The notes beneath the pieces were generated by a model that saw only the letters and a list, made by a program, of their open reading frames with translations, was not told where the DNA came from and did not search any database. The position numbers and the translations under genes were made by a program. 64,000 nucleotides of DNA from Actinomycetota bacterium (GTDB lineage Bacteria; Actinomycetota; Thermoleophilia; BMS3ABIN01): assembly GCA_016235065.1 (NCBI GenBank), contig JACRMB010000003.1, forward strand, positions 186,001-250,000, in the 5' to 3' direction. Shown here piece after piece: positions 1-64,000 of this stretch. Numbering within the stretch: the stretch's first letter is position 1; the number at the start of each line of letters is the position of its first letter.

Positions 1-13
1 CTCAGGGATTTAT

Positions 14-298
14 ATGGCGATCAAGCGAGTACACGTCTACATCTCCGGCCGCGTTCAGGGCGTCTTCTTCCGCGCCTGGGTATCAGAGAACGCCCGCCGC
101 CTGGGCTTGACCGGGTGGGTGCGTAACCGGCTGGATGGCCGCGTCGAAGCGGTTTTCGAGGGAAGCGCCGAGACAGTAGGAAAGATGGTGGAACTATGCC
201 ACGAAGGCCCGGCCCACGCCCGTGTCGATAAGGTACTCGATGATTACAGCGAGTCCGCCGAGGGATACACTTCGTTTGAAGTGAAAAGCACTTTCTGA
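14..298 (+). CDS. acyP: Acylphosphatase
   Basis: Small cytoplasmic enzyme (94 aa, the usual family size) that hydrolyses acyl phosphates such as acetyl phosphate or carbamoyl phosphate. The N-terminal signature GRVQGVFFR (residues 12-20) supplies the phosphate-binding loop and catalytic Arg20, and GWVRN (34-38) supplies the catalytic Asn38. A Shine-Dalgarno-like AGGGA lies about five bases before the ATG. The gene stands alone: the next gene is on the opposite strand and ends 67 bases away. Confidence 0.95.
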   Translation: MAIKRVHVYISGRVQGVFFRAWVSENARRLGLTGWVRNRLDGRVEAVFEGSAETVGKMVELCHEGPAHARVDKVLDDYSESAEGYTSFEVKSTF

Positions 299-364
299 TC
301 GCCGGCTTCACATCGATATGCCGACCTCGCCGCTGAGCGTTAGGAAGATCTTGCGGTCAGCCGG

Positions 365-1216
365 CTACTCAGACTCATGCCCATGATGATCTTCCAGATG
401 GCTATGCGGGTGGTAATGCTCGATCTTTCCATGCCGGTGCGGATGGTCATGGATCAGATTGGCCGATAAGAGCAGTTCCCGGTCGGCCAGGATGTCGGAA
501 GCGCTACCTTCTCCTGCAAGCCGATGGTCTTCTCCCAGGATGATCACCCGTTTGGAGATTCCTTCGACCAGCCGCAGGTCCTGGGTCGCCGTGATGATGG
601 TCTTCCCAGCGGCGGCCAGCTCCACGATCAACCTGACCAGGAAGCTTTCCGTCTTTGGATCAAGCCCGGCTGTCGGTTCGTCAAACAGGAGCACATCTGG
701 CCCGATGGCAAGTACGGAAGCGAGTGCCACTTTCTTTTTTTCCCCACCACTCAGGTGATACGGAGGACGCTTCCGCAGATGTTCAAGCCCCAGGATGTGC
801 ATCGTATCCTCGGTCCGTTTCTCCACTTCCTCCACCGGCAGGCCAAGATGCAAGGGCCCGAAGGCGATCTCGTCCCAAACGGTGGGTGAGAATAGCTGGG
901 CATCAGAGTTTTGAAAGACAAATCCGACCCGGCGCCGAAATGACTGCGAAAATCCCTCATCTTTTAAAGCCATCTCAGTCAGTCCCTCTCCAAAAGCGCG
1001 TATGCTTCCAGTAGAGGGGAAGATCAGGCCATCCAGCATCTTTAGCAAAGTCGACTTGCCCGATCCGTTAGCGCCCAGCAATGCAACGCTCTCGCCCGGA
1101 TTTATCACGATGCTCACATCAGTGAGCGCCGTGGAGTCTTCATATCCGTAAGAAACGGTGTCCACGTTGAAAACGGCGTGATTGTCCATGCTGGTCTCAG
1201 CCAAGTAACTGGTCAC
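365..1216 (-). CDS. cbiO: Nickel/cobalt ECF transporter ATP-binding subunit (CbiO-like)
   Basis: ATPase that energises uptake of Ni2+ or Co2+ by the CbiM/CbiQ membrane complex. Visible motifs: Walker A GANGSGKST (residues 48-56), Q-loop FQNSDAQ (101-107), signature LSGGEK (155-160), Walker B VLLFDE (175-180). The last 28 residues contain 11 histidines, an extension suited to binding transition metal that a plain family member does not need. The GTG start at 1216 overlaps the end of cbiQ by 20 bases; an ATG at 1189, just after the cbiQ stop, is an alternative start. It is the last gene of a five-gene minus-strand operon. Metal choice (Ni or Co) cannot be read from this subunit; CooT next door favours nickel. 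Confidence 0.93.
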   Translation of the reverse strand: MTSYLAETSMDNHAVFNVDTVSYGYEDSTALTDVSIVINPGESVALLGANGSGKSTLLKMLDGLIFPSTGSIRAFGEGLTEMALKDEGFSQSFRRRVGFVFQNSDAQLFSPTVWDEIAFGPLHLGLPVEEVEKRTEDTMHILGLEHLRKRPPYHLSGGEKKKVALASVLAIGPDVLLFDEPTAGLDPKTESFLVRLIVELAAAGKTIITATQDLRLVEGISKRVIILGEDHRLAGEGSASDILADRELLLSANLIHDHPHRHGKIEHYHPHSHLEDHHGHESE

Positions 1217-2147
1217 TTCCCAGCGCTACAGCACCCAGAAGGATCACGGAGGAAAGCCAAAGCCAGTCTTTCACATCAGTTCTGAACCGGTGCAATGTCA
1301 ATGGTTCACCGTTGTAACCCCGGCTGATCATGGCAGAGTAGACTTCCTCGCTGAGTGCATGGGACTTACCAAAAAGTGTCGCCATGCTGGAAGCGACGAA
1401 GCTGCGGTCTTCCCGGGGGTTTGAGCCACCTACCATGCGGCTCGTGCGCGCGGTGAACATATCCGTAGCCATTCCGAGGATGAGGAAGATGTATCTGTAA
1501 GCCATCGACAGGATCAGAATAAAAATCCGCGGCACCAGGAAAATCCGAAGTGCTTTCAGCAGGTCTGCCCAATGGGTTGTCAGCGTGAGCAAAACAGCAA
1601 GGGAAACCGAAGTCGCCACTCTCAGAATCAGAACAACGGCGCCCTTGAGCCCCTGGTGGGTGATTGCAATGGAAGAACCGAGCGACCAGGGCCCGAACGT
1701 AACCTCGTGGCCAAAGTCCCAGATAGTCCAGAGGGCATCTCCCGGGCGGACGATGCTGAACAGGCTTGGCAGTACTACAATCCCCGCGAATATGGGGACG
1801 AAGAGCCAGACGCGCTTTACAAAAAACCATGACGAGATACTTGAAGCCGCCGCCATCACCAGCGTCAACGCATATATCGACAATATGATGTACCAGGTAT
1901 GCAGAAACGAAGTTGCCAGCAGCAATCCGAGCAGGCCTGCCACTTTTACCCGGGGGTCGGTTTCCTGCAGAAGGCCTGTACGGCTTGCCACTCGCTCTGA
2001 GAACACGGTTCCCCGGATCGCGCCTGACATGCCCATGATTGTCTTTTGAACCGCACTTTCGCGCCGCTGGCGACTGGAGGTCGGGCGCTGGCATCCACCA
2101 GAGCCCGACTCGGTCATCCAGGACGGTATGGAAAGCCTGTCAGCCAA
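1197..2147 (-). CDS. cbiQ: Nickel/cobalt ECF transporter transmembrane subunit (CbiQ-like)
   Basis: Energy-coupling-factor transmembrane protein linking the CbiO ATPase to the CbiM substrate-binding unit. It has several hydrophobic segments, a DPRVK motif before the first one, and the family-typical ATPase-coupling region toward the C-terminus (SRMVGG, AMISRGYNGE). The longest frame starts at a TTG that overlaps the cbiM stop (TTGGCTGA), which would couple translation. The first 37 residues look unlike the family, so internal ATGs at 2117 or 2036 are also possible starts. Confidence 0.9.
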   Translation of the reverse strand: MADRLSIPSWMTESGSGGCQRPTSSRQRRESAVQKTIMGMSGAIRGTVFSERVASRTGLLQETDPRVKVAGLLGLLLATSFLHTWYIILSIYALTLVMAAASSISSWFFVKRVWLFVPIFAGIVVLPSLFSIVRPGDALWTIWDFGHEVTFGPWSLGSSIAITHQGLKGAVVLILRVATSVSLAVLLTLTTHWADLLKALRIFLVPRIFILILSMAYRYIFLILGMATDMFTARTSRMVGGSNPREDRSFVASSMATLFGKSHALSEEVYSAMISRGYNGEPLTLHRFRTDVKDWLWLSSVILLGAVALGSDQLLG

Positions 2148-3273
2148 GCTGCTCTTTTTTGCGCGTTTTTCCGGTAAGCACCCTGATGGTCATCAGCGCT
2201 ACTCCGATAACCAGAAACAGTCCCAAGGCGCCAGAGATCAGGTAGGCGGGTGTTGATTCACCCACGCCTTCAAGAGAAACGGGCGCTGTCTCTTCAGCTG
2301 CTTCTTCCTCGACTGTCCCACTGGCGCTAACTACTGGAGCCGCTGTTTCCTTGACGGCAGCTGCTTCTCCCTTTTCCTCAGGAAATGCATATTCGGGCAG
2401 GAAGCCTTCCCAGCGGCCGGCAAATCGTCCCATGCCCGCGGGCACATAACCGATTTCCTCACCGATTTCTTCCTTACCCCATTCACCCCATGCGGTTCCC
2501 GTCGCCAGGAGACCAAGCGGCGTACAAACCAGCAGCAATACGATGCCGATTATCAAAGGTTTTAATTTATAGCTGCCGACGGCCTGCGTGCTCAGATGGT
2601 CATAGTTGTCCAGCAGTACCGGGTTGGTCTTCAGAAGAAAGACATATATCAGCGATGTCGTCACCGCTTCTATCGTCCCCACAACGAGCATGTGAGGGAT
2701 CATCATCGCGGGGACAGCTGTATTCAGGCCGTAAGGTGAGTACAGCGCTGACCCGTCGGCTGTCATGAACAGCTCTCCCTGCAGGCCGAACTCCACAGCA
2801 GTGACAAGTGCAGCAACATTGAGGCCTGCCCAGGCTGCGGCTCCGGCAGCCAGCCAGCGCCGCCGTGAATTTGTAGCAGCGTCCTTGCCGAGGAACCTGT
2901 AGGTGAAATAGCCGATGACAGGACAAATGAAGGCAATATTGAAGCAGTTCGCACCGATGGCGAGGATGCCCCCGTCGCCAAAAAAGACCGCCTGGATGAC
3001 CAGCGCTACCGAGATGGCAATAACCGCCGCCCATGGTCCGATGACGATGGCAATGATCGTGCCGCCGACCGCATGCCCTGTGGTCCCACCAGGCAGCGGG
3101 ATATTGAACATCATGATCACGAACGAGAATGCCGCCGCGATCGCGACAAGCGGCGCCTGTCTTGAGTTGAGTGTGTTTTTTACCTTATAGCCCGCCCAGT
3201 ACCAGGCGGGAACCATGAAGGCCCACATACCGCCCGCTGTCTGCGGGCTGAGATAACCATCCGGTATATGCAT
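2140..3273 (-). CDS. cbiM: CbiM-type Ni/Co permease fused to a PDGLE (CbiN-like) domain
   Basis: Substrate-binding membrane unit of the Ni/Co ECF transporter, 377 aa. The N-terminus is exactly MHIPDGYL; in this family the first Met and His coordinate the metal, so the start is secure. About seven hydrophobic segments follow, including the conserved NIPLPGGTTGHAVGG stretch. After residue ~240 comes a PDGLE/CbiN-like module with one membrane segment, an extracellular loop (AWGEWGKEEIG...), a Glu/Ala-rich linker and a last membrane segment near 345-365. The fusion replaces a separate CbiN subunit. cbiQ overlaps its end; cooT ends 11 bases upstream. Confidence 0.95.
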   Translation of the reverse strand: MHIPDGYLSPQTAGGMWAFMVPAWYWAGYKVKNTLNSRQAPLVAIAAAFSFVIMMFNIPLPGGTTGHAVGGTIIAIVIGPWAAVIAISVALVIQAVFFGDGGILAIGANCFNIAFICPVIGYFTYRFLGKDAATNSRRRWLAAGAAAWAGLNVAALVTAVEFGLQGELFMTADGSALYSPYGLNTAVPAMMIPHMLVVGTIEAVTTSLIYVFLLKTNPVLLDNYDHLSTQAVGSYKLKPLIIGIVLLLVCTPLGLLATGTAWGEWGKEEIGEEIGYVPAGMGRFAGRWEGFLPEYAFPEEKGEAAAVKETAAPVVSASGTVEEEAAEETAPVSLEGVGESTPAYLISGALGLFLVIGVALMTIRVLTGKTRKKEQLG

Positions 3274-3284
3274 TCCACTCCTTG

Positions 3285-3470
3285 TTATCTGATCAGGTAG
3301 ACCTTGTGTTCAAGCAGCTTCAGCTCCTTGATCTTCGCTTCGACGATCTCCTGCTGCCCGAGCAGGTCGGTCAGCACCAGCTTCTCTCCCTCAGGCTTGA
3401 TGCTGGCAACGTCTTCCATGAGTATCTTCTCCTCACCGTTCTCGAGCAGGTATACAGCGAGTTCACACAT
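3285..3470 (-). CDS. cooT: CooT-family nickel-binding protein
   Basis: 61-residue protein beginning MCEL. In the CooT family Cys2 binds nickel, and the family serves nickel delivery to carbon monoxide dehydrogenase. Length and the MC(E) start match the family. The ATG overlaps the end of the upstream DUF3842 gene by 8 bases and cbiM starts 11 bases downstream, so it is co-transcribed with the transporter. This gene is the best argument that the transporter supplies nickel. A CooC gene lies at 28070-28849. Confidence 0.85.
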   Translation of the reverse strand: MCELAVYLLENGEEKILMEDVASIKPEGEKLVLTDLLGQQEIVEAKIKELKLLEHKVYLIR

Positions 3471-3912
3471 CTGCTTTCACCTCCCCCGCGCCATTCAGTA
3501 TCTCTTTTATCCGTGTCAGGGCTTCTTCCATAAGGTGTGGCAACGGCTGCCGGTTAACTCCGACAAAATGGAACTGGAACTGGCTCAGAGGCAGTAGTAT
3601 CTTCTCTGCTCTTGAAACGGCGATGGCTTCGGCGATGCCCGGTGTCAGTTCTCCCATATAGGAGTTCGGGATGACCGACGCCACCGGCGCCAGGATGATA
3701 TCCGCCTGGTCGATGGAGACCCTTATGGCGTTTTCCCCGGTAGCTCCCCGGCTGGCGCGTGCCTTCATCATGTTGGCCGTCGCCGCGGAGTTGGTGCCGA
3801 ATACCACGATCTCTACCTCCGGCGGCAGCTCGCGCCGAAGCTGGCTGACGATCTGGCGGCCGATATTGCCGCCCATCCCGTCGATCACTGCTATAACGCT
3901 ACTTTTTTCCAT
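3463..3912 (-). CDS. DUF3842-family protein
   Basis: About 149 aa and first gene of the nickel/cobalt operon. The N-terminus (VIAVIDGMGGNIGRQIVSQL) looks like a Rossmann-type nucleotide-binding loop. Members of DUF3842 are commonly linked with CooT-like genes; the biochemical role is unknown. Two in-frame ATGs exist. The one at 3918 sits only one base after the GGAGG Shine-Dalgarno, whereas the one at 3912 has ideal 7-base spacing, so I place the start at 3912. No signal peptide or membrane segment. Confidence 0.8.
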   Translation of the reverse strand: MEKSSVIAVIDGMGGNIGRQIVSQLRRELPPEVEIVVFGTNSAATANMMKARASRGATGENAIRVSIDQADIILAPVASVIPNSYMGELTPGIAEAIAVSRAEKILLPLSQFQFHFVGVNRQPLPHLMEEALTRIKEILNGAGEVKADV

Positions 3913-3924
3913 GGCCATTCCTCC

Positions 3925-4040
3925 AAAAAAACAAAAAACCTCGAAGTCGGGAGCCCAGCGGCTCTTCCAGACCTTCGAGGTCGAATCGGTACGGATTTGG
4001 TTTAAAGAGCTTCGGCTCCTCTAAAAGGGGCTTCGGCCCC
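3925..4040 (-). promoter_or_regulatory. Three-hairpin leader with terminator-like stem ahead of the Ni/Co operon
   Basis: Between promoter and start codon the minus-strand RNA can form GGGGC-CGAA-GCCCC (4040-4027) followed by UUUU, then GAGC-CGAA-GCUC (4018-4007) followed by UUU, then a long stem with outer arms CCUCGAAG/CUUCGAGG (3980-3973 and 3946-3939) and inner GAGCC/GGCUC, followed directly by UUUUUUGUUUUUU (3938-3926) and the ribosome site. GGAGCC of hairpin two could instead pair with GGCUCC inside hairpin three. This is the layout of a transcription attenuator or riboswitch expression platform. I could not match it to the NiCo or cobalamin riboswitch consensus from memory. Confidence 0.5.
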
Positions 4041-4049
4041 TCAGTTAAA

Positions 4050-4078
4050 AACATAGACGATTAAAGGCAATGAGTCAA
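4050..4078 (-). promoter_or_regulatory. Sigma-70-type promoter of the nickel/cobalt operon
   Basis: On the minus strand, TTGACT (4078-4073) is followed after exactly 17 bases by TATGTT (4055-4050). Transcription would run toward DUF3842 and give a leader of about 130 bases. It is the only good hexamer pair seen between this operon and the divergent sensor kinase gene. Confidence 0.6.
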
Positions 4079-4212
4079 ATACCGGATGGCTCTTCCCGGC
4101 TGGAGATCGCTGACTAAAGGATTTTCCACTACTTCCGATATGGCACACACGTCGCGGCATTACAGTCGTTTCGTTTTATGCGGGCAGGACCCAGGGTATT
4201 CAGGAGGAAGGT

Positions 4213-6516
4213 ATGGTACCGGACGTCTCTTCGGCGACCGCAACTGACGCACTCGCCAAAAACCGGGTAAAGGTTTCCTGGCTGGTCTTCGTAATCGCCC
4301 TTACCGGCGTTGCCATCAATCTCATTTACTTCGGCATCGTGATCGTGAGCGGCCAGTCGCTGCTGGATGATTTCCGCGGAAACCTGTATGAGCACATTTT
4401 CATACTGTCGCTTATCATCCAGTTCCCCCTTATCGCCTATGTCGCCGACCGTGTCATGGTCGGTTTTCGAATGAGCGAACGCTCCAGGGCGCTTGAGTTG
4501 GAAGTAGCCGCCCGCACGCGCGAGCTGGAGGATCTGAAAAGTTTCAGCGAGAACATCATGGCCAGCGTCAACGATGTGATCTTCGTGATCGCATCCAACG
4601 GCCGCTTCCAGTTCGTCAGCGGTGACAGCGAGGGCGTCCTCGGATATGAGCCTGAAGCATTGATGGGTCGGCAATTCATCGACATAGTCGCATCGGGTTC
4701 AATCGCTAGCGCCGTCAACAACTTCGAGAAGGTCATGTGGGGCGATGAGATCTTACCGTACGAACTGGAAGTCGTCGATGGCATGGGGAATGCCCGGCTT
4801 ATAGAGATCTCCGGTACCGCATATCGCGAGGGTGGGCAGGCAGTCGCTCAGGTCGGGGTCGCCCGTGATGTCACCGAACGAAAGAAACTGGAACAACATG
4901 TATTCGAGCGTAACCGCGAGCTTGCGGCGCTCAACGCAGTATCGAATGCTGTCGGCCAGTCTCTCGACCTGGACCAGATCCTGGGTGCGGCGCTGGACCA
5001 GGTGGTTGACCTGTTCACAGCCCATCGTGCCTGCGTCCACCTCTATGACTCCGACAGGGAAGAGCTGGATCTCAGGGTGTGGAAGGGTGGCAGTCCCGAA
5101 TTTCTCAAGCGCATCGCACAGCTGAAGCTGGGGGAAGGCCTGGTTGGTATGGTCGCCCAGCAGAATGAAGGAATGGCTGTTGATATCGATGATTTTCCTG
5201 GTGAGACAGCAGAGGTCGTCTCTGCCGATGGAGTTGCCTCACTGGCAGCGGTCCCGATGAAGTTCCGCGGCAAGCTGCTCGGGGTACTCGGTGTTGGCAG
5301 CGAGCAGAAAGGCCGGTTCACTGCAGCAGATCTGAGCCTGCTTAGCGCCATGGCGAGCCAGGTGGCGATGGCTGTGGAGAACGCACTCCTTTTCAAGGAC
5401 CTTCAGGGCAAGACCGGTGAGCTGGCAGAACAGAACGCCGACCTTGCCAAGGCCACGACGAAGATCCGGCACCTGATCGGCTCCGCGGAGAAGGAGCGAA
5501 GCTTCTCTGTACGTTTTGATAATCCGGGTCTGGCGAAATGCTGGGAGGTTAAAAGCTGCAGCTCGGTGGACTGTCCATCTTTCAAATCCGAGAATCTCCG
5601 TTGCTGGCAGGTGGCCGGCACCCATTGCGGCGGCGAGGTACAGGGTGTTTTCGCCCAGAAATTCGGTCGTTGCGAGAAATGTGAAGTCTACCGGATCGCC
5701 CATACCGGCAGGCTCGCGGGATTGGGAGAGGCGTTCAACAACATGATGGCGATGCTCGAGCAGCAGGTTGAGGAGCAGAACCAGCTGCAGGAACAGCTGA
5801 CACAATCAACGAAGCTGGCAGCTCTCGGCGAACTGGCCGCCAATATCGCCCACGAGATCAATAATCCGCTCACGGGCGTGCTTGGCTACTCCGCGTTATT
5901 GCAGCGTGGGCTCGACGAGGACGACCCCAGCCTGAAGAATCTGAAGGTCATCGAGAACGAGACGATCCGGGCCCGGGACATCGTCCGCAACCTGCTCGAT
6001 TTCGTCCGCCAGGAGGGTCTCAAGAAGCGCAAGGCCTGCATCAGGGATGTCATGGACGATACCCTGTACCTGTTGCGTAAACAGGCAGATCTGATCAACG
6101 TGAAGGTCGTGATCGATTACGACGATGAAGTCCCGCAGGTATACATAGACGTCAACCAGATGAAACAGGTCTTCATCAACATCCTCAATAATGCGCTTCA
6201 TGCCATGCAGGGTGGTGGCAGGCTCACAGTCGGCATCAAGGCGGCCAAGCCGGATGGCAGGCGCCCCTGGGTGGAAGTATCGTTCGCCGATACGGGTTCC
6301 GGCATATCGCCGGATAAGCTGGACATGGTGTTCAACCCCTTCTTTACCAGCAAGGAAGCAGGAGAGGGTACCGGCCTGGGATTGTCGGTATCCCAGCGGA
6401 TCGTTGAAGAGCATGGCGGTTCCATCGAGGTTGAGAGCCAGGTTGGCGCCGGTTCAACGTTCACAGTGAAACTGCCGACAGCAAATATATCTGCGGGCGT
6501 CAAACGGGTGGCTTGA
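4213..6516 (+). CDS. Membrane sensor histidine kinase with PAS, GAF and two-CW domains
   Basis: 767-aa sensor kinase. Order: two hydrophobic segments (about 22-44 and 60-80), a coiled stretch, a PAS domain (about 110-225), a GAF domain (about 240-395), a Cys-rich two-CW domain (about 443-490, with CWEVKSC, CPSF, CW, CEKCEVY), then HisKA and HATPase_c. H-box NIAHEINNPLTG holds the phospho-acceptor His near 547; N-box ILNNALHAM, G1 DTGSGI, F-box FNPFFTSK and G2 GTGLGLS are all present, so it should be active. The Cys cluster could sense redox state or bind metal. It lies directly upstream of a lone receiver, its likely partner. Confidence 0.93.
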   Translation: MVPDVSSATATDALAKNRVKVSWLVFVIALTGVAINLIYFGIVIVSGQSLLDDFRGNLYEHIFILSLIIQFPLIAYVADRVMVGFRMSERSRALELEVAARTRELEDLKSFSENIMASVNDVIFVIASNGRFQFVSGDSEGVLGYEPEALMGRQFIDIVASGSIASAVNNFEKVMWGDEILPYELEVVDGMGNARLIEISGTAYREGGQAVAQVGVARDVTERKKLEQHVFERNRELAALNAVSNAVGQSLDLDQILGAALDQVVDLFTAHRACVHLYDSDREELDLRVWKGGSPEFLKRIAQLKLGEGLVGMVAQQNEGMAVDIDDFPGETAEVVSADGVASLAAVPMKFRGKLLGVLGVGSEQKGRFTAADLSLLSAMASQVAMAVENALLFKDLQGKTGELAEQNADLAKATTKIRHLIGSAEKERSFSVRFDNPGLAKCWEVKSCSSVDCPSFKSENLRCWQVAGTHCGGEVQGVFAQKFGRCEKCEVYRIAHTGRLAGLGEAFNNMMAMLEQQVEEQNQLQEQLTQSTKLAALGELAANIAHEINNPLTGVLGYSALLQRGLDEDDPSLKNLKVIENETIRARDIVRNLLDFVRQEGLKKRKACIRDVMDDTLYLLRKQADLINVKVVIDYDDEVPQVYIDVNQMKQVFINILNNALHAMQGGGRLTVGIKAAKPDGRRPWVEVSFADTGSGISPDKLDMVFNPFFTSKEAGEGTGLGLSVSQRIVEEHGGSIEVESQVGAGSTFTVKLPTANISAGVKRVA

Positions 6517-6552
6517 TTCTGCCAATGGGAAATGGGTTCAGGGGGATTCCAA

Positions 6553-6936
6553 ATGTCTGAGGAAAACGTTCTGGTTGTTGATGATGAAGCTGTTATAAGG
6601 GATGTTTGCGAGCAGATCCTCGAGGGCGAGGGCTATGCGGTGACGACCGCGGCCAGCGGCAAGGAAGCGTTACACCTTGTCAGCGAACATGATTTTGACG
6701 CAGTGGTGACCGATATCATGATGCCGGATATGTCCGGACTGGAACTGCTGGAGATAATCAAGAGGACCAGCCTCGATGTCAGCACCATCGTGATCACCGG
6801 CTTGGGGACATTCGACATGGCTACCCAGTCCGACCGTCTTGGAGCAAGAGAGTTTGTGGTCAAGCCGTTCACGCCGGACGAACTGAGTGAAGCGGTGCGC
6901 AAGGCTCTCAGGAAGCGCACAGTCGGCGCCGGCTAG
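6553..6936 (+). CDS. Single-domain response regulator (CheY-like receiver)
   Basis: About 127-aa receiver domain with no output domain. Acidic pocket VVDDE, phospho-acceptor Asp in VVTDIMMPD, conserved Thr in VITGLG and Lys in VVKPF are all present. An in-frame ATG at 6532 exists, but AGGGGG seven bases before the ATG at 6553 favours the later start. It lies 36 bases after the sensor kinase and is probably its substrate; with no DNA-binding domain it must act through protein contacts or a phosphorelay. Confidence 0.92.
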   Translation: MSEENVLVVDDEAVIRDVCEQILEGEGYAVTTAASGKEALHLVSEHDFDAVVTDIMMPDMSGLELLEIIKRTSLDVSTIVITGLGTFDMATQSDRLGAREFVVKPFTPDELSEAVRKALRKRTVGAG

Positions 6937-6961
6937 GCGCCAAGCCGGGAGTCAGACCCGG

Positions 6962-7672
6962 CTAGCTCGGCCGGAGCCTGAGTTTCCAGACCAGGACAAC
7001 CGCCTCAAAAACAATCCGTTTCGACATCTTGGACTGCCCCAGCTGGCGGTCCGAGAAGGTTATGGGGATCTCCTTGACCTTGAAGCCCTTGCGGATAGCC
7101 CGGTAGGTCATCTCGATCTGAAAGCCATATCCCTGTGAGGAGACCGCGTCCAGGTCGAGCGCCTCCAGGACTTCCCTGCGGAAACATTTGTTGCCACCGG
7201 TCAGGTCGTTCACCGGAATACCCAGGACCAGCCTGGCGTATAGCCCGCCCCAGCGGCTGATCAGCCGCCGCAGCAGCCCCCAGTTCTCCACCCTGCCTCC
7301 AGGGACGTATCGCGAACCGAGGACCAGGTCAGCATGCTTTATAGCTTCGAGGAACGCGGGGATGTTCGCCGGGTCGTGGGAGAAGTCACAATCCATCTCC
7401 ATGATGTATCGGGTGTCGGTGGTGAGTGCCTGCTTGAAACCGGCGACGTAGGCGGGGCCGATGCCCTGTTTCTCCGCCCTGTGTATCACCGACAGGTTAT
7501 CGAGGCGCGCCGCCAGCGAGTCGGCGATCTCGCCGGTGCCATCGGGCGAGCCGTCGTCGACGACGATTATGCGTCCGTCGAGGCTACTGGTCTCAAAGAC
7601 CTCGAGCAGCCTTGCGACGAAACGCTCCAGGTTCTCACGTTCGTTGTAGGTGGGAAGGATGACAGTGAACAT
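6962..7672 (-). CDS. Polyprenol-phosphate (dolichol-phosphate mannose synthase-like) glycosyltransferase, GT2
   Basis: Family 2 glycosyltransferase that would transfer a sugar, typically mannose, from a nucleotide sugar to polyprenyl phosphate on the inner membrane face. Motifs: VILPTYNERENL at the N-terminus, IVVDDGSPDGT, MDCDFSHDP (metal/substrate DxD region) and LTGGNKCFRREVLEAL. It lacks the C-terminal membrane segments of longer homologues. An ATG at 7705 would add 11 residues and overlap the upstream FmdE-like gene; the family N-terminus fits the ATG at 7672. Confidence 0.88.
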   Translation of the reverse strand: MFTVILPTYNERENLERFVARLLEVFETSSLDGRIIVVDDGSPDGTGEIADSLAARLDNLSVIHRAEKQGIGPAYVAGFKQALTTDTRYIMEMDCDFSHDPANIPAFLEAIKHADLVLGSRYVPGGRVENWGLLRRLISRWGGLYARLVLGIPVNDLTGGNKCFRREVLEALDLDAVSSQGYGFQIEMTYRAIRKGFKVKEIPITFSDRQLGQSKMSKRIVFEAVVLVWKLRLRPS

Positions 7673-7686
7673 GTTGCCTTTTGTTT

Positions 7687-8241
7687 CTACTCCTGGCCGG
7701 CGCATTCCCGGCAGATGGTTTTCCCATCCCTGTTGACTGTTCGTGTTTCCATTACGGGCTCGCCGCAGCTTTCACAGATTACTGAGCGGCGGATGCTGGC
7801 TGGGGGAGGCAGCTCGATCTCGACATCGCTGATCGTGAACAGGTCTTCTATCGGCGCGGTCAGTATGTAATCGATTCGCGCCTGCCGCCAGTCAGCGTTT
7901 TTTTCAGCCGGCTGCGGCCCCTTCTCGTCTGGCTTGATAGCTACCCTGATTGCGTGACTGTCGTCACGGCGGGCGAAAGTAAAAACCTGTTTTCCAAAAT
8001 CACGGAAAAAGAAGTTGCCCTTGCCGAAGGTTGTGCCGGCAAGGAACTGGGCGGCATCGACGCTGCAGCTGTCGTTCTCGACGATGGCGATAAGCTCTTC
8101 GTCCTCGGCCCGCTCGATGCCGAGGCGCTCAAGACCGGCCACGGTCGCCCGGTAGCCGATAGCGAGGCCGGGACAGATATGACCGTGGAAGGCGATCAGC
8201 CCATCCAGGCCGGGAAATTTTTTCAGACTGTCATCGTTCAA
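7687..8241 (-). CDS. FmdE-like protein with C-terminal zinc ribbon
   Basis: 184 aa. HGHICPG at residues 19-25 is the signature of the FmdE family (named from formylmethanofuran dehydrogenase subunit E), and ENDSCSVDAAQ is the second conserved block. Two CxxC pairs near the C-terminus (CESCGE, CREC) form a zinc ribbon. No other formylmethanofuran genes are nearby, so a methanofuran role is not implied; bacterial members are usually unassigned and sometimes linked to molybdenum or tungsten enzymes. Likely co-transcribed with the glycosyltransferase just downstream. Confidence 0.8.
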   Translation of the reverse strand: MNDDSLKKFPGLDGLIAFHGHICPGLAIGYRATVAGLERLGIERAEDEELIAIVENDSCSVDAAQFLAGTTFGKGNFFFRDFGKQVFTFARRDDSHAIRVAIKPDEKGPQPAEKNADWRQARIDYILTAPIEDLFTISDVEIELPPPASIRRSVICESCGEPVMETRTVNRDGKTICRECAGQE

Positions 8242-8272
8242 TGGTCTCCTCCAAGTCTGCTGACTGCATATT

Positions 8273-9049
8273 CTACCTCACCAGGCGCCTATGCATGCTG
8301 CGGACCGCGAGTTCGGTGAAAATCAGCGTCGTACCCAAAGCATAGAATAGTTCGAGCACCGGCGCCTGAGCCGGCCGGCCCAGCATCAGGGAGCGGGAGA
8401 TATCGATATAGCTGGTAAAGGGGATTATCCAGGCAAAAACCTGCACCGCGTCCGGAAACCGCTCTACCGGAAAGAAAGTGCCGCAGATGAACTGCGCCGG
8501 CAGCACAAAGCCCGCAAAGTAGAAGCGGAAGTATTCCATCTGGGCGATGCGGCTTGCGACCAGCAGGGCGATGGCGGCGAAGTTGAAGGCCGCCAGGAAC
8601 ATCAGCGGCGGCAGGAATATGACCTGCCAGCGGTGGAAGATGCCCATGAGCAGCAGGATGATGAAAACCAGGGTCGCGTTGACCAGCCCCCTGGTGGCTC
8701 CCCAGACGACCTCAGCCAGGCCCACTTCATCGGCGCTGATCGGGGTTGAGATTATCCCTTCGAAAGTGTTCTGGATCCGCATGCGGAAAAACGAGCCGTA
8801 GGTGCACTCGAAGGTCGCCTGCATGATGGCGGCGCTGCCAAGGATGCCGGCAGCGACGAACTCCAGGTAGGGGACGCCTTCGATCTCGGTGATGTACGAG
8901 CCGATGCCGAGGCCCATGACGAAGATGAACAGGACCGGCTCAGCCAGGGCCGGCCAGAAGTTGAACTTCCAGAGGGCGATGAAGACCTGGGCATTGCGCA
9001 GCCAGACCTTGTAGAAAGAGCGCCGGACGCTGAGGATGCCCTCGTTCAT
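8273..9049 (-). CDS. ABC-2 type transporter permease
   Basis: 258-aa membrane protein with about six hydrophobic segments in the ABC-2 (DrrB/NodJ-like) arrangement. The stretch FVLPAQFICGTFFPVERFP is the typical loop before the last segments. Its ATPase partner is encoded 34 bases upstream on the same strand, so the pair makes one exporter. The cargo could be a drug, lipid or polysaccharide; nothing in the sequence decides. Confidence 0.88.
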   Translation of the reverse strand: MNEGILSVRRSFYKVWLRNAQVFIALWKFNFWPALAEPVLFIFVMGLGIGSYITEIEGVPYLEFVAAGILGSAAIMQATFECTYGSFFRMRIQNTFEGIISTPISADEVGLAEVVWGATRGLVNATLVFIILLLMGIFHRWQVIFLPPLMFLAAFNFAAIALLVASRIAQMEYFRFYFAGFVLPAQFICGTFFPVERFPDAVQVFAWIIPFTSYIDISRSLMLGRPAQAPVLELFYALGTTLIFTELAVRSMHRRLVR

Positions 9050-9083
9050 CGCCCCGGCCCCCGGTCTCGGATGACACCCGCAC

Positions 9084-9989
9084 TCATTGTTTGATCTCCC
9101 GGCCGGTTAGCTTGAGGAAGACATCTTCCAGCGACGCGGGTCTCAACAGGCGCTCCATGTCAGGATAGGCGCCGGTCAAGTCGTCGAACTCCGAGGTCGT
9201 ATTACCGTAAAAGTAAAGATTCTGACCGCTCGTCTGGTGCTCCAGGTGGCTGAATCGATCGAGTATCTCGGCTGACCGCCTGCGATCGACACGCAGCTCC
9301 AGCACATATGGGAGCATGTGCCCACGGATGAGTTCCGCGGGGCTGCCGACGTCGATTGAGCGGGCTTCGTCCATGATCAGGACCTTGTCGCAGAGTTTCT
9401 GGGCCTCGTCCATGTAATGGGTGGTCAGCAGCAGGGTGATGCCGCGCTCCTTAAGTTCCAGCAGCCGGTCCCAGATCAGGTGGCGGACCTGGGGGTCGAG
9501 GCCGGTGGTCGGTTCGTCGAGGATTATCAGCTCCGGGTCGTTCATCAGTGCCCGGGCGAGGATAAGCCGGCGCTTCATGCCTCCGGATAGGGCCGGCACC
9601 GGCGCGTTGGCCCGGTCGCTCAGGTGCATGAACTCGAGCAGCTCCTGGCAACGGCTGGCGGCGACATCAGCCGGGATGCCGAAGTAGCGGGCGTAGACCC
9701 TGAGGTTCTGGCAGGTGGAAAGGTCCGGGTCCAGGTTGTTCTCCTGGGGGACCACGCCGAGGCGGGCCTTGATCTCACGGGGATGATCCCTGACGTCGAG
9801 CCCGAATACCTTGAGCGAGCCCGAGGTCGGCTCGGCGATGCAGTAGATCATCTTCATGGTGGTGGTCTTGCCGGCGCCATTAGGGCCGACGAGGCCGTAG
9901 CAGAGACCGGCTTCCACCTCGAAATCGAGGGAGTCGACGGCGACGACATCGCCGTAGCGTTTGTTGAGCGCACCAGCTTTGATGATCAT
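9084..9989 (-). CDS. ABC transporter ATP-binding protein (DrrA/NodI-like)
   Basis: 301-aa ATPase of the exporter formed with the downstream ABC-2 permease. Walker A GPNGAGKTT, Q-loop VVPQENNLD, signature LSGGMKRR, Walker B LIILDEPTTGLDP and the H-loop LLTTHYMDEA are intact. The last ~80 residues are the family C-terminal extension (ELRVDRRRS...). Leads a two-gene operon and is divergent from copA. Confidence 0.92.
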   Translation of the reverse strand: MIIKAGALNKRYGDVVAVDSLDFEVEAGLCYGLVGPNGAGKTTTMKMIYCIAEPTSGSLKVFGLDVRDHPREIKARLGVVPQENNLDPDLSTCQNLRVYARYFGIPADVAASRCQELLEFMHLSDRANAPVPALSGGMKRRLILARALMNDPELIILDEPTTGLDPQVRHLIWDRLLELKERGITLLLTTHYMDEAQKLCDKVLIMDEARSIDVGSPAELIRGHMLPYVLELRVDRRRSAEILDRFSHLEHQTSGQNLYFYGNTTSEFDDLTGAYPDMERLLRPASLEDVFLKLTGREIKQ

Positions 9990-10187
9990 CGGGATGCGGC
10001 TCTCATGTCAGGGAAGATCTTTCATATCGGTCGGCGGCTGCAGCATGCTGTACACATGAATCCTTTCAGCCACGCCTGAATCATAACTGATAGCATCGTG
10101 GTGTTTAACAGTTATGCCGGATTGATTTGTTTTATTCCCTGCAAAAAGAGGAATTTACTCCTTATACCCGTTAAAGTGAGCAAGATT

Positions 10188-12632
10188 ATGGCTGCGGCGA
10201 AAAAAATCATCCTGCCCATCGAGGGCATGACCTGCGCTTCCTGCGTGGAGCGCAACGAGAAGATCCTGCGTGCGACCGGGGGTGTCCTGTCCGCGGAGGT
10301 CAACTTCGCCACGGAACAGGCAACCGTCGAGTATGACCCCGACCAGGTCGGTGTTTCAGAGCTAACGGCCGCGATCAGCGGCATCGGCTACAAGGTGATC
10401 ACTGAGAAGATCGAGCTGGCGGTACAGGGGATGACCTGCGCCTCCTGTGTGGAGCATGTGCAGAAGGCGCTCCTGGGAGTCGACGGGGTTATTTCCGCCG
10501 GAGTGAACCTGGCGACCGAACGGGCGACGGTGGAATTCGTGCCGGGCGCCGTAAGCCGTGACGACTTTGTGCGAGCCGTGGAGTCGGCGGGTTATCAGGT
10601 GCTCGACACCGGTGATGAGGAAGAGACCGAGGATGCCGAGGCGCGCCTGCGCCGGCGCGAGTATCGCCGGCTGCAGATGAAGGTCATCATCGGCGCCTCG
10701 CTCTCCCTGCCTATCTTCCTCGGCAGTTTCCCGGAGTGGTTCGGCGACCTGGGACCGCTTAATAACATGTATGTCCTGTGGGCCCTGGCGACGCCGGTGC
10801 AGTTCTGGGTCGGCTGGCGCTTCTACCAGGGCGCTATCAGCGCCGCCCGTCACGGAACGACTAATATGAACACTCTGGTGGCGGTCGGCTCGTCGGCGGC
10901 TTATCTCTATAGCGTCGCTGGTATTCTCTTCCCCTCGTTCTTCGAGGCGCAGGGGTTGGGCATGCCCATGTACTTCGACACCGCCGCCATCATCATCACC
11001 CTGATACTTTTCGGGAGGATGCTCGAAGCGCGCGCCAAGGGGCAGACCTCCGAAGCGATCAAGAAGCTGATCGGGCTGACGCCGAAAACGGCGCGAGTTG
11101 TACGGGATGGCGAGGAGCTGGATATCCCGGTCGAAGATGTCGCTGCAGGCGACATGGTGATCGTGCGGCCGGGTGAGCGGATCCCGGTGGACGGCATCGT
11201 TCGCGAGGGGACATCGAGCATCGACGAATCGATGATCACCGGCGAGAGCCTGCCTGTGAGCAAGCAGCCGGGCGATGAGGTCGTCGGCGCCACTATCAAC
11301 AAGATGGGCAGTTTCCGCTTTGAGGCGACCCGGGTCGGCAGGGAGACGGTGCTGGCGCAGATCATCCGGCTGGTACAGGAAGCCCAGGGCTCGAAGCCGC
11401 CGATCGCCCGCATGGCCGACGTCATCTCCAGTTATTTTGTACCGGCGGTCTTTGCGACGGCCGCGCTCACTTTTGTGGTCTGGATGATATTTGGACCCGA
11501 ACCGGCGTTCACTTATGCACTGCTCAATTTTGTGGCGGTATTGATCATCGCCTGCCCCTGCGCCCTGGGCCTGGCGACGCCGACCGCGATCATGGTCGGC
11601 ACCGGCAAGGGCGCCGAGAACGGCGTGCTGATCCGGGGCGGCGATTCGCTGGAGACGGCGCACAAGGTCGACACAGTGGTGCTCGACAAGACCGGGACCC
11701 TTACACGTGGTGAGCCCGCGATCACGGATGTCATCACTATGGGCTGGGAAGAAGACCAGATACTGCGGCTTGCAGGTTCGGCCGAGCGGGGCTCGGAGCA
11801 TCCGCTGGGCGAAGCAATCGTTCATGGAGCCAACGAGCGGGGCATCGAGCTGGAGGTCGCTGACAGTTTTCAGGCGCTCGCCGGTCAGGGCATCGAGGCA
11901 GAGGTCAAAGGTCACGCGGTCCTTGTTGGGAATCCCGGCCTGCTGGAAGGGCGCGGCATGTCGCTGGACGGGCTCGGTGAGCAGGCGTCGCGCCTGTCGG
12001 CTCAGGGGAAGACACCTATGTTCGTCGCAATCGATGGTAATCCGGTCGGTATAATCGGGGTCGCCGACACTCTCAAACCGGGCTCGCGGGAGACCGTCGC
12101 CAGGCTGCGGGAGATGGGACTGGAAGTCGTGATGCTGACAGGAGACAACCGGCAGACGGCCGAGGCTATCGCCACTGAGGCCGGTGTGGACCGGGTGCTC
12201 GCCGAAGTGCTGCCCCAGGACAAGGCCAACGAGGTCAGGCGCCTGCAGGAGGAAGGCAGGAAGGTAGCGATGGTCGGCGACGGCATCAACGACGCTCCGG
12301 CGCTGGCGCAGGCTGATGTGGGCATAGCTATCGGCACCGGCACAGACGTGGCCATGGAGGCGGGCGACATCACGCTGATGTCAGGCGACCTTCAGGGAGT
12401 GGTGACGGCGATCGCGCTGAGCCGCCGGACCATCCAGATCATCAAACAGAATCTTTTCTGGGCGTTTGCCTATAACACGGCGCTGATCCCGGTGGCTGCC
12501 GGGATTTTATACCCGTTCTTCGGGATACTGCTCAATCCCATCATCGCCGCCGGCGCCATGGGCATGTCGTCGGTCTCGGTGGTCACGAATTCCCTGAGGC
12601 TGAGGCGCTTCAGGCCGCCGCGGGTATCCTAG
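10188..12632 (+). CDS. copA: Copper-exporting P1B-type ATPase
   Basis: Copper translocating ATPase of about 814 aa. Two N-terminal heavy-metal domains each carry GMTCASC. The catalytic core has TGES in the actuator domain, DKTGT with the phosphorylated Asp, [10 protein letters not shown] in the P-domain, and [11 protein letters not shown] in the membrane ion path, which marks monovalent copper (or silver) specificity. The frame is open to 10098, but those 30 extra residues are unlike the family; the ATG at 10188 just before [15 protein letters not shown] is the likely start. No CsoR or CopZ gene is adjacent. Confidence 0.95.
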
Positions 12633-12813
12633 GAACCCGGCATTGCTGCACCCCTCGGGGAGAATCTTCGTAGTCATCGCATGATTCAGAGGGAATTCCC
12701 TGGATTATCTACGCTCATGGCCGGGTATCTACAGGAAGTAGCCGTCCGCGCACCGAAGAGATAACGGTCTCGTGTCATCTAGCAGTCCTATCGGATAACA
12801 GTGAGGAGAGCGC

Positions 12814-13626
12814 ATGCCGGAACCGCGCGATTTTTATACCATCGCCCAGTTTTCAGACATCCATTGCGGCGACAGTCGTTTCGATTCCGACCTCATGGAG
12901 GCGACGATCCATGAGATCAACGCTATCAAACCGGACCTGGTCATCGTCGCGGGGGACCTTACTTCAGACGGCTACCGCGAGCAGTTCGACGAGGCACATT
13001 CCTGGATCCGCCAGGTGGAGTGCGAGCAGAAACTGGTCATAGCCGGTAATCATGACTGCCGCAATGTAGGCTATCTGCACTTCGAACAGATCTTCGGCTC
13101 GCGGCATTACCGTTCCGAGGAGCTGGATTTTCGCATCTGCTGCGTTCCGGATGATGAAGGCATCCAGGAGCGGGTCAAGATCCTGGCGCTCGATTCCAAC
13201 AAGCCCGACCTGAACGACGGGGAGATCGGCCGGGACAAGTATGACTGGATCGACCTGGAGTTCCCCAATCCTGAGGATTTCAAGATCTTCCTGCTGCATC
13301 ATCACCTGGTGAGTATCCCCGGCACGGGCCGGGAACGTAATATCGTGCTGGACGCCGGCGACGTGCTTGACAAGCTGCGGGAAGTGGATGTGGACCTGGT
13401 GCTTTGCGGCCATCGCCATGTTCCCTATACATGGCCTCTAGCTGACATGCTTATCATCAGCAGCGGCACGGCCAGCACCTGGCGCACCCGCGGCTTTATC
13501 CAGCCTTCATACAACATAATCACGATTGAACCTGCGACGATCACGGTCGCCAACAAGACGCCCGGCGATACGGTATCGAAAAAGCAGAGTTTTCCGCGTA
13601 AGCCCCGGCGGCTGCGGCGGGTCTAG
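12814..13626 (+). CDS. Calcineurin-like metallophosphoesterase
   Basis: 270-aa phosphoesterase related to the class III cyclic nucleotide phosphodiesterase (CpdA/Icc) group. Five metal-ligand blocks are in order: FSDIHCGD, GDLTSDG, GNHDC, LLHHH and GHRH. No signal peptide, so cytoplasmic. A Lys/Arg-rich tail (last ~25 residues) follows the catalytic domain. Substrate is unknown. Stands alone, with GAGGAG about seven bases before the ATG. Confidence 0.88.
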   Translation: MPEPRDFYTIAQFSDIHCGDSRFDSDLMEATIHEINAIKPDLVIVAGDLTSDGYREQFDEAHSWIRQVECEQKLVIAGNHDCRNVGYLHFEQIFGSRHYRSEELDFRICCVPDDEGIQERVKILALDSNKPDLNDGEIGRDKYDWIDLEFPNPEDFKIFLLHHHLVSIPGTGRERNIVLDAGDVLDKLREVDVDLVLCGHRHVPYTWPLADMLIISSGTASTWRTRGFIQPSYNIITIEPATITVANKTPGDTVSKKQSFPRKPRRLRRV

Positions 13627-13698
13627 AGCGCACCCAGGTGCCGGCGCGAAAGCGGCACTCGATCGGCACCAGGCAGGTCGAAAGCGGCGCTACATTTC

Positions 13699-13727
13699 TT
13701 GACACTCAACCCCGCGAAAGATAAGCT
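13699..13727 (+). promoter_or_regulatory. Promoter of the tandem-rhodanese lipoprotein gene, with inverted repeat
   Basis: TTGACA (13699-13704), 17-base spacer, TAAGCT (13722-13727). The inverted repeat CGAAAG-ATAAG-CTTTCG overlaps the -10 element and could be an operator. Between here and the start codon are further short inverted repeats (CGGCGC/GCGCCG and CCATTC/GAATGG), so the leader RNA may fold. Confidence 0.55.
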
Positions 13728-13825
13728 TTCGCCGTTCGAGCTTTGGGGGGAGTCCATTCCGGCGCATCATGGCGCCGTCAAAGGCGAATGGTTCACCCGA
13801 CCGCCATCAACCAGACAGGAGAGTG

Positions 13826-14887
13826 ATGACCATGGTGAAGTCCCGCAGGTTGTTCCTGATAATCCTCGTACTGATGGGACTGTTGCTGTCGACAACGGTC
13901 GCTATCGCGGGTTGTGGGGAAGAGAAGACGACGTCGTCGGCCACTACTGCCACTACCGCGACCAAGGATGCTGCAACCGTCATCAACGACAGGGCGCTGC
14001 AGGTCCTGGCTTCCAATCCTGTTGCTCCTGATGATTACGCCTCAAACGCGATCGGCGGCACCGCTCTGGCAAGCAAGCTTGCGGATCCTGCTCAGAACAG
14101 CAAGATCTATCTGCTGGATGTCCGCAAGAAGGCCGACTTCGACAAGGGCCATATTGCTGGAGCCAGCCAGGTCGAGTTCCCCCAGTGGGCAGCTCCTGAG
14201 AATCTGAGTAAATTGCCCAAGGACAAGAAGATAGTAGTTATCTGCTACACCGGGAATACCGCTGCCCAGACGGCTGGTGGCCTGAGGATGCTGGGATATG
14301 ACGCTGCAATTCTGAAGGCAGGCATGATGGGCTGGGACGGCAGCGGCAAGGACGGCGCGATCGCCGAGCTCAACAGCGCGGCCGGTCCGGTTGTTACGAC
14401 CCCTGCTGGATCTTCCAGCGCAGCGCCGTCGACCGAAGCCTTCAGCAAGCCATCCGACGCGGATTATAAAGTGCTCGCAGAGAAGGCAAACAAGGTTTTC
14501 ACCACGATGCCCAGCGGTGGTGGCGACTATAACCTGAACACGACCACGGCAGCCAAGCTCAGCACGGCCTTGAGTGGCGCTGACAAGCCGTTCGTGCTTG
14601 ATATCCGCAGCAAGGACGACTTCAACAAGGGACATATCGATGGCGCCACCCACATCGATTTCGCTGCCCTGGCAGTGCCCGATAACCTGAAGATGCTGCC
14701 CAAGGACAAAAAGATCGTGGTTGTCTGTTACACAGGTAACACAGCTGCGCAGGCTACCACTATCCTGCAGATGCTTGGTTACGACGCAGCTGTACTCAAG
14801 TTCGGCATGATGGGCTGGGACGGCAGTGGCAAGGACGCATACATCACCGACATCAGTTCGGCCAGCAATCCGGTGGTGACCGGCTAG
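13826..14887 (+). CDS. Tandem rhodanese-domain lipoprotein
   Basis: About 353 aa. An N-terminal hydrophobic segment ends in a lipobox (VAIAGC), so the protein is predicted to be lipid-anchored outside the membrane. A Thr/Ala-rich linker and two rhodanese domains follow, about 60-180 and 225-350. Each has DIR/DVR...KGHI.GA and an active-site loop CYTGNTAAQ with the catalytic Cys, then LGYDAA and GMMGWDGSGK. Both domains should therefore handle sulfane sulfur. The start at 13826 has AGGAGA upstream; an ATG six bases later is possible. A paralogue without signal peptide lies at 16441-17469, with a TauE/SafE permease between. Confidence 0.88.
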   Translation: MTMVKSRRLFLIILVLMGLLLSTTVAIAGCGEEKTTSSATTATTATKDAATVINDRALQVLASNPVAPDDYASNAIGGTALASKLADPAQNSKIYLLDVRKKADFDKGHIAGASQVEFPQWAAPENLSKLPKDKKIVVICYTGNTAAQTAGGLRMLGYDAAILKAGMMGWDGSGKDGAIAELNSAAGPVVTTPAGSSSAAPSTEAFSKPSDADYKVLAEKANKVFTTMPSGGGDYNLNTTTAAKLSTALSGADKPFVLDIRSKDDFNKGHIDGATHIDFAALAVPDNLKMLPKDKKIVVVCYTGNTAAQATTILQMLGYDAAVLKFGMMGWDGSGKDAYITDISSASNPVVTG

Positions 14888-14969
14888 TCGAATCGTAGAA
14901 CATAGCTTGTCCGCGACGCAGGTCGTGTTCCGCAGCGGCAAGCAGTAGAGGATATGCAATGTGATAGCA

Positions 14970-14994
14970 GGGGCGCGGCCGAAGGCCGCGCCCC
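14970..14994 (+). terminator. Terminator after the rhodanese lipoprotein
   Basis: Perfect 11-bp stem GGGGCGCGGCC / GGCCGCGCCCC with loop GAA, followed by TTGTTGTTCC, 82 bases past the stop codon. Confidence 0.65.
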
Positions 14995-15091
14995 TTGTTG
15001 TTCCACCTGAAAGCCTGGTGATCGGGGCGCGGTGGGTGCGTTGCGGCAGCCCGTTTTTGTTCCAATGATTCTTCTGTGATAGTTTCCTCCC

Positions 15092-16081
15092 ATGGACGCC
15101 CTCACAGTTCAGTTTCCCGGATCCGGGGTCGAGACCTGGATCCTGTTGCCACCCCTAGTGGCGTTTGTCGTCTCTACTTTCACCTCAATGGGCGGCGTCT
15201 CCGGCGCCTTCATCCTGCTGCCCTTCCAGATGAGCGTGCTCGACTTCACCAGCCCGTCGGTCAGCTCCACCAACTTCATCTACAACATCGTAGCGATACC
15301 CAGCGGTGTCTACCGGTATTTCAGGGAAGGGCGCATGGCCTGGCCGCTGACCTGGGTGGTGCTGGTCGGCACCCTGCCGGGCCTGCTGATCGGTTATTAC
15401 CTGAGGATCAGATATCTGCCGGACCCAAGCTCGTTCAAACTGTTTGTTGGCTGCGTGCTGCTCTACATCGGCGGCCGGCTGCTCTATGAGCTTACAGGGT
15501 GGGCGCAGGCAGGCCGGCAATCGCGCGGTGATCTCGACCTGAAGTTCGCGATGCGAAGCCGGATGATGCGGGAGCAGCGCCAGTCACGTACCGCTGCAGG
15601 TCTGCCTCCGGAGGCGGTGGTGAGGACTGTTTCGTTCAGCCTGAAGCGGATCGAGTACGAGTTCTGGGGCGAGCGTTTCAGTTTCAGTGTGCCGGCGATG
15701 CTGTTACTGGCGTTCGTGGTCGGAGTCATCGGCGGCACCTATGGCATCGGCGGTGGCGCCATCATCGCACCGTTCTGCGTCGCGGTATTTCGCCTGCCCG
15801 TATATACGGTTGCCGGCGCGGCGTTACTGGGGACTTTTCTGACCTCTATCCTTGGGGTCGTCATCTATAGCGTTGTGCCGATCGCGGGCGCCGACGGAGT
15901 CGCTACAACCTGGCCGCCAGATATTGCCCTTGGCGTGTTATTCGGAATCGGTGGTTTCGCGGGTATGTACCTTGGTGCGCGGCTGCAGAAGCATGTTCCG
16001 CAGAAGCTCATCAAGGCAATGCTGGGGATCATGATCGTGGCGCTGGCGCTGCAGTATATCGGGCAGTATTTTGTGGGGTAG
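15092..16081 (+). CDS. TauE/SafE-family sulfite/organosulfur exporter-like permease
   Basis: 329-aa polytopic membrane protein of the TauE/SafE (DUF81) family with about eight hydrophobic segments in two repeats. The family blocks SMGGVSGAF (first repeat) and GGTYGIGGGAI (second repeat) are present; a charged cytoplasmic loop separates them (about 140-190). Family members export sulfite, sulfoacetate or related anions. Its position between two tandem-rhodanese genes supports a role in sulfur anion transport, though the exact substrate is not visible. Confidence 0.87.
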   Translation: MDALTVQFPGSGVETWILLPPLVAFVVSTFTSMGGVSGAFILLPFQMSVLDFTSPSVSSTNFIYNIVAIPSGVYRYFREGRMAWPLTWVVLVGTLPGLLIGYYLRIRYLPDPSSFKLFVGCVLLYIGGRLLYELTGWAQAGRQSRGDLDLKFAMRSRMMREQRQSRTAAGLPPEAVVRTVSFSLKRIEYEFWGERFSFSVPAMLLLAFVVGVIGGTYGIGGGAIIAPFCVAVFRLPVYTVAGAALLGTFLTSILGVVIYSVVPIAGADGVATTWPPDIALGVLFGIGGFAGMYLGARLQKHVPQKLIKAMLGIMIVALALQYIGQYFVG

Positions 16082-16085
16082 ATAA

Positions 16086-16422
16086 CCAGGGGGACACATA
16101 ACCAGTGGGACACGTTACTTAATTACTAATTAAAGTGACACATTAATAATGGATCCATAACCAGCAAACATCGATTATGTCCCTATTTTCATTATTGGTT
16201 TCGGGATGTGAATGGATTTCGTGGTTCAATCGTGACTTTGCTGAGGGTATTTGAGCCAGGATATGACAATACGTTACACTTAATAATGGAATTGGGAAAG
16301 ATTAGTGAGGCGACGCTCACAATACCGACCTTAGTTTCCTCGAGTAGCGTCGCATGCAGCATAGTGTTCCTGGAATTTTAATGTGTCACTTTAATTAGTA
16401 ATTAAGTAATGTGTCCCCCTGG
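16086..16422. mobile_element. MITE-like element with 45-bp terminal inverted repeats
   Basis: Arms 16102-16146 and 16378-16422 are inverted repeats, 43 of 45 positions identical, flanking about 231 bases with no plausible gene. The outer end of each arm reads CCAG(G/T)GGGACAC followed by (A/G)TTACTTAATT. An extra copy of the end motif CCAGGGGGACACAT lies at 16086-16099. The interior is AT-richer than the flanks. The same GGGACACATTACTTAATT end occurs at 37525-37576. No transposase is encoded, so it would be non-autonomous. The right arm ends 18 bases before the downstream rhodanese start. Confidence 0.65.
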
Positions 16423-16440
16423 TTTACATTGAGGATTTGT

Positions 16441-17469
16441 ATGACCACCCCGGCACCAGCCCCTGAAAATGAAAAGAACAGCCACGCTTTCCCTGAAGCG
16501 ATCGGCGAGTTGCTGCATGAGATACTTTCCCGGCGGGCGCTGAGCGTCCTGGGCTCGACCCCCCTTGAGGAGGGTGAGTACATCGCCCATGGCCTCTGGG
16601 GTCATGAGCTGGCTGCGAAGCTCGCAGACGAAGAGCGGGATGAGGATATCTATCTGCTCGACGTCCGCAGCCGCGAGGCTTTCGAACAGGGCCATATCGA
16701 GGGCGCCCATCATGTCGAGTTCAGCCAATGGGCTTCGCGGGAGAACCTGGAGCTTCTCCCGCGCAAACACAAGATCATCGTCATCTGCGAGACTGGTCTC
16801 GCCGCCGCCCAGGTCGTCGCGGGCCTGCGCCTGCTCGGTTACGATGCCGCCGTCCCCAGGACCGGCATGAGCGGCTGGACGCAGACGCATATGACCGAGA
16901 GCCTGGTCGAGGAATTCCAGTCGGCGAAGTATCCAGTCAAGCGGGTGCCGCCTACCGACGGCTACGCCCCGGCGCCGAAGGACGCGATCTTCCACGCGCC
17001 CGAGGACCACGAATATGAACTTATCGCCGAGCGCATCCATGAAGTCTTCAGCCAGATGCCCACTGTTCAAAGCAGTATCGATGATGGTTCCGCGCATATC
17101 CATCCGGCCCATATCATCACCGCCCGCGAGCTGAACGCGATACTGCAGGACGAGCTGGCCCGCGAGGGCATCTTCCTGCTTGACCTGCGGCGGGAGGAAG
17201 ACTTCGAGGGTGTCGGCCATATCGAGGGCGCGCTGCGGATGGATTTCGACGCCGTCGCCGTCCCGGGAAACCTGGAGCTGCTACCGAAAGACCGCAGGAT
17301 AGTCACCATTTGCTATACCGGCAATCTTGCGGCTCAGCTGGCGGCAGTGCTGCGTTTTCTCGGCTATGACGCCGCGGCGCTGGCTTACGGTATGATCAGC
17401 TGGACGCGCACGCCGACCACCTACCTGTATCTGAAGGATATCCAGAAAGCGGATAATCCGCTGGTTTGA
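16441..17469 (+). CDS. Cytoplasmic tandem rhodanese-domain protein
   Basis: About 342 aa, two rhodanese domains, no signal peptide. Domain 1 (about 45-165) has DVRSREAFEQGHIEGAHHVEF and active loop CETGLAAAQ; domain 2 (about 215-340) has DLRREEDFEGVGHIEGA and CYTGNLAAQ. Both keep the catalytic Cys. It is a paralogue of the lipoprotein at 13826-14887, differing mainly by lacking the lipobox, so the pair may pass sulfane sulfur on the two sides of the membrane. The frame opens at 16411 inside the MITE arm; the ATG at 16441 with upstream GAGG is the sensible start. Confidence 0.88.
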   Translation: MTTPAPAPENEKNSHAFPEAIGELLHEILSRRALSVLGSTPLEEGEYIAHGLWGHELAAKLADEERDEDIYLLDVRSREAFEQGHIEGAHHVEFSQWASRENLELLPRKHKIIVICETGLAAAQVVAGLRLLGYDAAVPRTGMSGWTQTHMTESLVEEFQSAKYPVKRVPPTDGYAPAPKDAIFHAPEDHEYELIAERIHEVFSQMPTVQSSIDDGSAHIHPAHIITARELNAILQDELAREGIFLLDLRREEDFEGVGHIEGALRMDFDAVAVPGNLELLPKDRRIVTICYTGNLAAQLAAVLRFLGYDAAALAYGMISWTRTPTTYLYLKDIQKADNPLV

Positions 17470-17497
17470 TGGCCGGTGGCTGTGACCGGCGTGGTCG

Positions 17498-17692
17498 CTA
17501 ATCTTGTGAGCTTTCGGCAGGCGGATCGGTTTCTTCCTCGATCTCCTTCTTCTCTTCACGCCGGTCCCTCTTGCCGTACTTTGCTTCGGAATGATATCCG
17601 GCGCCGCTCTGGGGCTTGCCGGCGAACGGGTTTCTCGGCTTCTTCGGCGCCGGCCCGCCCTTTTTCGGTTTTTTCCTGATATCTTTTGCCAT
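17498..17692 (-). CDS. Small basic protein of unknown function
   Basis: 64 residues, rich in Lys, Pro and Glu (starts MAKDIRKKPKKGGPAPKK). The ATG lies two bases after the dtd stop, so translation is probably coupled. The charged, low-complexity composition suggests a disordered RNA- or ribosome-associated protein, but I do not recognise a family. It ends 28 bases from the convergent rhodanese gene. Confidence 0.5.
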   Translation of the reverse strand: MAKDIRKKPKKGGPAPKKPRNPFAGKPQSGAGYHSEAKYGKRDRREEKKEIEEETDPPAESSQD

Positions 17693-17694
17693 TT

Positions 17695-18144
17695 TTATTT
17701 TTTCTCCGGGCTCTCTACGATGAGTGTCACCGGCCCGTCGTTCACCAGTTCCACTTCCATCATGGCCCCGAATTCTCCAGTCTCCACTTTTAGCCCGGCC
17801 TCGCGCAGATGGCTGACGACTTCCTCATAAAGCTTTTCCGCCAGCTCCGGCCGTGCGGCCCGGGTGAAGCTTGGGCGGTTGCCCTTGCGCGCATCCCCAA
17901 GCAGGGTGAACTGGCTGATGACCAGCAACTCGCCGCTCACGTCGCTCACGGAGCGGTTCATCAGCCCTTCGTTGTCGCCGAAGATCCGCAGCCTTGCCAG
18001 TTTGCCGGCGATGAACCTCGCGTCGGCCGAATCGTCGCCATCAGCCACACCCAGCAGCACAACGAGCCCATGGCCGATCTCGCCTGCGACGTTGCCATCG
18101 ACCAGCACGCGCGCTCGCGTTACTCTCTGGACCGCGGCGATCAA
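17695..18144 (-). CDS. dtd: D-aminoacyl-tRNA deacylase
   Basis: Removes D-amino acids (and glycine mischarged on tRNA-Ala) from tRNA. The SQFTL motif and the NDGPVTL motif that form the cross-subunit active site are both present. The frame is open to an ATG-type start at 18225, but the first 27 residues are not family-like; the family N-terminus (xxAVQRVTRARV) begins at a TTG at 18144, giving 149 aa, the usual length. Divergent from the sortase-like gene. Confidence 0.88.
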   Translation of the reverse strand: MIAAVQRVTRARVLVDGNVAGEIGHGLVVLLGVADGDDSADARFIAGKLARLRIFGDNEGLMNRSVSDVSGELLVISQFTLLGDARKGNRPSFTRAARPELAEKLYEEVVSHLREAGLKVETGEFGAMMEVELVNDGPVTLIVESPEKK

Positions 18145-18265
18145 GTGGCATCTTCTACGATCATGGGCGATCTTCCATATTGGACAACTCACGCATGGCC
18201 TCAAGTTTAAATCGCTGCGGCGCAAGTTGAAAGGGCGGCCTTTTTAGAACAGAATCAGGGGGACG

Positions 18266-18946
18266 ATGGCCACGCCTGACAACAGAAATCGCAAACCGCG
18301 AAAAAACCGGTTCGGCAGGAATCTGTCTCCGCTACTGCCGCTTGTGTTTCTGACCGCAATCATCACCTTCTCAGGCGCCGCTGGCTGCGGCGAAGCCGAG
18401 CAGACGATTCCAGGAACTCCTTTCAGGCAGGGCGCCATCAGCAGAAAGACCGCCGTCATGGCTGATCGACTGGACAAGCGCGTGACCAATCTGGTCGTCA
18501 CCATCCCGGCGAAGAAATACCAGGCATCGCTCCAGGAGAAACAGCGCATCGGCTCCATCGAGATTCCGCGCCTCGGCATCCGCGAGTGGGTCATCCAGGG
18601 TTCGTCGACCGAATCCCTGAAGCTGGGCGCGGGACATATCGAGGGTACTTCCATCCCGGGGCTCGGCGGCAACTTCGCCATCGCCGGGGACCGGGTGCTC
18701 TATTCGGCCCCGTTCCTGCGGATGGAACAGCTGGAGCCCGGTGACGAGCTGCTGGTCCATATGCCGTATGGAGAATTCACCTACCAGGTTGAGATCAAGA
18801 CGAACGTGGATCCCACCGAAGTCAGCGTGCTCAAGCCCAGGGGCTATGATTCCGTCACCCTGAGCACCTGCGATCCCCCCTGGGGGCTATCAACACGCAT
18901 CATCATCTTCGCCAAGCTGGTCAAAACGGAGCCCAGGGCAGCCTGA
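18266..18946 (+). CDS. Sortase-like protein (class E/D type) lacking the catalytic histidine
   Basis: 226 aa. Lys/Arg-rich N-terminus, one hydrophobic segment (about 23-40), then a sortase beta-barrel. The catalytic Cys (LSTCDPP) and Arg (STRI) are in place, but the position that reads AGHR in active class D/E sortases reads AGDR: codon GAC at 18689-18691, residue 142. Without this His the usual Cys-His-Arg triad is incomplete, so it may be inactive, altered, or a pseudo-enzyme. GGGGG lies four bases before the ATG. No LPxTG-type substrate was noticed in the window. Confidence 0.8.
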   Translation: MATPDNRNRKPRKNRFGRNLSPLLPLVFLTAIITFSGAAGCGEAEQTIPGTPFRQGAISRKTAVMADRLDKRVTNLVVTIPAKKYQASLQEKQRIGSIEIPRLGIREWVIQGSSTESLKLGAGHIEGTSIPGLGGNFAIAGDRVLYSAPFLRMEQLEPGDELLVHMPYGEFTYQVEIKTNVDPTEVSVLKPRGYDSVTLSTCDPPWGLSTRIIIFAKLVKTEPRAA

Positions 18947-20338
18947 GTGCCAGAGCTGGTCAAAAAGGCAAGCCTGTACATCCTTTTCACGGCTCTGCTT
19001 ATGGGAACGCTCTGGCGGGGCGGATATTTCCCGGAGCAGAAATGGCCGTTCGCCCTGGCTTTGCTGACCGCGGGCGCAGTGGAGATCGCGGCAACGGTCG
19101 CTTACGGCCGTGCGACCGCCCTTCGCTCGATCAGCCTCTGGTCGCTGGTGGCGTTCTGCCTCTTCGCTGTCGCCACCCGTTTCTGGAGTGTCACTCCGGG
19201 GGCTACCGAGCGGGAAACGATGCTGCTGCTTGGTTATCTAGCCGCCTTTTTTGTGGTTCGCACCCAGCTGACACGTTATGGTGAACGGACTCTTGGCTCC
19301 ATCGCTTCCTGGCTGGTCTATACGGCGACGTTCACTGCTGGCTGGGGGCTGGTCACCTTCCTCTGGAGATGGGGGCCGTACGCCGCCATGCTCGACAACG
19401 TCTTCCGCGCTGGTTCGTCCTTCGAGTATTCCAACGCCCTCAGCTGCTTCTCACTGATGGCTCTGCCGGTCACGGTGGCCATGCAGCGGCGGGCGAAGCG
19501 GGAGGACCGTTCCCTGCTTGCGGTCGCCGTCAGCCTGCAGGCATCGGCGGTTTTGATCAGCTATGCCAGGTTCGGCATGCTGGCACTGGCGGTCCTCTCT
19601 TTATACCTGGTGCTGAGCGGCTGGCGCGGCGGCTTCATGCTCTCCACACTCTTCTCGCTGATGGCGTCGCTGCCGATCGCAGTGGCGGCGACGATGACGT
19701 CAGAGTCGAAACAACCGTTCGCCGGCCTGGCCATCTCGCTGACCATTCTCGTCATTGTCTGGCTGGTGGAGCACTATATGGACGAGCCCAGGTTCCGAAA
19801 AATTTTCCAGGTGGTCGCGCTGGCGGCCGCTGCCGGGGGCCTGGCAGCCGCGGCGATTCTAGCGACCCGGAGTGAGCGCATGCGGGTCATCCTCTCCACC
19901 CGTTTCAGCGACGGTTTCAGCCCCGCCCGCCTTTTGCCGCACCGGCTCGATACCTGGGAAGGGGCGATGGACGCCTTCCGGGTGCAGCCGGTCAGGGGCT
20001 CCGGCCTCGGTTCCTTCAGCCAGGTCTTCACTGAGCACACCATCGCCGTCTACACCAAGTATGCCCACAATCTGTTCCTGCAGATGGCCGTGGATACGGG
20101 GGTGATCGGCATTGCGCTGCTGGGGCTGTTCATCGGCTACATCCTTGTGCTGAGCGCCTGGCGGATCATCGCGGCATCTCATCCCCTGGTCCGCGCGCTA
20201 GCGCTATCGAGCCTTATATTCATCAGCTACAACATGTTCGACTGGGAATGGTATGTGCCGGCGCTGACGGCGTGGTTCATGGTCGGGGCGGCGAGCCTGG
20301 AGGGCTACTCAACGGAACCTGACGAAAATACGATGTAG
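18947..20338 (+). CDS. O-antigen ligase/polymerase-like membrane protein
   Basis: 463 aa with about ten to twelve hydrophobic segments and the Wzy_C/O-antigen ligase signature region (RLDTWEGAMDAFRVQPVRGS followed by GLGSFSQVF) in a large loop. Such proteins polymerise or attach glycans on the outer membrane face. The GTG start touches the stop of the sortase-like gene, so they form an operon. A role in a surface glycan is inferred. No other glycan genes are adjacent. Confidence 0.8.
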   Translation: MPELVKKASLYILFTALLMGTLWRGGYFPEQKWPFALALLTAGAVEIAATVAYGRATALRSISLWSLVAFCLFAVATRFWSVTPGATERETMLLLGYLAAFFVVRTQLTRYGERTLGSIASWLVYTATFTAGWGLVTFLWRWGPYAAMLDNVFRAGSSFEYSNALSCFSLMALPVTVAMQRRAKREDRSLLAVAVSLQASAVLISYARFGMLALAVLSLYLVLSGWRGGFMLSTLFSLMASLPIAVAATMTSESKQPFAGLAISLTILVIVWLVEHYMDEPRFRKIFQVVALAAAAGGLAAAAILATRSERMRVILSTRFSDGFSPARLLPHRLDTWEGAMDAFRVQPVRGSGLGSFSQVFTEHTIAVYTKYAHNLFLQMAVDTGVIGIALLGLFIGYILVLSAWRIIAASHPLVRALALSSLIFISYNMFDWEWYVPALTAWFMVGAASLEGYSTEPDENTM

Positions 20339-20423
20339 CAACGGTCATTGATACTGTAAAGGATGAGCAGTAGTAATCAGCCAGAGTTATAAAAATATCC
20401 TGAAGTCCTGGATCGGCTTCAAT

Positions 20424-21053
20424 ATGCTGGGTATGTTTGGTGGGTTTTGGGTAGGCGGGGTCTCAACTTTTTCTTTGCTGTCTATCATTGCAGCAGTCAG
20501 CAATTTTGATATGGAGACATCAAACTCGACATCCGCTGAGCTTCTGACATTCTCATTACTAGGACTTTGTTACGCCGCTGTACTTGGAGCGATGCAATGG
20601 CAACTGTTGCAGCGGCTACAGCTCATACCGATGTGGAAGCTATGGATCGTACCAAGTTCGCTCGGAGGATTACTCGCAGGTCTTTCAGTAATAGCAATCC
20701 CTGAGTTATGGAAATTTTTCGAAGTGCCTGGCCCTTCTGAAGGGTTCGCTTACGGCGTTCTTTGGGGGGCATCAGAAGGTTTTGTTTCTGGTGTGTTTTT
20801 ATCCGCACCACAGCTCTATTATTTCAGGCCGGTTTTGCGAAAGACGCCATTATGGGTTCTGGCAAATATCTTTGCCTGGTCAATTGTGTTCATTCTTTTG
20901 GCAATCGGACCAGACGATGAGGGTTGGTCAGTACTTCTTACGCTTCCCGCTGCTTTCTTTGTCAGTGTGATCACAGGATTGGCCCTTATTCTACTTCTAT
21001 GGCTGAACCGGGATGCATTGGCTGATAACAATCCTGAAAAGGAGCAGACATGA
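20424..21053 (+). CDS. Unknown polytopic membrane protein
   Basis: 209 aa, about six hydrophobic segments, no recognised motif. Base composition is clearly AT-richer than the neighbours, which suggests a recent arrival. The coding frame has no better start codon upstream of the ATG at 20424, though coding-like sequence continues a little further, so an unusual start is possible. The stop overlaps the start of the downstream flavin reductase-like gene (ATGA). Confidence 0.6.
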   Translation: MLGMFGGFWVGGVSTFSLLSIIAAVSNFDMETSNSTSAELLTFSLLGLCYAAVLGAMQWQLLQRLQLIPMWKLWIVPSSLGGLLAGLSVIAIPELWKFFEVPGPSEGFAYGVLWGASEGFVSGVFLSAPQLYYFRPVLRKTPLWVLANIFAWSIVFILLAIGPDDEGWSVLLTLPAAFFVSVITGLALILLLWLNRDALADNNPEKEQT

Positions 21054-21610
21054 ACAAGGTAAATATCGGACCCCGAAACAGCCTCTATCCTTCACTGACC
21101 ACTCTTGTGGGCACGGTTGTGGACGGCAGGCCCAACTTCATCACCATCGCCCACGTGGGCATCATGACCATGAAGCTGATCTCCTTCGGGGTCGGAAAGA
21201 CTCATTACAGCAACCAGGGTATCAGGCAGAACGGCTGCTTCAGCGTCAACATCCCCTCTGAAGAGCTGGTCGTAAAAACCGATTACTGCGGACTGGTCAG
21301 CGGCAGGAAGGAAGACAAGTCAGCGCTGTTCGATATCTTCAATGGCGAGCTGGAAGGTGCGCCGATGATCAGCGAATGCCCCATCAATATGGAGTGTCGC
21401 CTCGAGCAGACTATCGAGTTGCCGACCCACGACGTCTTCGTCGCTGAGGTCGTGGGAACTTACGTGAACGAGGATCTCATCGAATCGGACAAAGTCGACA
21501 TCTCCCGGCTGAAGCCGCTGCTCTTCGACATGAGCAGCAGGAAATACTGGTCGCTTGGTCCGGAGGTCGCTAAATGCTGGAGCGTGGGAAACGATTTGAA
21601 GGGCAGTTGA
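21050..21610 (+). CDS. Flavin reductase-like / flavoredoxin-type FMN-binding protein
   Basis: 186-aa protein of the flavin-reductase-like split-barrel family. The N-terminus (YPSLTTLVGTVVDGRPNFIT) and the SVNIPSEELV and DYCGLVSGR stretches match flavoredoxin-type proteins of anaerobes. It would bind FMN and transfer electrons; the partner is unknown. The ATG overlaps the preceding stop and has AAAAGGAG upstream. GC content returns to the local norm here. Confidence 0.82.
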   Translation: MNKVNIGPRNSLYPSLTTLVGTVVDGRPNFITIAHVGIMTMKLISFGVGKTHYSNQGIRQNGCFSVNIPSEELVVKTDYCGLVSGRKEDKSALFDIFNGELEGAPMISECPINMECRLEQTIELPTHDVFVAEVVGTYVNEDLIESDKVDISRLKPLLFDMSSRKYWSLGPEVAKCWSVGNDLKGS

Positions 21611-21625
21611 AGTAGATGCCGCAGA

Positions 21626-22552
21626 TTACCTTGCGAGGACATCCGCTATCACAAACCCCGCATAAACCACGCTGATTATCCCATTCATGGTCATGAAGGC
21701 AGTGTTGATCCGTGAAAGGTCCTTCGCCGAGACGATGGCGTTCTCATAAGCAAGCAGTCCCGCGACGACGCCTACCCCGATGAAATAGATCAGACCCAGA
21801 CCGAGCACGAGCCCTACTTCCAGCATCAGAGCCGCGGCTAGCAGATGGAAACCGCGAGTGACCAGCAGGGCTCCAGAGACTCCCAGCGACACCGGCAGGG
21901 AATGGATGCCTTCTTTCCGGTCGAAGTCCACATCCAGGCAGGCATAGATTATGTCGAAGCCGGCGATCCAGAAGGTCACCACCCCCATGAGCAGAAACGG
22001 CTCCCACGAGAGCTTCCAGGTGAGCGCGACCCAGGCGCCCACAGGAGCCAGGCCGATAGTGGCGCCGAGAAAGACATGGCACAGCGAAGTGAAACGCTTG
22101 GTGTACGGATAGATGACGAACGCCGCCACCACGATTGGCGACAGGTACCATGTGATCGGAGGAAGCTGGTAGAGGCCTATGGCCAATATTGCCAGCGAGA
22201 GGCCGCAAAAACCGATTCCCTGGCCAAGCGTCAGCGCCCCCGCCGGTATCTCACGACCGGCAGTTCGCGGGTTCCTGGCGTCGATCTCGTGGTCGATTAC
22301 CCGGTTGAGTCCCATAGCCAGGCTGCGCGCCGCCACCATGACCACGGTGATCCAGAACAGTCTGTTTATCGGAGGCATCCCTCCCCAGGCGAGAAAGGCG
22401 CCGGCGTAAGCGAACGGCAGGGCGAAGATGCTGTGCTCGAATTTGACGAACCGGGCGAACAGGCCAGGTAGTTTCAGCGGCGAGGTGTCGGAGGCGTCAG
22501 CCGGCATGGCATATGATGTATGGCGCTTCAGGCGACGTGGCTGCGCGCCCAT
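21626..22552 (-). CDS. ubiA: UbiA-family polyprenyltransferase (menaquinone pathway, MqnP-like)
   Basis: 308-aa integral membrane prenyltransferase with about eight hydrophobic segments. Asp-rich motifs NRVIDHEIDARNPRT and DVDFDRKEGIHSLP bind the Mg-prenyl diphosphate. It lies 9 bases downstream of a UbiD-type decarboxylase, the pair used to prenylate and decarboxylate the naphthoate precursor in futalosine-pathway menaquinone synthesis. The first ~25 residues vary and an ATG at 22507 could be the true start. Confidence 0.88.
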   Translation of the reverse strand: MGAQPRRLKRHTSYAMPADASDTSPLKLPGLFARFVKFEHSIFALPFAYAGAFLAWGGMPPINRLFWITVVMVAARSLAMGLNRVIDHEIDARNPRTAGREIPAGALTLGQGIGFCGLSLAILAIGLYQLPPITWYLSPIVVAAFVIYPYTKRFTSLCHVFLGATIGLAPVGAWVALTWKLSWEPFLLMGVVTFWIAGFDIIYACLDVDFDRKEGIHSLPVSLGVSGALLVTRGFHLLAAALMLEVGLVLGLGLIYFIGVGVVAGLLAYENAIVSAKDLSRINTAFMTMNGIISVVYAGFVIADVLAR

Positions 22553-22561
22553 CCATCTGGC

Positions 22562-23998
22562 TCATCCCAGGTCGATCCCGAGGCGGGACCACTTCTCGTC
22601 GACCATCTTCCTGACCTCTTCGGTCATGGCGATATCGTCGGGCCACTCGCGCTCGTGCCCTTCACTGGGCCAGGTCTTGGTGGCGTCGAGGCCCATCTTG
22701 GCGCCATAGTTGGCCGTAGGGCTGGAATGGTCGAGCACGTCCAGGGGGCCTTCGGTGAGCAAGACGTCCCGCTTCGGATCGACGTTGTTGAACACCCGCC
22801 AGGCGACTTCGCTCTCGTCATGCACGTTCACATGCTCGTCGACGATCACCACGAACTTGGTCAGAGACATCATGCCGAGTCCCCAGACCGCGCTCATGAC
22901 CTTCTTGGCGTGCATGGGATAGCTCTTCTTGATTGACAGGATGGCACAGTTGTGGAAAACGCCTTCCAGCGGCAGGTTCATGTCGACCATCTCCGGCAAT
23001 GTCATCCGAAGCAGCGGCAGGAACAGCCGCTCGGTGGCCTTCCCCAGAAAACAGTCCTCCATGGGTGGGCGGCCGACAATGGTGGTCGCGTAGATCGGGT
23101 CGCGACGGTGGGTGATGCAGGTCAGGTGGAAGACGGGATAATCGCCCGCCAGTGAATAATATCCGGTGTGGTCGCCGAAGGGACCCTCGCGCCGCAGCTC
23201 GCCCTTCTCGACATACCCTTCGAGGATGATCTCGGCGGTTGCGGGAACTTCCATGTCGATGGTTTTACATTTGACCATCTCCACCGGGCTGCCCTTGAGG
23301 AAACCGGCCAGCATCATCTCATCTATGCCCTTAGGTAGCGGCGCTGTCGCCGCGTAAGTCGTCGCGGGGTCGGTGCCGATGGCCACCGCGACTTCGACGC
23401 GCTCACCGCCGGCGCGGAAGTTCTCGGCGCCGTCCTTATGTATATGCCAATGCATGCCGGTGGTGGCGGCGTCGAATTTCTGCAGGCGGTACATGCCGGC
23501 GTTGCACCGACCGTCGGGATCCTTTGTGAAGACGACCGGCAGGGTGATGAAAGGTCCACCGTCGCCGGGCCAGGTCTTGAGGATCGGCAGGGCGTCCAGG
23601 TTCGGCTGTTCCATGACCACTTCCTGGCAGGGAGCGTTCTTGACCATCTTCGGCGCCGAATCCGCCAGATTCTTGAGCTTGCCGAGCGCCTTGACCTTGG
23701 CGACGATGCCCTGGGGCACCTGCATCTCGAGCACACCGCCCAGCTCCGCGGCGATGTCATCGAGGTCGCCGCCGCCGAGGGCCATGCTCATCCTCTTCAT
23801 GCTGCCGAACTGGTTGATCAGCACCGGCATGTTCGAGCCTTTGGCGTTGCGGAACAGCAGCGCCGGCCCGTCGGCCTTGCTGACCCGGTCGGTGATCTCG
23901 GTGATCTCGAGTTCCGGATCCACCGGTTCGTCGATCTCCACCAGCTCGCCCTCGCGCTTCAGCGCTTCGATGAATTGTCTCAGATCGTCAATGGCCAT
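22562..23998 (-). CDS. ubiD: UbiD-family decarboxylase (menaquinone pathway, MqnL-like)
   Basis: 478-aa prenylated-FMN-dependent decarboxylase. The family core and C-terminal part (ERLFLPLLRMTLPEMVDMN, VIVDEHVNVHDESEVAWRV) are complete, and length fits. Paired with the downstream UbiA-type prenyltransferase it probably acts on a carboxylated naphthoquinone precursor. No ubiX-like flavin prenyltransferase is nearby. It belongs to the hemB-hemL-rex-unknown-ubiD-ubiA run on this strand. Confidence 0.9.
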   Translation of the reverse strand: MAIDDLRQFIEALKREGELVEIDEPVDPELEITEITDRVSKADGPALLFRNAKGSNMPVLINQFGSMKRMSMALGGGDLDDIAAELGGVLEMQVPQGIVAKVKALGKLKNLADSAPKMVKNAPCQEVVMEQPNLDALPILKTWPGDGGPFITLPVVFTKDPDGRCNAGMYRLQKFDAATTGMHWHIHKDGAENFRAGGERVEVAVAIGTDPATTYAATAPLPKGIDEMMLAGFLKGSPVEMVKCKTIDMEVPATAEIILEGYVEKGELRREGPFGDHTGYYSLAGDYPVFHLTCITHRRDPIYATTIVGRPPMEDCFLGKATERLFLPLLRMTLPEMVDMNLPLEGVFHNCAILSIKKSYPMHAKKVMSAVWGLGMMSLTKFVVIVDEHVNVHDESEVAWRVFNNVDPKRDVLLTEGPLDVLDHSSPTANYGAKMGLDATKTWPSEGHEREWPDDIAMTEEVRKMVDEKWSRLGIDLG

Positions 23999-24039
23999 CA
24001 GGACTCACCTCAGATATCAGCTTCCATGGAAGAAGTATG

Positions 24040-24795
24040 TCAGTTTTTATGGAAGAAGTCGGCTTCTATATTACTAAATCTTTCGCGCAGGCCGGGGGCG
24101 CGGTTGGCCGGGCCGGTGTCACTATCGCCGGAGTCGTCGACGATGATTTCACTGCCGGACAGCAACTCCTCCAGCCTGTCTTCCAGTTTATCCAGCTCTG
24201 CAAACGCGGGTATCCCGGAATCGGGAGCAGCGCCGCCGCTGGAAACAGAGGCCGCGCCTATCGGGCCACGGCCAATGGATGACATCCTTGCGGCCAGGCC
24301 TAGCGTAGTCACTGCCCAGGCTTTCGCCGCCAGCCCCGGGTCCTGCCGCTCACAATGGATATACGAGCACAGCCGCACCAGTTCGGCGAGCGCCTCGACG
24401 CAGGCCAGGTCTTCGAGACCGGCGATGGCCTCCAGCCCGCGGGCGTACATATAATCACCGGCGAGCAAGTTGAAGTTACCGTCGTCCTGGCGCAGCAGGC
24501 GGCTCTCGCCGTAATGGAGCAGGTATCCTTCGAAGATATATTCGATGCCGAGCCTGAAGTTTTCCAAAACCTTTGTCTCACCTGAATAACTGATATCAAT
24601 ATCAGCGGCGCCTCCGGCTGAACCGGATTCCCTTTCATCTGCGCCAGAAGCATCCATGAAAAGGTCGGAGTATCCCGCCGATACCGGCATCTCAGTTTCA
24701 GGCTTCAGCCGGTCGCCAAAGAGGCTGCTGTCGGCCATGATGTTGCGGCGTATCTCCTTGAGGGTGTTAGCGGTATGGGTTCCGGAGCTGGTCAT
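24040..24795 (-). CDS. Unknown protein between rex and ubiD; possible divergent polyprenyl-synthase-like fold
   Basis: 251 aa. The middle is alpha-helical, with LLAGDYMYARGLEAIAGL resembling a helix of trans-polyprenyl diphosphate synthases (LxGDYLxARxL), but no DDxxD motif is visible, so catalysis as such a synthase is not expected. Both ends are acidic and low-complexity. Its place between rex and menaquinone genes suggests a role in quinone side-chain synthesis, for instance as a non-catalytic subunit. The start is uncertain (24795 or ATG at 24741). Confidence 0.55.
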   Translation of the reverse strand: MTSSGTHTANTLKEIRRNIMADSSLFGDRLKPETEMPVSAGYSDLFMDASGADERESGSAGGAADIDISYSGETKVLENFRLGIEYIFEGYLLHYGESRLLRQDDGNFNLLAGDYMYARGLEAIAGLEDLACVEALAELVRLCSYIHCERQDPGLAAKAWAVTTLGLAARMSSIGRGPIGAASVSSGGAAPDSGIPAFAELDKLEDRLEELLSGSEIIVDDSGDSDTGPANRAPGLRERFSNIEADFFHKN

Positions 24796-24810
24796 CGCGG
24801 CGGACGGTCG

Positions 24811-25446
24811 CTACTTGTCCAGGTAGAACGAGAGCGTCATCAGCTCGGTGGAGAGGTCCACCTGGCGCAGGATGACTGGCTTCTCGCTGGCGGCCCGGAT
24901 CGGCGCGAAGTTGAGCACCGAGGGCACTCCCGCGTCCACTACCTGGTCGATGACTTCCTGGGCTGCCGCCGAGGGCGTGGTGACGATGGCGATGTGCACT
25001 TCGTGTTCCTGAAGGAATTTTTTCAGCTCCGTGATCGGCAGAACCGGACCGGCGCCCCGGTCGTTGCCGATGACCGCCGGGTCGGCGTCGAACATGCCGA
25101 TGAGGTTGAATCCCTGCCGCTGGAAGCCGCGGTATAGCGCCAGCGCCGTGCCCAGCTTTCCCGAACCGACGATGATCACGTTCCAGGAACGGTTGAGGCC
25201 GAGGCATTTCTTGAGCTCATCGATCAGGCGTTCGACGTCGTAGCCGACGCCGCGGATGCCGAACTCGCCGAAATAGGAGAGGTCTTTGCGGATCTGTGCC
25301 GGGTTGGTACCGACCTCATCCGCGAGCTGGCGGGAGGATACAGTAGTGGTGCCACGGCTCTGGATCTCCTGCAGCTTGCGCAGATATTGCGACAGGCGCG
25401 GCACGGTAGCCGCCGGGATCGAATGTTTTCTGGAATTCTGTGCCAT
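24811..25446 (-). CDS. rex: Redox-sensing transcriptional repressor Rex
   Basis: 211-aa NADH/NAD+-responsive repressor. An N-terminal winged helix (about 1-80, with TVSSRQLADEVGTNPAQIRKD) precedes a Rossmann domain with IIVGSGKLGTALALY and the FDADP end of the nucleotide site. Rex controls fermentation and respiration genes by NADH level. It sits between hemL and the unknown/menaquinone genes, which suggests that tetrapyrrole and quinone synthesis are coordinated with redox state. I saw no clear TTGTGAA-N4-TTCACAA operator in the immediate upstream sequence. Confidence 0.94.
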   Translation of the reverse strand: MAQNSRKHSIPAATVPRLSQYLRKLQEIQSRGTTTVSSRQLADEVGTNPAQIRKDLSYFGEFGIRGVGYDVERLIDELKKCLGLNRSWNVIIVGSGKLGTALALYRGFQRQGFNLIGMFDADPAVIGNDRGAGPVLPITELKKFLQEHEVHIAIVTTPSAAAQEVIDQVVDAGVPSVLNFAPIRAASEKPVILRQVDLSTELMTLSFYLDK

Positions 25447-25460
25447 AAAGGAGCCCGGCT

Positions 25461-26753
25461 TCAGGACCCCAGGAATGCCGCAGCCGCCTCGGCGGTGCGG
25501 GCGAGATCGTCATCGCTGTGGGCAAGGGAAACGAAAGCAGCTTCGAACTGGGAAGGCGCCAGGTAGACGCCCGAGTCGAGCATGTGTTTGAAATATTCGG
25601 CGTAACGTCCGGTGTCGCTGGCCTTCGCGGATTCGAAATCGGTGACCGGCCCTCCGGTGAAAAACAGGGTCATCATCGAGCCGACCCGGTTCTGGCAGAC
25701 CGCGGCGCCGTCACCAGCCGCGCCAGCGCCAGCCGCCTCGGCCAGCTTCCCCGCCAGCCAGGCTGATTTTTCTTCAAGGGTGTCATAGATGCCGGGCTTG
25801 CCCAGCTCTGTGAGCATCGCCAGGCCGGCGGCCATCGCCAGCGGATTGCCCGAAAGCGTTCCCGCCTGGTAGGTGCTGCCCGCGGGCGCCACTGTCTCCA
25901 TGATCTCCCGGCGGCCGCCGAAGGCGCCCACCGGCATGCCGCCGCCGATGATCTTGCCGAGGCAGGTTATGTCGGCAATCACCCCGAAGCGCTCCTGGGC
26001 TCCGCCGTAGGCCACGCGGAAACCGCACATGACCTCGTCGAAGATCAGAACTGCTCCATACTCGGTTGCGATCTCACGCAGTCCTTCGAGAAAACCCTCG
26101 GCTGGAGGGACCACGCCCATATTGCCGGCGACCGGCTCCAGGATTATCGCGGCCACCTGTTCGCCCTCGGCTGCCATGAGCTCCTTCACGTGCTCCAGGT
26201 CGTTATAGCGGGCGAGGATGGTGTCCGCCGAGGTGCCCTTGGTGACGCCGGGGCTGTCGGGCAGCGAAAGCGTCGCCACGCCCGAGCCTGCCTGCACCAG
26301 CAGGCTGTCCACGGCGCCGTGATAGCAGCCGATAAACTTGATGATCTTTTCCCGGCCGGTGAAACCGCGGGCTACCCGGAGTGCGCTCATCGTGGCTTCG
26401 GTGCCGGAGTTGGTCATGCGCACCATCTCGATGGAGGGGACTGCGTCGACGACCTTTCGCGCCAGCTCGACCTCGAGCGGGCTGGGGGCGCCGAAGCTGG
26501 TGCCGTTCTTCAATGTCTTCTCAAGCGCGTCCTGAACCGCCGGATGGCAGTGTCCCAGGATCAGCGGGCCCCACGAGCCCACGTAATCAATATAATCGTT
26601 GCCGTCCACGTCGTACATGCGGCTGCCCTCGCCGCGGGCGATGAACAGTGGATCGGTTCCCACTGAGCGCATGGCCCGTACGGGGCTGTTGACTCCGCCC
26701 GGCAGCAGCTTCTGGGCTGCGGCGAAAAGTTCCTGTGATTTAGATGTATCCAA
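25461..26753 (-). CDS. hemL: Glutamate-1-semialdehyde 2,1-aminomutase
   Basis: 430-aa PLP enzyme of the C5 pathway making 5-aminolevulinate. The PLP Lys lies in [16 protein letters not shown], and [15 protein letters not shown] and [10 protein letters not shown] are typical class III aminotransferase blocks. The start is a TTG at 26753 with CAGGAG about seven bases upstream. It lies 80 bases after hemB. Confidence 0.95.
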
Positions 26754-26833
26754 AATCTGCTCCTGGTTGTTGATTCCTGCCGGCGCCGCTGATCCCGCCG
26801 CCTCGGCGACACGGCGCCTAGCGCTGCGGCCGG

Positions 26834-27805
26834 CTACTTCAGCCAGCCGGCGACATCCTTGGCGTGATAAGTGATGATCGTATCGGCGCCGGCCCGGCGG
26901 ATAGCGGTCAGCGTCTCCAGCACCACTCGCTTCTCATCGAGCCAGCCCTTCGACGCCGCGGCTTTGACCATGGCGTATTCGCCGCTGACATTATAAGCCG
27001 CCAGCGGGAACTTGGTCTCCTGCTTCACGCGGTAGATTATATCCAGGTAGGGAAGGGCCGGCTTGACCATCACCATGTCGGCGCCTTCCTCGATGTCGAG
27101 CAGCACCTCGCGCACGGCTTCGTCGCTGTTGCGTGAGTCCATCTGGTAGGAGCGCCGGTCGCCGAACTCCGGTGTCGACTCGGCTGCTTCCCGGAACGGA
27201 CCGTAATAGGCCGAGGCGAACTTGGCGGCGTAAGACATGATCGGCGTGTTGATGAAGCCCTCGCTGTCGAGCGCCCCGCGGATCGCCGCGACCCGGCCGT
27301 CCATCATGTCCGAAGGGGCGACGATGTCGGCGCCGGCTTCGGCGTGGGAAACCGCCATCTTGGCAAGCATCTCCAGGGTGAGGTCGTTGTCCACGTCGCC
27401 GTCCTTGACGATGCCACAGTGTCCGTGACTGGTGAACTCGCAGAGGCAGACGTCGGTGATGACCAGCAGCTCGGGGACCTCTTCCTTGAGGGCCGCGACC
27501 GCCATCTGGATGATTCCCTCTTCGTCATAAGCGCTGGTGCCGGCCTCGTCCTTCTCCGCCGGGATGCCGAACAGCAGCACGCCGGGGATGCCCAGGTCGC
27601 GCACCTGCTTGGCTTCCTCGACCAGGTTGCTGATGGAAAACTGAAAACAGCCGGGCATCGACTCGACTTCTATACACTTGTCCTCGCCGTGGGTTACGAA
27701 CAGGGGGTAGATCAGGCGGTCCGGCAGCAGGTCGGTCTCGCGGACCAGGTCTCGGATCTGCTGTGACTGCCTCAGACGGCGCATTCTGTAAGTGGGAAAG
27801 TACAC
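26834..27805 (-). CDS. hemB: Delta-aminolevulinic acid dehydratase (porphobilinogen synthase)
   Basis: 323 aa. Condenses two 5-aminolevulinates to porphobilinogen. The Schiff-base Lys is in [10 protein letters not shown], and [14 protein letters not shown] is the three-Cys zinc-site version. [11 protein letters not shown] is also conserved. The start is GTG at 27805, preceded by AAAGGAG. Head of the hem-rex-menaquinone run. The upstream 264 bases hold a large hairpin (27919-27990). Confidence 0.95.
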
Positions 27806-27918
27806 CTCGGGAACTCCTTTGGCAGGTATTTTTCAGTCAGGAATGACTTGTGGCTTTTTTCACTAGCCACCTTGAGTATATTAACGCAGGATTCGTGGGT
27901 GGTAAAGCTGAGGGGGAG

Positions 27919-27990
27919 CGGCGGAAGGATGTTCCCGCCTTCGCTTAAGCGTCTTCGACAAGACGCTGCGGCGGGAACATCCTTCCGCCG
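27919..27990. repeat. Large perfect hairpin between cooC and hemB
   Basis: Outer arms 27919-27939 and 27970-27990 are perfect 21-bp inverted repeats (CGGCGGAAGGATG... and its complement). Inside, AGCGTCTT/AAGACGCT (27948-27955 and 27960-27967) adds an 8-bp stem with loop CGAC. It lies downstream of cooC and upstream of hemB on the minus strand. No T-run follows on either side. It could end or slow cooC transcripts, or be a REP-like or mobile palindrome. Confidence 0.6.
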
Positions 27991-28069
27991 CCGGCTGGTT
28001 CAGTCTACATACGGCCGGCTCTCGGCTGTTTCTGAGCCCGGTTTCACACTGCCTTCGGACGGGAGGCCG

Positions 28070-28849
28070 CTATTCCCCGGCGATTTCCTGCTCGATTTTT
28101 TTCATGACCTCGGTCACCAGCTCTACATAGGCCGGGGCGGCCTCGAACGGCGGCTGGCCGTTGAGGTCGGCTTGCCTGACTTCTTCCATCAGGGGCAGGC
28201 AGCCGATGACGTGGAACTTTTCTTTCAGCCCTTCACAGAAGGATTCATCCGCCGGGGTCACTTTGTTCACAACCATCATCACCCTGGAGATGCCGATATC
28301 GGCGGCGAGGCTGGTGATGGCCTCTGCGGTCTGGATGCTTCGCCGCCCTGGCTCCACCACCATCAGCATGGCGTCGACCCCCCGGGCCGTAGCTCTGCCC
28401 AGGTGCTCGATGCCTGCTTCCATATCGACGATCACGATCTCTTTCTCGTTGAGCATGAGGTGGCTGAGCAGCGATTTCAGCAGCGCTGACTCGGGGCAGA
28501 CGCAGCCGCCGCCGCCCTTCTTGACCGTACCCAGCCTCAGGAGCCTGACGCCATGTGCTTCCGTGGACAGGCTCTCGGGCAGGTCGTCCACCCTGGGATT
28601 CATCTTGAAGACAGGAGCCATGCTGCCGGGCTCAGAGCCGGTGCGCTCACGGATCAGCTCCCTCATCTCGGAGATCGGGGTAATCGCCGCGGCTGCTTCC
28701 TGATCGATGCCGATCGCGGACGCCAGGTTGGCGTCAGGGTCGGCGTCGACGGCATACACCCTGTTGCCGTTTCCCGCATAGATGCGGGCCAGGGTGCCGG
28801 CGATTGTGGTCTTGCCGACCCCACCTTTTCCGGTGATTGCCAGTTTCAT
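28070..28849 (-). CDS. cooC: CooC-family nickel-insertion ATPase (CODH accessory)
   Basis: 259-aa MinD/ParA-type ATPase. The deviant Walker A is GKGGVGKTT at residues 7-15, the switch region VDADPDANLASAIG follows, and the CxC nickel-binding pair lies in GGGGCVCPESALLKS. These are the hallmarks of CooC, which loads nickel into carbon monoxide dehydrogenase as an ATP-driven dimer. No CODH catalytic gene is in the window. Together with the CooT-CbiMQO operon it implies a CODH or CODH/ACS elsewhere in the genome. Confidence 0.88.
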   Translation of the reverse strand: MKLAITGKGGVGKTTIAGTLARIYAGNGNRVYAVDADPDANLASAIGIDQEAAAAITPISEMRELIRERTGSEPGSMAPVFKMNPRVDDLPESLSTEAHGVRLLRLGTVKKGGGGCVCPESALLKSLLSHLMLNEKEIVIVDMEAGIEHLGRATARGVDAMLMVVEPGRRSIQTAEAITSLAADIGISRVMMVVNKVTPADESFCEGLKEKFHVIGCLPLMEEVRQADLNGQPPFEAAPAYVELVTEVMKKIEQEIAGE

Positions 28850-29070
28850 GGGTTTTACTCCAGTTTTATAGGTTTATCCCCACAATCAGCTTCATATCTA
28901 TTATGGCCACTTGGCACTATATTGACGCGCACTTCATTCCGCTTTACATACTCAGCATATCATCGGAGCGTGGCTTTAACGGACAGAAAGTGGGAGATTC
29001 CCATGTCATTGTCGACCGTGCCCGGTTCAGCAAAACACCATAAATGTGGTCATAATTCAAAAAATTTTTC

Positions 29071-29188
29071 TAAGGGAATTCCCTTACTAAATTAAGATAA
29101 ATGTATTTTTTAGCATACCCTAGGGGGCATTTTGTACTAAATAATTGGTCATTGTTAACCATTAACTCACGGAAACAGCATCATGTAA
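29071..29188 (+). promoter_or_regulatory. Conserved upstream block of module 1 (palindromes plus GCATCATGTAA)
   Basis: AT-rich stretch with a 16-bp perfect palindrome TAAGGGAATTCCCTTA (29071-29086), a second palindromic box CATACCCTAGGGGGCAT (29114-29130) and GCATCATGTAA (29178-29188). The second box and GCATCATGTAA are 63 bases apart start to start (ATACCC to GCATC), exactly as upstream of module 2 (31338-31412); TAATTG and CATTAA between them also sit at the same offsets. The ACCC-TA-GGGGG shape recalls CsoR/CstR-type operators, by inference only. Confidence 0.5.
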
Positions 29189-29453
29189 TCATGCTCAATT
29201 TAACTAATATAGTTACCTATGTGTCTATGTTCATCCGGTGAAAGGCGAGCTGCGCCGCGTATACAGCTCCAGGAAAGGATGGACGGAAGGAGCGTCAGGC
29301 GGGGCGAAGTTGCCCCGGCGAAGCCGGCGTTCATCACCACTTCCGCCTTCATCTGTTCCAGTAAGCAGGAATCGCGGCCATACACCCGGGCCGGCCGGTT
29401 CATCCGGATGAACAGGCAGTCATTAGTCTCATTTGGATGCGACAGGAGGTGAT

Positions 29454-29552
29454 GTGACAAACCAGCAGGAAGCACTTCCGTGCGCCGGCCAAGCGCACGC
29501 TTTTGACCCAGACCGAGTCTTTACTAACGCAAGTAGGAGGATGAAGGGATGA
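29454..29552 (+). CDS. Possible 32-aa upstream leader peptide coupled to module 1
   Basis: GTG start with AGGAGG four bases upstream; 32 codons whose TGA stop overlaps the ATG of the secreted protein gene (ATGA). The second half reads FDPDRVFTN, encoded by the 28-nt element also found upstream of module 2. In module 2 the same frame runs straight into the main gene rather than stopping, which weakens the case for a real peptide. If translated it could couple or attenuate expression. Confidence 0.3.
   Translation: MTNQQEALPCAGQAHAFDPDRVFTNASRRMKG
29502..29529 (+). promoter_or_regulatory. 28-nt leader element, copy 1
   Basis: Begins TTTGACCCAGACCGAG and ends TTTACTAACG; identical over all 28 positions to 31750-31777. 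It ends 19 bases before the start codon, just ahead of the Shine-Dalgarno. It contains AGAC-CGA-GTCT, a small stem. TTGACC and TAACG resemble promoter hexamers 16 bases apart, but a promoter here would start transcription inside the ribosome site, so an RNA-level role is more likely. Confidence 0.45.
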
Positions 29553-30943
29553 AAGCAAGTTATAAGATCAGCCTCGTGGCCGTACTGGCTATGAGCCTGG
29601 CTCTCGTTATGATCCTGGGAGCCAGCATGGGCAGCGCCGCTGCGCCGGACCCTCAGCTCACCAATGACCTGGTACTGATGGCTAACGGTGGCGCAGGCGC
29701 CAACAACATCAAAGTCATCGATATCGACGGCATGGCTGTCGTCAACACGATCGCTGGCGGCACGTCGCTGGCGAACAACCACGATACTATCCTCGACAGC
29801 AGCGGTCGGTACCTCTGGAATACTAATAACAGCCTCGCTGCAGGCAAGGCCAGGGTCACCAAATTCGACCTGGGCACTCTGACTGAGGTCGGTGTGTACG
29901 ATACAGCTGCCGCCGACATGTATGCCTTCACGACCGGCTTCTGCGGTATCGAGTACAACCAGAACAACAAGGCCAGTGGTGAGATATGGGCAGCCAGCAT
30001 GTCGGGTGTCGCAACCAATGGTGGTATCTACAAGTTCAACGAAGCGAATCCCAATGGCTCCCCCTGGGTTTATATGGACGTCAGCGCCGGTACTGATAGC
30101 GGCCAGACCTGCGGTATTGGCTGGAACGCTTCAAACACGGTGGCTTATGCTTCCCTGATGGGCGCCAAGAAGACCACTGAGAGCTCCTGGCCAGGCGGCG
30201 GTGTGACCCGCTCGGTCCTCGAGACTACTCCGCTTCATCAGCTGGACGTCGACAAGACCAACGGCATCATCTACACAACCGCCGGCAAGGATGTCACCGG
30301 CATGGGTTACATCGACATCATCGATGCTTCGACCATGACCCTGGTGAACCACCTGGCTACCGGTAATCCCAGCCAGCCTCATGATGCTGAGATCGCCCAT
30401 GGCGGCTTCATGTATGTCCATTCCCGCGAGGGTATGCCGACTGAGCCCAAGGGCGTTCTGATGATCTTCGACATCGGCGGCGGCACGGCCGGTGGCACAA
30501 GCATCAACCCGGTCCTGATCGGCACCATTCCTGATCAGGGTACCAGCACCGTATCCTGCGGTAACGAGACGCTGGTCAAGAGCAACTACTGTGCCCAGCC
30601 TTCGCTGAGCATCAGCAAGAACAGCGTGTACTGGGCCAGCTATGCTGACTACACCGCCATGAAACTGTCGGTTGACTACAGCATCGGCAACGCCGCTGGC
30701 GGAACTCACGCCTACGCGGTCGAGCTGGTTGGCACAGTAAATACCCAGGGTGTCATTCTCGATACCGTCACTCCGATGAGCATCGGAAACATCCCGGCTG
30801 GAAGCAGCGCCCCAGTGACGCTCAAGTACAACATCCCAGTCGGCGTAGCGGCCTTCCAGTCGACGGCTTACGCCACAGCGAAGGACCTCTGCAACAATAC
30901 CTATGAGTATCCTGGTGCATGGCCGGGAGGCCCCCTGTACTAG
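29549..30943 (+). CDS. Secreted beta-propeller-like protein with C-terminal WASYADYTA domain (module 1)
   Basis: 464 aa with a Sec-type signal peptide (Lys at 2, hydrophobic 9-28, cleavage near GSAAA). The body (about 35-345) has repeated strands of the YVTN/propeller type (NNIKVIDIDGMAVVNTI, RVTKFDLGTLTEVGV, YIDIIDASTMTLVNHL). It keeps His-containing spots (NNHDT, SQPHD) and several Cys. The C-terminal domain of ~120 residues starts at SISKNSVYWASYADYTA and ends CNNTYEYPGAWP; it is shared with 31795-33195 and 35369-37216. Function unknown; an extracellular binding or redox protein is a guess. The 44-aa peptide gene follows after 48 bases. Confidence 0.8.
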   Translation: MKASYKISLVAVLAMSLALVMILGASMGSAAAPDPQLTNDLVLMANGGAGANNIKVIDIDGMAVVNTIAGGTSLANNHDTILDSSGRYLWNTNNSLAAGKARVTKFDLGTLTEVGVYDTAAADMYAFTTGFCGIEYNQNNKASGEIWAASMSGVATNGGIYKFNEANPNGSPWVYMDVSAGTDSGQTCGIGWNASNTVAYASLMGAKKTTESSWPGGGVTRSVLETTPLHQLDVDKTNGIIYTTAGKDVTGMGYIDIIDASTMTLVNHLATGNPSQPHDAEIAHGGFMYVHSREGMPTEPKGVLMIFDIGGGTAGGTSINPVLIGTIPDQGTSTVSCGNETLVKSNYCAQPSLSISKNSVYWASYADYTAMKLSVDYSIGNAAGGTHAYAVELVGTVNTQGVILDTVTPMSIGNIPAGSSAPVTLKYNIPVGVAAFQSTAYATAKDLCNNTYEYPGAWPGGPLY

Positions 30944-30991
30944 GGGTGAGCTCCAGGTAATCGAGATATGACGAGAAAGGAGAAACGCGAT

Positions 30992-31126
30992 ATGACCGCA
31001 AAGAAAAACGATCATCGTGAGCCTTACGCGAAGCCGGAACTGGTGAGGCATGATAACTTGAAGGACATCACCTTCGAGTGCCCCCAGTGGCAGTGCAGCG
31101 TAGTGGTTCCGCCGCCGCCGGCCTAA
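30992..31126 (+). CDS. 44-aa RiPP-precursor-like peptide, copy 1
   Basis: Short gene with GGAG 9 bases before its ATG. The N-terminal part (MTAKKNDHREP) is followed by YAKPELVRHDNLKDIT, which resembles the leader recognised by RRE proteins in lasso and related RiPP precursors (YxxPxL...LxxT). The C-terminal part is FECPQWQCSVVVPPPPA: two Cys four residues apart and a Pro run. Copy 2 (33261-33395) is identical except for N6S; copy 3 (37269-37397) has a different N-terminus and only K for R afterwards. Compared with copy 3 there are ten base changes after the GAG codon, nine synonymous. No maturation enzymes are nearby. An in-frame ATG at 30968 is less well placed. Confidence 0.8.
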   Translation: MTAKKNDHREPYAKPELVRHDNLKDITFECPQWQCSVVVPPPPA

Positions 31127-31159
31127 GGCCAGTCCGGCGCAGATACAACTGGTATCAAC

Positions 31160-31191
31160 GGGAGGATGGATCCGCAAGGATCCATCCTCCC
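31160..31191 (+). terminator. Hairpin after peptide copy 1
   Basis: 14-bp perfect stem (GGGAGGATGGATCC / complement) with loop GCAA, followed by TGTTGTTTTAC. Probably ends the secreted-protein and peptide transcript. Similar hairpins follow peptide copies 2 and 3. Confidence 0.65.
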
Positions 31192-31282
31192 TGTTGTTTT
31201 ACACCAGACTTTCACTTTCAGGCCAAATAGATTCATCCGACGCCCTATTATTTATTTAGCTTCCCAAATCGGGGAAAAAATC

Positions 31283-31412
31283 AGGGTATACCCTTAAATA
31301 CAATTTGCTGTTTTCTTCAAAAAGTATCACTTATAGGTATACCCCGGGGGGCTTATATCCCCCTCTAATTGAGTCTATATCATCATTAAATTAGACCATT
31401 TGCATCATGTAA
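31283..31412 (+). promoter_or_regulatory. Conserved upstream block of module 2 (palindromes plus GCATCATGTAA)
   Basis: Perfect 12-bp palindrome AGGGTATACCCT (31283-31294), palindromic box TATACCCCGGGGGGC (31338-31352) and GCATCATGTAA (31402-31412). From the second box onward the spacing equals module 1 without gaps, while the flanking sequence has diverged, which marks these blocks as constrained. Box to start codon is about 440 bases here and about 420 in module 1. Confidence 0.5.
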
Positions 31413-31749
31413 AAACCCTAATTTCGAGTAAACTACTTGCATTATAAGTGTCGTTATCAACTATTCGGGAGAAATCGGAACGCGAAAGCGGTAGTTGGGT
31501 TACGGGCTTGGCATTATATTTATCGGCCGACGTGGAAGCTGCAGCATTCAGTAGAGTCGACGGTATCAATGAACTGAAGTCACCCAAAGTTCGGCGCGTG
31601 GTTTTGCGACCGCTTTTTACGGTTTCATCGGATCAGCACGAGACACTTACATTATTAATAACCCTCCCGGCCAGGAGGGGCATGAAAGGCAGGTGGTACA
31701 CAGAGATAACAGGTAGTGCGGTACGGTGGGTAACGTACTTTTCTTTTTG

Positions 31750-31777
31750 TTTGACCCAGACCGAGTCTTTACTAACG
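31750..31777 (+). promoter_or_regulatory. 28-nt leader element, copy 2
   Basis: Identical to 29502-29529. It ends 17 bases before the module 2 start codon. Sequence upstream of it is unlike that of module 1, so the identity is local. Confidence 0.45.
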
Positions 31778-31794
31778 AAGAAGGAGGGGAAGGG

Positions 31795-33195
31795 ATGAAA
31801 GCAAGTTGGAAATTAGGGCTCGTGGCCATCATGACCATGAGCCTGGCTCTGATACTAATCCTCGGAGCCACTATTGGTAGCGCTGCAGCGCCGAATCCGG
31901 CACTCAGCAATGATCTACTCCTGATCGGTAACGGTGGCGCCGGCGCCAATAACATCAAGGTTGTCGATGTTGACGCCATGGCTACTGTGAACACAATCGC
32001 CGGCGGCACGTCGCTGGCCAACAACCACGGCACCATCGTGGACAGTACTGGACGTTATTTGTATAACACCAACAACGCTCTAGTCGGTACCGGCGCGACC
32101 GCCAAGACCAGGGTCACCAAGTTCGACCTGGGTACCCTGACTGAGGTTGGCGTCATGGACGGCGCCAGCGCTGACGGTTATGCTCTTGGTTCAGGCGCCT
32201 GCGGCATTGAGTGGAACCTGAACGATTCGTCTACTGGCAAGCTCTGGGTAACCAGCATGTCCGCCAGCACGACCAACGGCGGCCTCTATGAGGTCGACCA
32301 GACCACCGGTTTCACCGGCAGGTTCGTCGATAACACCGCTGGCGCAGATAACGGCGCGACCTGCGGTATCGGTTGGAACGCCAGTGGCTCCCTGGCTTAT
32401 GGCGCAGCCATGAACGCCAAGAAGACCACCGAGATCACCAATCTCAGCAGCGGCACCCCCGCGCTTGGCGCGAGCGCCGTTTCCGCTACGGTGCTTCACA
32501 TGATGACGACCGACAAGGTAAACGGCCTGGCCTATGTGGCCGCCGGTAAGGATGCAGCCAACAACGGTTTCATCGACGTAGTCGACCTGAGCACGATGAC
32601 CGTCGTGAATCACATGCTGACGGGTAACCCGAGCCAGCCGCACGACGTCGAGATCTCCGCTGACGGTGGCTTCCTGTACTCGCACTCCCGCTTCGGCGGA
32701 CCGGGCGGCACCACTGGCAACGCCGGTCTCCTGCTCATCTACGATATCGGTAATGGTATGGCTGGCGGCACCAGGTTAGCTCCGGTGCTGGTTGGCTCCA
32801 TCGCTGATGAAGGTACAGCGACCACTTCCTGCGGTACCGAAGTGCTCGTGAAGAGCAGCTACTGCGGTTCCCCGGCACTCAGCCTCAGCAAGACCAGTGT
32901 ACTCTGGGCCAGCTATGCTGATTACACAGCCGGACTGCTGACTGTCAACTACAGCGTTGGCAATAGCGGCATCAATGCCAACACCGTCCAGATCGTCGGT
33001 TCCACCAGCACTAACGGCGTCCTTCTGGCGACAGCTACTCCGGTTGCTGTAGGCAACATCGCCACCGGCGGCAGCGCTGCAGTAACACTGCAGTACAATG
33101 TGCCTGGTAGCGTAGCGAGCTTCTCAACTACGACCTACGCGACCGCCAAGGACCTGTGCAACAACACGTATGCCTATCCTGGGGCCATGCCCTAA
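31795..33195 (+). CDS. Secreted beta-propeller-like protein with C-terminal WASYADYTA domain (module 2)
   Basis: 466 aa from the ATG at 31795, chosen by AGGAGGGGAAGGG upstream and by alignment to the module 1 paralogue (MKAS(W/Y)K start). Signal peptide, then the same propeller-like body (NNIKVVDVDAMATVNTI, RVTKFDLGTLTEVGV, FIDVVDLSTMTVVNHM) and the shared C-terminal domain (SLSKTSVLWASYADYTAGLL ... LCNNTYAYPGAMP). The two are clearly tandem duplicates, with enough divergence to be old. No transmembrane segment or sorting signal follows the last domain, so it should be released or held by partners. Confidence 0.8.
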   Translation: MKASWKLGLVAIMTMSLALILILGATIGSAAAPNPALSNDLLLIGNGGAGANNIKVVDVDAMATVNTIAGGTSLANNHGTIVDSTGRYLYNTNNALVGTGATAKTRVTKFDLGTLTEVGVMDGASADGYALGSGACGIEWNLNDSSTGKLWVTSMSASTTNGGLYEVDQTTGFTGRFVDNTAGADNGATCGIGWNASGSLAYGAAMNAKKTTEITNLSSGTPALGASAVSATVLHMMTTDKVNGLAYVAAGKDAANNGFIDVVDLSTMTVVNHMLTGNPSQPHDVEISADGGFLYSHSRFGGPGGTTGNAGLLLIYDIGNGMAGGTRLAPVLVGSIADEGTATTSCGTEVLVKSSYCGSPALSLSKTSVLWASYADYTAGLLTVNYSVGNSGINANTVQIVGSTSTNGVLLATATPVAVGNIATGGSAAVTLQYNVPGSVASFSTTTYATAKDLCNNTYAYPGAMP

Positions 33196-33260
33196 GGGCT
33201 GATCCTGATAGGTTGATGTTGTTCACCTGCAAGCAAACTGACGTGAAAGGAGAACGCGAT

Positions 33261-33395
33261 ATGACTGCAAAGAAAAGCGATCATCGTGAGCCTTACGCGA
33301 AGCCGGAACTGGTGAGGCATGATAACTTGAAGGACATCACCTTCGAGTGCCCCCAGTGGCAGTGCAGCGTAGTGGTTCCGCCGCCGCCGGCGTAA
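33261..33395 (+). CDS. 44-aa RiPP-precursor-like peptide, copy 2
   Basis: Same peptide as copy 1 with Ser for Asn at position 6. The ribosome site and preceding bases (GAAAGGAGAA then CGCGATATGAC) are also conserved with copy 1. It lies 65 bases after the module 2 secreted protein and 27 bases before a perfect hairpin. No signal peptide is present, so it is made in the cytoplasm and, if exported, needs a dedicated route. Shares the YAKPELVRHDNLKDIT leader-like part and the CPQWQC core-like part. Confidence 0.8.
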   Translation: MTAKKSDHREPYAKPELVRHDNLKDITFECPQWQCSVVVPPPPA

Positions 33396-33422
33396 GCCAG
33401 CAGGCATAAGTAACAGAAACAC

Positions 33423-33456
33423 AGAAGGGATGGGCTCGCAAGAGTCCATCCCTTCT
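33423..33456 (+). terminator. Hairpin after peptide copy 2
   Basis: 15-bp stem AGAAGGGATGGGCTC / GAGTCCATCCCTTCT with one G-U pair and loop GCAA, the same loop as after copy 1. No T-run follows, so termination would be weak or it serves as an mRNA-stabilising 3' hairpin. Confidence 0.5.
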
Positions 33457-33562
33457 GGAACAATCCTGAAGAACCGGGTTTATGGGGTGCAAGCAGGGCG
33501 GAAAGGGAGTAAAATAGCAGGATCACTTCTGTTCCGCAAACTAAGCAAGGAGAAACAACGAG

Positions 33563-34120
33563 ATGAAAGCTGGAAACCCTTACGGCAGCGGGCCCCGGGG
33601 AATGTTGATGGTAGCAGTGGCAGTGATAATGGCAGTGGGTTTAATTCTCGTTTGGGGAGGTTGTGGGGGAGACGGCAAGGAAGCAAGTACAGGCTCACAG
33701 CTCGATGACGAGTCGGTCGGTTCATCAAGTACCGGCACCAGCACGGTAAGAGGCACAGGTTCGGCAAACGGATCTGGAACCAATGACTCAAATCAGGGCA
33801 ACGTGATGGTAGATTATACTTTGAGCCAATGCATCGCCGATATGACAGTCCGTTATGGCGACGCCGCTACCGCACAGAGAGTCTGCAACGGGATCCAGGC
33901 TGATTATTCGACAGCTACGATAAGCGAGCTGCCGACAGTCCTTCCCCAGGTTGAGACTGAAGTTAGCGCCACACCGTTGCCGGGCAGCACGATCCCCGGA
34001 ACCGGCGGTTCGACAGGAGGAACTGGTAATACCGGTGGCAACACCGGAGGTAATACTGATAACAGTGGCAGTGGATGGGACTCCGGCGGTATCGAGATAG
34101 TTGTGCCGCCATCTCCCTGA
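33563..34120 (+). CDS. Small Ser/Gly/Thr-rich lipoprotein of unknown function
   Basis: 185 aa. Hydrophobic segment about 15-30 ending in a lipobox-like VWGGC, so probably lipid-anchored. Then a Ser/Thr/Gly-rich linker, a short folded-looking part (about 88-125: LSQCIADMTVRYGDAATAQRV, with two Cys) and a Gly/Asn/Thr repeat tail (TGGNTGGNTGG) ending in IVVPPSP. I recognise no family. It lies between module 2 and the HprK-related kinase, with AAGGAGAA upstream, and the kinase follows closely, so the two may be co-transcribed. Confidence 0.65.
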   Translation: MKAGNPYGSGPRGMLMVAVAVIMAVGLILVWGGCGGDGKEASTGSQLDDESVGSSSTGTSTVRGTGSANGSGTNDSNQGNVMVDYTLSQCIADMTVRYGDAATAQRVCNGIQADYSTATISELPTVLPQVETEVSATPLPGSTIPGTGGSTGGTGNTGGNTGGNTDNSGSGWDSGGIEIVVPPSP

Positions 34121-34154
34121 TATTGACGCTTAGGTGGCAGGAAAGGCGGGCAGG

Positions 34155-35180
34155 ATGCCCAGCAGTTTAGGCAAAGGGATCGCAGAGTGCATAAATGGCG
34201 TTCAGCTGAACACGGCTACTTACAGCGTGCACGGCGTTGTGACGCGCGTATACTCTGACGATCACATGCTGGCTCTGGCCATCCAGGACTTCCTCAGGTC
34301 CTTCCGCGGCCAGCCGGATGCAGAAGCCGACATCGTTTTTTATCTCCTGACAAGGGAGCCCGGCTTCGAGTTTGATCCCGGCGGCCACGGAGGCAGTCCA
34401 GAACTCCTGTACGACTGGAACGTTCTGCGATATAGCAGAGAGGGCCAGCTTCGTTACCAGGAGGTCCCGGGTGCGGGATCGATAGTATGCGATCCCGAGG
34501 CAGGGCTGGCAGTCGCTTTCGTCGAAAGCGACATGGCAGCCTGTTCGTGGTCGATGGCTCATGTGATGTTCTTCCCGATGTGGGCGCAACTGCTCAAGCA
34601 CAGGGGGATATTCCCGATCCACGCCGCTGGTCTAAGGCGGAATGGCAAAGGAATACTCTTCCCGGGAAAGAGCGGCTGCGGGAAGTCCACCATGACCCTT
34701 CACCTGATGCGTCACGGGTACAAGTTGCTGGGTGATGACACGGTATTTGTCAGGCGTACGGAAAAGGGTGCGGAAATGCTCTTTTTCCCGGAAGAAGTAG
34801 ACGTCTGTTCTGAAACCGTCGATCTTTTCCCGAACCTGGCCCTGGCGCGCAACCTGACAGAGGATCGCTGGCAACCAAAGGCGAGAGTGAATCTGAACGA
34901 GGTAGACTCGAACGCGGTGGTGGAGTCATCTTCCACTGACCTTCTGGTCTTCCCGGTCATCGCCGAGGATGGCAAGACCCGGTTTGAGCGGGTCGGACCC
35001 ACCGAAGCACTTGCCGAGCTGATTCTCTACGCTTTCCTGTTTTTGGACCCGCAGACGAGCAAGGATAACTTCGCACTCCTCGCTTCGTTGGTGCAGACGA
35101 CCAAGTGTTTTCGTCTGCATATGGGTCTGGATGGCTCTGAGCTTGCCAGAGTCGTTGATGAGATAGTCGCCGCTGCGTGA
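34155..35180 (+). CDS. HprK-related (HPr kinase-like) P-loop protein
   Basis: About 341 aa. The C-terminal half resembles HPr kinase/phosphorylase: P-loop PGKSGCGKST preceded by HAAGLRRNGKGILF, then YKLLGDDTVFV (Walker B-like, LLGDD). The N-terminal ~160 residues are unlike the HPr-kinase receptor domain. HprK-related kinases of this sort are known from loci with PqqD/RRE proteins and ribosomal peptides, and a related kinase phosphorylates a lasso peptide in other bacteria. Here it lies among three copies of a RiPP-like peptide with no HPr or PTS gene visible. A GTG at 34134 would extend it by seven residues; AGGAAAGG favours 34155. Confidence 0.75.
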   Translation: MPSSLGKGIAECINGVQLNTATYSVHGVVTRVYSDDHMLALAIQDFLRSFRGQPDAEADIVFYLLTREPGFEFDPGGHGGSPELLYDWNVLRYSREGQLRYQEVPGAGSIVCDPEAGLAVAFVESDMAACSWSMAHVMFFPMWAQLLKHRGIFPIHAAGLRRNGKGILFPGKSGCGKSTMTLHLMRHGYKLLGDDTVFVRRTEKGAEMLFFPEEVDVCSETVDLFPNLALARNLTEDRWQPKARVNLNEVDSNAVVESSSTDLLVFPVIAEDGKTRFERVGPTEALAELILYAFLFLDPQTSKDNFALLASLVQTTKCFRLHMGLDGSELARVVDEIVAAA

Positions 35181-35368
35181 GCAGTGGGGCGACGCCGGTC
35201 TGACCACCGGCACCCCTTGGTGGAGGGCAAGCGGTTAAGCCACCGGCTGTCGGTACGGGCCTCTCAGGGTGTAAGGGGAGTTAGTACCGTAAGTACACTG
35301 GGGGATGTGAGGGATCTGCATAAGCAGGTCTTAAATCCGTTTCAAGAGGATGAAGGGAGGAAGAAGAT
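35181..35368 (+). promoter_or_regulatory. Structured leader before module 3
   Basis: 188 bases with several inverted repeats in order: GCCGGT-CTGACC-ACCGGC, GGTGG...CCACC, CGGTAC...GTACCG enclosing a CCTCT/AGGGG pair, and CTGC-ATAA-GCAG. The density of stems suggests a folded 5' leader or a small RNA. I could not match it to a c-di-GMP or other riboswitch consensus. The first stem might instead terminate transcription of the kinase gene, but no T-run follows. Confidence 0.35.
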
Positions 35369-37216
35369 ATGCAAGTAAGTTCTAAATTGCTGGTAAGAAC
35401 AGCAATTGTGCTTCTGGGTGTAATGCTCGCCATGGTTGTGTTAGTGGCGGTCAACAGCCAGCAGGCGAACGCACTGAGCACGTCTCAGTGGGAGAAAGTA
35501 CGCGGCTACGTCAATGAGTACTTCGGCGGTCCGCAGTACAATGCAGGCGAGGCAGGTGAGCTCGGCTTCCGCATCACCAAGGTGGATCTGGCGGCGAGGC
35601 TGGACTCGAATAACGACATCGCTCCCAAGTATGCAACACCGGCGAGCAGCGGCACTGTCCCCGCCCCCACGACCGTCACTGGTGTCGCTGCTGAAGGCGA
35701 CAACATGGCGAACCGCCCGGTGCTCATCGATAACCTGATGACGCGTACCGACGTGATCCCGGGTACGGAATTCCGTTGTAACTGGAATGTCGATAACAGC
35801 TGCTTCGCGGATTCATCGATCTCAGCGATCAGGACGATCGTCGACAACCACAAGGCTGCCGGCTTCTCGACTGATATCGTCGATTACTGCGTCAGCGCCC
35901 AGACCGCCGGTCCGACCACGGGTGGCTTCGGCATCATCGCCCAGGTCCCTGGCGCCCTGTCAAGTGATCTCTCGCTGACACCGAATGTCTACACGCTCAA
36001 GTATGCGCGTAACGGCTGGCGTAACTACGCCACAACAGTAAGCGGCGCCAACGGGGTCACAGTACCTGAGGCACCGACCGGAGTACCTAACGCTGCTCCT
36101 ACTACCGTAGCCAACTGCGATGCTTCGGCAACCGACTACGACCTGGTCCGCTGCCAGGCCAACTGGGCCATCGCAGCCACCCTCGGCAACATCGGTAACG
36201 GCTCGACGACCACGGCTCCCATAGCTGCGCTCGCGCAGACGGTAGACATCAGGCCCGGTACGGTAAACACCGTAGCGACCGCTGGCGTCAACATGCAGGT
36301 GCCGATCGATACGCTGTTCAGCCTCAGTGGCCTGGCCAACGTGGATCCGACCAAGTCGACCGCCTTGATCACCCATACACAGCATGGCGCCGATGCAGCT
36401 ATCGGTATGAAGATGCTCGGATACAACCTGGTGGCCGCCTCCGGCAGCCTCAACGCTGGTATCGTCCGCTGGGATAGCACTCAGGGCGAGCAGCAGGTCG
36501 TCCTCGGCGATAACCTGCCGACGCAGACAATCGCTGCCTTCGCGGCCCCAGGTCCTGTTGACACGACAGGTCCGACGGTCACCAGCGTAGGCCACACCAG
36601 CGTGACCACCAGCAGCGCCGACATCGAGCGCGCAGCTGCTGAGCCGGCGACCATGAAGGTCGAATACGGCACTACCTCTGGTGGACCATACACCGGCGTA
36701 GTCAATGACACCGTGCTCAACGCGACCAAGGATGTCGCTGTCGGCAACGGCAACGCGGTGAGCCTGACCGGTCTGAGCCCGAGCACCACCTACTACTACA
36801 AGGTGACCTCGTATGATGGTTACGCCAACGGCACCGTCAGCGTCGAAGGCAACTTCACGACTCTCGCGCCGGCCTGCACGCCAGTAAAGCCGAACCTGGG
36901 AATCCAGCTCAACGGATCTCCCTTCTGGGCGAGCTATGCTGACTACACAGCCGGTCTGCTGTCTGTTGGACTGAAGATCAACAACAATGGTGCTAACGCT
37001 GCTGGCAGCGTTGCCATCACCGGCGCAACCGCCATCAACGGCGTGACGCTGGCGACGGCTACCCCGATCGCTATCGGCAGCATTGCCGGCGGCGCCTCGG
37101 GTACGACTACCGTGCAGTACAACATCCCCGCTGGTGTGATCGGCTTCAATACTGCCATCACCGCCAGCGCGTCCGATGCCTCATGTTCAGTACCATCAGG
37201 CTACACCTATCCCTAA
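35369..37216 (+). CDS. Secreted protein: two degenerate rhodanese domains, FnIII-like domain, C-terminal WASYADYTA domain (module 3)
   Basis: 615 aa, signal peptide (hydrophobic 10-28, cleavage near NALS). Residues about 40-225 look like a divergent rhodanese: VLIDNLMTRTDVIPG, then DYCVSAQTAG at the position of the CYTGNTAA loop, and LKYARNGW matching LKxGMxGW. A second copy (about 255-375) has LITHTQHGADAAIGMKMLGY in place of VVCYTGNTAAQ..LGY, with the catalytic Cys lost. Next is a fibronectin-III/phosphatase-like domain (about 395-500, TGPTVTSVG ... LSPSTTYYYKV) and the C-terminal domain shared with modules 1 and 2 (FWASYADYTAGLLSVGL ... GYTYP). It ties the peptide modules to the rhodanese proteins at 13-17 kb. 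Confidence 0.72.
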   Translation: MQVSSKLLVRTAIVLLGVMLAMVVLVAVNSQQANALSTSQWEKVRGYVNEYFGGPQYNAGEAGELGFRITKVDLAARLDSNNDIAPKYATPASSGTVPAPTTVTGVAAEGDNMANRPVLIDNLMTRTDVIPGTEFRCNWNVDNSCFADSSISAIRTIVDNHKAAGFSTDIVDYCVSAQTAGPTTGGFGIIAQVPGALSSDLSLTPNVYTLKYARNGWRNYATTVSGANGVTVPEAPTGVPNAAPTTVANCDASATDYDLVRCQANWAIAATLGNIGNGSTTTAPIAALAQTVDIRPGTVNTVATAGVNMQVPIDTLFSLSGLANVDPTKSTALITHTQHGADAAIGMKMLGYNLVAASGSLNAGIVRWDSTQGEQQVVLGDNLPTQTIAAFAAPGPVDTTGPTVTSVGHTSVTTSSADIERAAAEPATMKVEYGTTSGGPYTGVVNDTVLNATKDVAVGNGNAVSLTGLSPSTTYYYKVTSYDGYANGTVSVEGNFTTLAPACTPVKPNLGIQLNGSPFWASYADYTAGLLSVGLKINNNGANAAGSVAITGATAINGVTLATATPIAIGSIAGGASGTTTVQYNIPAGVIGFNTAITASASDASCSVPSGYTYP

Positions 37217-37268
37217 CCAGATATAGGGAATGGAAGGACTAACAAAAACGATACATGGGAGAAACCGC

Positions 37269-37397
37269 ATGGATAAGATAGAAGCGCGGGAGCCCTATGC
37301 AAAGCCAGAACTGGTGAAGCATGACAACTTGAAGGACATCACCTTTGAGTGTCCCCAGTGGCAGTGCAGTGTAGTGGTTCCGCCGCCGCCGGCATAA
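37269..37397 (+). CDS. 42-aa RiPP-precursor-like peptide, copy 3
   Basis: N-terminus MDKIEAREP differs from copies 1 and 2, but from EPYAKPELV onward the protein is the same apart from Lys for Arg. In the shared part, ten bases differ from copy 1 and nine changes are synonymous, so selection is on the peptide and the copies are not a recent duplication. GGGAGAAA lies upstream of the ATG. It follows the third secreted protein by 52 bases and is followed by a perfect hairpin, as in the other modules. Confidence 0.8.
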   Translation: MDKIEAREPYAKPELVKHDNLKDITFECPQWQCSVVVPPPPA

Positions 37398-37422
37398 GCC
37401 AGCAGCGATAAGCGAAATAACC

Positions 37423-37454
37423 GGAGGGGCGGGCCCAAATGGGCCCGCCCCTCC
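37423..37454 (+). terminator. Hairpin after peptide copy 3
   Basis: Perfect 14-bp stem GGAGGGGCGGGCCC / complement with loop AAAT, then GTCGTT. Same place relative to the peptide stop as the hairpins of copies 1 and 2, although the stem sequence differs. Confidence 0.6.
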
Positions 37455-37524
37455 GTCGTTAAACCGGTGAAGAAGGTGAAGAAGGGGACGGGGCAAGGGG
37501 ACGGGGCAAGGGGACGAGGAAGAA

Positions 37525-37576
37525 GGGGACACATTACTTAATTGTCAATTTATTGACAATTAAGTAATGTGTCCCC
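37525..37576. repeat. 25-bp-arm palindrome sharing the MITE end sequence
   Basis: Arms 37525-37549 and 37552-37576 are perfect complements separated by TT. The outer 19 bases, GGGGACACATTACTTAATT, match the ends of the element at 16102-16422. Just before it, GGGGACGGGGCAA is tandemly repeated. It sits between the convergent module 3 and diguanylate cyclase genes and may also act as a two-way terminator. Probably a minimal relative or internal-deletion form of the same repeat family. Confidence 0.6.
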
Positions 37577-37584
37577 CAGGTTGT

Positions 37585-38742
37585 TCAGTCCTGATATGTC
37601 CCGGTGCTTTCCAGCCGGCTGAAGTTCATCTCGGGGATGATGTTTCCTGGTGTGCCCGTCTGCGAATCGGAGATCATGCTTCCCGGGATATCCGGCAGGG
37701 AGCGGAGCTTGTTGTCGGATCGCAGAGCCTTGACCCCGGCCCGCCGTTCCTTGACCTCGTACATGCGCTTGTCGGCCAGGTCCATCAGCTCGTCAGCATT
37801 CGCGGTCTCTTCCGGATAACTGGCGTAGCCTACCGACGCGCGCACCTGGCCGACGGCGGTCTCACGAAGTGGCTTGCCATCGTGGGTCATGAACGAGAAC
37901 TCCATGACTGCCTCGTCCAGGCGGTCGGCCAGTATCTTCGCGCCCGCAAGTGATGTATGCGGCGCGATCACTACAAACTCGTCTCCGCCGAAACGGTAAT
38001 GCTTCAGGGCTGCGAGGGTCGTATCGGTCTTCCTAAGGCTTTTCTGCAGCAGCATGGCGGTATCCCTGAGGACGGCGTCGCCGGTCAGGTGGCCGCAGGT
38101 ATCGTTGATCTCCTTGAAGCGGTCAAGGTCGATGATAAGTACCGAGAAGGCCGCTGGCACACTCTCGCCATATCTGTTTATGCGGGCGATCTCAGTCTCA
38201 AGACCGCTGTGCAGAGCCCGGGTGTTGCCGATCTCCGTCAGGGGATCGATAAGGCTCAGCTTCTCGATGGTCTGCCTGTCTTCCCTGATCCAGTCGAGCA
38301 TGGTCCGGTAGCTCTCGGACAGCATGGCGATCTGGCGGTCGGAGCTGCCACCGATGTCCGCATTCGCCTCGAGATTCCCCTGCCGGACTTCTTCCATGGC
38401 AGAGGAGAGGCGCTTGAGCGGTTTCAGGGCCAGCCTGACAGCCAGGTAATTCACCGGCAGGCTGACCAGCAGTCCGCCGCTGAAAAGGATCGTTCCCAGG
38501 ACGAAGCCCGGCTGTCCGGAAAACTGCTCCGTGATCCAGACCCCACTGAATGCGCCTGCCGCGACCACGGCGCAGTTGGCGAAAAGGATCTTGCCGGCGA
38601 TGGTGAATCCTGAAATATTCCTGCCTCCCACCCTGCCTGTCCCGCTCGTCCTCCCGGTGTTGCCCGCTCCGCTTGCCGTTCCGGCAGTACCCGCCCCGCC
38701 TGCTCTTCCCTCAATGCTGGTTTTGTTACTGTCTTCAGCCAT
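37585..38742 (-). CDS. Membrane diguanylate cyclase (GGDEF)
   Basis: 385 aa. A Gly/Ala/Thr-rich N-terminus, two hydrophobic segments (about 47-68 and 80-100), a HAMP-like linker (LAVRLALKPLKRLSSAMEEV), a short coiled region, then a GGDEF domain (about 165-340) with intact FGGDEF. RKTD upstream might be an inhibitory I-site, but it lies further from GGDEF than usual because of a short insertion. It makes c-di-GMP from GTP. Convergent with module 3. Confidence 0.9.
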   Translation of the reverse strand: MAEDSNKTSIEGRAGGAGTAGTASGAGNTGRTSGTGRVGGRNISGFTIAGKILFANCAVVAAGAFSGVWITEQFSGQPGFVLGTILFSGGLLVSLPVNYLAVRLALKPLKRLSSAMEEVRQGNLEANADIGGSSDRQIAMLSESYRTMLDWIREDRQTIEKLSLIDPLTEIGNTRALHSGLETEIARINRYGESVPAAFSVLIIDLDRFKEINDTCGHLTGDAVLRDTAMLLQKSLRKTDTTLAALKHYRFGGDEFVVIAPHTSLAGAKILADRLDEAVMEFSFMTHDGKPLRETAVGQVRASVGYASYPEETANADELMDLADKRMYEVKERRAGVKALRSDNKLRSLPDIPGSMISDSQTGTPGNIIPEMNFSRLESTGTYQD

Positions 38743-38938
38743 TTTGCCCTTGCCTCCGTCGTTTGTCGGTGGGCTCCTCGGCCATCGGGGAATACCCCTA
38801 GCGTAGAAACAGGAGTCGGCCTGTCGCCGCTAACCCTTTAGACCCTGAACGGGCGTTATCAGACCATTCATCACGGTTTCAGCCGGGCAGCCCGCGGCCG
38901 GTTTTACTTAGGGCATCCTGCTATGTAAGCTATTGATA

Positions 38939-39691
38939 ATGATTTCTTCGTTAATCGAATTCCTCGCCGGTATCGTCATCGATATCATCTCCACTATGGG
39001 CTACGCGGGTGTTTTCCTGGCCATGGCCATCGAATCCGCCTGTATACCGCTGCCCTCGGAGATCATCATGCCCTTCTCGGGCTACCTGGTCTACAACGGG
39101 GAATTCGCCTATACGGGAGTACTGTGGCTGGACCTGCTGCTGGTCGGAGCCGTCGGGGCTCTTGGTAACCTTGCCGGTTCCCTTTTGGCCTACTGGGTCG
39201 GAGCCAGGGGCGGCAGGCCGCTGGTGGAAAAATATGGCAAGTATGTGCTTCTGTCCCATCACGACCTTGACCTGGCTGATCGCTGGTTCGAGAAATACGG
39301 CCGCAGCACCGTGTTCTTCACCAGGATGCTGCCGGTCATAAGGACTTTTATCTCCTTCCCGGCTGGCATCAGCGGCATGAAGCTCTCGACTTTCAGCATC
39401 TATACATTCCTGGGCGCGTTGCCCTGGTCGACCGGCCTGGCCTACGTTGGCTACAAGATGGGCGAGAACTGGGACACCCTGGGCGGATATTTCCACAAGG
39501 CTGACATCGCCATCGGCATCGTGCTCCTGGCCGGACTCATCTGGTACGTCTGGCGGCATGTGAACAATATGAAGAAGGACAGGGTCGCCGCCAGCGCCGG
39601 GAATGGCGAGGTTGAAGCTGGCGCTCAAGGCGACGGGGTGGCAACAGGCCTGGAAAATGGCGGGGCCGGCGTCGCGCCGCAGGACGAGTGA
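38939..39691 (+). CDS. DedA-family membrane protein
   Basis: About 250 aa. SNARE-associated/DedA family, thought to scramble or flip lipid carriers. Conserved blocks: ESACIPLPSEIIMPFSGYL, GNLAGSLLAYWVGARGG, FFTRMLPVIRTFISFPAGIS and GALPWSTGLAYVGYKMGENW. A TTG six bases upstream is an alternative start. The C-terminal ~40 residues are Gly/Ala-rich. Its stop overlaps the uppP GTG start, linking it to undecaprenyl phosphate recycling. Confidence 0.9.
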   Translation: MISSLIEFLAGIVIDIISTMGYAGVFLAMAIESACIPLPSEIIMPFSGYLVYNGEFAYTGVLWLDLLLVGAVGALGNLAGSLLAYWVGARGGRPLVEKYGKYVLLSHHDLDLADRWFEKYGRSTVFFTRMLPVIRTFISFPAGISGMKLSTFSIYTFLGALPWSTGLAYVGYKMGENWDTLGGYFHKADIAIGIVLLAGLIWYVWRHVNNMKKDRVAASAGNGEVEAGAQGDGVATGLENGGAGVAPQDE

Positions 39692-40530
39692 GCCTTCTAG
39701 AGGCCCTGATACTGGGGATCGTCCAGGGGCTTACCGAGTTTCTTCCGGTGAGCAGTTCGGCGCACCTGGTCCTGGTTCCCGACCTGATGGGCTGGGAGCC
39801 GCCTTCCGTCTCTTTCGACCTGGTGCTGCACCTGGGATCCATGGTTGCGGTCATCACCTATTTCTGGCGGGACATCCTCGAGATCTTCAGGGCATTCTTC
39901 GAGCAGGGCAAGGCAGCTGTTGTGAAGCGGCGCATTGGCCTGTTCCTGGTGATCGGCACGATTCCGGCGGCGGTCATCGGCGGCCTTTTCGAGAGCAGGT
40001 TCGAAGCTTTCTTCACCGAGCCCGCCTGGGTGGCGTTCTTCCTGATAATCACCGGTTTCCTCCTGGTCGCCAGCGACAGGGTCTCGGGGGAGCGCTCCAT
40101 CAACGGCAGGGGCGTGGCCCAGATGAAGATCTCGGACACGCTGGCTATCGGTTTTGCCCAGGCCATTGCTATCCTTCCGGGGATCTCCCGCTCGGGATCG
40201 ACCATCTCCACCGGCCTGTTCCTGGGGCTCAAGCGGGAGACGGCCGCCCGCTATTCCTTCCTCCTAAGTGTGCCGATCATCGCAGGCGCTGCCATCTTCA
40301 GCCTTCGCCACGGACTCGGCGGCGATGCCAGCGGTGAAGGCGGCGTCGAGGGCGGTGGCAACGGTGAGGCAGCGGCGACGCTGATCGTGGGTTTTCTAGC
40401 CGCGGCGATCTCGGGCTTCGCGGCGGTGAAGTTCCTGCTCGGTTATGTCCGACGTCACAGCCTGGCGGTCTTTGCCATCTACTGCTGGGCGGTGGGTGGC
40501 GCCGTGCTTGTCTCAAAATTATTCGGCTGA
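39688..40530 (+). CDS. uppP: Undecaprenyl-diphosphatase (BacA/UppP)
   Basis: 280-aa integral membrane phosphatase recycling undecaprenyl diphosphate for cell-wall and glycan synthesis. GLTEFLPVSSSAHL (Glu and Ser-rich motif) and PGISRSGSTI (catalytic Arg/Ser) are intact. A GTG start overlaps the DedA stop. There is a Gly/Glu-rich insertion (about residues 212-230) between membrane segments that many homologues lack. Confidence 0.94.
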   Translation: MSLLEALILGIVQGLTEFLPVSSSAHLVLVPDLMGWEPPSVSFDLVLHLGSMVAVITYFWRDILEIFRAFFEQGKAAVVKRRIGLFLVIGTIPAAVIGGLFESRFEAFFTEPAWVAFFLIITGFLLVASDRVSGERSINGRGVAQMKISDTLAIGFAQAIAILPGISRSGSTISTGLFLGLKRETAARYSFLLSVPIIAGAAIFSLRHGLGGDASGEGGVEGGGNGEAAATLIVGFLAAAISGFAAVKFLLGYVRRHSLAVFAIYCWAVGGAVLVSKLFG

Positions 40531-40610
40531 GCCGGGCAGCTGAACCGGCGGCATCCGGAGTGATCGCCGCCCGGGTTGCAGTGCGCCAGTTCAGGTGATA
40601 GAAAAAACCT

Positions 40611-41624
40611 GTGGACAGCACCCTCCTTCTTGTCATGGTAGTCGTGGCGGCAATCGCCTTCGACCTGATGAACGGTTTTCACGACGGCTGCAATGCCGTA
40701 TCGACCGTCATCTATACCAAGGCCCTCAAACCCAGAACGGCGATCATGATCTCCGCTGCATTCAATTTCGTGGGTCCGTTCCTTGGCATCAAGGTGGCCA
40801 AGACTATCGGCGGCGTCATCAACTTCGACGCTACCAATGATCCGGACCTGATGGCCAAGCTGGTCATCTCCGCCCTGTTCGGCGCGTTACTCTGGGATCT
40901 GCTCACCTGGTTCTGGGGGCTGCCGGTCAGTTCTTCGCATGCCCTCATCGGCGGCCTGCTTGGCGCCGGCGTCATGGCCCTGGGCATGCAGGGAGTCAAC
41001 TGGGGCAAGATGACTGAGGTCATGGCCGCCCTGATATTCTCGCCTGTGATCGGCATGGCGGTGGGCTACATCCTGATGATGATCTCCCGGCGGATCCTGG
41101 CCGCCATGCGGCTCGACATCGAGCGAGCCGACGGTTTCTACAAAAAGATGCAGATATTCTCGTCCAGTTTTGTCTCCTTTACCCACGGTGCTAATGACGC
41201 CACCAAGGTCATGGGGATCATCGCTCTCTTCCTGGCCGCCCATTATAATTACGATGAGATCTATGTGCCGGTCTGGGTGATCCTCGTCTGCTCCGCTGCC
41301 ATGGCGATCGGCACTTATCTGAGCGTCCTTTCAATGCGGTTGATCCGCACCATGGGCGAGGGCATAACCCAGCTTCATCCCGTGCATGGATTCTCGGCGG
41401 AGACCGGAGCGGCCATGGTCATCTTCACAGCCTCACGGCTGGGCATGCCGGTCTCGACGACCCATGTCGTGACTTCGGCGGTGACCGGTACCGGTGTCGC
41501 ATCCGGCCTGGAGAATGTCGGCTGGAAAACCTTCCGTGATATAATTCTGGCCTGGCTGATCACCCTGCCTTTTTGTGCAGGAGTGGCAGCGGCCTCCTAT
41601 TACGTCCTGTCAATCTTCGGGTAG
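40611..41624 (+). CDS. pit: Inorganic phosphate transporter, PiT family
   Basis: 337 aa, about ten hydrophobic segments. The two PiT signatures are visible: FDLMNGFHDGCNAVSTVIYTKAL at the N-terminus (shown as its first and last parts FDLMNGFHDG and NAVSTVIYTK) and SFTHGANDATKVMG later. Low-affinity, cation-coupled phosphate uptake is expected. GTG start. The DUF47 partner follows 10 bases downstream, the usual arrangement. Confidence 0.93.
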   Translation: MDSTLLLVMVVVAAIAFDLMNGFHDGCNAVSTVIYTKALKPRTAIMISAAFNFVGPFLGIKVAKTIGGVINFDATNDPDLMAKLVISALFGALLWDLLTWFWGLPVSSSHALIGGLLGAGVMALGMQGVNWGKMTEVMAALIFSPVIGMAVGYILMMISRRILAAMRLDIERADGFYKKMQIFSSSFVSFTHGANDATKVMGIIALFLAAHYNYDEIYVPVWVILVCSAAMAIGTYLSVLSMRLIRTMGEGITQLHPVHGFSAETGAAMVIFTASRLGMPVSTTHVVTSAVTGTGVASGLENVGWKTFRDIILAWLITLPFCAGVAAASYYVLSIFG

Positions 41625-41634
41625 GTAGGTAAAT

Positions 41635-42345
41635 ATGGGATTCATGAGCAAAATCAAGGAGGCACTCACCGGCGCCGGAGTAGAGGGTACGGTGAGAGAT
41701 CTTGGCATGGCCAGCGAGAATCGCACCCTGGATGAGATTCTCAATATGGCCGATCTGGTGGTGACGATCACCGAGAGGCTGTTCGACGTGGTCAAGTTCT
41801 ATTGCGCCGACGCCTGCCAGGCGATGGAGCGGGCCGCAGGTGAACTCGACGCTTTGGAGAGCCAGGCAGACAAGATGAAGAGCGAGATCCTGCGCGGCCT
41901 GACCGCGGGCGGCTTCTTCCCCATCAGTCGCGCCGACCTTTTCCGGCTGGTCGTGGGCCTGGACAAGATAGCCAACTTCGCCACGGGCGCTGCTGACCGG
42001 CTGGTCATGCGCCGCTTCGATCTTTCCCCTGAGACCAACCATCTGCTGGAAGAGATGGCCGAGGCGGACCTGCGAGCCGTGCGCAAGTTGCGCGACGCGA
42101 TCATGACCATGCGTCCCAACATGCGGGAAGCCGAGGAGCTGTCTGAGGAAGTCGACCGCATCGAGAGCGAAGTGGACGATATCTACGTCAAGATCTATGG
42201 CATCCTCTTCGAGATGGATACGGACTTCAAGACCTTCCACCAGCTGAAGGCGATCATCGAGCGGCTCGAGGAAGTAGCCGACCGCGCGGCCGACTGCGCC
42301 GAGACGATCAGGCTGATCGCCGTCAGACACCTGGAGATCCAGTAG
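41635..42345 (+). CDS. DUF47-family (PhoU-like) phosphate transport accessory protein
   Basis: 236 aa, all helical, PhoU-like. Conserved DKIANFATGAADRL and LEEVADRAADCAETI blocks are present. Proteins of this family are encoded beside PiT transporters and are thought to regulate them. It has a short N-terminal extension before the helical body. Co-transcribed with pit. Confidence 0.88.
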   Translation: MGFMSKIKEALTGAGVEGTVRDLGMASENRTLDEILNMADLVVTITERLFDVVKFYCADACQAMERAAGELDALESQADKMKSEILRGLTAGGFFPISRADLFRLVVGLDKIANFATGAADRLVMRRFDLSPETNHLLEEMAEADLRAVRKLRDAIMTMRPNMREAEELSEEVDRIESEVDDIYVKIYGILFEMDTDFKTFHQLKAIIERLEEVADRAADCAETIRLIAVRHLEIQ

Positions 42346-42426
42346 CAGGTTGCCGCATCGGGGAGGGACGCCGGGCAGTGAACCGGGATACTGACAGTGG
42401 CTACCGTCCCATCCGGAGGCTGAGTC

Positions 42427-43302
42427 GTGGCTGATGCGAATCTGACCCCCGTCGAGAGGCTGCGACGGAGCGGCATCGCACCCGACCGGGGGCTGGGGCA
42501 GAACTTTCTGATAGATCCCAACATCCTCGATGTCATCGAGCGCATGGCGTCGCTGGATCCCGCGGACATCGTGCTGGAAGTGGGTCCGGGGCTGGGAGTG
42601 CTGACCGAGAGGCTGCTGGACCGCTGCCGCGCGGTCCATTGCCTGGAGCTGGACCGCAGGCTGGGAGCGATGCTCACCGATGAGTTCGGCTCCCGCCAGG
42701 GTTTTTTCCTCCACATGGGAGACGCCATGCGGCTCGACTTCGGTTCACTCGACCCCCCTCCGGATAAATTCGTCGCCAACCTGCCTTACAATGTGGCGGC
42801 GCCGCTGGTGATGCGGAGCCTCGCCGAGCTGCCCACTGTTAACCTGTGGTGCCTGATGCTCCAGAAGGAGATAGCCGACCGGCTGTTCGCTGACGTCGGA
42901 GCCGCCAATTACGGAGGCGTGTCGGTGATGGTTCAGCTGCTCGCGGAAAAGATCTCTTCCAGGCCGGTGCCGGCGACAGTCTTTTATCCCAGGCCGCGCG
43001 TGCGCTCCAGCCTGCTTGCCTTCAGCCGGCGCGAGCGGCATGGTCATGCCTTCGAAGTTTTCGCCCGGATAAAGTCGGTGGTTTATGCTGCTTTCAGCCA
43101 TCGGCGGAAGATGCTGGTGAACAGCCTGGCTGAAGCCGGGCCGGGGATATTGCCGGAAGCTGTCGCAGCCACGCCGTTGTCCGAGCGCAAGGCGTGGCTG
43201 GAGGGATTGCTGAAGGAGCTCGGCAAGGGTGCACAGATACGTCCCCAGGAACTGGAACCGGCCCAGTTCGCGGAGCTGGTCAGACTGATGGACAGTGCAT
43301 GA
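42427..43302 (+). CDS. rsmA: 16S rRNA (adenine1518/1519-N6)-dimethyltransferase
   Basis: 291 aa, SAM-dependent dimethylation of two adenines in helix 45 of 16S rRNA. GLGQNFLIDPNIL, the SAM motif EVGPGLGVLTE and the catalytic NLPYNVAAPLV motif are present. GTG start (42427) after GGAGGC. It begins the actinobacterial core run rsmA-ispE-(tRNA)-glmU-prs-rplY-pth-mfd. Confidence 0.95.
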   Translation: MADANLTPVERLRRSGIAPDRGLGQNFLIDPNILDVIERMASLDPADIVLEVGPGLGVLTERLLDRCRAVHCLELDRRLGAMLTDEFGSRQGFFLHMGDAMRLDFGSLDPPPDKFVANLPYNVAAPLVMRSLAELPTVNLWCLMLQKEIADRLFADVGAANYGGVSVMVQLLAEKISSRPVPATVFYPRPRVRSSLLAFSRRERHGHAFEVFARIKSVVYAAFSHRRKMLVNSLAEAGPGILPEAVAATPLSERKAWLEGLLKELGKGAQIRPQELEPAQFAELVRLMDSA

Positions 43303-43353
43303 ACCACTTATCTGAAAATGGGCCGTTACTGATATGCGTCTCCCCAGGAATGG

Positions 43354-44247
43354 ATGGTGACTGAGTTGCACCACTCCGAAAAGACAGCTGAAGTCCCGGC
43401 GCCGGCCAAGATAAACCTCAGCCTTCTGGTCGGCCCCCGGCGCCCTGACGGTTATCACCCCGTCTGCTCGGTCATGGAGAAGGTCAGGCTGTTCGACATG
43501 CTCAGGGTCAGTTTTGAAGACGAGGGGTTCGGCATCCGGCTCACCGGTTCGGAGATACCGGCCGCTGATAATATTGTCCTGCGGGCGGTCCAGGCCCTGG
43601 AGCAGGAACTCGGCCGCAGGTTCGACCTCGATATCGAGCTGAAGAAAGAGATCCCGGTCGCTGCCGGGCTGGCGGGGGGAAGCACCGACGCCGCCGCCAT
43701 CCTCAGGCTGCTTACCTTCATGTTCAGACTGGAGCTGCCACCGGAGCGCCTGGCGGAGATAGCGGCTGGTCTCGGCGCCGATGTGCCTTTCTTCCTCGAG
43801 CCGGGACCTCAGCTGGCGCGTGGCGCAGGTGAGCTGCTCGAACCACTTCCCGGCCTGCCGGATTATGCGGTTGTACTGGTCAAGCCTGTGGTCTCTATCT
43901 CCACGGCGGAAGTCTATGCACTTTATGATGGCCTGGCGTCACCGACGAGCGAGGATTTCGAGGAGCGCTGCCGCGAGAGCGCGCAGGCGCTTGCTTCGCT
44001 GAGTGAAGCCGCTGACCTGCCGTCGATAATGCACAACGATCTGGAAGAGCCGGCGGCCACTCTCTTTCCCGGGCTTTTCGAACTGAAGCAGGAACTGCTC
44101 GACAGTGGCGCGCTGGCTGCTCTCATGAGCGGCAGCGGACCAACAGTGTTCGGGATCTACCGGGACCTGGAGGCTGCCGAAGCCGCCGCCGCGCTGCTAA
44201 GGCAGACGCACAGGCAGGTCTGGGCGGCGACGCCTTTCCGCGAGTAA
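43354..44247 (+). CDS. ispE: 4-diphosphocytidyl-2-C-methyl-D-erythritol kinase
   Basis: 297-aa GHMP kinase of the MEP isoprenoid pathway. PAKINLSLLVGPRRPDGYH is the N-terminal substrate motif, VAAGLAGGSTDAAA the ATP-binding GHMP motif, and ALMSGSGPTVFGI the third motif. The start may be the ATG at 43354 or the GTG three bases later. The active MEP pathway fits the menaquinone and undecaprenyl genes elsewhere in the window. Confidence 0.94.
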   Translation: MVTELHHSEKTAEVPAPAKINLSLLVGPRRPDGYHPVCSVMEKVRLFDMLRVSFEDEGFGIRLTGSEIPAADNIVLRAVQALEQELGRRFDLDIELKKEIPVAAGLAGGSTDAAAILRLLTFMFRLELPPERLAEIAAGLGADVPFFLEPGPQLARGAGELLEPLPGLPDYAVVLVKPVVSISTAEVYALYDGLASPTSEDFEERCRESAQALASLSEAADLPSIMHNDLEEPAATLFPGLFELKQELLDSGALAALMSGSGPTVFGIYRDLEAAEAAAALLRQTHRQVWAATPFRE

Positions 44248-44765
44248 GTCAATGCCAGACAGATTCGCGAGGGGCTGGAGTTGTAGGCGCGTATCCCGCC
44301 TGCGGCGCCGGCAAATCCTGTTGTGAATACTGCTGGAAAGTAGTATTTGATCTGGCATTTGACGGGGAAAAACCGTCATTTTGCAGGTTATTTAACCGTC
44401 CTTACTTCCAATCATCACCTTTCTAGTCAGGGAAACCCCCAATACTTTTTCAGCGTTTCCCCCGATTCCGAAAATTCTCAATCAGGGTAGGATATGTCCA
44501 GTCAGGATCTGCCCGAGGGAAAGAAAAGGGTTCAGGTCCCGGACAGAGTTTATGCCAGCGCCGGGGGGAGCTGTAGCAGAAAAGTTTGCAAAGTTGGGTA
44601 CCCCCACCCTGGCGGGCAAGGCCAGATCGAGTCACTTGACTCATTTGGCTTTGCCCGCCGCCCGCATCTTCAGGCGTAATCTAACGTTATTCCTGGCAAG
44701 GTGTCACTCGACCCCCTAAAACGGTTTCGGGAAGAGATTCAGAAAAAGATTCATGAAAGGAAGAC
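44248..44765. other. 518-base non-coding region with nested hairpins
   Basis: No convincing gene. From about 44549 a fold can be drawn: GCCAG and GGGGG pair with CCCCC and CTGGC about 35-45 bases later, and this is followed at 44612-44660 by a 14-bp stem (GGCGGGCAAGGCCA / TGGCTTTGCCCGCC with one G-T) enclosing GAGTC-ACTT-GACTC. No T-run follows. It could be a small RNA or the leader of the DUF2267 gene. Confidence 0.4.
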
Positions 44766-45197
44766 ATGAACGAACAGGATTTTCTGGCAATAGTGAGGAC
44801 TAGCGGCAATTACGAGTCGCAGGGCGAAGCCAGCAGGGCCGCCCACGCTGTCTTCGGAACCATAAAATCCTGGCTGACTCCTTCCGCTTCAGACATGGTA
44901 CGCAAGGCTCTTCCCCACGACGCGGCGCAGTTATGGCAGTATTCACCAGTGGCTTACGGTGGCGGCCTGAGGGCAGTCCCGGGTTACGGCGAGGCCTCGC
45001 TCCGGTCGGTGCATTTCATCCTGAAAGTCCAGCAACTGGGCGATTATGGTTCCTCCGGAGAAGCCAGGAGGGCGACCTGCTCGGTATTCAGCGCTTTTAT
45101 GAAGGCCCTTTCGATCGAGCCGGGAAGGTTCCTGGCAAAGGTGTTCCCCCTGGAGATCATGGGGGCCTGCCGCGCCGGTTCCGGCTGGGCAGCCTGA
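44766..45197 (+). CDS. DUF2267-like protein
   Basis: 143 aa with two similar halves (EASRAAHAVFGTIKSWL and EARRATCSVFSAFMKAL), each a helical bundle repeat as in DUF2267; KALPHDAAQLW matches the family ALP..L block. Function unknown; such proteins are often seen beside stress genes. GAAAGGAAG lies upstream. A PRC-barrel-like gene follows 38 bases downstream. Confidence 0.65.
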   Translation: MNEQDFLAIVRTSGNYESQGEASRAAHAVFGTIKSWLTPSASDMVRKALPHDAAQLWQYSPVAYGGGLRAVPGYGEASLRSVHFILKVQQLGDYGSSGEARRATCSVFSAFMKALSIEPGRFLAKVFPLEIMGACRAGSGWAA

Positions 45198-45235
45198 TAT
45201 GTCAATGACCAGTCATTCCTAAAGAAGGGGGCAGG

Positions 45236-45541
45236 ATGACAGGAGCACAGGCAGATACGCAGTGGAAAAGGATCCTGGAGGATGCAGGAGAGGCGGATCT
45301 CAGCGGTTTCAGGGTCGAGGCCCTGGACGGCTCCGCCGGCAGGATAGAACAGATGCTCTACTGGAGCGACGCCAAGATGCCCGATTACGTGGTCATCGAT
45401 ACCGGCCGCTGGCTGTTCGGGCATAAATCAGTGCTGTCTATCCAGATGATCGAGGAAATCGACATGGAAAACCGGAGCCTCAGGATCCGACTTAGTAAGA
45501 GACAGATTCGCGAAGCCCCTGAGTTTCTTCCCTGCACTTAA
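45236..45541 (+). CDS. PRC-barrel-like small protein
   Basis: 101 aa. The pattern LSGFRVEALDGSAGRIEQML ... YVVIDTGRWLFGHKSVLS resembles a PRC-barrel beta-domain, which binds proteins or RNA in other systems. No catalytic motif. Probably in one operon with the DUF2267 gene. Function not assigned. Confidence 0.6.
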   Translation: MTGAQADTQWKRILEDAGEADLSGFRVEALDGSAGRIEQMLYWSDAKMPDYVVIDTGRWLFGHKSVLSIQMIEEIDMENRSLRIRLSKRQIREAPEFLPCT

Positions 45542-45713
45542 AGGGCAGGGAAATAAGTATTACAGGAGTTCATGCTCCTGGTTTTAAGACGGCCGGCTCC
45601 TCAACAGGGGTCGGCCGCACGATTTTCGGAATGCTGAATGCAGCCGCGGCCCCGGTTTTCTTGACCTTTCTTGCCTGCTCTACTATACTTTTTCCGCCTT
45701 CGTTGGCTGCCCT

Positions 45714-45788
45714 TGGGGCGTAGCCAAGTGGTAAGGCAACGGGTTTTGGTCCCGTGTACCGGAGGTTCGAATCCTCCCGCCCCAGCCA
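45714..45788 (+). tRNA. tRNA-Gln (anticodon UUG)
   Basis: Cloverleaf of 75 nt with encoded CCA. Acceptor TGGGGCG/CGCCCCA, D-arm AGCCAAGTGGTAAGGCA, anticodon stem ACGGG/CCCGT with loop TTTTGGT giving anticodon TTG, T-arm GGAGG-TTCGAAT-CCTCC. Lies in the 361-base gap before glmU, whose N-terminus begins 114 bases downstream. Confidence 0.95.
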
Positions 45789-45902
45789 TATATGAGCAAT
45801 AAACGAGCGAGGGAATCGCTCCTTTTTTTGTCCGCCCTAAAGTGGGGCAATATATAGTTTGATCAGGGTCTCAATCCAAAGGCGCCGGTAATTTCCCATT
45901 CC

Positions 45903-47321
45903 ATGCAGTCTGATTCAGCCGAAGATTCAAGGCGGTCCCTGGCCGTAGTCGTGCTTGCGGCCGGTCTTGGCACACGCATGAAATCGCGCACGCCGAAGGT
46001 GCTGCACGAACTTTGTGGCAAGCCCATGATCGTCTGGGTCAACGAGGCGATCCAGGCTGTGAAGCCTGACCGGACGCTGGTAGTTCTGGGCGATGGCGTC
46101 GAAGCCGTGCACCAGGTCCTGCCGCAGTCGACGGAAGCGGTCATGCAGGAGCGCCAGCTGGGTACGGGCGACGCGGTTCGTGCAGTCAGGGATGCCCTGG
46201 CGGGGTTCGAAGGCGACATCCTGGTGATGTGTGGCGATACGCCGCTGGTCACTGGCGAAGCCCTGGCGGGCCTGCTGAAGACCCACGGTTCGAAGGCCCC
46301 GGCCTGCACCCTGATGACGGTGAAGTTGAGTGATCCGTCGCATTACGGCCGTATCTGCCGTGACGCGGATGGGCGCGTGACCCATATCGTCGAGCATCGG
46401 GACGCCAGCGACGAGGAAAAGAAGATTTGCGATGTCAATGCCGGCGTCTATGTTTTCGAGGCTCCGGCGCTTTGGGAGGCGCTGGCGGAAGTCGGCACCG
46501 ATAACTCCCAGGGTGAGGTCTACCTGACCGACGCCATCGGCATCATGGCTGGTCACGGCCAGGTCGTGCTGGCCCATACGGTCGATGACCCATCGGTGGT
46601 GCTGGGTGTGAATTCGCGCCTGGACCTGGCGAGGGCGGCGGATATCATGCGGCATCGCATCCTCGAGCATCATATGCTCGCGGGTGTGACAGTCACGGAT
46701 CCGGCGACGACCTATGTGGACGCCGGCGTCAGGATCGGCCGCGACTCGCTGCTTGAGCCGATGACTGTGCTCCGGGGCGATACGGAGATCGGCGAGGATT
46801 GCGTCATCGGGCCGTCGACGACGATGGTCGACAGCTCGGTGGATGACGGCTCGTCAGTAGTCTCGTCCCACGTGACTGGAGCCGAGATCGCAGCCGGCTG
46901 CAGCGTGGGGCCTTTCGCTTTCCTGCGCCCGGGGGCGCGGCTTGAAGCGGGCGCCAAGGCCGGGACTTTTGTAGAGATCAAGAACAGCCTGGTGGGTGAA
47001 GGCGCCAAGGTGCCTCATCTGAGCTATATAGGTGATGCCGAGATCGGGGCGGGCAGTAATATCGCCGCCGGCAACATCACCGCCAATTATGATGGGGTCG
47101 AAAAACATCGTACGGTGATCGGCAAGTATGTGTATACCGGCGCGAACACTGTGTTCGTGGCACCGGTCGATGTGGGTGATGGCGCCATGACCGGTGCCGG
47201 CTCGGTCATCACCGGCGATGTCCCAAAGGACGGGCTGGGTATCGCCCGGTCGAAGCAGCGCAATGTCGAGGGGTACGCGAAGAAGAAGGACAAGTCAGGC
47301 AAGCGCGGGGAAAAAGATTAG
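45903..47321 (+). CDS. glmU: Bifunctional GlcN-1-P acetyltransferase / GlcNAc-1-P uridyltransferase
   Basis: 472 aa. The N-terminal uridyltransferase has VLAAGLGTRMKS and QLGTGDAV; the C-terminal left-handed beta-helix acetyltransferase has repeated hexapeptides and the NYDGVEKHRTVIG block. Makes UDP-GlcNAc for the cell wall. A Lys-rich tail (KKKDKSGKRGEKD) closes the protein. Head of glmU-prs-rplY-pth-mfd. Confidence 0.96.
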   Translation: MQSDSAEDSRRSLAVVVLAAGLGTRMKSRTPKVLHELCGKPMIVWVNEAIQAVKPDRTLVVLGDGVEAVHQVLPQSTEAVMQERQLGTGDAVRAVRDALAGFEGDILVMCGDTPLVTGEALAGLLKTHGSKAPACTLMTVKLSDPSHYGRICRDADGRVTHIVEHRDASDEEKKICDVNAGVYVFEAPALWEALAEVGTDNSQGEVYLTDAIGIMAGHGQVVLAHTVDDPSVVLGVNSRLDLARAADIMRHRILEHHMLAGVTVTDPATTYVDAGVRIGRDSLLEPMTVLRGDTEIGEDCVIGPSTTMVDSSVDDGSSVVSSHVTGAEIAAGCSVGPFAFLRPGARLEAGAKAGTFVEIKNSLVGEGAKVPHLSYIGDAEIGAGSNIAAGNITANYDGVEKHRTVIGKYVYTGANTVFVAPVDVGDGAMTGAGSVITGDVPKDGLGIARSKQRNVEGYAKKKDKSGKRGEKD

Positions 47322-47372
47322 CAACATGCTTATGCTCATGTCACCGGCACTTAAAGTTTACGAGGAGAGAAT

Positions 47373-48365
47373 ATGATCGCGAGCAGCATCCTGACCCAGA
47401 ACAGCAAGAGGCTGATGCTTTTTTGTGGCCGCAGCAATCCTGATCTGGGACAGAAGATCGCCGACCAGCTTCAGATCAAGCTGGGTGATGTGGAGATCAC
47501 GACCTTCAGCAACGGGGAGATCTACATGCGCTACAGGGAGAACGTGCGCGGCAGCGACGTCTTCCTGATCCAGTCCACCAGTCCGCCAGTTAATGATAAC
47601 CTGGTGGAACTGCTGATCATGATCCAGGCAGCGAGGCTGGCTTCAGCCCGGCGCATCACCGCAGTCATGCCCTGGCTCGGCTACTGCCGCCAGGACAAGA
47701 AGAGCGCCGGCCGCGAGCCGATCAGCGCTAAGCTGGTGGCGGACCTGCTGCAGGTAGCCGGCGCCGACCGCGTGCTGACCATGGACCTTCATCAGGGCCA
47801 GGTCCAGGGATTCTTCAACATCCCGGTGGATCACATGACAGCGCTTTCGATCCTGGCCGGCTATTTCCGGCTTAAGCAGATCCCCGAAGAAGAGATGGTA
47901 GTCGTCTCGCCGGACGTGGGCGGCTCCAAGCGCGCCAAGAAATTCGCGGACAAGCTGGGGACGGTGGACCTCGCCATCCTCAACAAGACCCGCCCTGAGC
48001 ATAACGTGGCCGAGATCATGGAGGTCATCGGTGACGTCAAGGACAAGACAGCCATCATGGTGGACGACATGATCGACACCGCCGGCACCATTACCGCCGG
48101 CGCCGAAGCACTGATCGAGATGGGCGCCCGCGAGGTATATGTAACCGCAACGCACCCGGTTCTCTCCGGCCCCGCTTATGAGCGGCTGGAGCAGTCTCCG
48201 GTCAAGGAAGTGGTGGTCACCGACACGCTGCCCTTGAATCCGGAGAAAAAGACCAGCAAAATAAGGGTTCTGTCTATAGCCTCGACCCTGGGGGACACGA
48301 TACAGAGCGTCTTCAGGGACGAGTCGGTGAGCAGGCTGTTCGAAGGCAATGACCAGTTGTTCTAG
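47373..48365 (+). CDS. prs: Ribose-phosphate pyrophosphokinase
   Basis: 330 aa, makes PRPP from ribose-5-phosphate and ATP. The PRPP-binding loop DDMIDTAGTI, the flexible-loop region RQDKKSAGREPISAK and MDLHQGQVQGFFNIP are conserved. GAGGAGA lies upstream of the ATG. Immediately follows glmU as in Actinobacteria generally. Confidence 0.96.
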   Translation: MIASSILTQNSKRLMLFCGRSNPDLGQKIADQLQIKLGDVEITTFSNGEIYMRYRENVRGSDVFLIQSTSPPVNDNLVELLIMIQAARLASARRITAVMPWLGYCRQDKKSAGREPISAKLVADLLQVAGADRVLTMDLHQGQVQGFFNIPVDHMTALSILAGYFRLKQIPEEEMVVVSPDVGGSKRAKKFADKLGTVDLAILNKTRPEHNVAEIMEVIGDVKDKTAIMVDDMIDTAGTITAGAEALIEMGAREVYVTATHPVLSGPAYERLEQSPVKEVVVTDTLPLNPEKKTSKIRVLSIASTLGDTIQSVFRDESVSRLFEGNDQLF

Positions 48366-48424
48366 GACGGCGTCAGCCGGTCCGGAGCAATGACCAATCA
48401 ATCCAGGAAGTTTGGGAGTGAGTG

Positions 48425-49102
48425 ATGAAGAAAGTTGAACTGACAGTGAAAGAGCGGGACAGCTTCGGCAGCCCCGAGTCGAGGCGGATGCGCAGCGAAG
48501 GCTGGATCCCCGGAGTGCTTTATGGCGGCGGCAAGGAGAGCGTGGCGCTTACCGTCGAGGAGAAGGCGCTGAAGCAGGCGCTCGGCCGCGGCCGGCGCGG
48601 CAACGTGATCCTGGAGCTGACCTTCGACGGCCAGAGCCAGGGCCATCCGGCCATCCTCAAGGAATACCAGAACGATCCCATCAACGGCCATCTGCTGCAT
48701 GTGGACTTCCTCGAGGTCCGCATGGACCAGCCGATCGAATCCAGCGTGCGCGTCGAGCTTGTGGGATCGGCACAGGGTGTCAAGGACGGCGGCATCCTCG
48801 ATCACGGCATGCGCGAGCTGCATATCCGCTGCCTGCCTACCGACATGCCCGGCGAGATCGAGGTCGATGTGTCGGCGCTCAATATCGGTGACTCCCTGAG
48901 GGTCAGCGAAGTGACGGCTCCGGAAGGCGTCGAGATCCTCGACGATCCGGAGGCCCACATCGCCGGCGTCATGGCTCCGAAGCTTGTCGTAGAGGAAGAG
49001 GTCGTGGAAGGCGAAGAAGGCGCCGAGGGTGCTCCGGCTGCCGAGGGCGAAGCTGCCCCGGCCGGCGAGGAGAAGGCAGAAGGCGGAGAAAGCGAAGGCT
49101 AG
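48425..49102 (+). CDS. rplY: 50S ribosomal protein L25 (CTC form)
   Basis: About 225 aa. N-terminal L25 5S-rRNA-binding domain (about 1-92) and C-terminal CTC/TL5 beta-domain (about 95-190), then a Glu/Ala/Gly-rich tail of about 40 residues. A GTG immediately before the ATG is an alternative first codon. The position between prs and pth is standard. Confidence 0.94.
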   Translation: MKKVELTVKERDSFGSPESRRMRSEGWIPGVLYGGGKESVALTVEEKALKQALGRGRRGNVILELTFDGQSQGHPAILKEYQNDPINGHLLHVDFLEVRMDQPIESSVRVELVGSAQGVKDGGILDHGMRELHIRCLPTDMPGEIEVDVSALNIGDSLRVSEVTAPEGVEILDDPEAHIAGVMAPKLVVEEEVVEGEEGAEGAPAAEGEAAPAGEEKAEGGESEG

Positions 49103-49159
49103 TACATCGAGGGCGATGGCGGCCGCTGACTATCCGCGATCGATCTCGCTGCGGAATCC

Positions 49160-49786
49160 GTGCCTGGAGGAAAACTGTTTCTAAAGCGGCAAGCCGGTGT
49201 CGAGTTTCTGGTCGTCGGCCTGGGTAACCCGGGCGACGAATACCGGACGACGCGGCATAATGCCGGCTTCATGGTGGCGGACAGGCTGATCCGCAGGCAT
49301 GGCCTGAAGCGCCCACGCCGCCGCTATGAGGGGCGTTGGGTGGAGGGCGAGATCGACGGCCGTACTGTGGCCGTGCTGATGCCCCAGACCTATATGAACA
49401 GCTCCGGCGACGCCGTCTCCCTGGCGGCGAAGCGCAAGCATATCCCCACCGAACGCATCGTGGTCATCCACGATGACGTGGACTTTCCCTTCGGAATCGT
49501 GCGCGCCAAGCATGGCGGCGGGCACGGCGGACACAACGGGCTGAAGAGCATCGTCAAGCGGTTGGGCTCGGACGGGTTCAGCCGGGTAAGGGTCGGCATC
49601 GGCCGGCCGGAAGGCGCGGACGCCGAGACCCGCGACTGGGTGCTGACTCCTTTTGATGAGCCGGAGGATGAGCTGGGTGCGACGCTGGACCGCGCGGCTG
49701 AGTGCGTCGAGGCGATCATCACCGGCGGCATCGAGGTGGCGATGGGGCGCTTCAACCGGCGGGAAGAAGACGACTCAGTCACATAA
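49160..49786 (+). CDS. pth: Peptidyl-tRNA hydrolase
   Basis: Releases peptides from stalled peptidyl-tRNA. GLGNPGDEY with the conserved Asn, TRHNAGF with the catalytic His, HDDVDFPFG with the Asp and GGHNGLKS with the Asn are present. The start is uncertain: the GTG at 49160 has no ribosome site, whereas GGAGG at 49166-49170 lies inside the frame just before a CTG at 49175. Either way the core (from VEFLVVGLGNPG) is complete. Confidence 0.94.
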   Translation: MPGGKLFLKRQAGVEFLVVGLGNPGDEYRTTRHNAGFMVADRLIRRHGLKRPRRRYEGRWVEGEIDGRTVAVLMPQTYMNSSGDAVSLAAKRKHIPTERIVVIHDDVDFPFGIVRAKHGGGHGGHNGLKSIVKRLGSDGFSRVRVGIGRPEGADAETRDWVLTPFDEPEDELGATLDRAAECVEAIITGGIEVAMGRFNRREEDDSVT

Positions 49787-49829
49787 GTTATTAACCGGGG
49801 CCATTCCGGGTAAGACTCGTTTCAGATCT

Positions 49830-52800
49830 TTGATTAATTCCTTCTTTACAGACGATACTGCATTTTTGACCCTGACTTCGCAGCTGGCGAAGGGCGGAGG
49901 GCGAGCCTATGCGCCTTCGTTCCTCCAGGGAGCGGTGCTGGCTTCCGTGCGCGAGGAGCTGTGGCCGGATGATGTCATGCTTATCGTCGCCCCCGGATCC
50001 GCCGAGGCTGCGAAGCTGGTCGATGATCTTGCGGCATATGCGCGAGCGGCGCCGGTTCGGCTGCTGCCCTCCAGGGGCACGACTTTGGGAAGCCGCCTGA
50101 CCCCCAGCTGTCAGAGCGTCGGTATGAGGCATGCAGCTCTCGCAATTATTTCAGACAGTGGCCCCGGCATCGTCGTCGCCGATGTCACAGCCCTTCAGGA
50201 ACGTGGCCTTGATGCCGGCAACTGGCCGGAACCGGTCACGGTCGGCCGTGACAGCGGTCTCGGCTTCGAAGCCGTGATCGAGGGGCTGGCAGCCCTCGGA
50301 TATGAACGGGTGCAGCAGGTCGAGGACCGCGGCCAGTTCGCCGTGCGTGGCGGCATCATCGATTTTTTCCCCTGCACCGATTCCACGCCGGTCCGCCTCG
50401 AATACTGGGGGGATGAGTTCGAATCGCTGCGGCGTTTTTCGCCATACACCCAGCGGTCACTGTTGCAGGAGGAGAAGGTGACGGCTTTTGCGGCCGTCGA
50501 ACCGGGTACGACCCTGGGTGGTGAGGCTACAGGCGGGAAGGCAACCGCATCGGGCCTGCTCAGTTCGAAAAGTCTTGCAGCTCGAATTGTCCGGCTTGAT
50601 CCGGATAAGGCTTTGCAGTCAGTCCGCTCCTTCTGGGAGGACGCCGTCGAGACTTCCTCGGAGGAAGAGACGGCCGCGTATTATCTGAGTCCGGCAGAGC
50701 TGGAGGAACAGCTGGAGGAACAGCTGGAAGAAGCGGCTGCCGGTTCAGCGATGGCGGCCGGCGACTCTTCAAAATCACTGCCGGCTGGCCTCATCCTGGA
50801 AAGCCTGCCAGCCGACCAGCCCGTGACTTTCGCCGCCACCAGTTTCACTTTCACCTCTCGCAAACCGGCGGCGGCCGCCCGGCAGCTTGCCCGCATGGTC
50901 AGGGAAGACTTCCGCATCTTCATCCATTTTTCCAGCGAAGGCGCAGCCCGCCGCGCCGAGCACCAGCTCGAGGGTGAGGCGAAGCTGCTCAAGGCCGGCG
51001 AACTGGTTCCGCAGAAGCCCGGCGCTTACCTGATCGTGGCGCCGCAGCCCATCGGCTTCATCAGCCGGGAGATGAAGCTTGCGGTCTGTGGCGAGCGGGC
51101 GTTCATCCGCCCCAGCCGCGCCGCCCGCAGCCAGCAGCTGACTATCGCCGGCAAGGCGATCATGAGTTTCCGCGACCTGACGCCGGGAGATTTTATAGTC
51201 CATGAGGACCACGGCATCGGCGTCTTCATTGCAGTCGAGACCAAGACGGTCTCGGGCGTCACCCGCGACTATTTACATCTGCGATTCAAAGGTGACGACA
51301 AGCTTTTCGTTCCCCAGGAGCAGATATCCAAGGTCTCGCGTTATGTAGGAGCGCAGTCAGGCGAACCACCGCTGAACAAGCTGGGCGGGCGCGCCTGGGC
51401 GCAGGCGCGGGCAAAGGCGCGCGGCGCTGCGAAGGAGATGGCCGGCGAACTGCTGCAGCTCTATTCGGTGCGGCAGGGTCTGCCGGGCTATGAGTTCGGC
51501 CCCGACGACCAGTGGCAGACCGAGCTGGAGTCTGCCTTCCCCTACGAAGAGACGCCCGATCAGGCGACCGCCATCGAAGACGTCAAGGACGACATGGAGT
51601 CGCCCCATCCCATGGACCGGCTCATCTGCGGCGATGTCGGCTATGGCAAGACCGAGGTGGCGCTGAGGGCGGCATTCAAGGCCGCCTCCCAGGACAAGCA
51701 GGTGCTGATGCTGGTGCCGACTACCATCCTCGCCCTGCAGCATTTCAAGACTTTCAGTCAGCGATTCTCGCCCTATCCGGTTAATGTGGAGATGATCTCG
51801 CGCTTCCGTTCCCAGGCAGAGAGCCGGCGCATCGCCGCCGCCTTCCGCAAGGGAGAGATCGACGTTCTGATCGGCACCCATCGTCTGCTTTCCACCGACG
51901 TGGCGCCCCACGACCTGGGGCTGGTCATCGTCGACGAGGAACAGCGCTTCGGTGTGGCCCAGAAGGAGATGCTGCGCCAGCTACGCCTGCAGGTGGACGT
52001 GCTCAGCCTCTCGGCTACGCCGATCCCGCGCACACTGCAGATGTCGCTCTCGGGCATCCGTGACATATCAGTGATGGAGACGCCGCCGGCGGGGCGTTAT
52101 CCCATCCGCACCTATGTGGGCGGTTACGACGATGAGACGGTGACCCAGGCTATCGGGCGTGAGGTCGAGCGCGGCGGCCAGGTCTTCTTCCTCCATAACC
52201 GGGTTGAGAGCATCACTGAAGTCGCCGAGGGGCTGCAGTCGCTGATGCCTGATGTGAAGTTCACCGTGGCTCACGGGCAGATGCCGGAGAAGGAGCTGGA
52301 GTCGGTGATGGTCTCCTTCCTCGAACGTGAGGCGGATGTGCTGGTCTGCACTTCCATCATCGAGAGCGGGCTCGACATCCCCACGGCCAACACGCTCATC
52401 GTCGACCGGGCCGACATGCTGGGGCTCTCTCAGCTCTACCAGATCCGCGGGCGCATCGGCCGTTCGGACAAGGTCGCCCACGCCTACCTTTTCTATCCGC
52501 CTGAGGCGGAACTGACCCGCGAGGCGATGGCGCGGCTGTCGACCCTGAGCGACTACACCGAGCTGGGCTCAGGTTTCCGCATCGCTATGCGCGACCTTGA
52601 GATCCGGGGCGCCGGCAACCTGCTTGGAGACGAGCAGTCCGGGCATGTGGCCGCGGTCGGCTTCGAGATGTACTGCGACCTGCTGCGGGAGGCGGTAGCG
52701 GAGCTGCAGGATCAGCCGGTGGCCGAGCTCAAGGTAGCGCGGCTCGAGCTGGACGTCGACGCTTATATTCCCGCGGATTACATCCCCTTCGAGGCGGCGC

Positions 52801-53249
52801 GCATCGATGTGCACCATCGCATAGCGGGCGCCCGGGACGAGGAGAAGCTGGAATCAATCCGGGAGGAACTGCGCGACCGGTTCGGCGAGGTGCCGGAGGT
52901 CGTCGAGAATCTGCTGGAGATGCAGGCGATCAGGCTCAAGGGAGCGGTGATCGGGGCAGCCACCATCGTCTATCGCCGGGGCCGGCTGGAGCTGGGGGAT
53001 CTCAGGATCGACGGCTTCCAGAGGCAGCAGCTGGAGGAGGCCGGCCACAAGTTCGCCTACTATGCCCTGCGCCGCCAGCTGGTGTTATGGCCGCCGGTAT
53101 CCGAACGCGGGGGCGAGGGTGACGACATGGGCGGATACCCTGGCGGCGATGAAGGCGGTGACGGTAGCGGCGATGGCGGCCTTTCTGTTGTCAGTGGAAC
53201 GCTTGATGCTATAATTGATAGTCTTTTTACATCGAATACAAAGCTATAG
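49830..53249 (+). CDS. mfd: Transcription-repair coupling factor
   Basis: Removes stalled RNA polymerase and recruits UvrA. About 1139 aa from a TTG at 49830; the frame is open further up into pth but that part is not family-like, and no strong ribosome site marks the start. Order: UvrB-like N-terminal domains, RNAP-interaction domain (DFIVHEDHGIGVF), RecG-like motor with Walker A GDVGYGKTEVAL and DEEQRFG box, helicase motif QIRGRIGRS, and C-terminal TRCF domain. It has a Gly/Asp-rich tail before the final ~20 residues. Confidence 0.95.
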   Translation: MINSFFTDDTAFLTLTSQLAKGGGRAYAPSFLQGAVLASVREELWPDDVMLIVAPGSAEAAKLVDDLAAYARAAPVRLLPSRGTTLGSRLTPSCQSVGMRHAALAIISDSGPGIVVADVTALQERGLDAGNWPEPVTVGRDSGLGFEAVIEGLAALGYERVQQVEDRGQFAVRGGIIDFFPCTDSTPVRLEYWGDEFESLRRFSPYTQRSLLQEEKVTAFAAVEPGTTLGGEATGGKATASGLLSSKSLAARIVRLDPDKALQSVRSFWEDAVETSSEEETAAYYLSPAELEEQLEEQLEEAAAGSAMAAGDSSKSLPAGLILESLPADQPVTFAATSFTFTSRKPAAAARQLARMVREDFRIFIHFSSEGAARRAEHQLEGEAKLLKAGELVPQKPGAYLIVAPQPIGFISREMKLAVCGERAFIRPSRAARSQQLTIAGKAIMSFRDLTPGDFIVHEDHGIGVFIAVETKTVSGVTRDYLHLRFKGDDKLFVPQEQISKVSRYVGAQSGEPPLNKLGGRAWAQARAKARGAAKEMAGELLQLYSVRQGLPGYEFGPDDQWQTELESAFPYEETPDQATAIEDVKDDMESPHPMDRLICGDVGYGKTEVALRAAFKAASQDKQVLMLVPTTILALQHFKTFSQRFSPYPVNVEMISRFRSQAESRRIAAAFRKGEIDVLIGTHRLLSTDVAPHDLGLVIVDEEQRFGVAQKEMLRQLRLQVDVLSLSATPIPRTLQMSLSGIRDISVMETPPAGRYPIRTYVGGYDDETVTQAIGREVERGGQVFFLHNRVESITEVAEGLQSLMPDVKFTVAHGQMPEKELESVMVSFLEREADVLVCTSIIESGLDIPTANTLIVDRADMLGLSQLYQIRGRIGRSDKVAHAYLFYPPEAELTREAMARLSTLSDYTELGSGFRIAMRDLEIRGAGNLLGDEQSGHVAAVGFEMYCDLLREAVAELQDQPVAELKVARLELDVDAYIPADYIPFEAARIDVHHRIAGARDEEKLESIREELRDRFGEVPEVVENLLEMQAIRLKGAVIGAATIVYRRGRLELGDLRIDGFQRQQLEEAGHKFAYYALRRQLVLWPPVSERGGEGDDMGGYPGGDEGGDGSGDGGLSVVSGTLDAIIDSLFTSNTKL

Positions 53250-53267
53250 TCTGATGGGAGATTCCTC

Positions 53268-54275
53268 ATGATAAAGAAGTTGCTTCTGGTTTTGTCCATG
53301 CTGGTGCTGGCGGTGGCTCTCGCCGGCTGCGGCGGATTGCCCAAGAGCGCCGTCGCCGAGGTGGATGGCAAGGTCATAACGCGGGAGGATCTGGACAAAG
53401 CGGTCGAGGAGCTGAAGGCCCAGTACGGCGACAGCCTGCCGGCCAGCGACTCGCCTGAGTACGCCGAACTGCAGAAGCAGGTAGCCGAGCGGCTGGTGAA
53501 CGAGGAGATCCTCTGGTTCGAGGCCGACAAGATGAATCTCACCGTCACCGACGAGGAGATCAACCAGCAGGTGGACCAGTACAAGGAACAGTCCGGCGGC
53601 GAGGATGCTTTCAATCAGAAGCTCGAGGAGAACAGCCTGACCCTGGACCGGCTCAAGGACCAGATCCGCAAGAGCCTTCTGTTCCAGAAGATCTATCCTG
53701 AAGTGACCAAGGACGCGGCGCCGGTGACCGACGAGCAGGCGCTCAAGTACTATACCGAGAACCCGACCCAGTTCCAGCAGCCGGAGATGAAGACCGTCTC
53801 GCATATCCTGGTCGCCGACGAAGCTACTGCCAACGCGGTGAAGTCCAGGCTGGATGCCGGTGAGGATTTCGCCACGGTAGCCAAGGAAGTCTCGACCGAT
53901 CCTGGCAGCAAGGAAAAAGGCGGCGACCTCGGTGAGGTTCCTGCGCAGGGCAGCGGTTTCGTGCCCGAGTTCGAAGCGGCCATGAATACATTGGCCGCCG
54001 GTCAGGTCTCGGCGCCGGTAAAGTCATCGTTCGGCTATCACATCATCAAGGTGACCGCGGTGAAACCAGCGGGCACCCAGACCTTCGAGGAAGTGAAAGA
54101 AGAGCTGAAGCAGGGTCTGGCCATGGAAAACCAGCGGACAGCCTTTGAGGCCTGGTTCGAGAGCGTCCAGGGCGACTATGAAGTCATCTACGCCGCTGAA
54201 TTCGAGCCGACCCCGACGAATACAACACCGACCACAGCGACGACCGCGACCCAGGCGGCGCCGGCAACGCCCTGA
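53268..54275 (+). CDS. PpiC/PrsA-like peptidyl-prolyl isomerase lipoprotein
   Basis: 335 aa. Signal peptide with lipobox VALAGC, then a SurA/PrsA N-terminal chaperone region (VNEEILWFEADKMNLTVTD) and a parvulin domain (about 180-275: VSHILVADEATAN, STDPGSKEKGGDLGEV, SSFGYHIIKV). A Thr/Pro tail (TPTNTTPTTATTATQ) ends the protein. It would help fold exported proteins outside the membrane. Placed between mfd and mazG; a strong terminator follows. Confidence 0.9.
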   Translation: MIKKLLLVLSMLVLAVALAGCGGLPKSAVAEVDGKVITREDLDKAVEELKAQYGDSLPASDSPEYAELQKQVAERLVNEEILWFEADKMNLTVTDEEINQQVDQYKEQSGGEDAFNQKLEENSLTLDRLKDQIRKSLLFQKIYPEVTKDAAPVTDEQALKYYTENPTQFQQPEMKTVSHILVADEATANAVKSRLDAGEDFATVAKEVSTDPGSKEKGGDLGEVPAQGSGFVPEFEAAMNTLAAGQVSAPVKSSFGYHIIKVTAVKPAGTQTFEEVKEELKQGLAMENQRTAFEAWFESVQGDYEVIYAAEFEPTPTNTTPTTATTATQAAPATP

Positions 54276-54320
54276 CGCAGCGGCTAGGCCCTGACGCTGG
54301 GCATAACGTAATTTGATCCG

Positions 54321-54349
54321 CAGGGGCGCGAGCGAAGCTCGCGCCCCTG
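54321..54349 (+). terminator. Terminator after the PpiC-like gene
   Basis: Perfect 13-bp stem CAGGGGCGCGAGC / GCTCGCGCCCCTG with loop GAA, followed by CTTGTTCT. Same GAA-loop, TTGTT-trailed style as the terminator at 14970-14994. Confidence 0.65.
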
Positions 54350-54384
54350 CTTGTTCTATAAAAACGATGCTGAAGAGGAATCAC

Positions 54385-55218
54385 ATGGGCGAGCAAAACA
54401 ACCATGAGCAGCTGGCTGCGACCCTGCTGGAGCTCGACGAAGTGGTGCGCCGGCTCCGCCGGGACTGCCCCTGGGACCGGGAACAGAGCATCGAGGATAT
54501 CTCCACCCACACCCTCGAGGAGACCTTCGAGCTGATCGACGCGGCCCACGCCGGCAATATCCCCGAGGTCGACGGTGAACTGGGCGACCTCCTCTTCCAC
54601 ATATTTTTCATGGCAAATCTTTCCGCGGAGCAGGGACACGCCGATCTCGACAGAATCGCCCGCGCCATAATCGACAAGCTTATCCGTCGCCATCCTCATG
54701 TCTACGGCGAGACTGCTGTCGAAAGCGCCGCAGATGTAGTGGAGCGCTGGGAGAGCATCAAGCGTGACAAGGAAGGCCGCGAGGGTATCTTCCATGATGT
54801 TCCCTCATCGCTGCCTTCTGCTCTCTACGCCCAGAGGATGCAGACACGTGCGGCGGCGGTTGGATTCGACTGGGATCAGGCTGAGCCCATCTTCGAGAAG
54901 CTCGATGAAGAGACCGCCGAACTCAAGGAGGCGCTCGCCACCGAAGAGCCCCCACCGGAAGGCACTGACAAGAAGCGTGGCAGCGGGACCGAGGCATATC
55001 ACGAGGTCGGCGACATGCTGTTCGCGGTGGTGAACCTCGCCCGCAAGCTGCGGGTCGATCCGGAGCTGGCTCTCAGGAGCGCCGCCGGCCGTTTCCAGCA
55101 GAGAGTTGAGCGGGCGGCCGAACTCGCCGCCGCCGCCGGCGAAGACTTCAGCCGGTTGCCTCTGGACCGCCAGGAAGAATATTATCAGCAGGCAAAGACC
55201 GAAGCGGATGCAGAATAA
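54385..55218 (+). CDS. mazG: Nucleoside triphosphate pyrophosphohydrolase MazG
   Basis: About 277 aa. Two MazG domains: the first with LRRDCPWDREQS, LEETFELIDA and ELGDLLFHIFF, the second with LDEETAELKEAL and EVGDMLFAVVNLARK (metal-binding ExxE..ExxD pattern). Hydrolyses non-canonical NTPs. The frame is open from 54313 through the terminator, but AGAGGA before the ATG at 54385 sets the start. Confidence 0.94.
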   Translation: MGEQNNHEQLAATLLELDEVVRRLRRDCPWDREQSIEDISTHTLEETFELIDAAHAGNIPEVDGELGDLLFHIFFMANLSAEQGHADLDRIARAIIDKLIRRHPHVYGETAVESAADVVERWESIKRDKEGREGIFHDVPSSLPSALYAQRMQTRAAAVGFDWDQAEPIFEKLDEETAELKEALATEEPPPEGTDKKRGSGTEAYHEVGDMLFAVVNLARKLRVDPELALRSAAGRFQQRVERAAELAAAAGEDFSRLPLDRQEEYYQQAKTEADAE

Positions 55219-55275
55219 CCCGGAGCGAGAACCGTCCGGGTGATACTATGACTTTCCGCTTGATCTGGTTCCTAA

Positions 55276-56598
<1,323 letters not shown>

Positions 56599-56806
56599 CC
56601 CGGTGTCGCAGGAACGGCTGATTGAATTCCTGCGACAGGATGGAGCTTCATTCCATCAGATAGGCCGGGAGCTCCGGGGAGTCGGAGGCTGAGGTTGTGA
56701 TACCCGTACATGACCGCTGGGCGGTCAGCCTTCCCTTGCCCTGTTACCCGTGCAACAGACTGCGCCTTGTGCGTGGTTACGGGATATGAGGAAAAGGAGG
56801 TGTTTA

Positions 56807-57154
56807 ATGTCGGGTAACAACCTTGTTGAAGTCACCGACGCGAATTTCGCCACGGAAGTCCTCGAGTCGGAACTGCCGGTCATAGTCGATTTCTGGGCGG
56901 ACTGGTGTGCTCCGTGCAGGATGGTCTCACCGGTCATCGAAGAGCTGGCGGGGGAGATGGCCGGGCAGGTCAAGGTAGCGAAGCTCAATGTGGACGCCAA
57001 CCGCGAGACAGCGGCCAGGTACGATATCATGAGCATCCCCACGGTCATCCTCTTTGAAGGCGGGGAGCTGAGCAGGCAGGTCGTGGGTGCGCTGCCGAAG
57101 GAGTCTCTGGTAAGAGAGCTGGGCCTGGAGTGGGATCCCACTCCTCAGGAATAG
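56807..57154 (+). CDS. trxA: Thioredoxin
   Basis: 115 aa with active site WCAPC and the cis-Pro loop SIPTVILF. The Pro-less WCAPC form (Ala for Gly) occurs in many bacterial thioredoxins. AAGGAGG six bases before the ATG at 56807 sets the start; the frame is open further upstream but is not thioredoxin-like. Given the rhodanese proteins in the window it could also reduce sulfur-transfer enzymes, but it is a general reductant. Confidence 0.94.
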   Translation: MSGNNLVEVTDANFATEVLESELPVIVDFWADWCAPCRMVSPVIEELAGEMAGQVKVAKLNVDANRETAARYDIMSIPTVILFEGGELSRQVVGALPKESLVRELGLEWDPTPQE

Positions 57155-57350
57155 GCGGGCGGGATTCCCCCAACTGTAAGACGCAGTAAAAAGCACAGGA
57201 TATTAAACGGTAGGAGCGGTTTTTTCACGGGCGGGCCAGGAGCGATGCGGACACCATACCGGATCCCTTCAGCCCGCCCGCTGCTATCGTGGAACTGAGG
57301 CAGCCGTCTGATGTAAAACGATTGTGCTGCTATGCTAAACTGATTCTGGA

Positions 57351-57857
57351 ATGAATTGCGTCAATCACCCTTCCGTCGAAACCAACGTGTCATGCAGCAA
57401 CTGTGGCGATCCCATCTGCCCGGACTGCATGGTCTATACACCTGTGGGTGTCAAGTGCGCGAAATGCGCCCGGATGCCCAAATCGGCCCTCATCACGGTC
57501 AAGCCGGAACGGTTGGCGCTTGCAGTTGCCTCTGGTCTGGGCGCGGCGGCCGCCGGCGGTTACGTCTTCGGGCTGGTTATTTCGATGATCAGCTTTTTTG
57601 CGATATTCGTCGCCTTTGGACTAGGCTCAGGAGTGGGTGAGGCGATCTCCTGGGCCAGCGGGCGTCATCATGGACCGAGCCTGGCAGCCTGGGCCGCCGT
57701 CTGCGGTGTGTTCGGGATAATCTTCGGGATCTGGAGCGTGAGGACGGGCTTTACAGTCACACCGCTGGCCCTGAGATACGCATTCACAGGGTATAGCATC
57801 TGGGGTTTTCTCTGGATGGCTGCGGCAGGTTATGGAGCCTGGCAGCGTAACGCCTGA
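57351..57857 (+). CDS. Zinc-ribbon/B-box-like membrane protein of unknown function
   Basis: 168 aa. The N-terminus has a B-box-like Cys/His cluster (MNCVNHP, CSNCGDPICPDC, CAKC) with eight Cys/His ligands in ~40 residues, followed by about three to four hydrophobic segments. Proteins of this architecture are common in Actinobacteria and Chloroflexi, and their role is unknown. It is convergent with the following minus-strand operon (3-base gap). Confidence 0.75.
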   Translation: MNCVNHPSVETNVSCSNCGDPICPDCMVYTPVGVKCAKCARMPKSALITVKPERLALAVASGLGAAAAGGYVFGLVISMISFFAIFVAFGLGSGVGEAISWASGRHHGPSLAAWAAVCGVFGIIFGIWSVRTGFTVTPLALRYAFTGYSIWGFLWMAAAGYGAWQRNA

Positions 57858-57860
57858 GGG

Positions 57861-58178
57861 TCAGGCGTCGGCCATCTCGTCAGCGTATATCGCCGAGATC
57901 CGGTTCATGTTGACGATCACGAACTCCGGCTCATCGATCACCAGGCCGGTCGTGCGTTCGTAGATGCGTGGGCTTGCCAGGGTGATACGGTCGATGGGCA
58001 TGGAATGCAGGAAGTCAGAGGCGCGCCGCGATGACGAGCGAGAGTCTATGTTCCAGTAAGCCCTGCCGACGATCTTCAGACCATCAGTATAAACCGTGAC
58101 CTGGTAATGGCGGTTGCTGGTGTCGACTTTGAAATCCCCGTGAAGATTATCCTCGATGTCGGAGAATTCGTCTGCCAT
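57861..58178 (-). CDS. Small unknown protein at the end of the activase operon
   Basis: 105 aa, acidic at both ends, mixed alpha/beta, no recognised motif (YQVTVYTDGLKIVGRAYWNI ... SPRIYERTTGLVI). It starts two bases after the activase stop, so it is translationally linked. Function not assigned. Confidence 0.6.
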   Translation of the reverse strand: MADEFSDIEDNLHGDFKVDTSNRHYQVTVYTDGLKIVGRAYWNIDSRSSSRRASDFLHSMPIDRITLASPRIYERTTGLVIDEPEFVIVNMNRISAIYADEMADA

Positions 58179-58180
58179 GG

Positions 58181-59197
58181 TCAGCTCCCTACAGTGGCTT
58201 TTTCACGCTTTCTGTTACCGGGTGCGTCCTCGTTCTCCCACTTGCCGCAGCGGCCACCCCAGCGGGCCAGGGTCTTGCCCTCAACCTTGATGCGTACGAC
58301 TTCGCAGATATTGGAGCAGCCGTTACAGCCGAAGGTCGAAGTGTCATAGACCAGGTCGCTGACATCGAAGCCCTTGAAGCTGGTCTCGCCAGGCTCCAGT
58401 TCAAGCTCCATGGCCAGGATGGCGCTACCGATCGCTCCCATCACATTATGGTGGGTCGGGATCACTACTTCCATGTCGAGAGCATCCTCGAAGGCGCGCT
58501 TCATGCCGGCGTTAGCCGCCACACCGCCCTGGAAGACGATGGGGGCGATAAGCTCCTTACCCTTGCTGAGGTTGTTCAGATAGTTGCGGACCAGCGCGTG
58601 GCAGAGGCCGTAGATGATGTCCTCGACGGCGACGCCCACCTGCTGCTTGTGGATCATGTCCGACTCGGCGAAGACAGAACAGCGGCCGGCGATATGTGCA
58701 GGGCTCTCCGAACGGACGGCGTAGCTGCCGAACTCCTCGATGGGAATGCCCACGCGGGCTGACTGATGATCGAGGAAAGAGCCGGTGCCGGCGGCGCAGA
58801 CGGAGTTCATGGCAAAATCAGTGACCACGCCGTCGCGGAGGATGATCAGCTTGGAATCCTGGCCGCCGATCTCCAGTACGGTGTTGACATCAGGCACTAC
58901 CTGCGATGCCGCAACCGCATGAGCGGTGATCTCGTTCTTGACCACGTCGGCGCCGACGATGATGCCGGTCAGGTGCCGGGCGCTGCCGGTAGCCCCCACG
59001 CCCCGGACTTCGATGTCCTGGTCCTCCAGCAGGGCAACCAGTTCCTTCAGCCCCTCCTGGACGGCCTTGATCGGCTGGCCCTGGGTGCGGCGGTAAATGG
59101 CCGCCAGGACGCTGGCGTGTTCGTCAAGGATGACGAGGTTGGTGCTCACCGAGCCTACGTCGATGCCCAGGTAACCTGTTTTTGCCGGAATATCCAA
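58181..59197 (-). CDS. hgdC: 2-hydroxyacyl-CoA dehydratase activase (BadF/BcrA/HgdC ATPase family)
   Basis: 338-aa ASKHA-fold ATPase. LGIDVGSVSTNLVIL is the phosphate-1 motif, EIGGQDSKLIIL the second, and SVCAAGTGSF with GRCSVFAESDMI carry the two Cys that hold the intersubunit [4Fe-4S] cluster. The C-terminal ~60 residues add four more Cys (GCNGCSNIC, GGRCGKW), as in the long fused activase family. It uses ATP to send one electron to a dehydratase or to the two HgdB-like partners upstream. Confidence 0.85.
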   Translation of the reverse strand: MDIPAKTGYLGIDVGSVSTNLVILDEHASVLAAIYRRTQGQPIKAVQEGLKELVALLEDQDIEVRGVGATGSARHLTGIIVGADVVKNEITAHAVAASQVVPDVNTVLEIGGQDSKLIILRDGVVTDFAMNSVCAAGTGSFLDHQSARVGIPIEEFGSYAVRSESPAHIAGRCSVFAESDMIHKQQVGVAVEDIIYGLCHALVRNYLNNLSKGKELIAPIVFQGGVAANAGMKRAFEDALDMEVVIPTHHNVMGAIGSAILAMELELEPGETSFKGFDVSDLVYDTSTFGCNGCSNICEVVRIKVEGKTLARWGGRCGKWENEDAPGNRKREKATVGS

Positions 59198-59228
59198 TTT
59201 GTCTCCTTTTGCCTTGCTTAAAGCCTGC

Positions 59229-60362
59229 TCAAACCTGGCCGGCCGTTACTTTTTCAGTTGCCGCGGCTGCTCCCGCCAGTGCCAGCCGGCTCCCTCTTCT
59301 TGCCGCCAGCAGGTCCAGGAACGCTTCAACCCGCGTCACCAGGCCGGCGCGGCCGGTCTGTTCGTCGAATGCCAGGGTGAGCACGGGGATGTCGTGGTCC
59401 CGCTGCACCTTGGGAATGATGCTCGTGGCGATGTTCTCAGGCATGCAGCCGAAGGGCAGCAGCTGAAGGATGCCGTCGAATCCCCGTTCCGCCATCAGTA
59501 CGATGCTGCCGATGGTCTCGCGGCCTTCGCCGCCGACGTTATGGTTCAGATAAGGCGCCGCCTTCTCCTCGACGAGTTTTTTGGGGAAGCCGTAAACCTT
59601 GTTGTCGCGGTTCGGTGCTATCCAGTCGGTGACCCAGACGCTGCGTTCCAGGTAGACGCCCATATGGCCCAGGATCTCTTCCAGGCCGAAATTACTGAAC
59701 GGCTCGAGCAGCAGGAAGAACTCGCCGACGATCGCCACCTTGATGACGTCGCGGTCCGGGTCCTGCTCCACAGCGTCGATCAGGGCCAGGGCTTCGCGGC
59801 CCGCTTCCTCGATCTCCTCGGGAGTATATGCCAGCGACAGCAGCTCTTCAGCCTGTCTCAGCGCGCGGGTCGTGTCACCGCGATTTACCTCATAAGCCCT
59901 TACCTGCAGCGAGCGTTTGTGCACGTAGTCGAAGGCGCGGCCCTTGGCAAAGGATGTCCGGAGTATCCTGTAAAGCTTGCGGATGGTAAGCCCCGGAGAA
60001 AGCTGCTTGAAAGTATTATAGAAATCACGTTTGCCGTCGTTGAACGGCTCCAGCATCATGAAGTCGAATTCGTAGCCCAGGTCCCGGAGGATGCGCTCCT
60101 CGACGATGCCATAATATCCGAACCTGCAGGGCCCGTGGCCGCCGGCCATGATCAGCGTGTCGGCTCCCATGTCCAGGGCCTCGATGAAATTCCCGACGTT
60201 TATCTTCAGCGGCAGGCAGGCGAATTCCGGGCTGTGTTTGGCGCCGATTGTCAGCGTCTTGGTCGTCGATACAGGTGGCTTGACGTATTCCACTCCGAGC
60301 CGTTCGAAGAGGTCTTCCAGCATGTAGTGCAGGTGGCCCATGTGGGGGCAACTGACTTTCAT
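59229..60362 (-). CDS. 2-hydroxyacyl-CoA dehydratase (HgdB)-like protein
   Basis: 377 aa. N-terminal VSCPHMGHLHYMLEDLF and later GGHGPCRFGYYG and LLPFGCMPENIA are Cys-containing blocks of the HgdB-like half of large activase-dehydratase fusions; they probably hold a [4Fe-4S] cluster. No acyl-CoA ligase or transferase is nearby, so the substrate may not be an acyl-CoA. Same operon as the activase (31-base gap) and the DUF2229 gene. Confidence 0.75.
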   Translation of the reverse strand: MKVSCPHMGHLHYMLEDLFERLGVEYVKPPVSTTKTLTIGAKHSPEFACLPLKINVGNFIEALDMGADTLIMAGGHGPCRFGYYGIVEERILRDLGYEFDFMMLEPFNDGKRDFYNTFKQLSPGLTIRKLYRILRTSFAKGRAFDYVHKRSLQVRAYEVNRGDTTRALRQAEELLSLAYTPEEIEEAGREALALIDAVEQDPDRDVIKVAIVGEFFLLLEPFSNFGLEEILGHMGVYLERSVWVTDWIAPNRDNKVYGFPKKLVEEKAAPYLNHNVGGEGRETIGSIVLMAERGFDGILQLLPFGCMPENIATSIIPKVQRDHDIPVLTLAFDEQTGRAGLVTRVEAFLDLLAARRGSRLALAGAAAATEKVTAGQV

Positions 60363-60429
60363 CAGGACGCCCTTCCCGAGCCGCGCCGGGTGCCGCCGGA
60401 TCTCCTGTTGCGTAACGCGCAGCCGCGCA

Positions 60430-61461
60430 TCACGCCACCGCCTCCGCCGTCTTCTTCTTCCTCATGAGCATATCCGTGAAAGCCTCGATCCTGGTGACGA
60501 GCCCGGCTTCGCCGCTATGCTCGTCTATGGTAAGAGACATCAGCGGCACCTTGTGCACCCGGGCCCGGTGCTCGATCAACACCTGTACCAGGGAGTCTGG
60601 GCCGCAGGCGAAGGCGAGCACGTATATGACGCCATCGACCATCTTGTTCTCGGTCCAGTGGTTGATTGCACCCATGATCTCTTTCTCGTAAGTCCAGTAG
60701 AGCTGCTTGGGAACGTCGGTAGCGGCCTTCATCAACACGTGATGGTCGGTCATCTCCGGAACCACAAGCTCGGCGCCCATCTCTTCCAGCCGGGCGACCA
60801 GGTTCTGGGTGATGTAGCCGTCATAGATGTTGTAGGGATGCCCGAGCAGGCCGATGCGCTTGCGCTCGCCCCGGGGCTTTTTCCAGCGGGTGCGGTTGAG
60901 GCGGCTGGAAGGCAGCAGGTCGAGCGGTTTATGCCCGCTGACCAGGCTCTCCTGGTAACGACGCTGGGCCAGCCGTGCGGTCTCCAGGGCCGCGATCGCA
61001 TCCATCGCTCCCACGCCGAACTCGTCGCGGGCGAAATTTATCAGCTGCCATTTGAATTCGCTGGGCTTCTCCCGCTGGTTGAGCTTGGGTGTTAGCAGTG
61101 GCGGCAGCTCCAGCTGGTCGGCTACGGCGGCTACCATGTCGGGCAGTCCCAGGAACTTGGGGCAGGTATATTCCCGCTCCTCGACGCTGACTACCCGTGG
61201 CACGAACAGGGCGTCGACCTTGCCGCGCAGGGCCATGCAATGGCCGTAGAATGCCTTGACAGGCACACAGAGTTCGTTCTCGGCGACTTCGACACCCCAG
61301 GACAGGATCTGCTTGTTTGTCAGTGGCGAGGTCTCGACCTCAAGGCCGAGCTCGGCCAGGAACGTCTTCCAGAAAGGAAGGTATTTGTAGTAAAGAAGCG
61401 ATCTGGGAATACCTACGCGCATGGCTCCAGGCTGGTCGGGAATCGGGGACGGGTGCGCCAT
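60430..61461 (-). CDS. DUF2229/HgdB-like acyl-CoA dehydratase-activase-related protein
   Basis: 343 aa. MRVGIPRSLLYYKYLPFWKT, SPLTNKQILSWG, ENELCVPVKAFYGHC and FACGPDSLVQVLI are the DUF2229 pattern normally found in the middle of ~1400-residue fusion proteins with two activase domains. Here the activase, DUF2229 and HgdB-like parts are three separate genes. An internal ATG (residue 14, MRVGIP) is an alternative start. First gene of this operon. Confidence 0.75.
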   Translation of the reverse strand: MAHPSPIPDQPGAMRVGIPRSLLYYKYLPFWKTFLAELGLEVETSPLTNKQILSWGVEVAENELCVPVKAFYGHCMALRGKVDALFVPRVVSVEEREYTCPKFLGLPDMVAAVADQLELPPLLTPKLNQREKPSEFKWQLINFARDEFGVGAMDAIAALETARLAQRRYQESLVSGHKPLDLLPSSRLNRTRWKKPRGERKRIGLLGHPYNIYDGYITQNLVARLEEMGAELVVPEMTDHHVLMKAATDVPKQLYWTYEKEIMGAINHWTENKMVDGVIYVLAFACGPDSLVQVLIEHRARVHKVPLMSLTIDEHSGEAGLVTRIEAFTDMLMRKKKTAEAVA

Positions 61462-61589
61462 CCTCCAAAGAAGGCCGGCATGATGATTGTTCTCACTGAG
61501 ATACTTTCCATAAGACCTTGTCGCCTAAACCCGACCGGGCGAACAACGCCAATGATATTAAGGGATTTAAGGTTTTTTAGCAACGAGCG

Positions 61590-62816
61590 TCAGGGCCGCG
61601 GGCTGTAGTCGCCGGCATCAGCGCCAGCGCCGCCGGTCGCATCGTCAGCGTTACCTTTGCTGTCAGGGGTCAGCCCTACATCCTTTTCCCATTCCTCTTC
61701 CATCTCTTCCTCAAGGACATCTTCGACTTCTTCCTCCAGTTCCCTGGCGCCGGTCCTGACCTGGTCGAATTTCAGACCCTCCCTCAGCAGGCAGGCGCTG
61801 CCGATGCCCAGGCCGATCGATCCCTCGATGATCTGTAGCCCCACGGAGAAGGCGATCGCCGTGGTCTTTGGGATGTCGTAATTCACAGTCAACGGGATCA
61901 CAGTCGCCAGCTGGAAAACGCCCACGTTGCCAGGGGTAGCGGGAAGGGCTCCGGCGACATTGATGAGGATGAGCAGCAGCAGGGCTCCCATGATGCCGAT
62001 GTAGCCCAGGTGGAAAGCGAAGAGCGAGAAATAGACCGCGATCAGCTGTGACATCCACGAAGCCGACGTGGTCAGGAATATGGCGATGACGCGGCGGGGG
62101 CTTCTAAGGACTTTCTGCCCTTCGCTGAAGCGGGCGATGACGCTGAAGAGCCGGGTGAAGAGTTTCTTCCACCAGGGGTGGTGTTCCTTGAGCTCAGCCT
62201 TGGCTTGCTGGGCGCCTTCCTGCAGCTGTTCCCGCTTGATCTCCAGTACCACCATGACCACGGCGAAAAATCCGCTGATACCCAGAAGTATGATGGCGCC
62301 GGTATCAGCCCAGGCCGGCAGATCCATCCGGAATATCCCGTAGACCACGATCAGGGCCATGGCCACGCCGTCGAATACCCGTTCCAGGACGATAGTGCCG
62401 AAGACCGTGGAGCGGGATACTGGTTTGCCGATCAACGCCTGGCGCCGGCTGATGACAAAAGCGCGGGCCAGCTCGCCGAGGCGGGCGGGGATGATCAGGT
62501 TCACCAGGAAGCCGATCATCAGAGCCGAGGTGAGGTCGCGCCACCGGCCCCTGATGCCGTCGAAGCTGTAGTCGTAGATCAGTTTCCAGCTGGCGACCTT
62601 CAGCATTATCGATGCGAAGTTAGCCAGGATGGCGAGCAGCACGAAACTCCAGGCGACATTGGCGAAAGCCGTGATCAGCTCATCGTACTCTACGTGAAAA
62701 GCGAGCACATAGACGACGACCGCCAGTGTCAGCAGCGAGAGGCCGTAGCGGCGAAGCGCCCGGAAGATCTGCTGCATGACCGTGGATCTTATCTCGTTGC
62801 CTGGCGCCGGCTTCAA
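61590..62816 (-). CDS. YbhN/AglD-like membrane protein (flippase-like domain, LPG-synthase TM family)
   Basis: 408 aa, about eight hydrophobic segments of the lysylphosphatidylglycerol-synthase-TM/UPF0104 family. SRSTVFGTIVLERVFDGVA, PATPGNVGVFQLAT are family blocks. No aminoacyl-transfer domain follows. The cytoplasmic tail is strikingly acidic (EEEVEDVLEEEMEEEWE). The start ATG overlaps the deacetylase stop. Possibly moves or modifies a lipid-linked glycan. Confidence 0.82.
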   Translation of the reverse strand: MKPAPGNEIRSTVMQQIFRALRRYGLSLLTLAVVVYVLAFHVEYDELITAFANVAWSFVLLAILANFASIMLKVASWKLIYDYSFDGIRGRWRDLTSALMIGFLVNLIIPARLGELARAFVISRRQALIGKPVSRSTVFGTIVLERVFDGVAMALIVVYGIFRMDLPAWADTGAIILLGISGFFAVVMVVLEIKREQLQEGAQQAKAELKEHHPWWKKLFTRLFSVIARFSEGQKVLRSPRRVIAIFLTTSASWMSQLIAVYFSLFAFHLGYIGIMGALLLLILINVAGALPATPGNVGVFQLATVIPLTVNYDIPKTTAIAFSVGLQIIEGSIGLGIGSACLLREGLKFDQVRTGARELEEEVEDVLEEEMEEEWEKDVGLTPDSKGNADDATGGAGADAGDYSPRP

Positions 62817-63637
62817 AGCTCTTCTTCCTCTCTCATCATCTGCTCGACGGTCACGAATTCCAGGCCTCGCGCCCTGGCGTTCTTGATGATCTCAGAAAGG
62901 GCCGCGACAGTCTGGGAGCGGTCCTCGTCGCTGGGCCCGCTCCAGCCATCGTGAAGCAGGAGGATGCGGCCGGGCCGAAGGATCTCAGCCGTGCGAGAGA
63001 TTATTGACTCCACTCCCGGGGAGGCTGTATCCCAGACGCCCTTGGACCAGCCGGTCACCTGGTAGCCGCGCCGGGTGAGGGCGCGATGGGCGACGGGGCT
63101 CAGCCAGCCGTGCGGCGCCCGGAAGAGCGGCGCCGTATCCACGGCCCCGGCGTCGAGGAAGGCGCGCTCGGCCTGCTCCACCTGGGAGAGCGCCTCTCTG
63201 GCGCTGGCGAACATCATGATGCCATGGTCCATGCCGTGGTTGGCGACCCGGTGTCCCTCAAGCTCGATGCGCCTGACCAGTTCGGGGTAGCGGCGGGCGT
63301 TCTCACCGAGTACGAAGAAGGTCGCCGTGACACCTTCTTTCTTCAGCACATCCAGGATCTGGCCGGTGTAAGGTGGCCGGGGGCCGTCGTCGAAAGTGAG
63401 GGCCACCCGGTTGCCGCTGGTGCGTCCGCTGTAGAACACCCGGCCTGTCAGCGGGAAGTTGGGCACCAGGAATGAATAGAGGAAGAGGCCGTCGGCAGCG
63501 ATGCCGGCTGTCAGCAGTGCTTTGCCGAGCCCCCTGCGGCAGCGGCAGTGATAGAGCCAGTGGGATACGCCGGCGATCAGGAAGAAGAAGCCGCCTGCGA
63601 GGGAGCCCAGGACTGACAGGGCTCCGCGCCTAGTCAT
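62813..63637 (-). CDS. Polysaccharide deacetylase (NodB family)
   Basis: 274 aa, CE4 deacetylase anchored by an N-terminal hydrophobic region (about 10-55). Metal and catalytic motifs: LTFDDGPRPPY (Asp-Asp), NHGMDHG (HxxxH), FRAPHGW and LLHDGW. Could deacetylate GlcNAc in peptidoglycan or a surface glycan. The ATG overlaps the glycosyltransferase stop (ATGACTAG). Confidence 0.9.
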   Translation of the reverse strand: MTRRGALSVLGSLAGGFFFLIAGVSHWLYHCRCRRGLGKALLTAGIAADGLFLYSFLVPNFPLTGRVFYSGRTSGNRVALTFDDGPRPPYTGQILDVLKKEGVTATFFVLGENARRYPELVRRIELEGHRVANHGMDHGIMMFASAREALSQVEQAERAFLDAGAVDTAPLFRAPHGWLSPVAHRALTRRGYQVTGWSKGVWDTASPGVESIISRTAEILRPGRILLLHDGWSGPSDEDRSQTVAALSEIIKNARARGLEFVTVEQMMREEEEL

Positions 63638-64000
63638 TCAGCGCGAAGATTTTCTCCAGGGCCGGCTCATCGGTGAAGACGACCATCTTGCGGCCGAGAA
63701 GTTCCATGTAATACTGCTCCACGGTGCCGGCGACCAGGTCCCAGGAGAAGGTGTCGACTGCCTTGCGGCGTCCGGCCTGGCCCATTCTCTGGCGCAGTTC
63801 GGGATCCTTGAGCATCCGCATCAGCGCTTCAGCAAAACCGGCCGCTTCATTCTCGGGTACGAGGATGCCCTGCTCGTTGTCTTCCATGACCAGGCGGTAG
63901 CCGTTGATGTCAGAGGCGACTATCGGCGTGCCCGCAGCCATGGCTTCCAGTAGCACGACTCCGAACGAGGCCTTGGTGCACGGCGTGCAGTAGATGTCGG
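63630..64000 (-). CDS. Family 4 glycosyltransferase, C-terminal part (5' end beyond window)
   Basis: Coding continues through the right edge; the C-terminal ~123 residues are visible. CTKASFGVVLLEAMAAGTPI (with the GT4 Glu of the ExxAxGxP region) and GILVPENEAAGFAEALMRML match the C-terminal Rossmann domain of GT-B enzymes. Lipid-glycan synthesis is likely, in one operon with the deacetylase and YbhN-like gene. Confidence 0.88.
   Translation of the reverse strand, partial: DIYCTPCTKASFGVVLLEAMAAGTPIVASDINGYRLVMEDNEQGILVPENEAAGFAEALMRMLKDPELRQRMGQAGRRKAVDTFSWDLVAGTVEQYYMELLGRKMVVFTDEPALEKIFALND

Follow-up and report, generated by a model that had tools for sequence, protein, structure and literature searches.

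Why should secreted proteins with different bodies end in the same domain, each just ahead of a gene for a short peptide? The arrangement occurs three times in the window (the whole 64,000-nucleotide stretch analysed here), which comes from the 2.37 Mb genome of a Thermoleophilia-type actinobacterium. The features concerned, in window positions, are:

29549..30943, + strand: secreted protein 1 (464 aa), with a signal-like N-terminus, a propeller-like body and the C-terminal domain; without Pfam match
30581..30940, + strand: C-terminal domain of protein 1, by profile and BLAST homology
30992..31126, + strand: peptide 1, with a YxKPxL motif in the leader and the core ECPQWQCSVVVPPPPA
31160..31191, + strand: terminator-like hairpin 3' of peptide 1, from a hairpin scan
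31795..33195, + strand: secreted protein 2 (466 aa)
32854..33192, + strand: C-terminal domain of protein 2, modelled at pLDDT 95
33261..33395, + strand: peptide 2
33563..34120, + strand: small lipoprotein-like gene (read by eye from WGGC), its position kept in relatives
34134..35180, + strand: HPr-kinase-like gene, probably a peptide kinase, by profile match
35369..37216, + strand: secreted protein 3 (615 aa), with an FnIII-like part and the C-terminal domain
36887..37213, + strand: C-terminal domain of protein 3
37269..37397, + strand: peptide 3
37422..37455, no strand assigned: G+C-rich hairpin 3' of peptide 3 (the hairpin scan lists the - strand)

Judged by sequence comparison, the C-terminal ~110 residues of proteins 1, 2 and 3 are homologous, with a likeness well beyond chance: BLASTP gives 42% over 129 residues for proteins 1 and 3 (E 5e-18, with composition correction) and 46% for proteins 2 and 3 (E 1e-26, without it). 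The first-pass annotation had proposed this shared domain, but on three otherwise different proteins; proteins 1 and 2 are 59-60% identical across their entire length, so the window holds two architectures. The FnIII-like part read in the body of protein 3 is there (Pur_ac_phosph_N in Pfam, 2.8e-7), but the rhodanese read beside it has no Pfam match at E<=1; rhodanese matches occur in 17 of 72 scanned peptide-linked relatives. The propeller-like body has no Pfam match in either protein. For protein 2, PDB sequences held no relative of the body and a plasmid search none of the protein; viral contigs likewise held no relative.

Is this a local duplication or a wider family? A profile search found the domain in 38 genes of the source genome, where it mostly forms the final ~110 residues of a secreted protein. 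The bodies in front of it are unrelated (GH26, GH113, subtilase, metallophosphoesterase, GDSL, beta-helix and Ig among them), much as suspected when it was called a mobile module. By a simple hydrophobicity rule, 34 of the 38 proteins have a signal-like N-terminus; in five the domain is internal or N-terminal rather than C-terminal. A hydrophobic or LPXTG tail is absent from 37 of them, so that some other means of retention would be needed. The sole exception, C6:63505, has an LPMTG-like sortase tail and an internal domain, and the idea that the domain is itself a sortase or PEP-CTERM signal was ruled out on this count of one tail in 38. Every one of the 19 family genomes sampled has the domain, in 11-39 copies. 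Apart from three single matches among 280 other class genomes searched, it is confined to this family, whose members are subsurface actinobacteria.

The peptide's range matches this: it was found in the identical 19 genomes and in 0 of the 280 others, so that many domains and the peptide come together in 19 of the 299 class genomes. The picture of an ordinary domain found widely without the peptide, raised at the outset as the contrary case, did not appear, though within the family most domain copies have no neighbouring peptide gene. That the domain always lies just upstream of a peptide gene is right for the three copies in the window and wrong for the genome, where a peptide directly follows 7 of 38 domain genes and the other 31 have none adjacent. 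Seen from the peptide, in the other genomes 74 of 117 lie directly 3' of a domain gene (median gap 55.5 nt), with the domain C-terminal in all 74 upstream partners; a further 11 are at contig ends, and 32 lie away from contig ends without an upstream domain gene. On the domain tree, in which many forks are unresolved, the copies linked to a peptide group together (11 changes vs 42.4 in shuffles, 0/500 as low). Some of the bodies linked to a peptide contain parts of rhodanese, multihaem cytochrome or ethylbenzene-dehydrogenase type, and in five genomes (G000, G001, G003, G005, G007) the gene ahead of the peptide encodes a signal peptide and the domain, nothing else. The link between domain and peptide is strong, even though most domain genes have no peptide gene beside them.

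The peptide itself consists of a leader and a core of the pattern ECxxWxCSVxVP.... In the alignment, Tyr, Pro and Thr of the leader are invariant (YxxPxL motif; Thr falls at -2 if cleavage is assumed before ECxxW). Core positions 5, 7, 9 and 11 (W/F, C, V/I, V) are near-invariant and positions 4 and 10 variable, with positions 2, 5, 7, 8, 11 and 12 partly fixed by the search pattern; the alternation resembles that of a strand with one buried face. Positions 7, 8 and 9 are Cys, Ser and Val/Ile in all 46 distinct cores, none of which has the Asp or Glu at position 7-9 that a lasso peptide would require. Within a genome the cores resemble one another more than they do across genomes (0.85 vs 0.743; 0/300 label shuffles as high), an excess that is slight for the leaders (0.618 vs 0.607; 22/300 shuffles). 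Synonymous codon difference is practically equal within and between genomes (0.385 and 0.384), and the likeness of cores within a genome is therefore not simply recent copying. No signal sequence is visible by eye in the peptide. A mixed alignment of domain and peptide was left unused, the domains being misplaced in it.

How might such a peptide be matured? Profile matches indicate that the family conserves a maturation locus of lasso type that has no cyclase. Of the 19 family genomes, 17 have a PqqD gene at E<1e-39, and the 18 PqqD loci include a kinase in 17, B2 in 16 and a DUF2079 membrane protein in 13. The B1-like and B2-like products exceed their Pfam cut-offs (PF05402, 63.6 bits against 23.4; PF13471, 54.4 against 26); in NCBIfam, B2 at 44.3 is over its cut-off of 33 and the lasso PqqD at 58 is under its cut-off of 80. 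No macrolactam cyclase was seen in the G000 locus, and three full-length Asn_synthase genes elsewhere in the source genome reach scores of 220-342 where a cyclase would need 525. Nor did the locus yield an exporter for the peptide: among its neighbours in 11 genomes, inspected by eye and in part scanned with profiles, no ABC transporter was recognised. Orthologues of the window's HPr-kinase-like gene, 66-88% identical to it, adjoin a peptide in 10 other genomes, and a domain gene adjoins the maturation locus in 7 of 10 other genomes examined.

The closest known systems are paeninodin lasso peptides and LPP peptides. LPP systems have a kinase and likewise lack a cyclase (PMC13381572; PMC10368454), and the first of these reports gives the function of both peptide groups as unknown (PMC13381572). 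The likeness extends to the YxxP leader motif with Thr two before the cut site and to a discrete PqqD-type recognition protein accompanied by an HPr-like kinase; the family's locus has the combination expected of LPP, namely kinase and discrete RRE without cyclase. The differences are also plain: compared with lasso loci, the B2 peptidase stands here without a cyclase, and LPP use an SpI-like peptidase and variable cores where this family has B2 and a near-invariant core. Unlike both, it has many precursor genes per genome, placed apart from the maturation locus and behind secreted-protein genes. An NTP-transferase-like gene, read by eye in 3 of 11 maturation loci and without match in a PDB sequence search, is a further resemblance to paeninodin and LPP loci.

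What does the domain look like? According to an AF2 model from protein 2 (pLDDT 95.1, pTM 0.84), it is an Ig-like sandwich of CARDB/adaptin-ear type, which agrees with the CARDB-like sandwich originally guessed. Structural neighbours in VIA are Ig-like (for the best single-domain matches, Z 8-10 and rmsd about 3-4 over 92-104 aligned residues); Foldseek by itself is weak (best E 7.7e-3). Sequence likeness to CARDB, DUF11 and DUF7507, seen in 10, 5 and 6 of 35 copies, is weak too. The best CARDB E among the 35 is 3.3e-4, and among ten copies detailed none reaches a gathering score: 20.4 of 22.7 bits for CARDB (PF07705), 18.4 of 24.6 for DUF11 (PF01345) and 24.7 of 27 for DUF7507 (PF24346). Ordinary membership of CARDB or DUF11 was ruled out on these scores, and profile comparison assigns the domain to no recognised family of Pfam or NCBIfam; PDB sequences held no relative of its profile. 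The three named families are likewise secreted Ig-like sandwiches, but the domain has its own N-terminal motif (WASYADY), a one-family range and the peptide link. The profile matches also end early, at 69-83 of 101 for CARDB and at 98 of 114 for DUF11.

Could the peptide supply what is missing? For the model of the isolated domain, each of the 50 structural neighbours listed stops aligning at 115-118. When domain and peptide were modelled as one artificial fused chain (a different domain copy, and no control), all 50 aligned through residues 181-187. Linker and leader are at pLDDT about 50 there, and the core, at 86 and 83, contains a predicted strand (residues 177-181). The aligned ranges lengthen from 712-812 to 713-822 in 1gyv, from 645-755 to 645-764 in 1r4x and from 7-118 to 7-128 in 1xq4_C, at similar or lower rmsd; Z-scores are not raised (9qpq, 10.1 to 9.1). 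The core is thus predicted to pair with the domain and to occupy the place of its relatives' last strand. The peptide docking once suggested has in silico support here as well as in gene linkage, though any open edge may suffice for a strand-like peptide to pair with, and the domain by itself is already predicted at pLDDT 95.

A reading that joins these observations, and that is tentatively preferred, is that the domain ends one strand short and that the processed core is a donor strand completing surface proteins in trans. A lineage-restricted Ig-like sandwich that forms the C-terminal end of dozens of unrelated secreted proteins would present an open edge. The maturation locus (HPr-like kinase, PqqD-type protein, B2-type peptidase, DUF2079 protein) would remove the lasso-type leader, and the kinase would probably phosphorylate the core's invariant serine. 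The freed core, presumably exported, would then pair with the edge, so that the completed surface protein is locked, tethered or assembled; one species-specific core, as a shared pool, could serve many domain proteins. Chaperone-usher pili are the precedent: in them an Ig fold that is incomplete by itself receives a strand from another chain, either a chaperone or the next subunit, a part that a processed peptide would play here. In the papers searched, no description of the domain, the peptide family or a RiPP as donor strand was found. A lasso-type peptide whose gene order and taxonomic range link it to a single structural domain would gain a concrete, testable role; if so, this would be a new way of assembling the cell surface, joining RiPP biosynthesis to surface-protein assembly and giving a handle on surface building in an uncultured lineage. 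In a bolder and unlikely version, the modified peptide stays fixed in the envelope, for example through a phosphate- or glycan-linked group (kinase, DUF2079), as a universal socket strand for tail-domain proteins: a sortase-free, peptide-based anchoring with a species-specific code, in which the RiPP is structural rather than bioactive.

Another possibility, improbable but somewhat less so than the socket, is that the domain serves as an attachment or spacer module specific to the family, binding cell wall or another surface polymer, the peptide being merely co-transcribed with a subset and having another role. The 31 domain genes without adjacent peptide, bodies typical of extracellular enzymes and adhesins, and the 37 proteins without hydrophobic or LPXTG tail would all suit such a module, which leaves unexplained why the peptide has a matching taxonomic range, why peptide-linked domains cluster on the tree and why the maturation locus has a domain gene beside it. 

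Export or sorting by a dedicated machine, with the peptide regulating or accompanying the cargo, is quite unlikely, even though a lineage-restricted domain at the extreme C-terminus in many copies per genome, behind signal-like N-termini in 34 of 38, is what a sorting signal would look like. The type IX secretion CTD (type A, TIGR04183) is Ig-like. As with the domain here, a genome can have a CTD of this kind at the end of many secreted proteins that are unrelated to each other (PMC12618676), and PEP-CTERM tails are lineage-patchy signals in many copies per genome (PMC1569441), a pattern that PEP-CTERM and LPXTG tails share with the domain. But the host is an actinobacterium, TIGR04183 is absent from the families matched by 35 domain copies at E<=1 (a weak match in protein 1 falls in the body, residues 33-94), and the domain, unlike PEP-CTERM and LPXTG tails, has ~110 residues, with a hydrophobic or basic tail lacking from 37 of the 38 proteins. 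A search that covered sortases turned up no sorting machinery, and five domains are not C-terminal, one of them standing before the LPMTG-like tail of C6:63505. Least probable is a secreted lasso-type signal or toxin with the domain proteins as receptors or decoys: species-specific cores and lasso-type maturation genes fit it, whereas the domain's occurrence on dozens of unrelated bodies, the cyclase-free locus and cores without Asp/Glu at 7-9 do not.

If donor-strand completion applies, do domains followed by more protein complete themselves? Of the five non-terminal domains, just one is followed immediately by a stretch that could plausibly be its own strand (GAITVDVPAA, in C3:631459), so self-completion stays a weak idea. 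Apart from the argument, which does not need it, Cys10 and Cys108 of the domain likely form a disulfide: 19 of 35 copies have both, 12 neither and 4 one only (Fisher p 6e-6, ancestry ignored).

A C-terminal domain some 110 residues long is common to three secreted proteins of the window, as the first-pass annotation had proposed and sequence comparison bears out, and directly behind each of the three genes lies a small peptide gene on the same strand (domain gene and following peptide gene are here called a unit):

29549-30943, +, protein 1; behind its peptide a terminator-like hairpin on the + strand (hairpin scan)
31795-33195, +, protein 2, with its peptide
between units 2 and 3, a small lipoprotein-like gene and an HPr-kinase-like gene
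35369-37216, +, protein 3; behind its peptide a hairpin listed on the - strand (hairpin scan)

The description of the three as otherwise different holds for protein 3, whose body is distinct, but not for proteins 1 and 2, which are duplicates end to end (59-60% identity) and whose peptides differ by one residue at the protein level. The HPr-kinase-like gene scores 65 bits against TIGR04352, far below the cut-off of 200, and 34.2 bits against PF07475, barely above the cut-off of 33.3. The block is kept elsewhere: kinase orthologues (66-88% identity) lie behind the peptide in 10 other genomes (in G004 only a 64-residue stretch is visible, at the locus end), and the lipoprotein-like gene is present too at most of these loci. 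Past unit 3, at 37527-37574 and beside GGGGACGGGGCAA repeats, is a near-perfect 48-base inverted repeat (stem 20, loop 8), which may be a small mobile element or a REP-like one.

Searching the window's own genome with one copy as query gave 39 domain matches in 38 genes. The domain lies within about 20 residues of the protein end in 33 (counting C3:317404, which carries an insertion before its end) and is followed by 148 to 419 residues in the other five. By a simple hydrophobicity rule, 34 of the 38 proteins have a signal-like N-terminus; of the remaining four, C9:1545 is truncated at its start by the end of the contig, and three have hydrophobic stretches missed by the rule's window. The bodies (scanned for 30 of the 38, plus three more in a separate scan) are unrelated, including NosD/beta-helix, LVIVD and PD40 propellers, subtilase, GH26, GH113, metallophosphoesterase, GDSL lipase, EB_dh, Ig arrays and rhodanese, in agreement with the earlier view of the domain as a mobile module. 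The companion claim, that it always stands upstream of the peptide, is true of all three window copies but of only 7 of the 38 domain genes in the genome. At C6:63505-63768 (locus L056), the domain is internal, in a protein that also has an extended Asp/Ser repeat and a sortase tail of LPMTG-like type; one of the genome's three sortase genes is in the window, at 18266-18946.

A profile of 35 copies (alignment A1; three short or odd ones of the 38 excluded) gave 11-39 domain matches per genome in 19 of 19 family genomes, from seven genera. Class-wide, at least 22 of 299 genomes have a match to this profile: these 19 and three with a single match each, two of them weak (6e-5, 2e-6) and the third, in G104, probably contamination or a recent transfer, because its score, frame length and stop equal those of a gene in G002. 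A phylum sample has matches in 9 of 396 genomes, seven of the family and two where the match is weak. Scanning named genomes for the WASYADY motif found 24 loci, 23 in MAGs labelled Thermoleophilia, Gaiellales, “Actinomycetes” or just bacterium, and one a short doubtful match in a Kapaibacterium MAG. Searching with a profile built from nine peptides picks out those same 19 family genomes, at 4-12 copies each, and gives no match in the 280 other genomes of the class.

Among the 117 peptide matches listed outside the window's genome (down to about E 1e-11), 74 lie no more than 250 nt (median 55.5 nt) behind the end of a same-strand domain gene, 11 are at a contig end and 32 are without an upstream domain gene; in the 74 linked genes the domain lies at most 7 residues from the protein end in 64 and at most 35 in all. 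In the window's genome, 7 of 11 peptide matches are behind a domain gene and an eighth is upstream of one. On a tree of 127 domains, with many forks unresolved and near-copies contributing to the clustering, the label “has a peptide” takes 11 changes, versus 42.4 in shuffles. Five genomes have in common a gene encoding a signal peptide and the domain without other parts, then the peptide. Peptide genes without an adjoining domain gene (C3:270565 and C1:74731 in the window's genome) have relatives recurring across genomes, some with a common upstream sequence (EGGVGMKK...). The bodies of the peptide-linked family proteins (72 of 74 scanned) include 17 rhodaneses, about four multihaem cytochromes, three EB_dh and one multicopper oxidase, and peptide-less bodies in the window's genome are mostly hydrolases, propellers and beta-helices, an apparent redox bias by raw counts.

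A second kinase gene, 37% identical to that of the window, opens a putative maturation locus, followed by a PqqD protein, a B2-type peptidase and a DUF2079 membrane protein. Of the 19 family genomes, 17 have the PqqD gene at E<1e-39 (the other two are 78% and 69% complete), and its 18 loci, one cut by its contig end, have the kinase in 17, B2 in 16 and DUF2079 in 13. Seven of 10 further genomes encode a domain protein around the locus; as members of a single orthologous group, the seven do not count as independent cases. The locus shows no macrolactam cyclase, and none of the genome's three full-length asparagine-synthase genes scores above the lasso-cyclase cut-off; in lasso peptides Asp/Glu closes the ring, whereas the cores of this family are without that residue. 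Domain, peptide and lasso-type maturation are very likely associated. Beside the locus in G018, G007 and G010 (L261:8200-9408, L258:10398-11642, L263:4410-5513) is a gene resembling, by eye only, the uncharacterised NTP transferase of paeninodin and LPP clusters.

The chances are roughly balanced that the core docks on the domain as a donor strand, supplying a strand that the fold lacks; such docking might serve assembly, locking or anchoring. The model of the protein 2 domain (pLDDT 95.1) has Ig-like appendage folds as VIA-align neighbours (gamma-adaptin ear, gamma-COP, TRAP-beta, ApaG, integrin and transglutaminase modules); matches from Foldseek by itself are weak (best E 7.7e-3). For P0004, the protein 1 domain continued across the two stop codons into peptide 1, the model was built from an alignment of domain-only relatives (A6): in it the spacer and leader lack order (pLDDT about 50), and the core, which is ordered (86, 83), takes strand form. 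Alignments to all 50 structural neighbours listed now run on through residues 181-187, mostly gaining 6-13 residues over the domain alone at the chain end, where the final strand of the neighbour folds lies; with the spacer unstructured, this gain has to come from the core. The best Foldseek E drops to 5.2e-4 and Z-scores are no higher than for the domain alone, a comparison resting on one fused chain, without a control and with coordinates not seen, whose domain copy differs from that in the domain-only model.

Among 119 peptides, core likeness is 0.85 within genomes versus 0.743 between, most strongly at core position 4 (0.607 versus 0.200), and leaders show no such difference (0.618 versus 0.607); DNA is identical in only 3 of the 84 within-genome pairs sharing an identical 14-residue core. 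Something common to the cell thus keeps the cores similar even as the leaders diverge. A donor-strand pool common to the domains would have this effect, as would a maturation enzyme or a receptor that the cores share; the grouping of domains by orthologue across genomes speaks against a private core for each domain. Two more small ORFs, on contigs 3 and 7 of the window's genome (L051:5216-5467, L067:6507-6689), have a leader of the peptide kind and end His/Gly/Asp-rich, WQCSF being followed by HHSHQHGRGHGNGN or GGERDDDHEDGG; they are perhaps metal-binding relatives of the peptide.

Follow-up and report, generated by a model that had tools for sequence, protein, structure and literature searches.

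Short peptides encoded three times in the window (the whole 64,000-nucleotide stretch of Actinomycetota DNA analyzed) are probably precursors of a linear RiPP, produced by a lasso-type leader system without a cyclase and acting together with exported proteins that carry an Ig-like domain. The earlier note on this DNA had described three peptides in one locus; these are present, but they belong to a set of 11 that is dispersed over the genome and recurs throughout the bacterial family.

Precursor Peptides in the Window and in the Family

The window peptides, their partner genes and the neighboring features are as follows, in window coordinates.

29549–30943, + strand: secreted partner protein 1, 464 aa, with a hydrophobic N-terminal stretch
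30587–30913, + strand: lineage-specific Ig-like domain, C terminus of partner 1 (C3:216587-216913)
30992–31126, + strand: precursor peptide copy 1, 44 aa; F-1 is the last leader residue and ECPQWQCSVVVPPPPA the predicted core
31160–31191, + strand: terminator-like hairpin behind peptide 1
31795–33195, + strand: secreted partner protein 2, 466 aa, sharing 59.5% identity with partner 1
32860–33180, + strand: Ig-like domain, C terminus of partner 2 (AlphaFold model, pLDDT 95.8)
33261–33395, + strand: precursor peptide copy 2, 44 aa
33424–33457, + strand: hairpin behind peptide 2, a stem without a T-run, read by eye
33563–34120, + strand: small exported-looking protein, 185 aa, directly 5′ of the kinase gene
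34134–35180, + strand: HPr-kinase-related protein of 348 aa in which the His / GKSGCGKST / DD motif is intact; paralogous to the kinase of a remote kinase-RRE-protease cluster (L122, G000:C5)
35369–37216, + strand: secreted partner protein 3, 615 aa; fn3/Pur_ac_phosph_N module, then Ig-like domain
36875–37213, + strand: Ig-like domain, C terminus of partner 3
37269–37397, + strand: precursor peptide copy 3, 42 aa
37422–37455, strand not given: 15-bp GC-rich hairpin behind peptide 3

Both the positions and the sequences reported earlier for the three peptide ORFs were reproduced, and a purine-rich ribosome-binding site precedes the ATG of each. Copy 1 reads MTAKKNDHREPYAKPELVRHDNLKDITFECPQWQCSVVVPPPPA, from which copy 2 departs by a single Asn to Ser change, and copy 3 reads MDKIEAREPYAKPELVKHDNLKDITFECPQWQCSVVVPPPPA; none of them matches Pfam or NCBIfam. 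Between copies 1 and 3, from Y-17 to the stop, nine bases differ, eight of them synonymously and one changing Arg to Lys; the ten differences (nine synonymous) counted in the earlier note are obtained once the preceding Glu-Pro codons are included. Copies 1 and 2 differ at just 3 of 135 bases (98% identity of the peptide DNA), so copy 2 is not independent evidence. The DNA flanking these two copies differs and their partner proteins are 59.5% identical, and to judge from the sequences the copy 2 gene looks recently homogenized, by gene conversion or cassette transfer.

The genome of origin (2.37 Mb, 98.9% complete) yields 9 peptides in a single-sequence search and 11 in a profile search, spread over contigs C1, C3, C6, C7, and C10. 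All 19 genomes of the family, this one included, hold 4–12 matches each, the relatives being Thermoleophilia/Gaiellales/Actinomycetes MAGs such as bacterium BMS3Abin01 and SURF_19. Homologues, on which the earlier note had made its proposal depend, are thus found throughout the family; the peptide occurs in none of 80 same-class genomes outside it, and among 396 genomes of the phylum the only matches beyond the family are short, leader-only ones with unrelated cores, in one other family. Across 53 distinct homologous sequences pN/pS averages 0.25 in the leader as well as in the core, well under 1, which agrees with the purifying selection first claimed from the window copies.

In that other family of the phylum, two loci (L167 and L168) contain tandem short peptides with a similar leader, YxKPELVEYENLDxITKG, adjoined by radical SAM genes (of the B12-binding type by eye). 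Of the three loci with leader-only matches that were read, two have radical SAM genes nearby, and the cores differ; the L167 and L168 peptides probably represent a different RiPP system.

A Lasso-Type Leader and a Conserved W-x-C-S Core

The leader segment comprises 17 residues, YxKPxLxxxxNLxxITF, numbered backwards from the residue that follows an invariant Thr. Y-17, P-14, and T-2 are each present in 53/53 sequences, and position -12 is Leu (or Ile) in all 53. The register Y-17/P-14/L-12/T-2 agrees with that of lasso precursors, and two divergent peptides of the genome of origin pass the NCBI lasso-leader model NF033521; the suggestion that the leader follows the pattern bound by RRE/PqqD-like proteins is upheld by these observations. 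The core, ECPxWQCSVxVPPPP, is numbered E1-C2-P3-x4-W5-Q6-C7-S8-V9 if cleavage occurs at F-1. C7 and S8 are invariant (53/53), C2 is Cys in 52 of the sequences, and position 5 has Trp in 51 of them and Phe in the other two. A short encoded precursor, purifying selection, and a leader followed by a core are what is generally expected of a RiPP, and we infer from these sequence features that the peptide is a modified member of that group.

Weaker profile matches define a second variant class, which has the same leader and W-x-C-S spacing and tails rich in Asp, His, Gly, or Cys (e.g. ITFNHSSWTCSIGFDDDDDHGHDD). In its loci (L198, L208–L223, and L227) the W-x-C-S motif is usual and an adjacent domain gene is often absent. 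A third class ends in ECWECQGSFTF. The persistence of the leader and of W-x-C-S in most variants fits an enzyme site centered on Cys7-Ser8, with the tail as payload.

Leader-Binding Protein, Protease, and Kinases

The genome encodes exactly one match to PF05402 (PqqD-family RRE, here B1) and one to PF13471 (Transglut_core3, here B2), and no RRE other than B1 was found in it. The B1 and B2 genes lie 83 bp apart on contig C5 (L122, G000:C5), remote from the window, in the order HprK-like kinase, B1, B2, DUF2079 membrane protein. Because this cluster is on another contig and inside a polysaccharide locus, it could serve another substrate. B1 matches the solved lasso RREs TbiB1, 9x90_B, and TfuB1, and B2 passes the lasso model NF033537 (lasso_biosyn_B2). 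An RRE, named earlier as a necessary companion of the peptide if it is a RiPP, scores above cutoff in 18 of the 19 family genomes, and a kinase gene adjoins B1 in 13 of the 14 loci fetched from them. A B2 match was not obtained in G006 (78% complete) or G014 (69% complete), and in G018 no B2 is annotated between B1 and a nucleotidyltransferase-like gene. A PF14907 nucleotidyltransferase 3′ of B1 in L126 is confirmed by Pfam, while PF14907-like proteins in L127 and L134 were recognized by sequence only. The DUF2079 gene (L122 9694–11619) is directly 3′ of B2, as in most clusters of the family; its product could act on a phosphopeptide or be part of the polysaccharide locus.

The HPr-kinase-related gene of the window is placed between peptides 2 and 3. 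Its product is 30–39% identical to the cluster kinases and retains His163, the P-loop GKSGCGKST, and Asp201-Asp202, corresponding to the His-G-GKS-DD residues reported for lasso kinases (PMC10368454). A structural model (pLDDT 84.5) matches PEPCK and HPr kinases of the PEPCK/HprK superfamily. This paralogue adjoins peptides in seven loci, the window and six others, and the 185-aa protein co-occurs with it in the same seven. Elsewhere in the family, L135 (G006:C29:72000–91900) encodes an HprK-like protein, a PqqD protein, and a SPASM-type radical SAM protein, an arrangement that recalls SynChlorMet; cassettes of the same type may account for the second PqqD loci of other family genomes.

Most Peptide Genes Adjoin Genes for a Lineage-Specific Exported Domain

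Each window peptide gene has 5′ of it a gene for a partner protein that looks exported. The last ∼105 residues of the partner proteins are homologous, and the remainder is unrelated across loci. Of the window partners, two are related to each other and match nothing in Pfam, and one is of the fn3 type; at other loci, inspection by eye identified rhodanese-like, cytochrome/DOMON-like, and glycosidase-like proteins, and one partner type is hardly more than a signal peptide followed by the Ig-like domain. The genome of origin has the domain at ∼37 places; all 19 family genomes carry it, and the 41 genomes searched outside the family all lack it. The model of the partner 2 domain (pLDDT 95.8) is an Ig-like sandwich, for which no PDB match below E 0.001 was obtained, just generic Ig-like/adaptin-ear sandwiches. 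Assignment to a known domain family was rejected, since the similarity to CARDB/DUF11 is sub-threshold only.

Gene order links the domain to the peptide. Of 42 peptides with enough flanking sequence to be evaluated, 31 sit 5–86 bp after a gene ending in the Ig-like domain. Three more are just before a domain gene, and in two of these the domain is on the N-terminal side, so that it again adjoins the peptide gene. Seven of the 11 peptides in the genome of origin are directly 3′ of a domain gene, for which the chance probability is ∼9e-11 (binomial, with 37 domain genes and an assumed 2,300 genes), or 3e-9 without the tandem copy. Three of the 11 lack a domain gene as neighbor, and most of the ∼37 domain genes are not next to a peptide; the link therefore need not be one-to-one. 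One-to-one co-evolution of peptide and domain was considered and rejected, the mirror correlation being weak (r = 0.16, a value reached in 57 of 5,000 permutations). The two have the same distribution, occurring in 19/19 family genomes and in none of the other class genomes searched, and they probably belong together as components of a single exported system.

Two further features of the window concern its non-coding DNA. A nearly identical block of ∼45 bp (TTTGACCCAGACCGAGTCTTTACTAACG...AGGAGG) precedes partner genes 1 and 2 (29502–29548 and 31750–31794), and the DNA further 5′ of it differs between the two; the block is a possible shared regulatory element. An inverted repeat just behind copy 3 (37527–37574; GGACACATTACTTAATTG...CAATTAAGTAATGTGTCC) contains an 18-mer found 57 times in the genome at ≤2 mismatches (29 forward, 28 reverse; 0 for the reversed control), and is a dispersed MITE/REP-like element.

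Proposed Mechanism

The sequences themselves establish the leader register, the set of enzymes, the missing ring acceptor, the lack of a recognizable cyclase or YcaO, the conservation, and the linkage to the domain; we infer that the remote B1 and B2 act on the dispersed peptides. B1, as a discrete PqqD-type RRE, would bind the leader YxKPxLxxxxNLxxITF, whereupon an HPr-kinase-like enzyme (that encoded beside B1, or the window paralogue) would phosphorylate the core, most likely on Ser8 of W-x-C-S because this residue is invariant. The transglutaminase-like protease B2 would then cut after F-1, and the freed core would stay linear, though Cys2 and Cys7 may be joined by a disulfide. The mature peptide would be made together with, and probably act on the cell surface with, the exported Ig-like domain proteins, with which the peptide forms one operon at most loci. 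No exporter was identified. Such a two-part surface system would use the processed peptide as ligand, anchor, or decoration for the Ig-like domain. A more specific version, in which the linear peptide is phosphorylated, perhaps then glycosylated, and serves as the anchor or ligand for the Ig-like domain of dozens of exported proteins in a lineage-specific surface assembly, is tentative, and we consider it less likely than not.

Alternative Explanations

The lasso-type character of the leader, RRE, B2, and kinase, and the presence of three full-length Asn_synthase proteins in the genome (two encoded on C9, one on C10), raise the prospect of a divergent true lasso peptide, in which a remote Asn-synthetase-like protein closes an unusual ring. 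The sequences argue strongly against it. Not one of the 53 cores has Asp or Glu at positions 7–9, which are occupied by C, S, and V/I/F. Of the three proteins, the two from C9 were scored against the lasso-cyclase model; they reach 148 and 244 bits, under a cutoff of 525, and better fit Asn synthase / EPS amidotransferase models. No Asn synthetase was recognized in the kinase-B1-B2 clusters read. Of 10 related genomes that lack the peptide, 8 also have Asn synthetase genes; in G008, which is 98% complete and has 11 peptides, no full-length one was seen, although an assembly gap is possible there. These synthetases, EPS/AsnB-like, remote, and shared with peptide-free relatives, were accordingly rejected as lasso cyclases. 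With neither a ring acceptor nor a lasso cyclase found, the peptide is not a lasso by these signs, as the earlier note had concluded from the core, and we consider a divergent lasso very unlikely. Somewhat better placed, though still unlikely, is modification of the Cys/Ser/Trp core by other chemistry, such as radical SAM cross-linking or epimerization or an unknown enzyme, with B1 and B2 handling the leader only. Trp5-x-Cys7-Ser8 is kept in variants with wholly different tails, as would be expected of a site recognized by an enzyme; in L122–L125 a SPASM radical SAM gene is found close to the B1 cluster, and G006 has the kinase-PqqD-radical SAM set. However, a radical SAM gene is near B1 in only 5 of 14 loci and none adjoins the window peptides; SPASM proteins occur with and without the peptide, and were rejected as a common maturase. 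YcaO is absent from 15 family genomes searched (that of origin and 14 others), which counts against a YcaO azole/azoline peptide.

The physical proximity of the domain proteins, closer to the peptides than B1 and B2 are, would also suit a peptide that is never matured and works as a cytosolic or co-secreted helper of those proteins (a chaperone, inhibitor, or attachment peptide), its YxxP motif being fortuitous. We think this improbable, and more so than other core chemistry, given the exact lasso-leader spacing with T-2 invariant family-wide, the matches to the lasso-leader model, the kinase paralogue beside peptides in seven loci, and a peptide that itself has no signal-like hydrophobic stretch. 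Finally, the near identity of copies 1 and 2 in DNA might be taken to mean chance ORFs or a repeated DNA element misread as a peptide. This is contradicted by the substitution pattern (pN/pS 0.25 over 53 sequences) and by invariant residues, ribosome-binding sites, and operon position conserved across the family, and its probability is negligible. The cyclase-free linear RiPP acting with Ig-like domain proteins is the reading we favor.

Comparison with Known Systems

The individual pieces are known; of their combination, a cyclase-free, dispersed, kinase-linked peptide with a lineage-specific exported domain, the open-licence papers searched contain no description. If the proposal is correct, the lasso leader-kinase-B1-B2 machinery would also serve to make a linear product without a cyclase, and these peptides would be a rare case of RiPP precursors that are dispersed in the genome and linked to exported proteins, as opposed to being kept in one biosynthetic cluster. 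If the anchor/ligand reading also holds, the RiPP would have a structural or sorting role, in place of that of a bioactive compound released from the cell or of a cofactor. Tools that mine for lasso-like precursors beside a cyclase (PF00733) would miss these peptides, and the link to a lineage-specific secreted domain yields a testable proposal for their purpose.

The closest relatives are the phosphorylated lasso peptides (BsfA/BsfK/B1/B2, paeninodin, and pseudomycoidin), which likewise combine this leader register with a PqqD-type RRE, a B2 protease, and an HPr-kinase homologue. In the Bradymonas lasso precursor BsfA the leader positions are Y(-17), P(-14), and L(-12), and Ile occupies -2. 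In vitro, a Ser inside the BsfA core is phosphorylated by the HPr-kinase homologue, a reaction strongly stimulated by B1, and the leader is cut by B2 (PMC10368454). A further common feature is a PF14907 nucleotidyltransferase near the cluster in some relatives. In contrast to BsfA, position -2 is Thr here, and in contrast to these systems generally there is no acceptor Asp/Glu and no recognizable lasso cyclase, the ∼10 precursors per genome are dispersed, with the enzymes remote from most of them, and precursors form operons with secreted proteins.

The SynChlorMet cassette (kinase-like ScmC, PqqD-like ScmD, and radical SAMs) has in common an HprK-like and a PqqD-like protein with a short peptide, but neither counterpart here reaches the respective cutoff, the window kinase obtaining 34.8 of the 125 bits required for ScmC and B1 31.7 of the 100 required for ScmD; paired radical SAMs are absent here and a B2 protease is present. 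The HPr-rel-A system (TIGR04352/TIGR04353) similarly pairs an HprK-related kinase with a PqqD protein, yet the scores here are far under its equivalog cutoffs (53.9–65 against 200 and 17.2 against 35). With regard to the exported proteins, no sortase or exosortase relation of the Ig-like domain was found. What the Ig-like domain shares with LPXTG, PEP-CTERM, and the T9SS tail is its occurrence, mostly C-terminal, on dozens of unrelated exported proteins of one lineage; unlike those signals, it is a folded module, sometimes N-terminal or internal, and a short peptide gene lies alongside.
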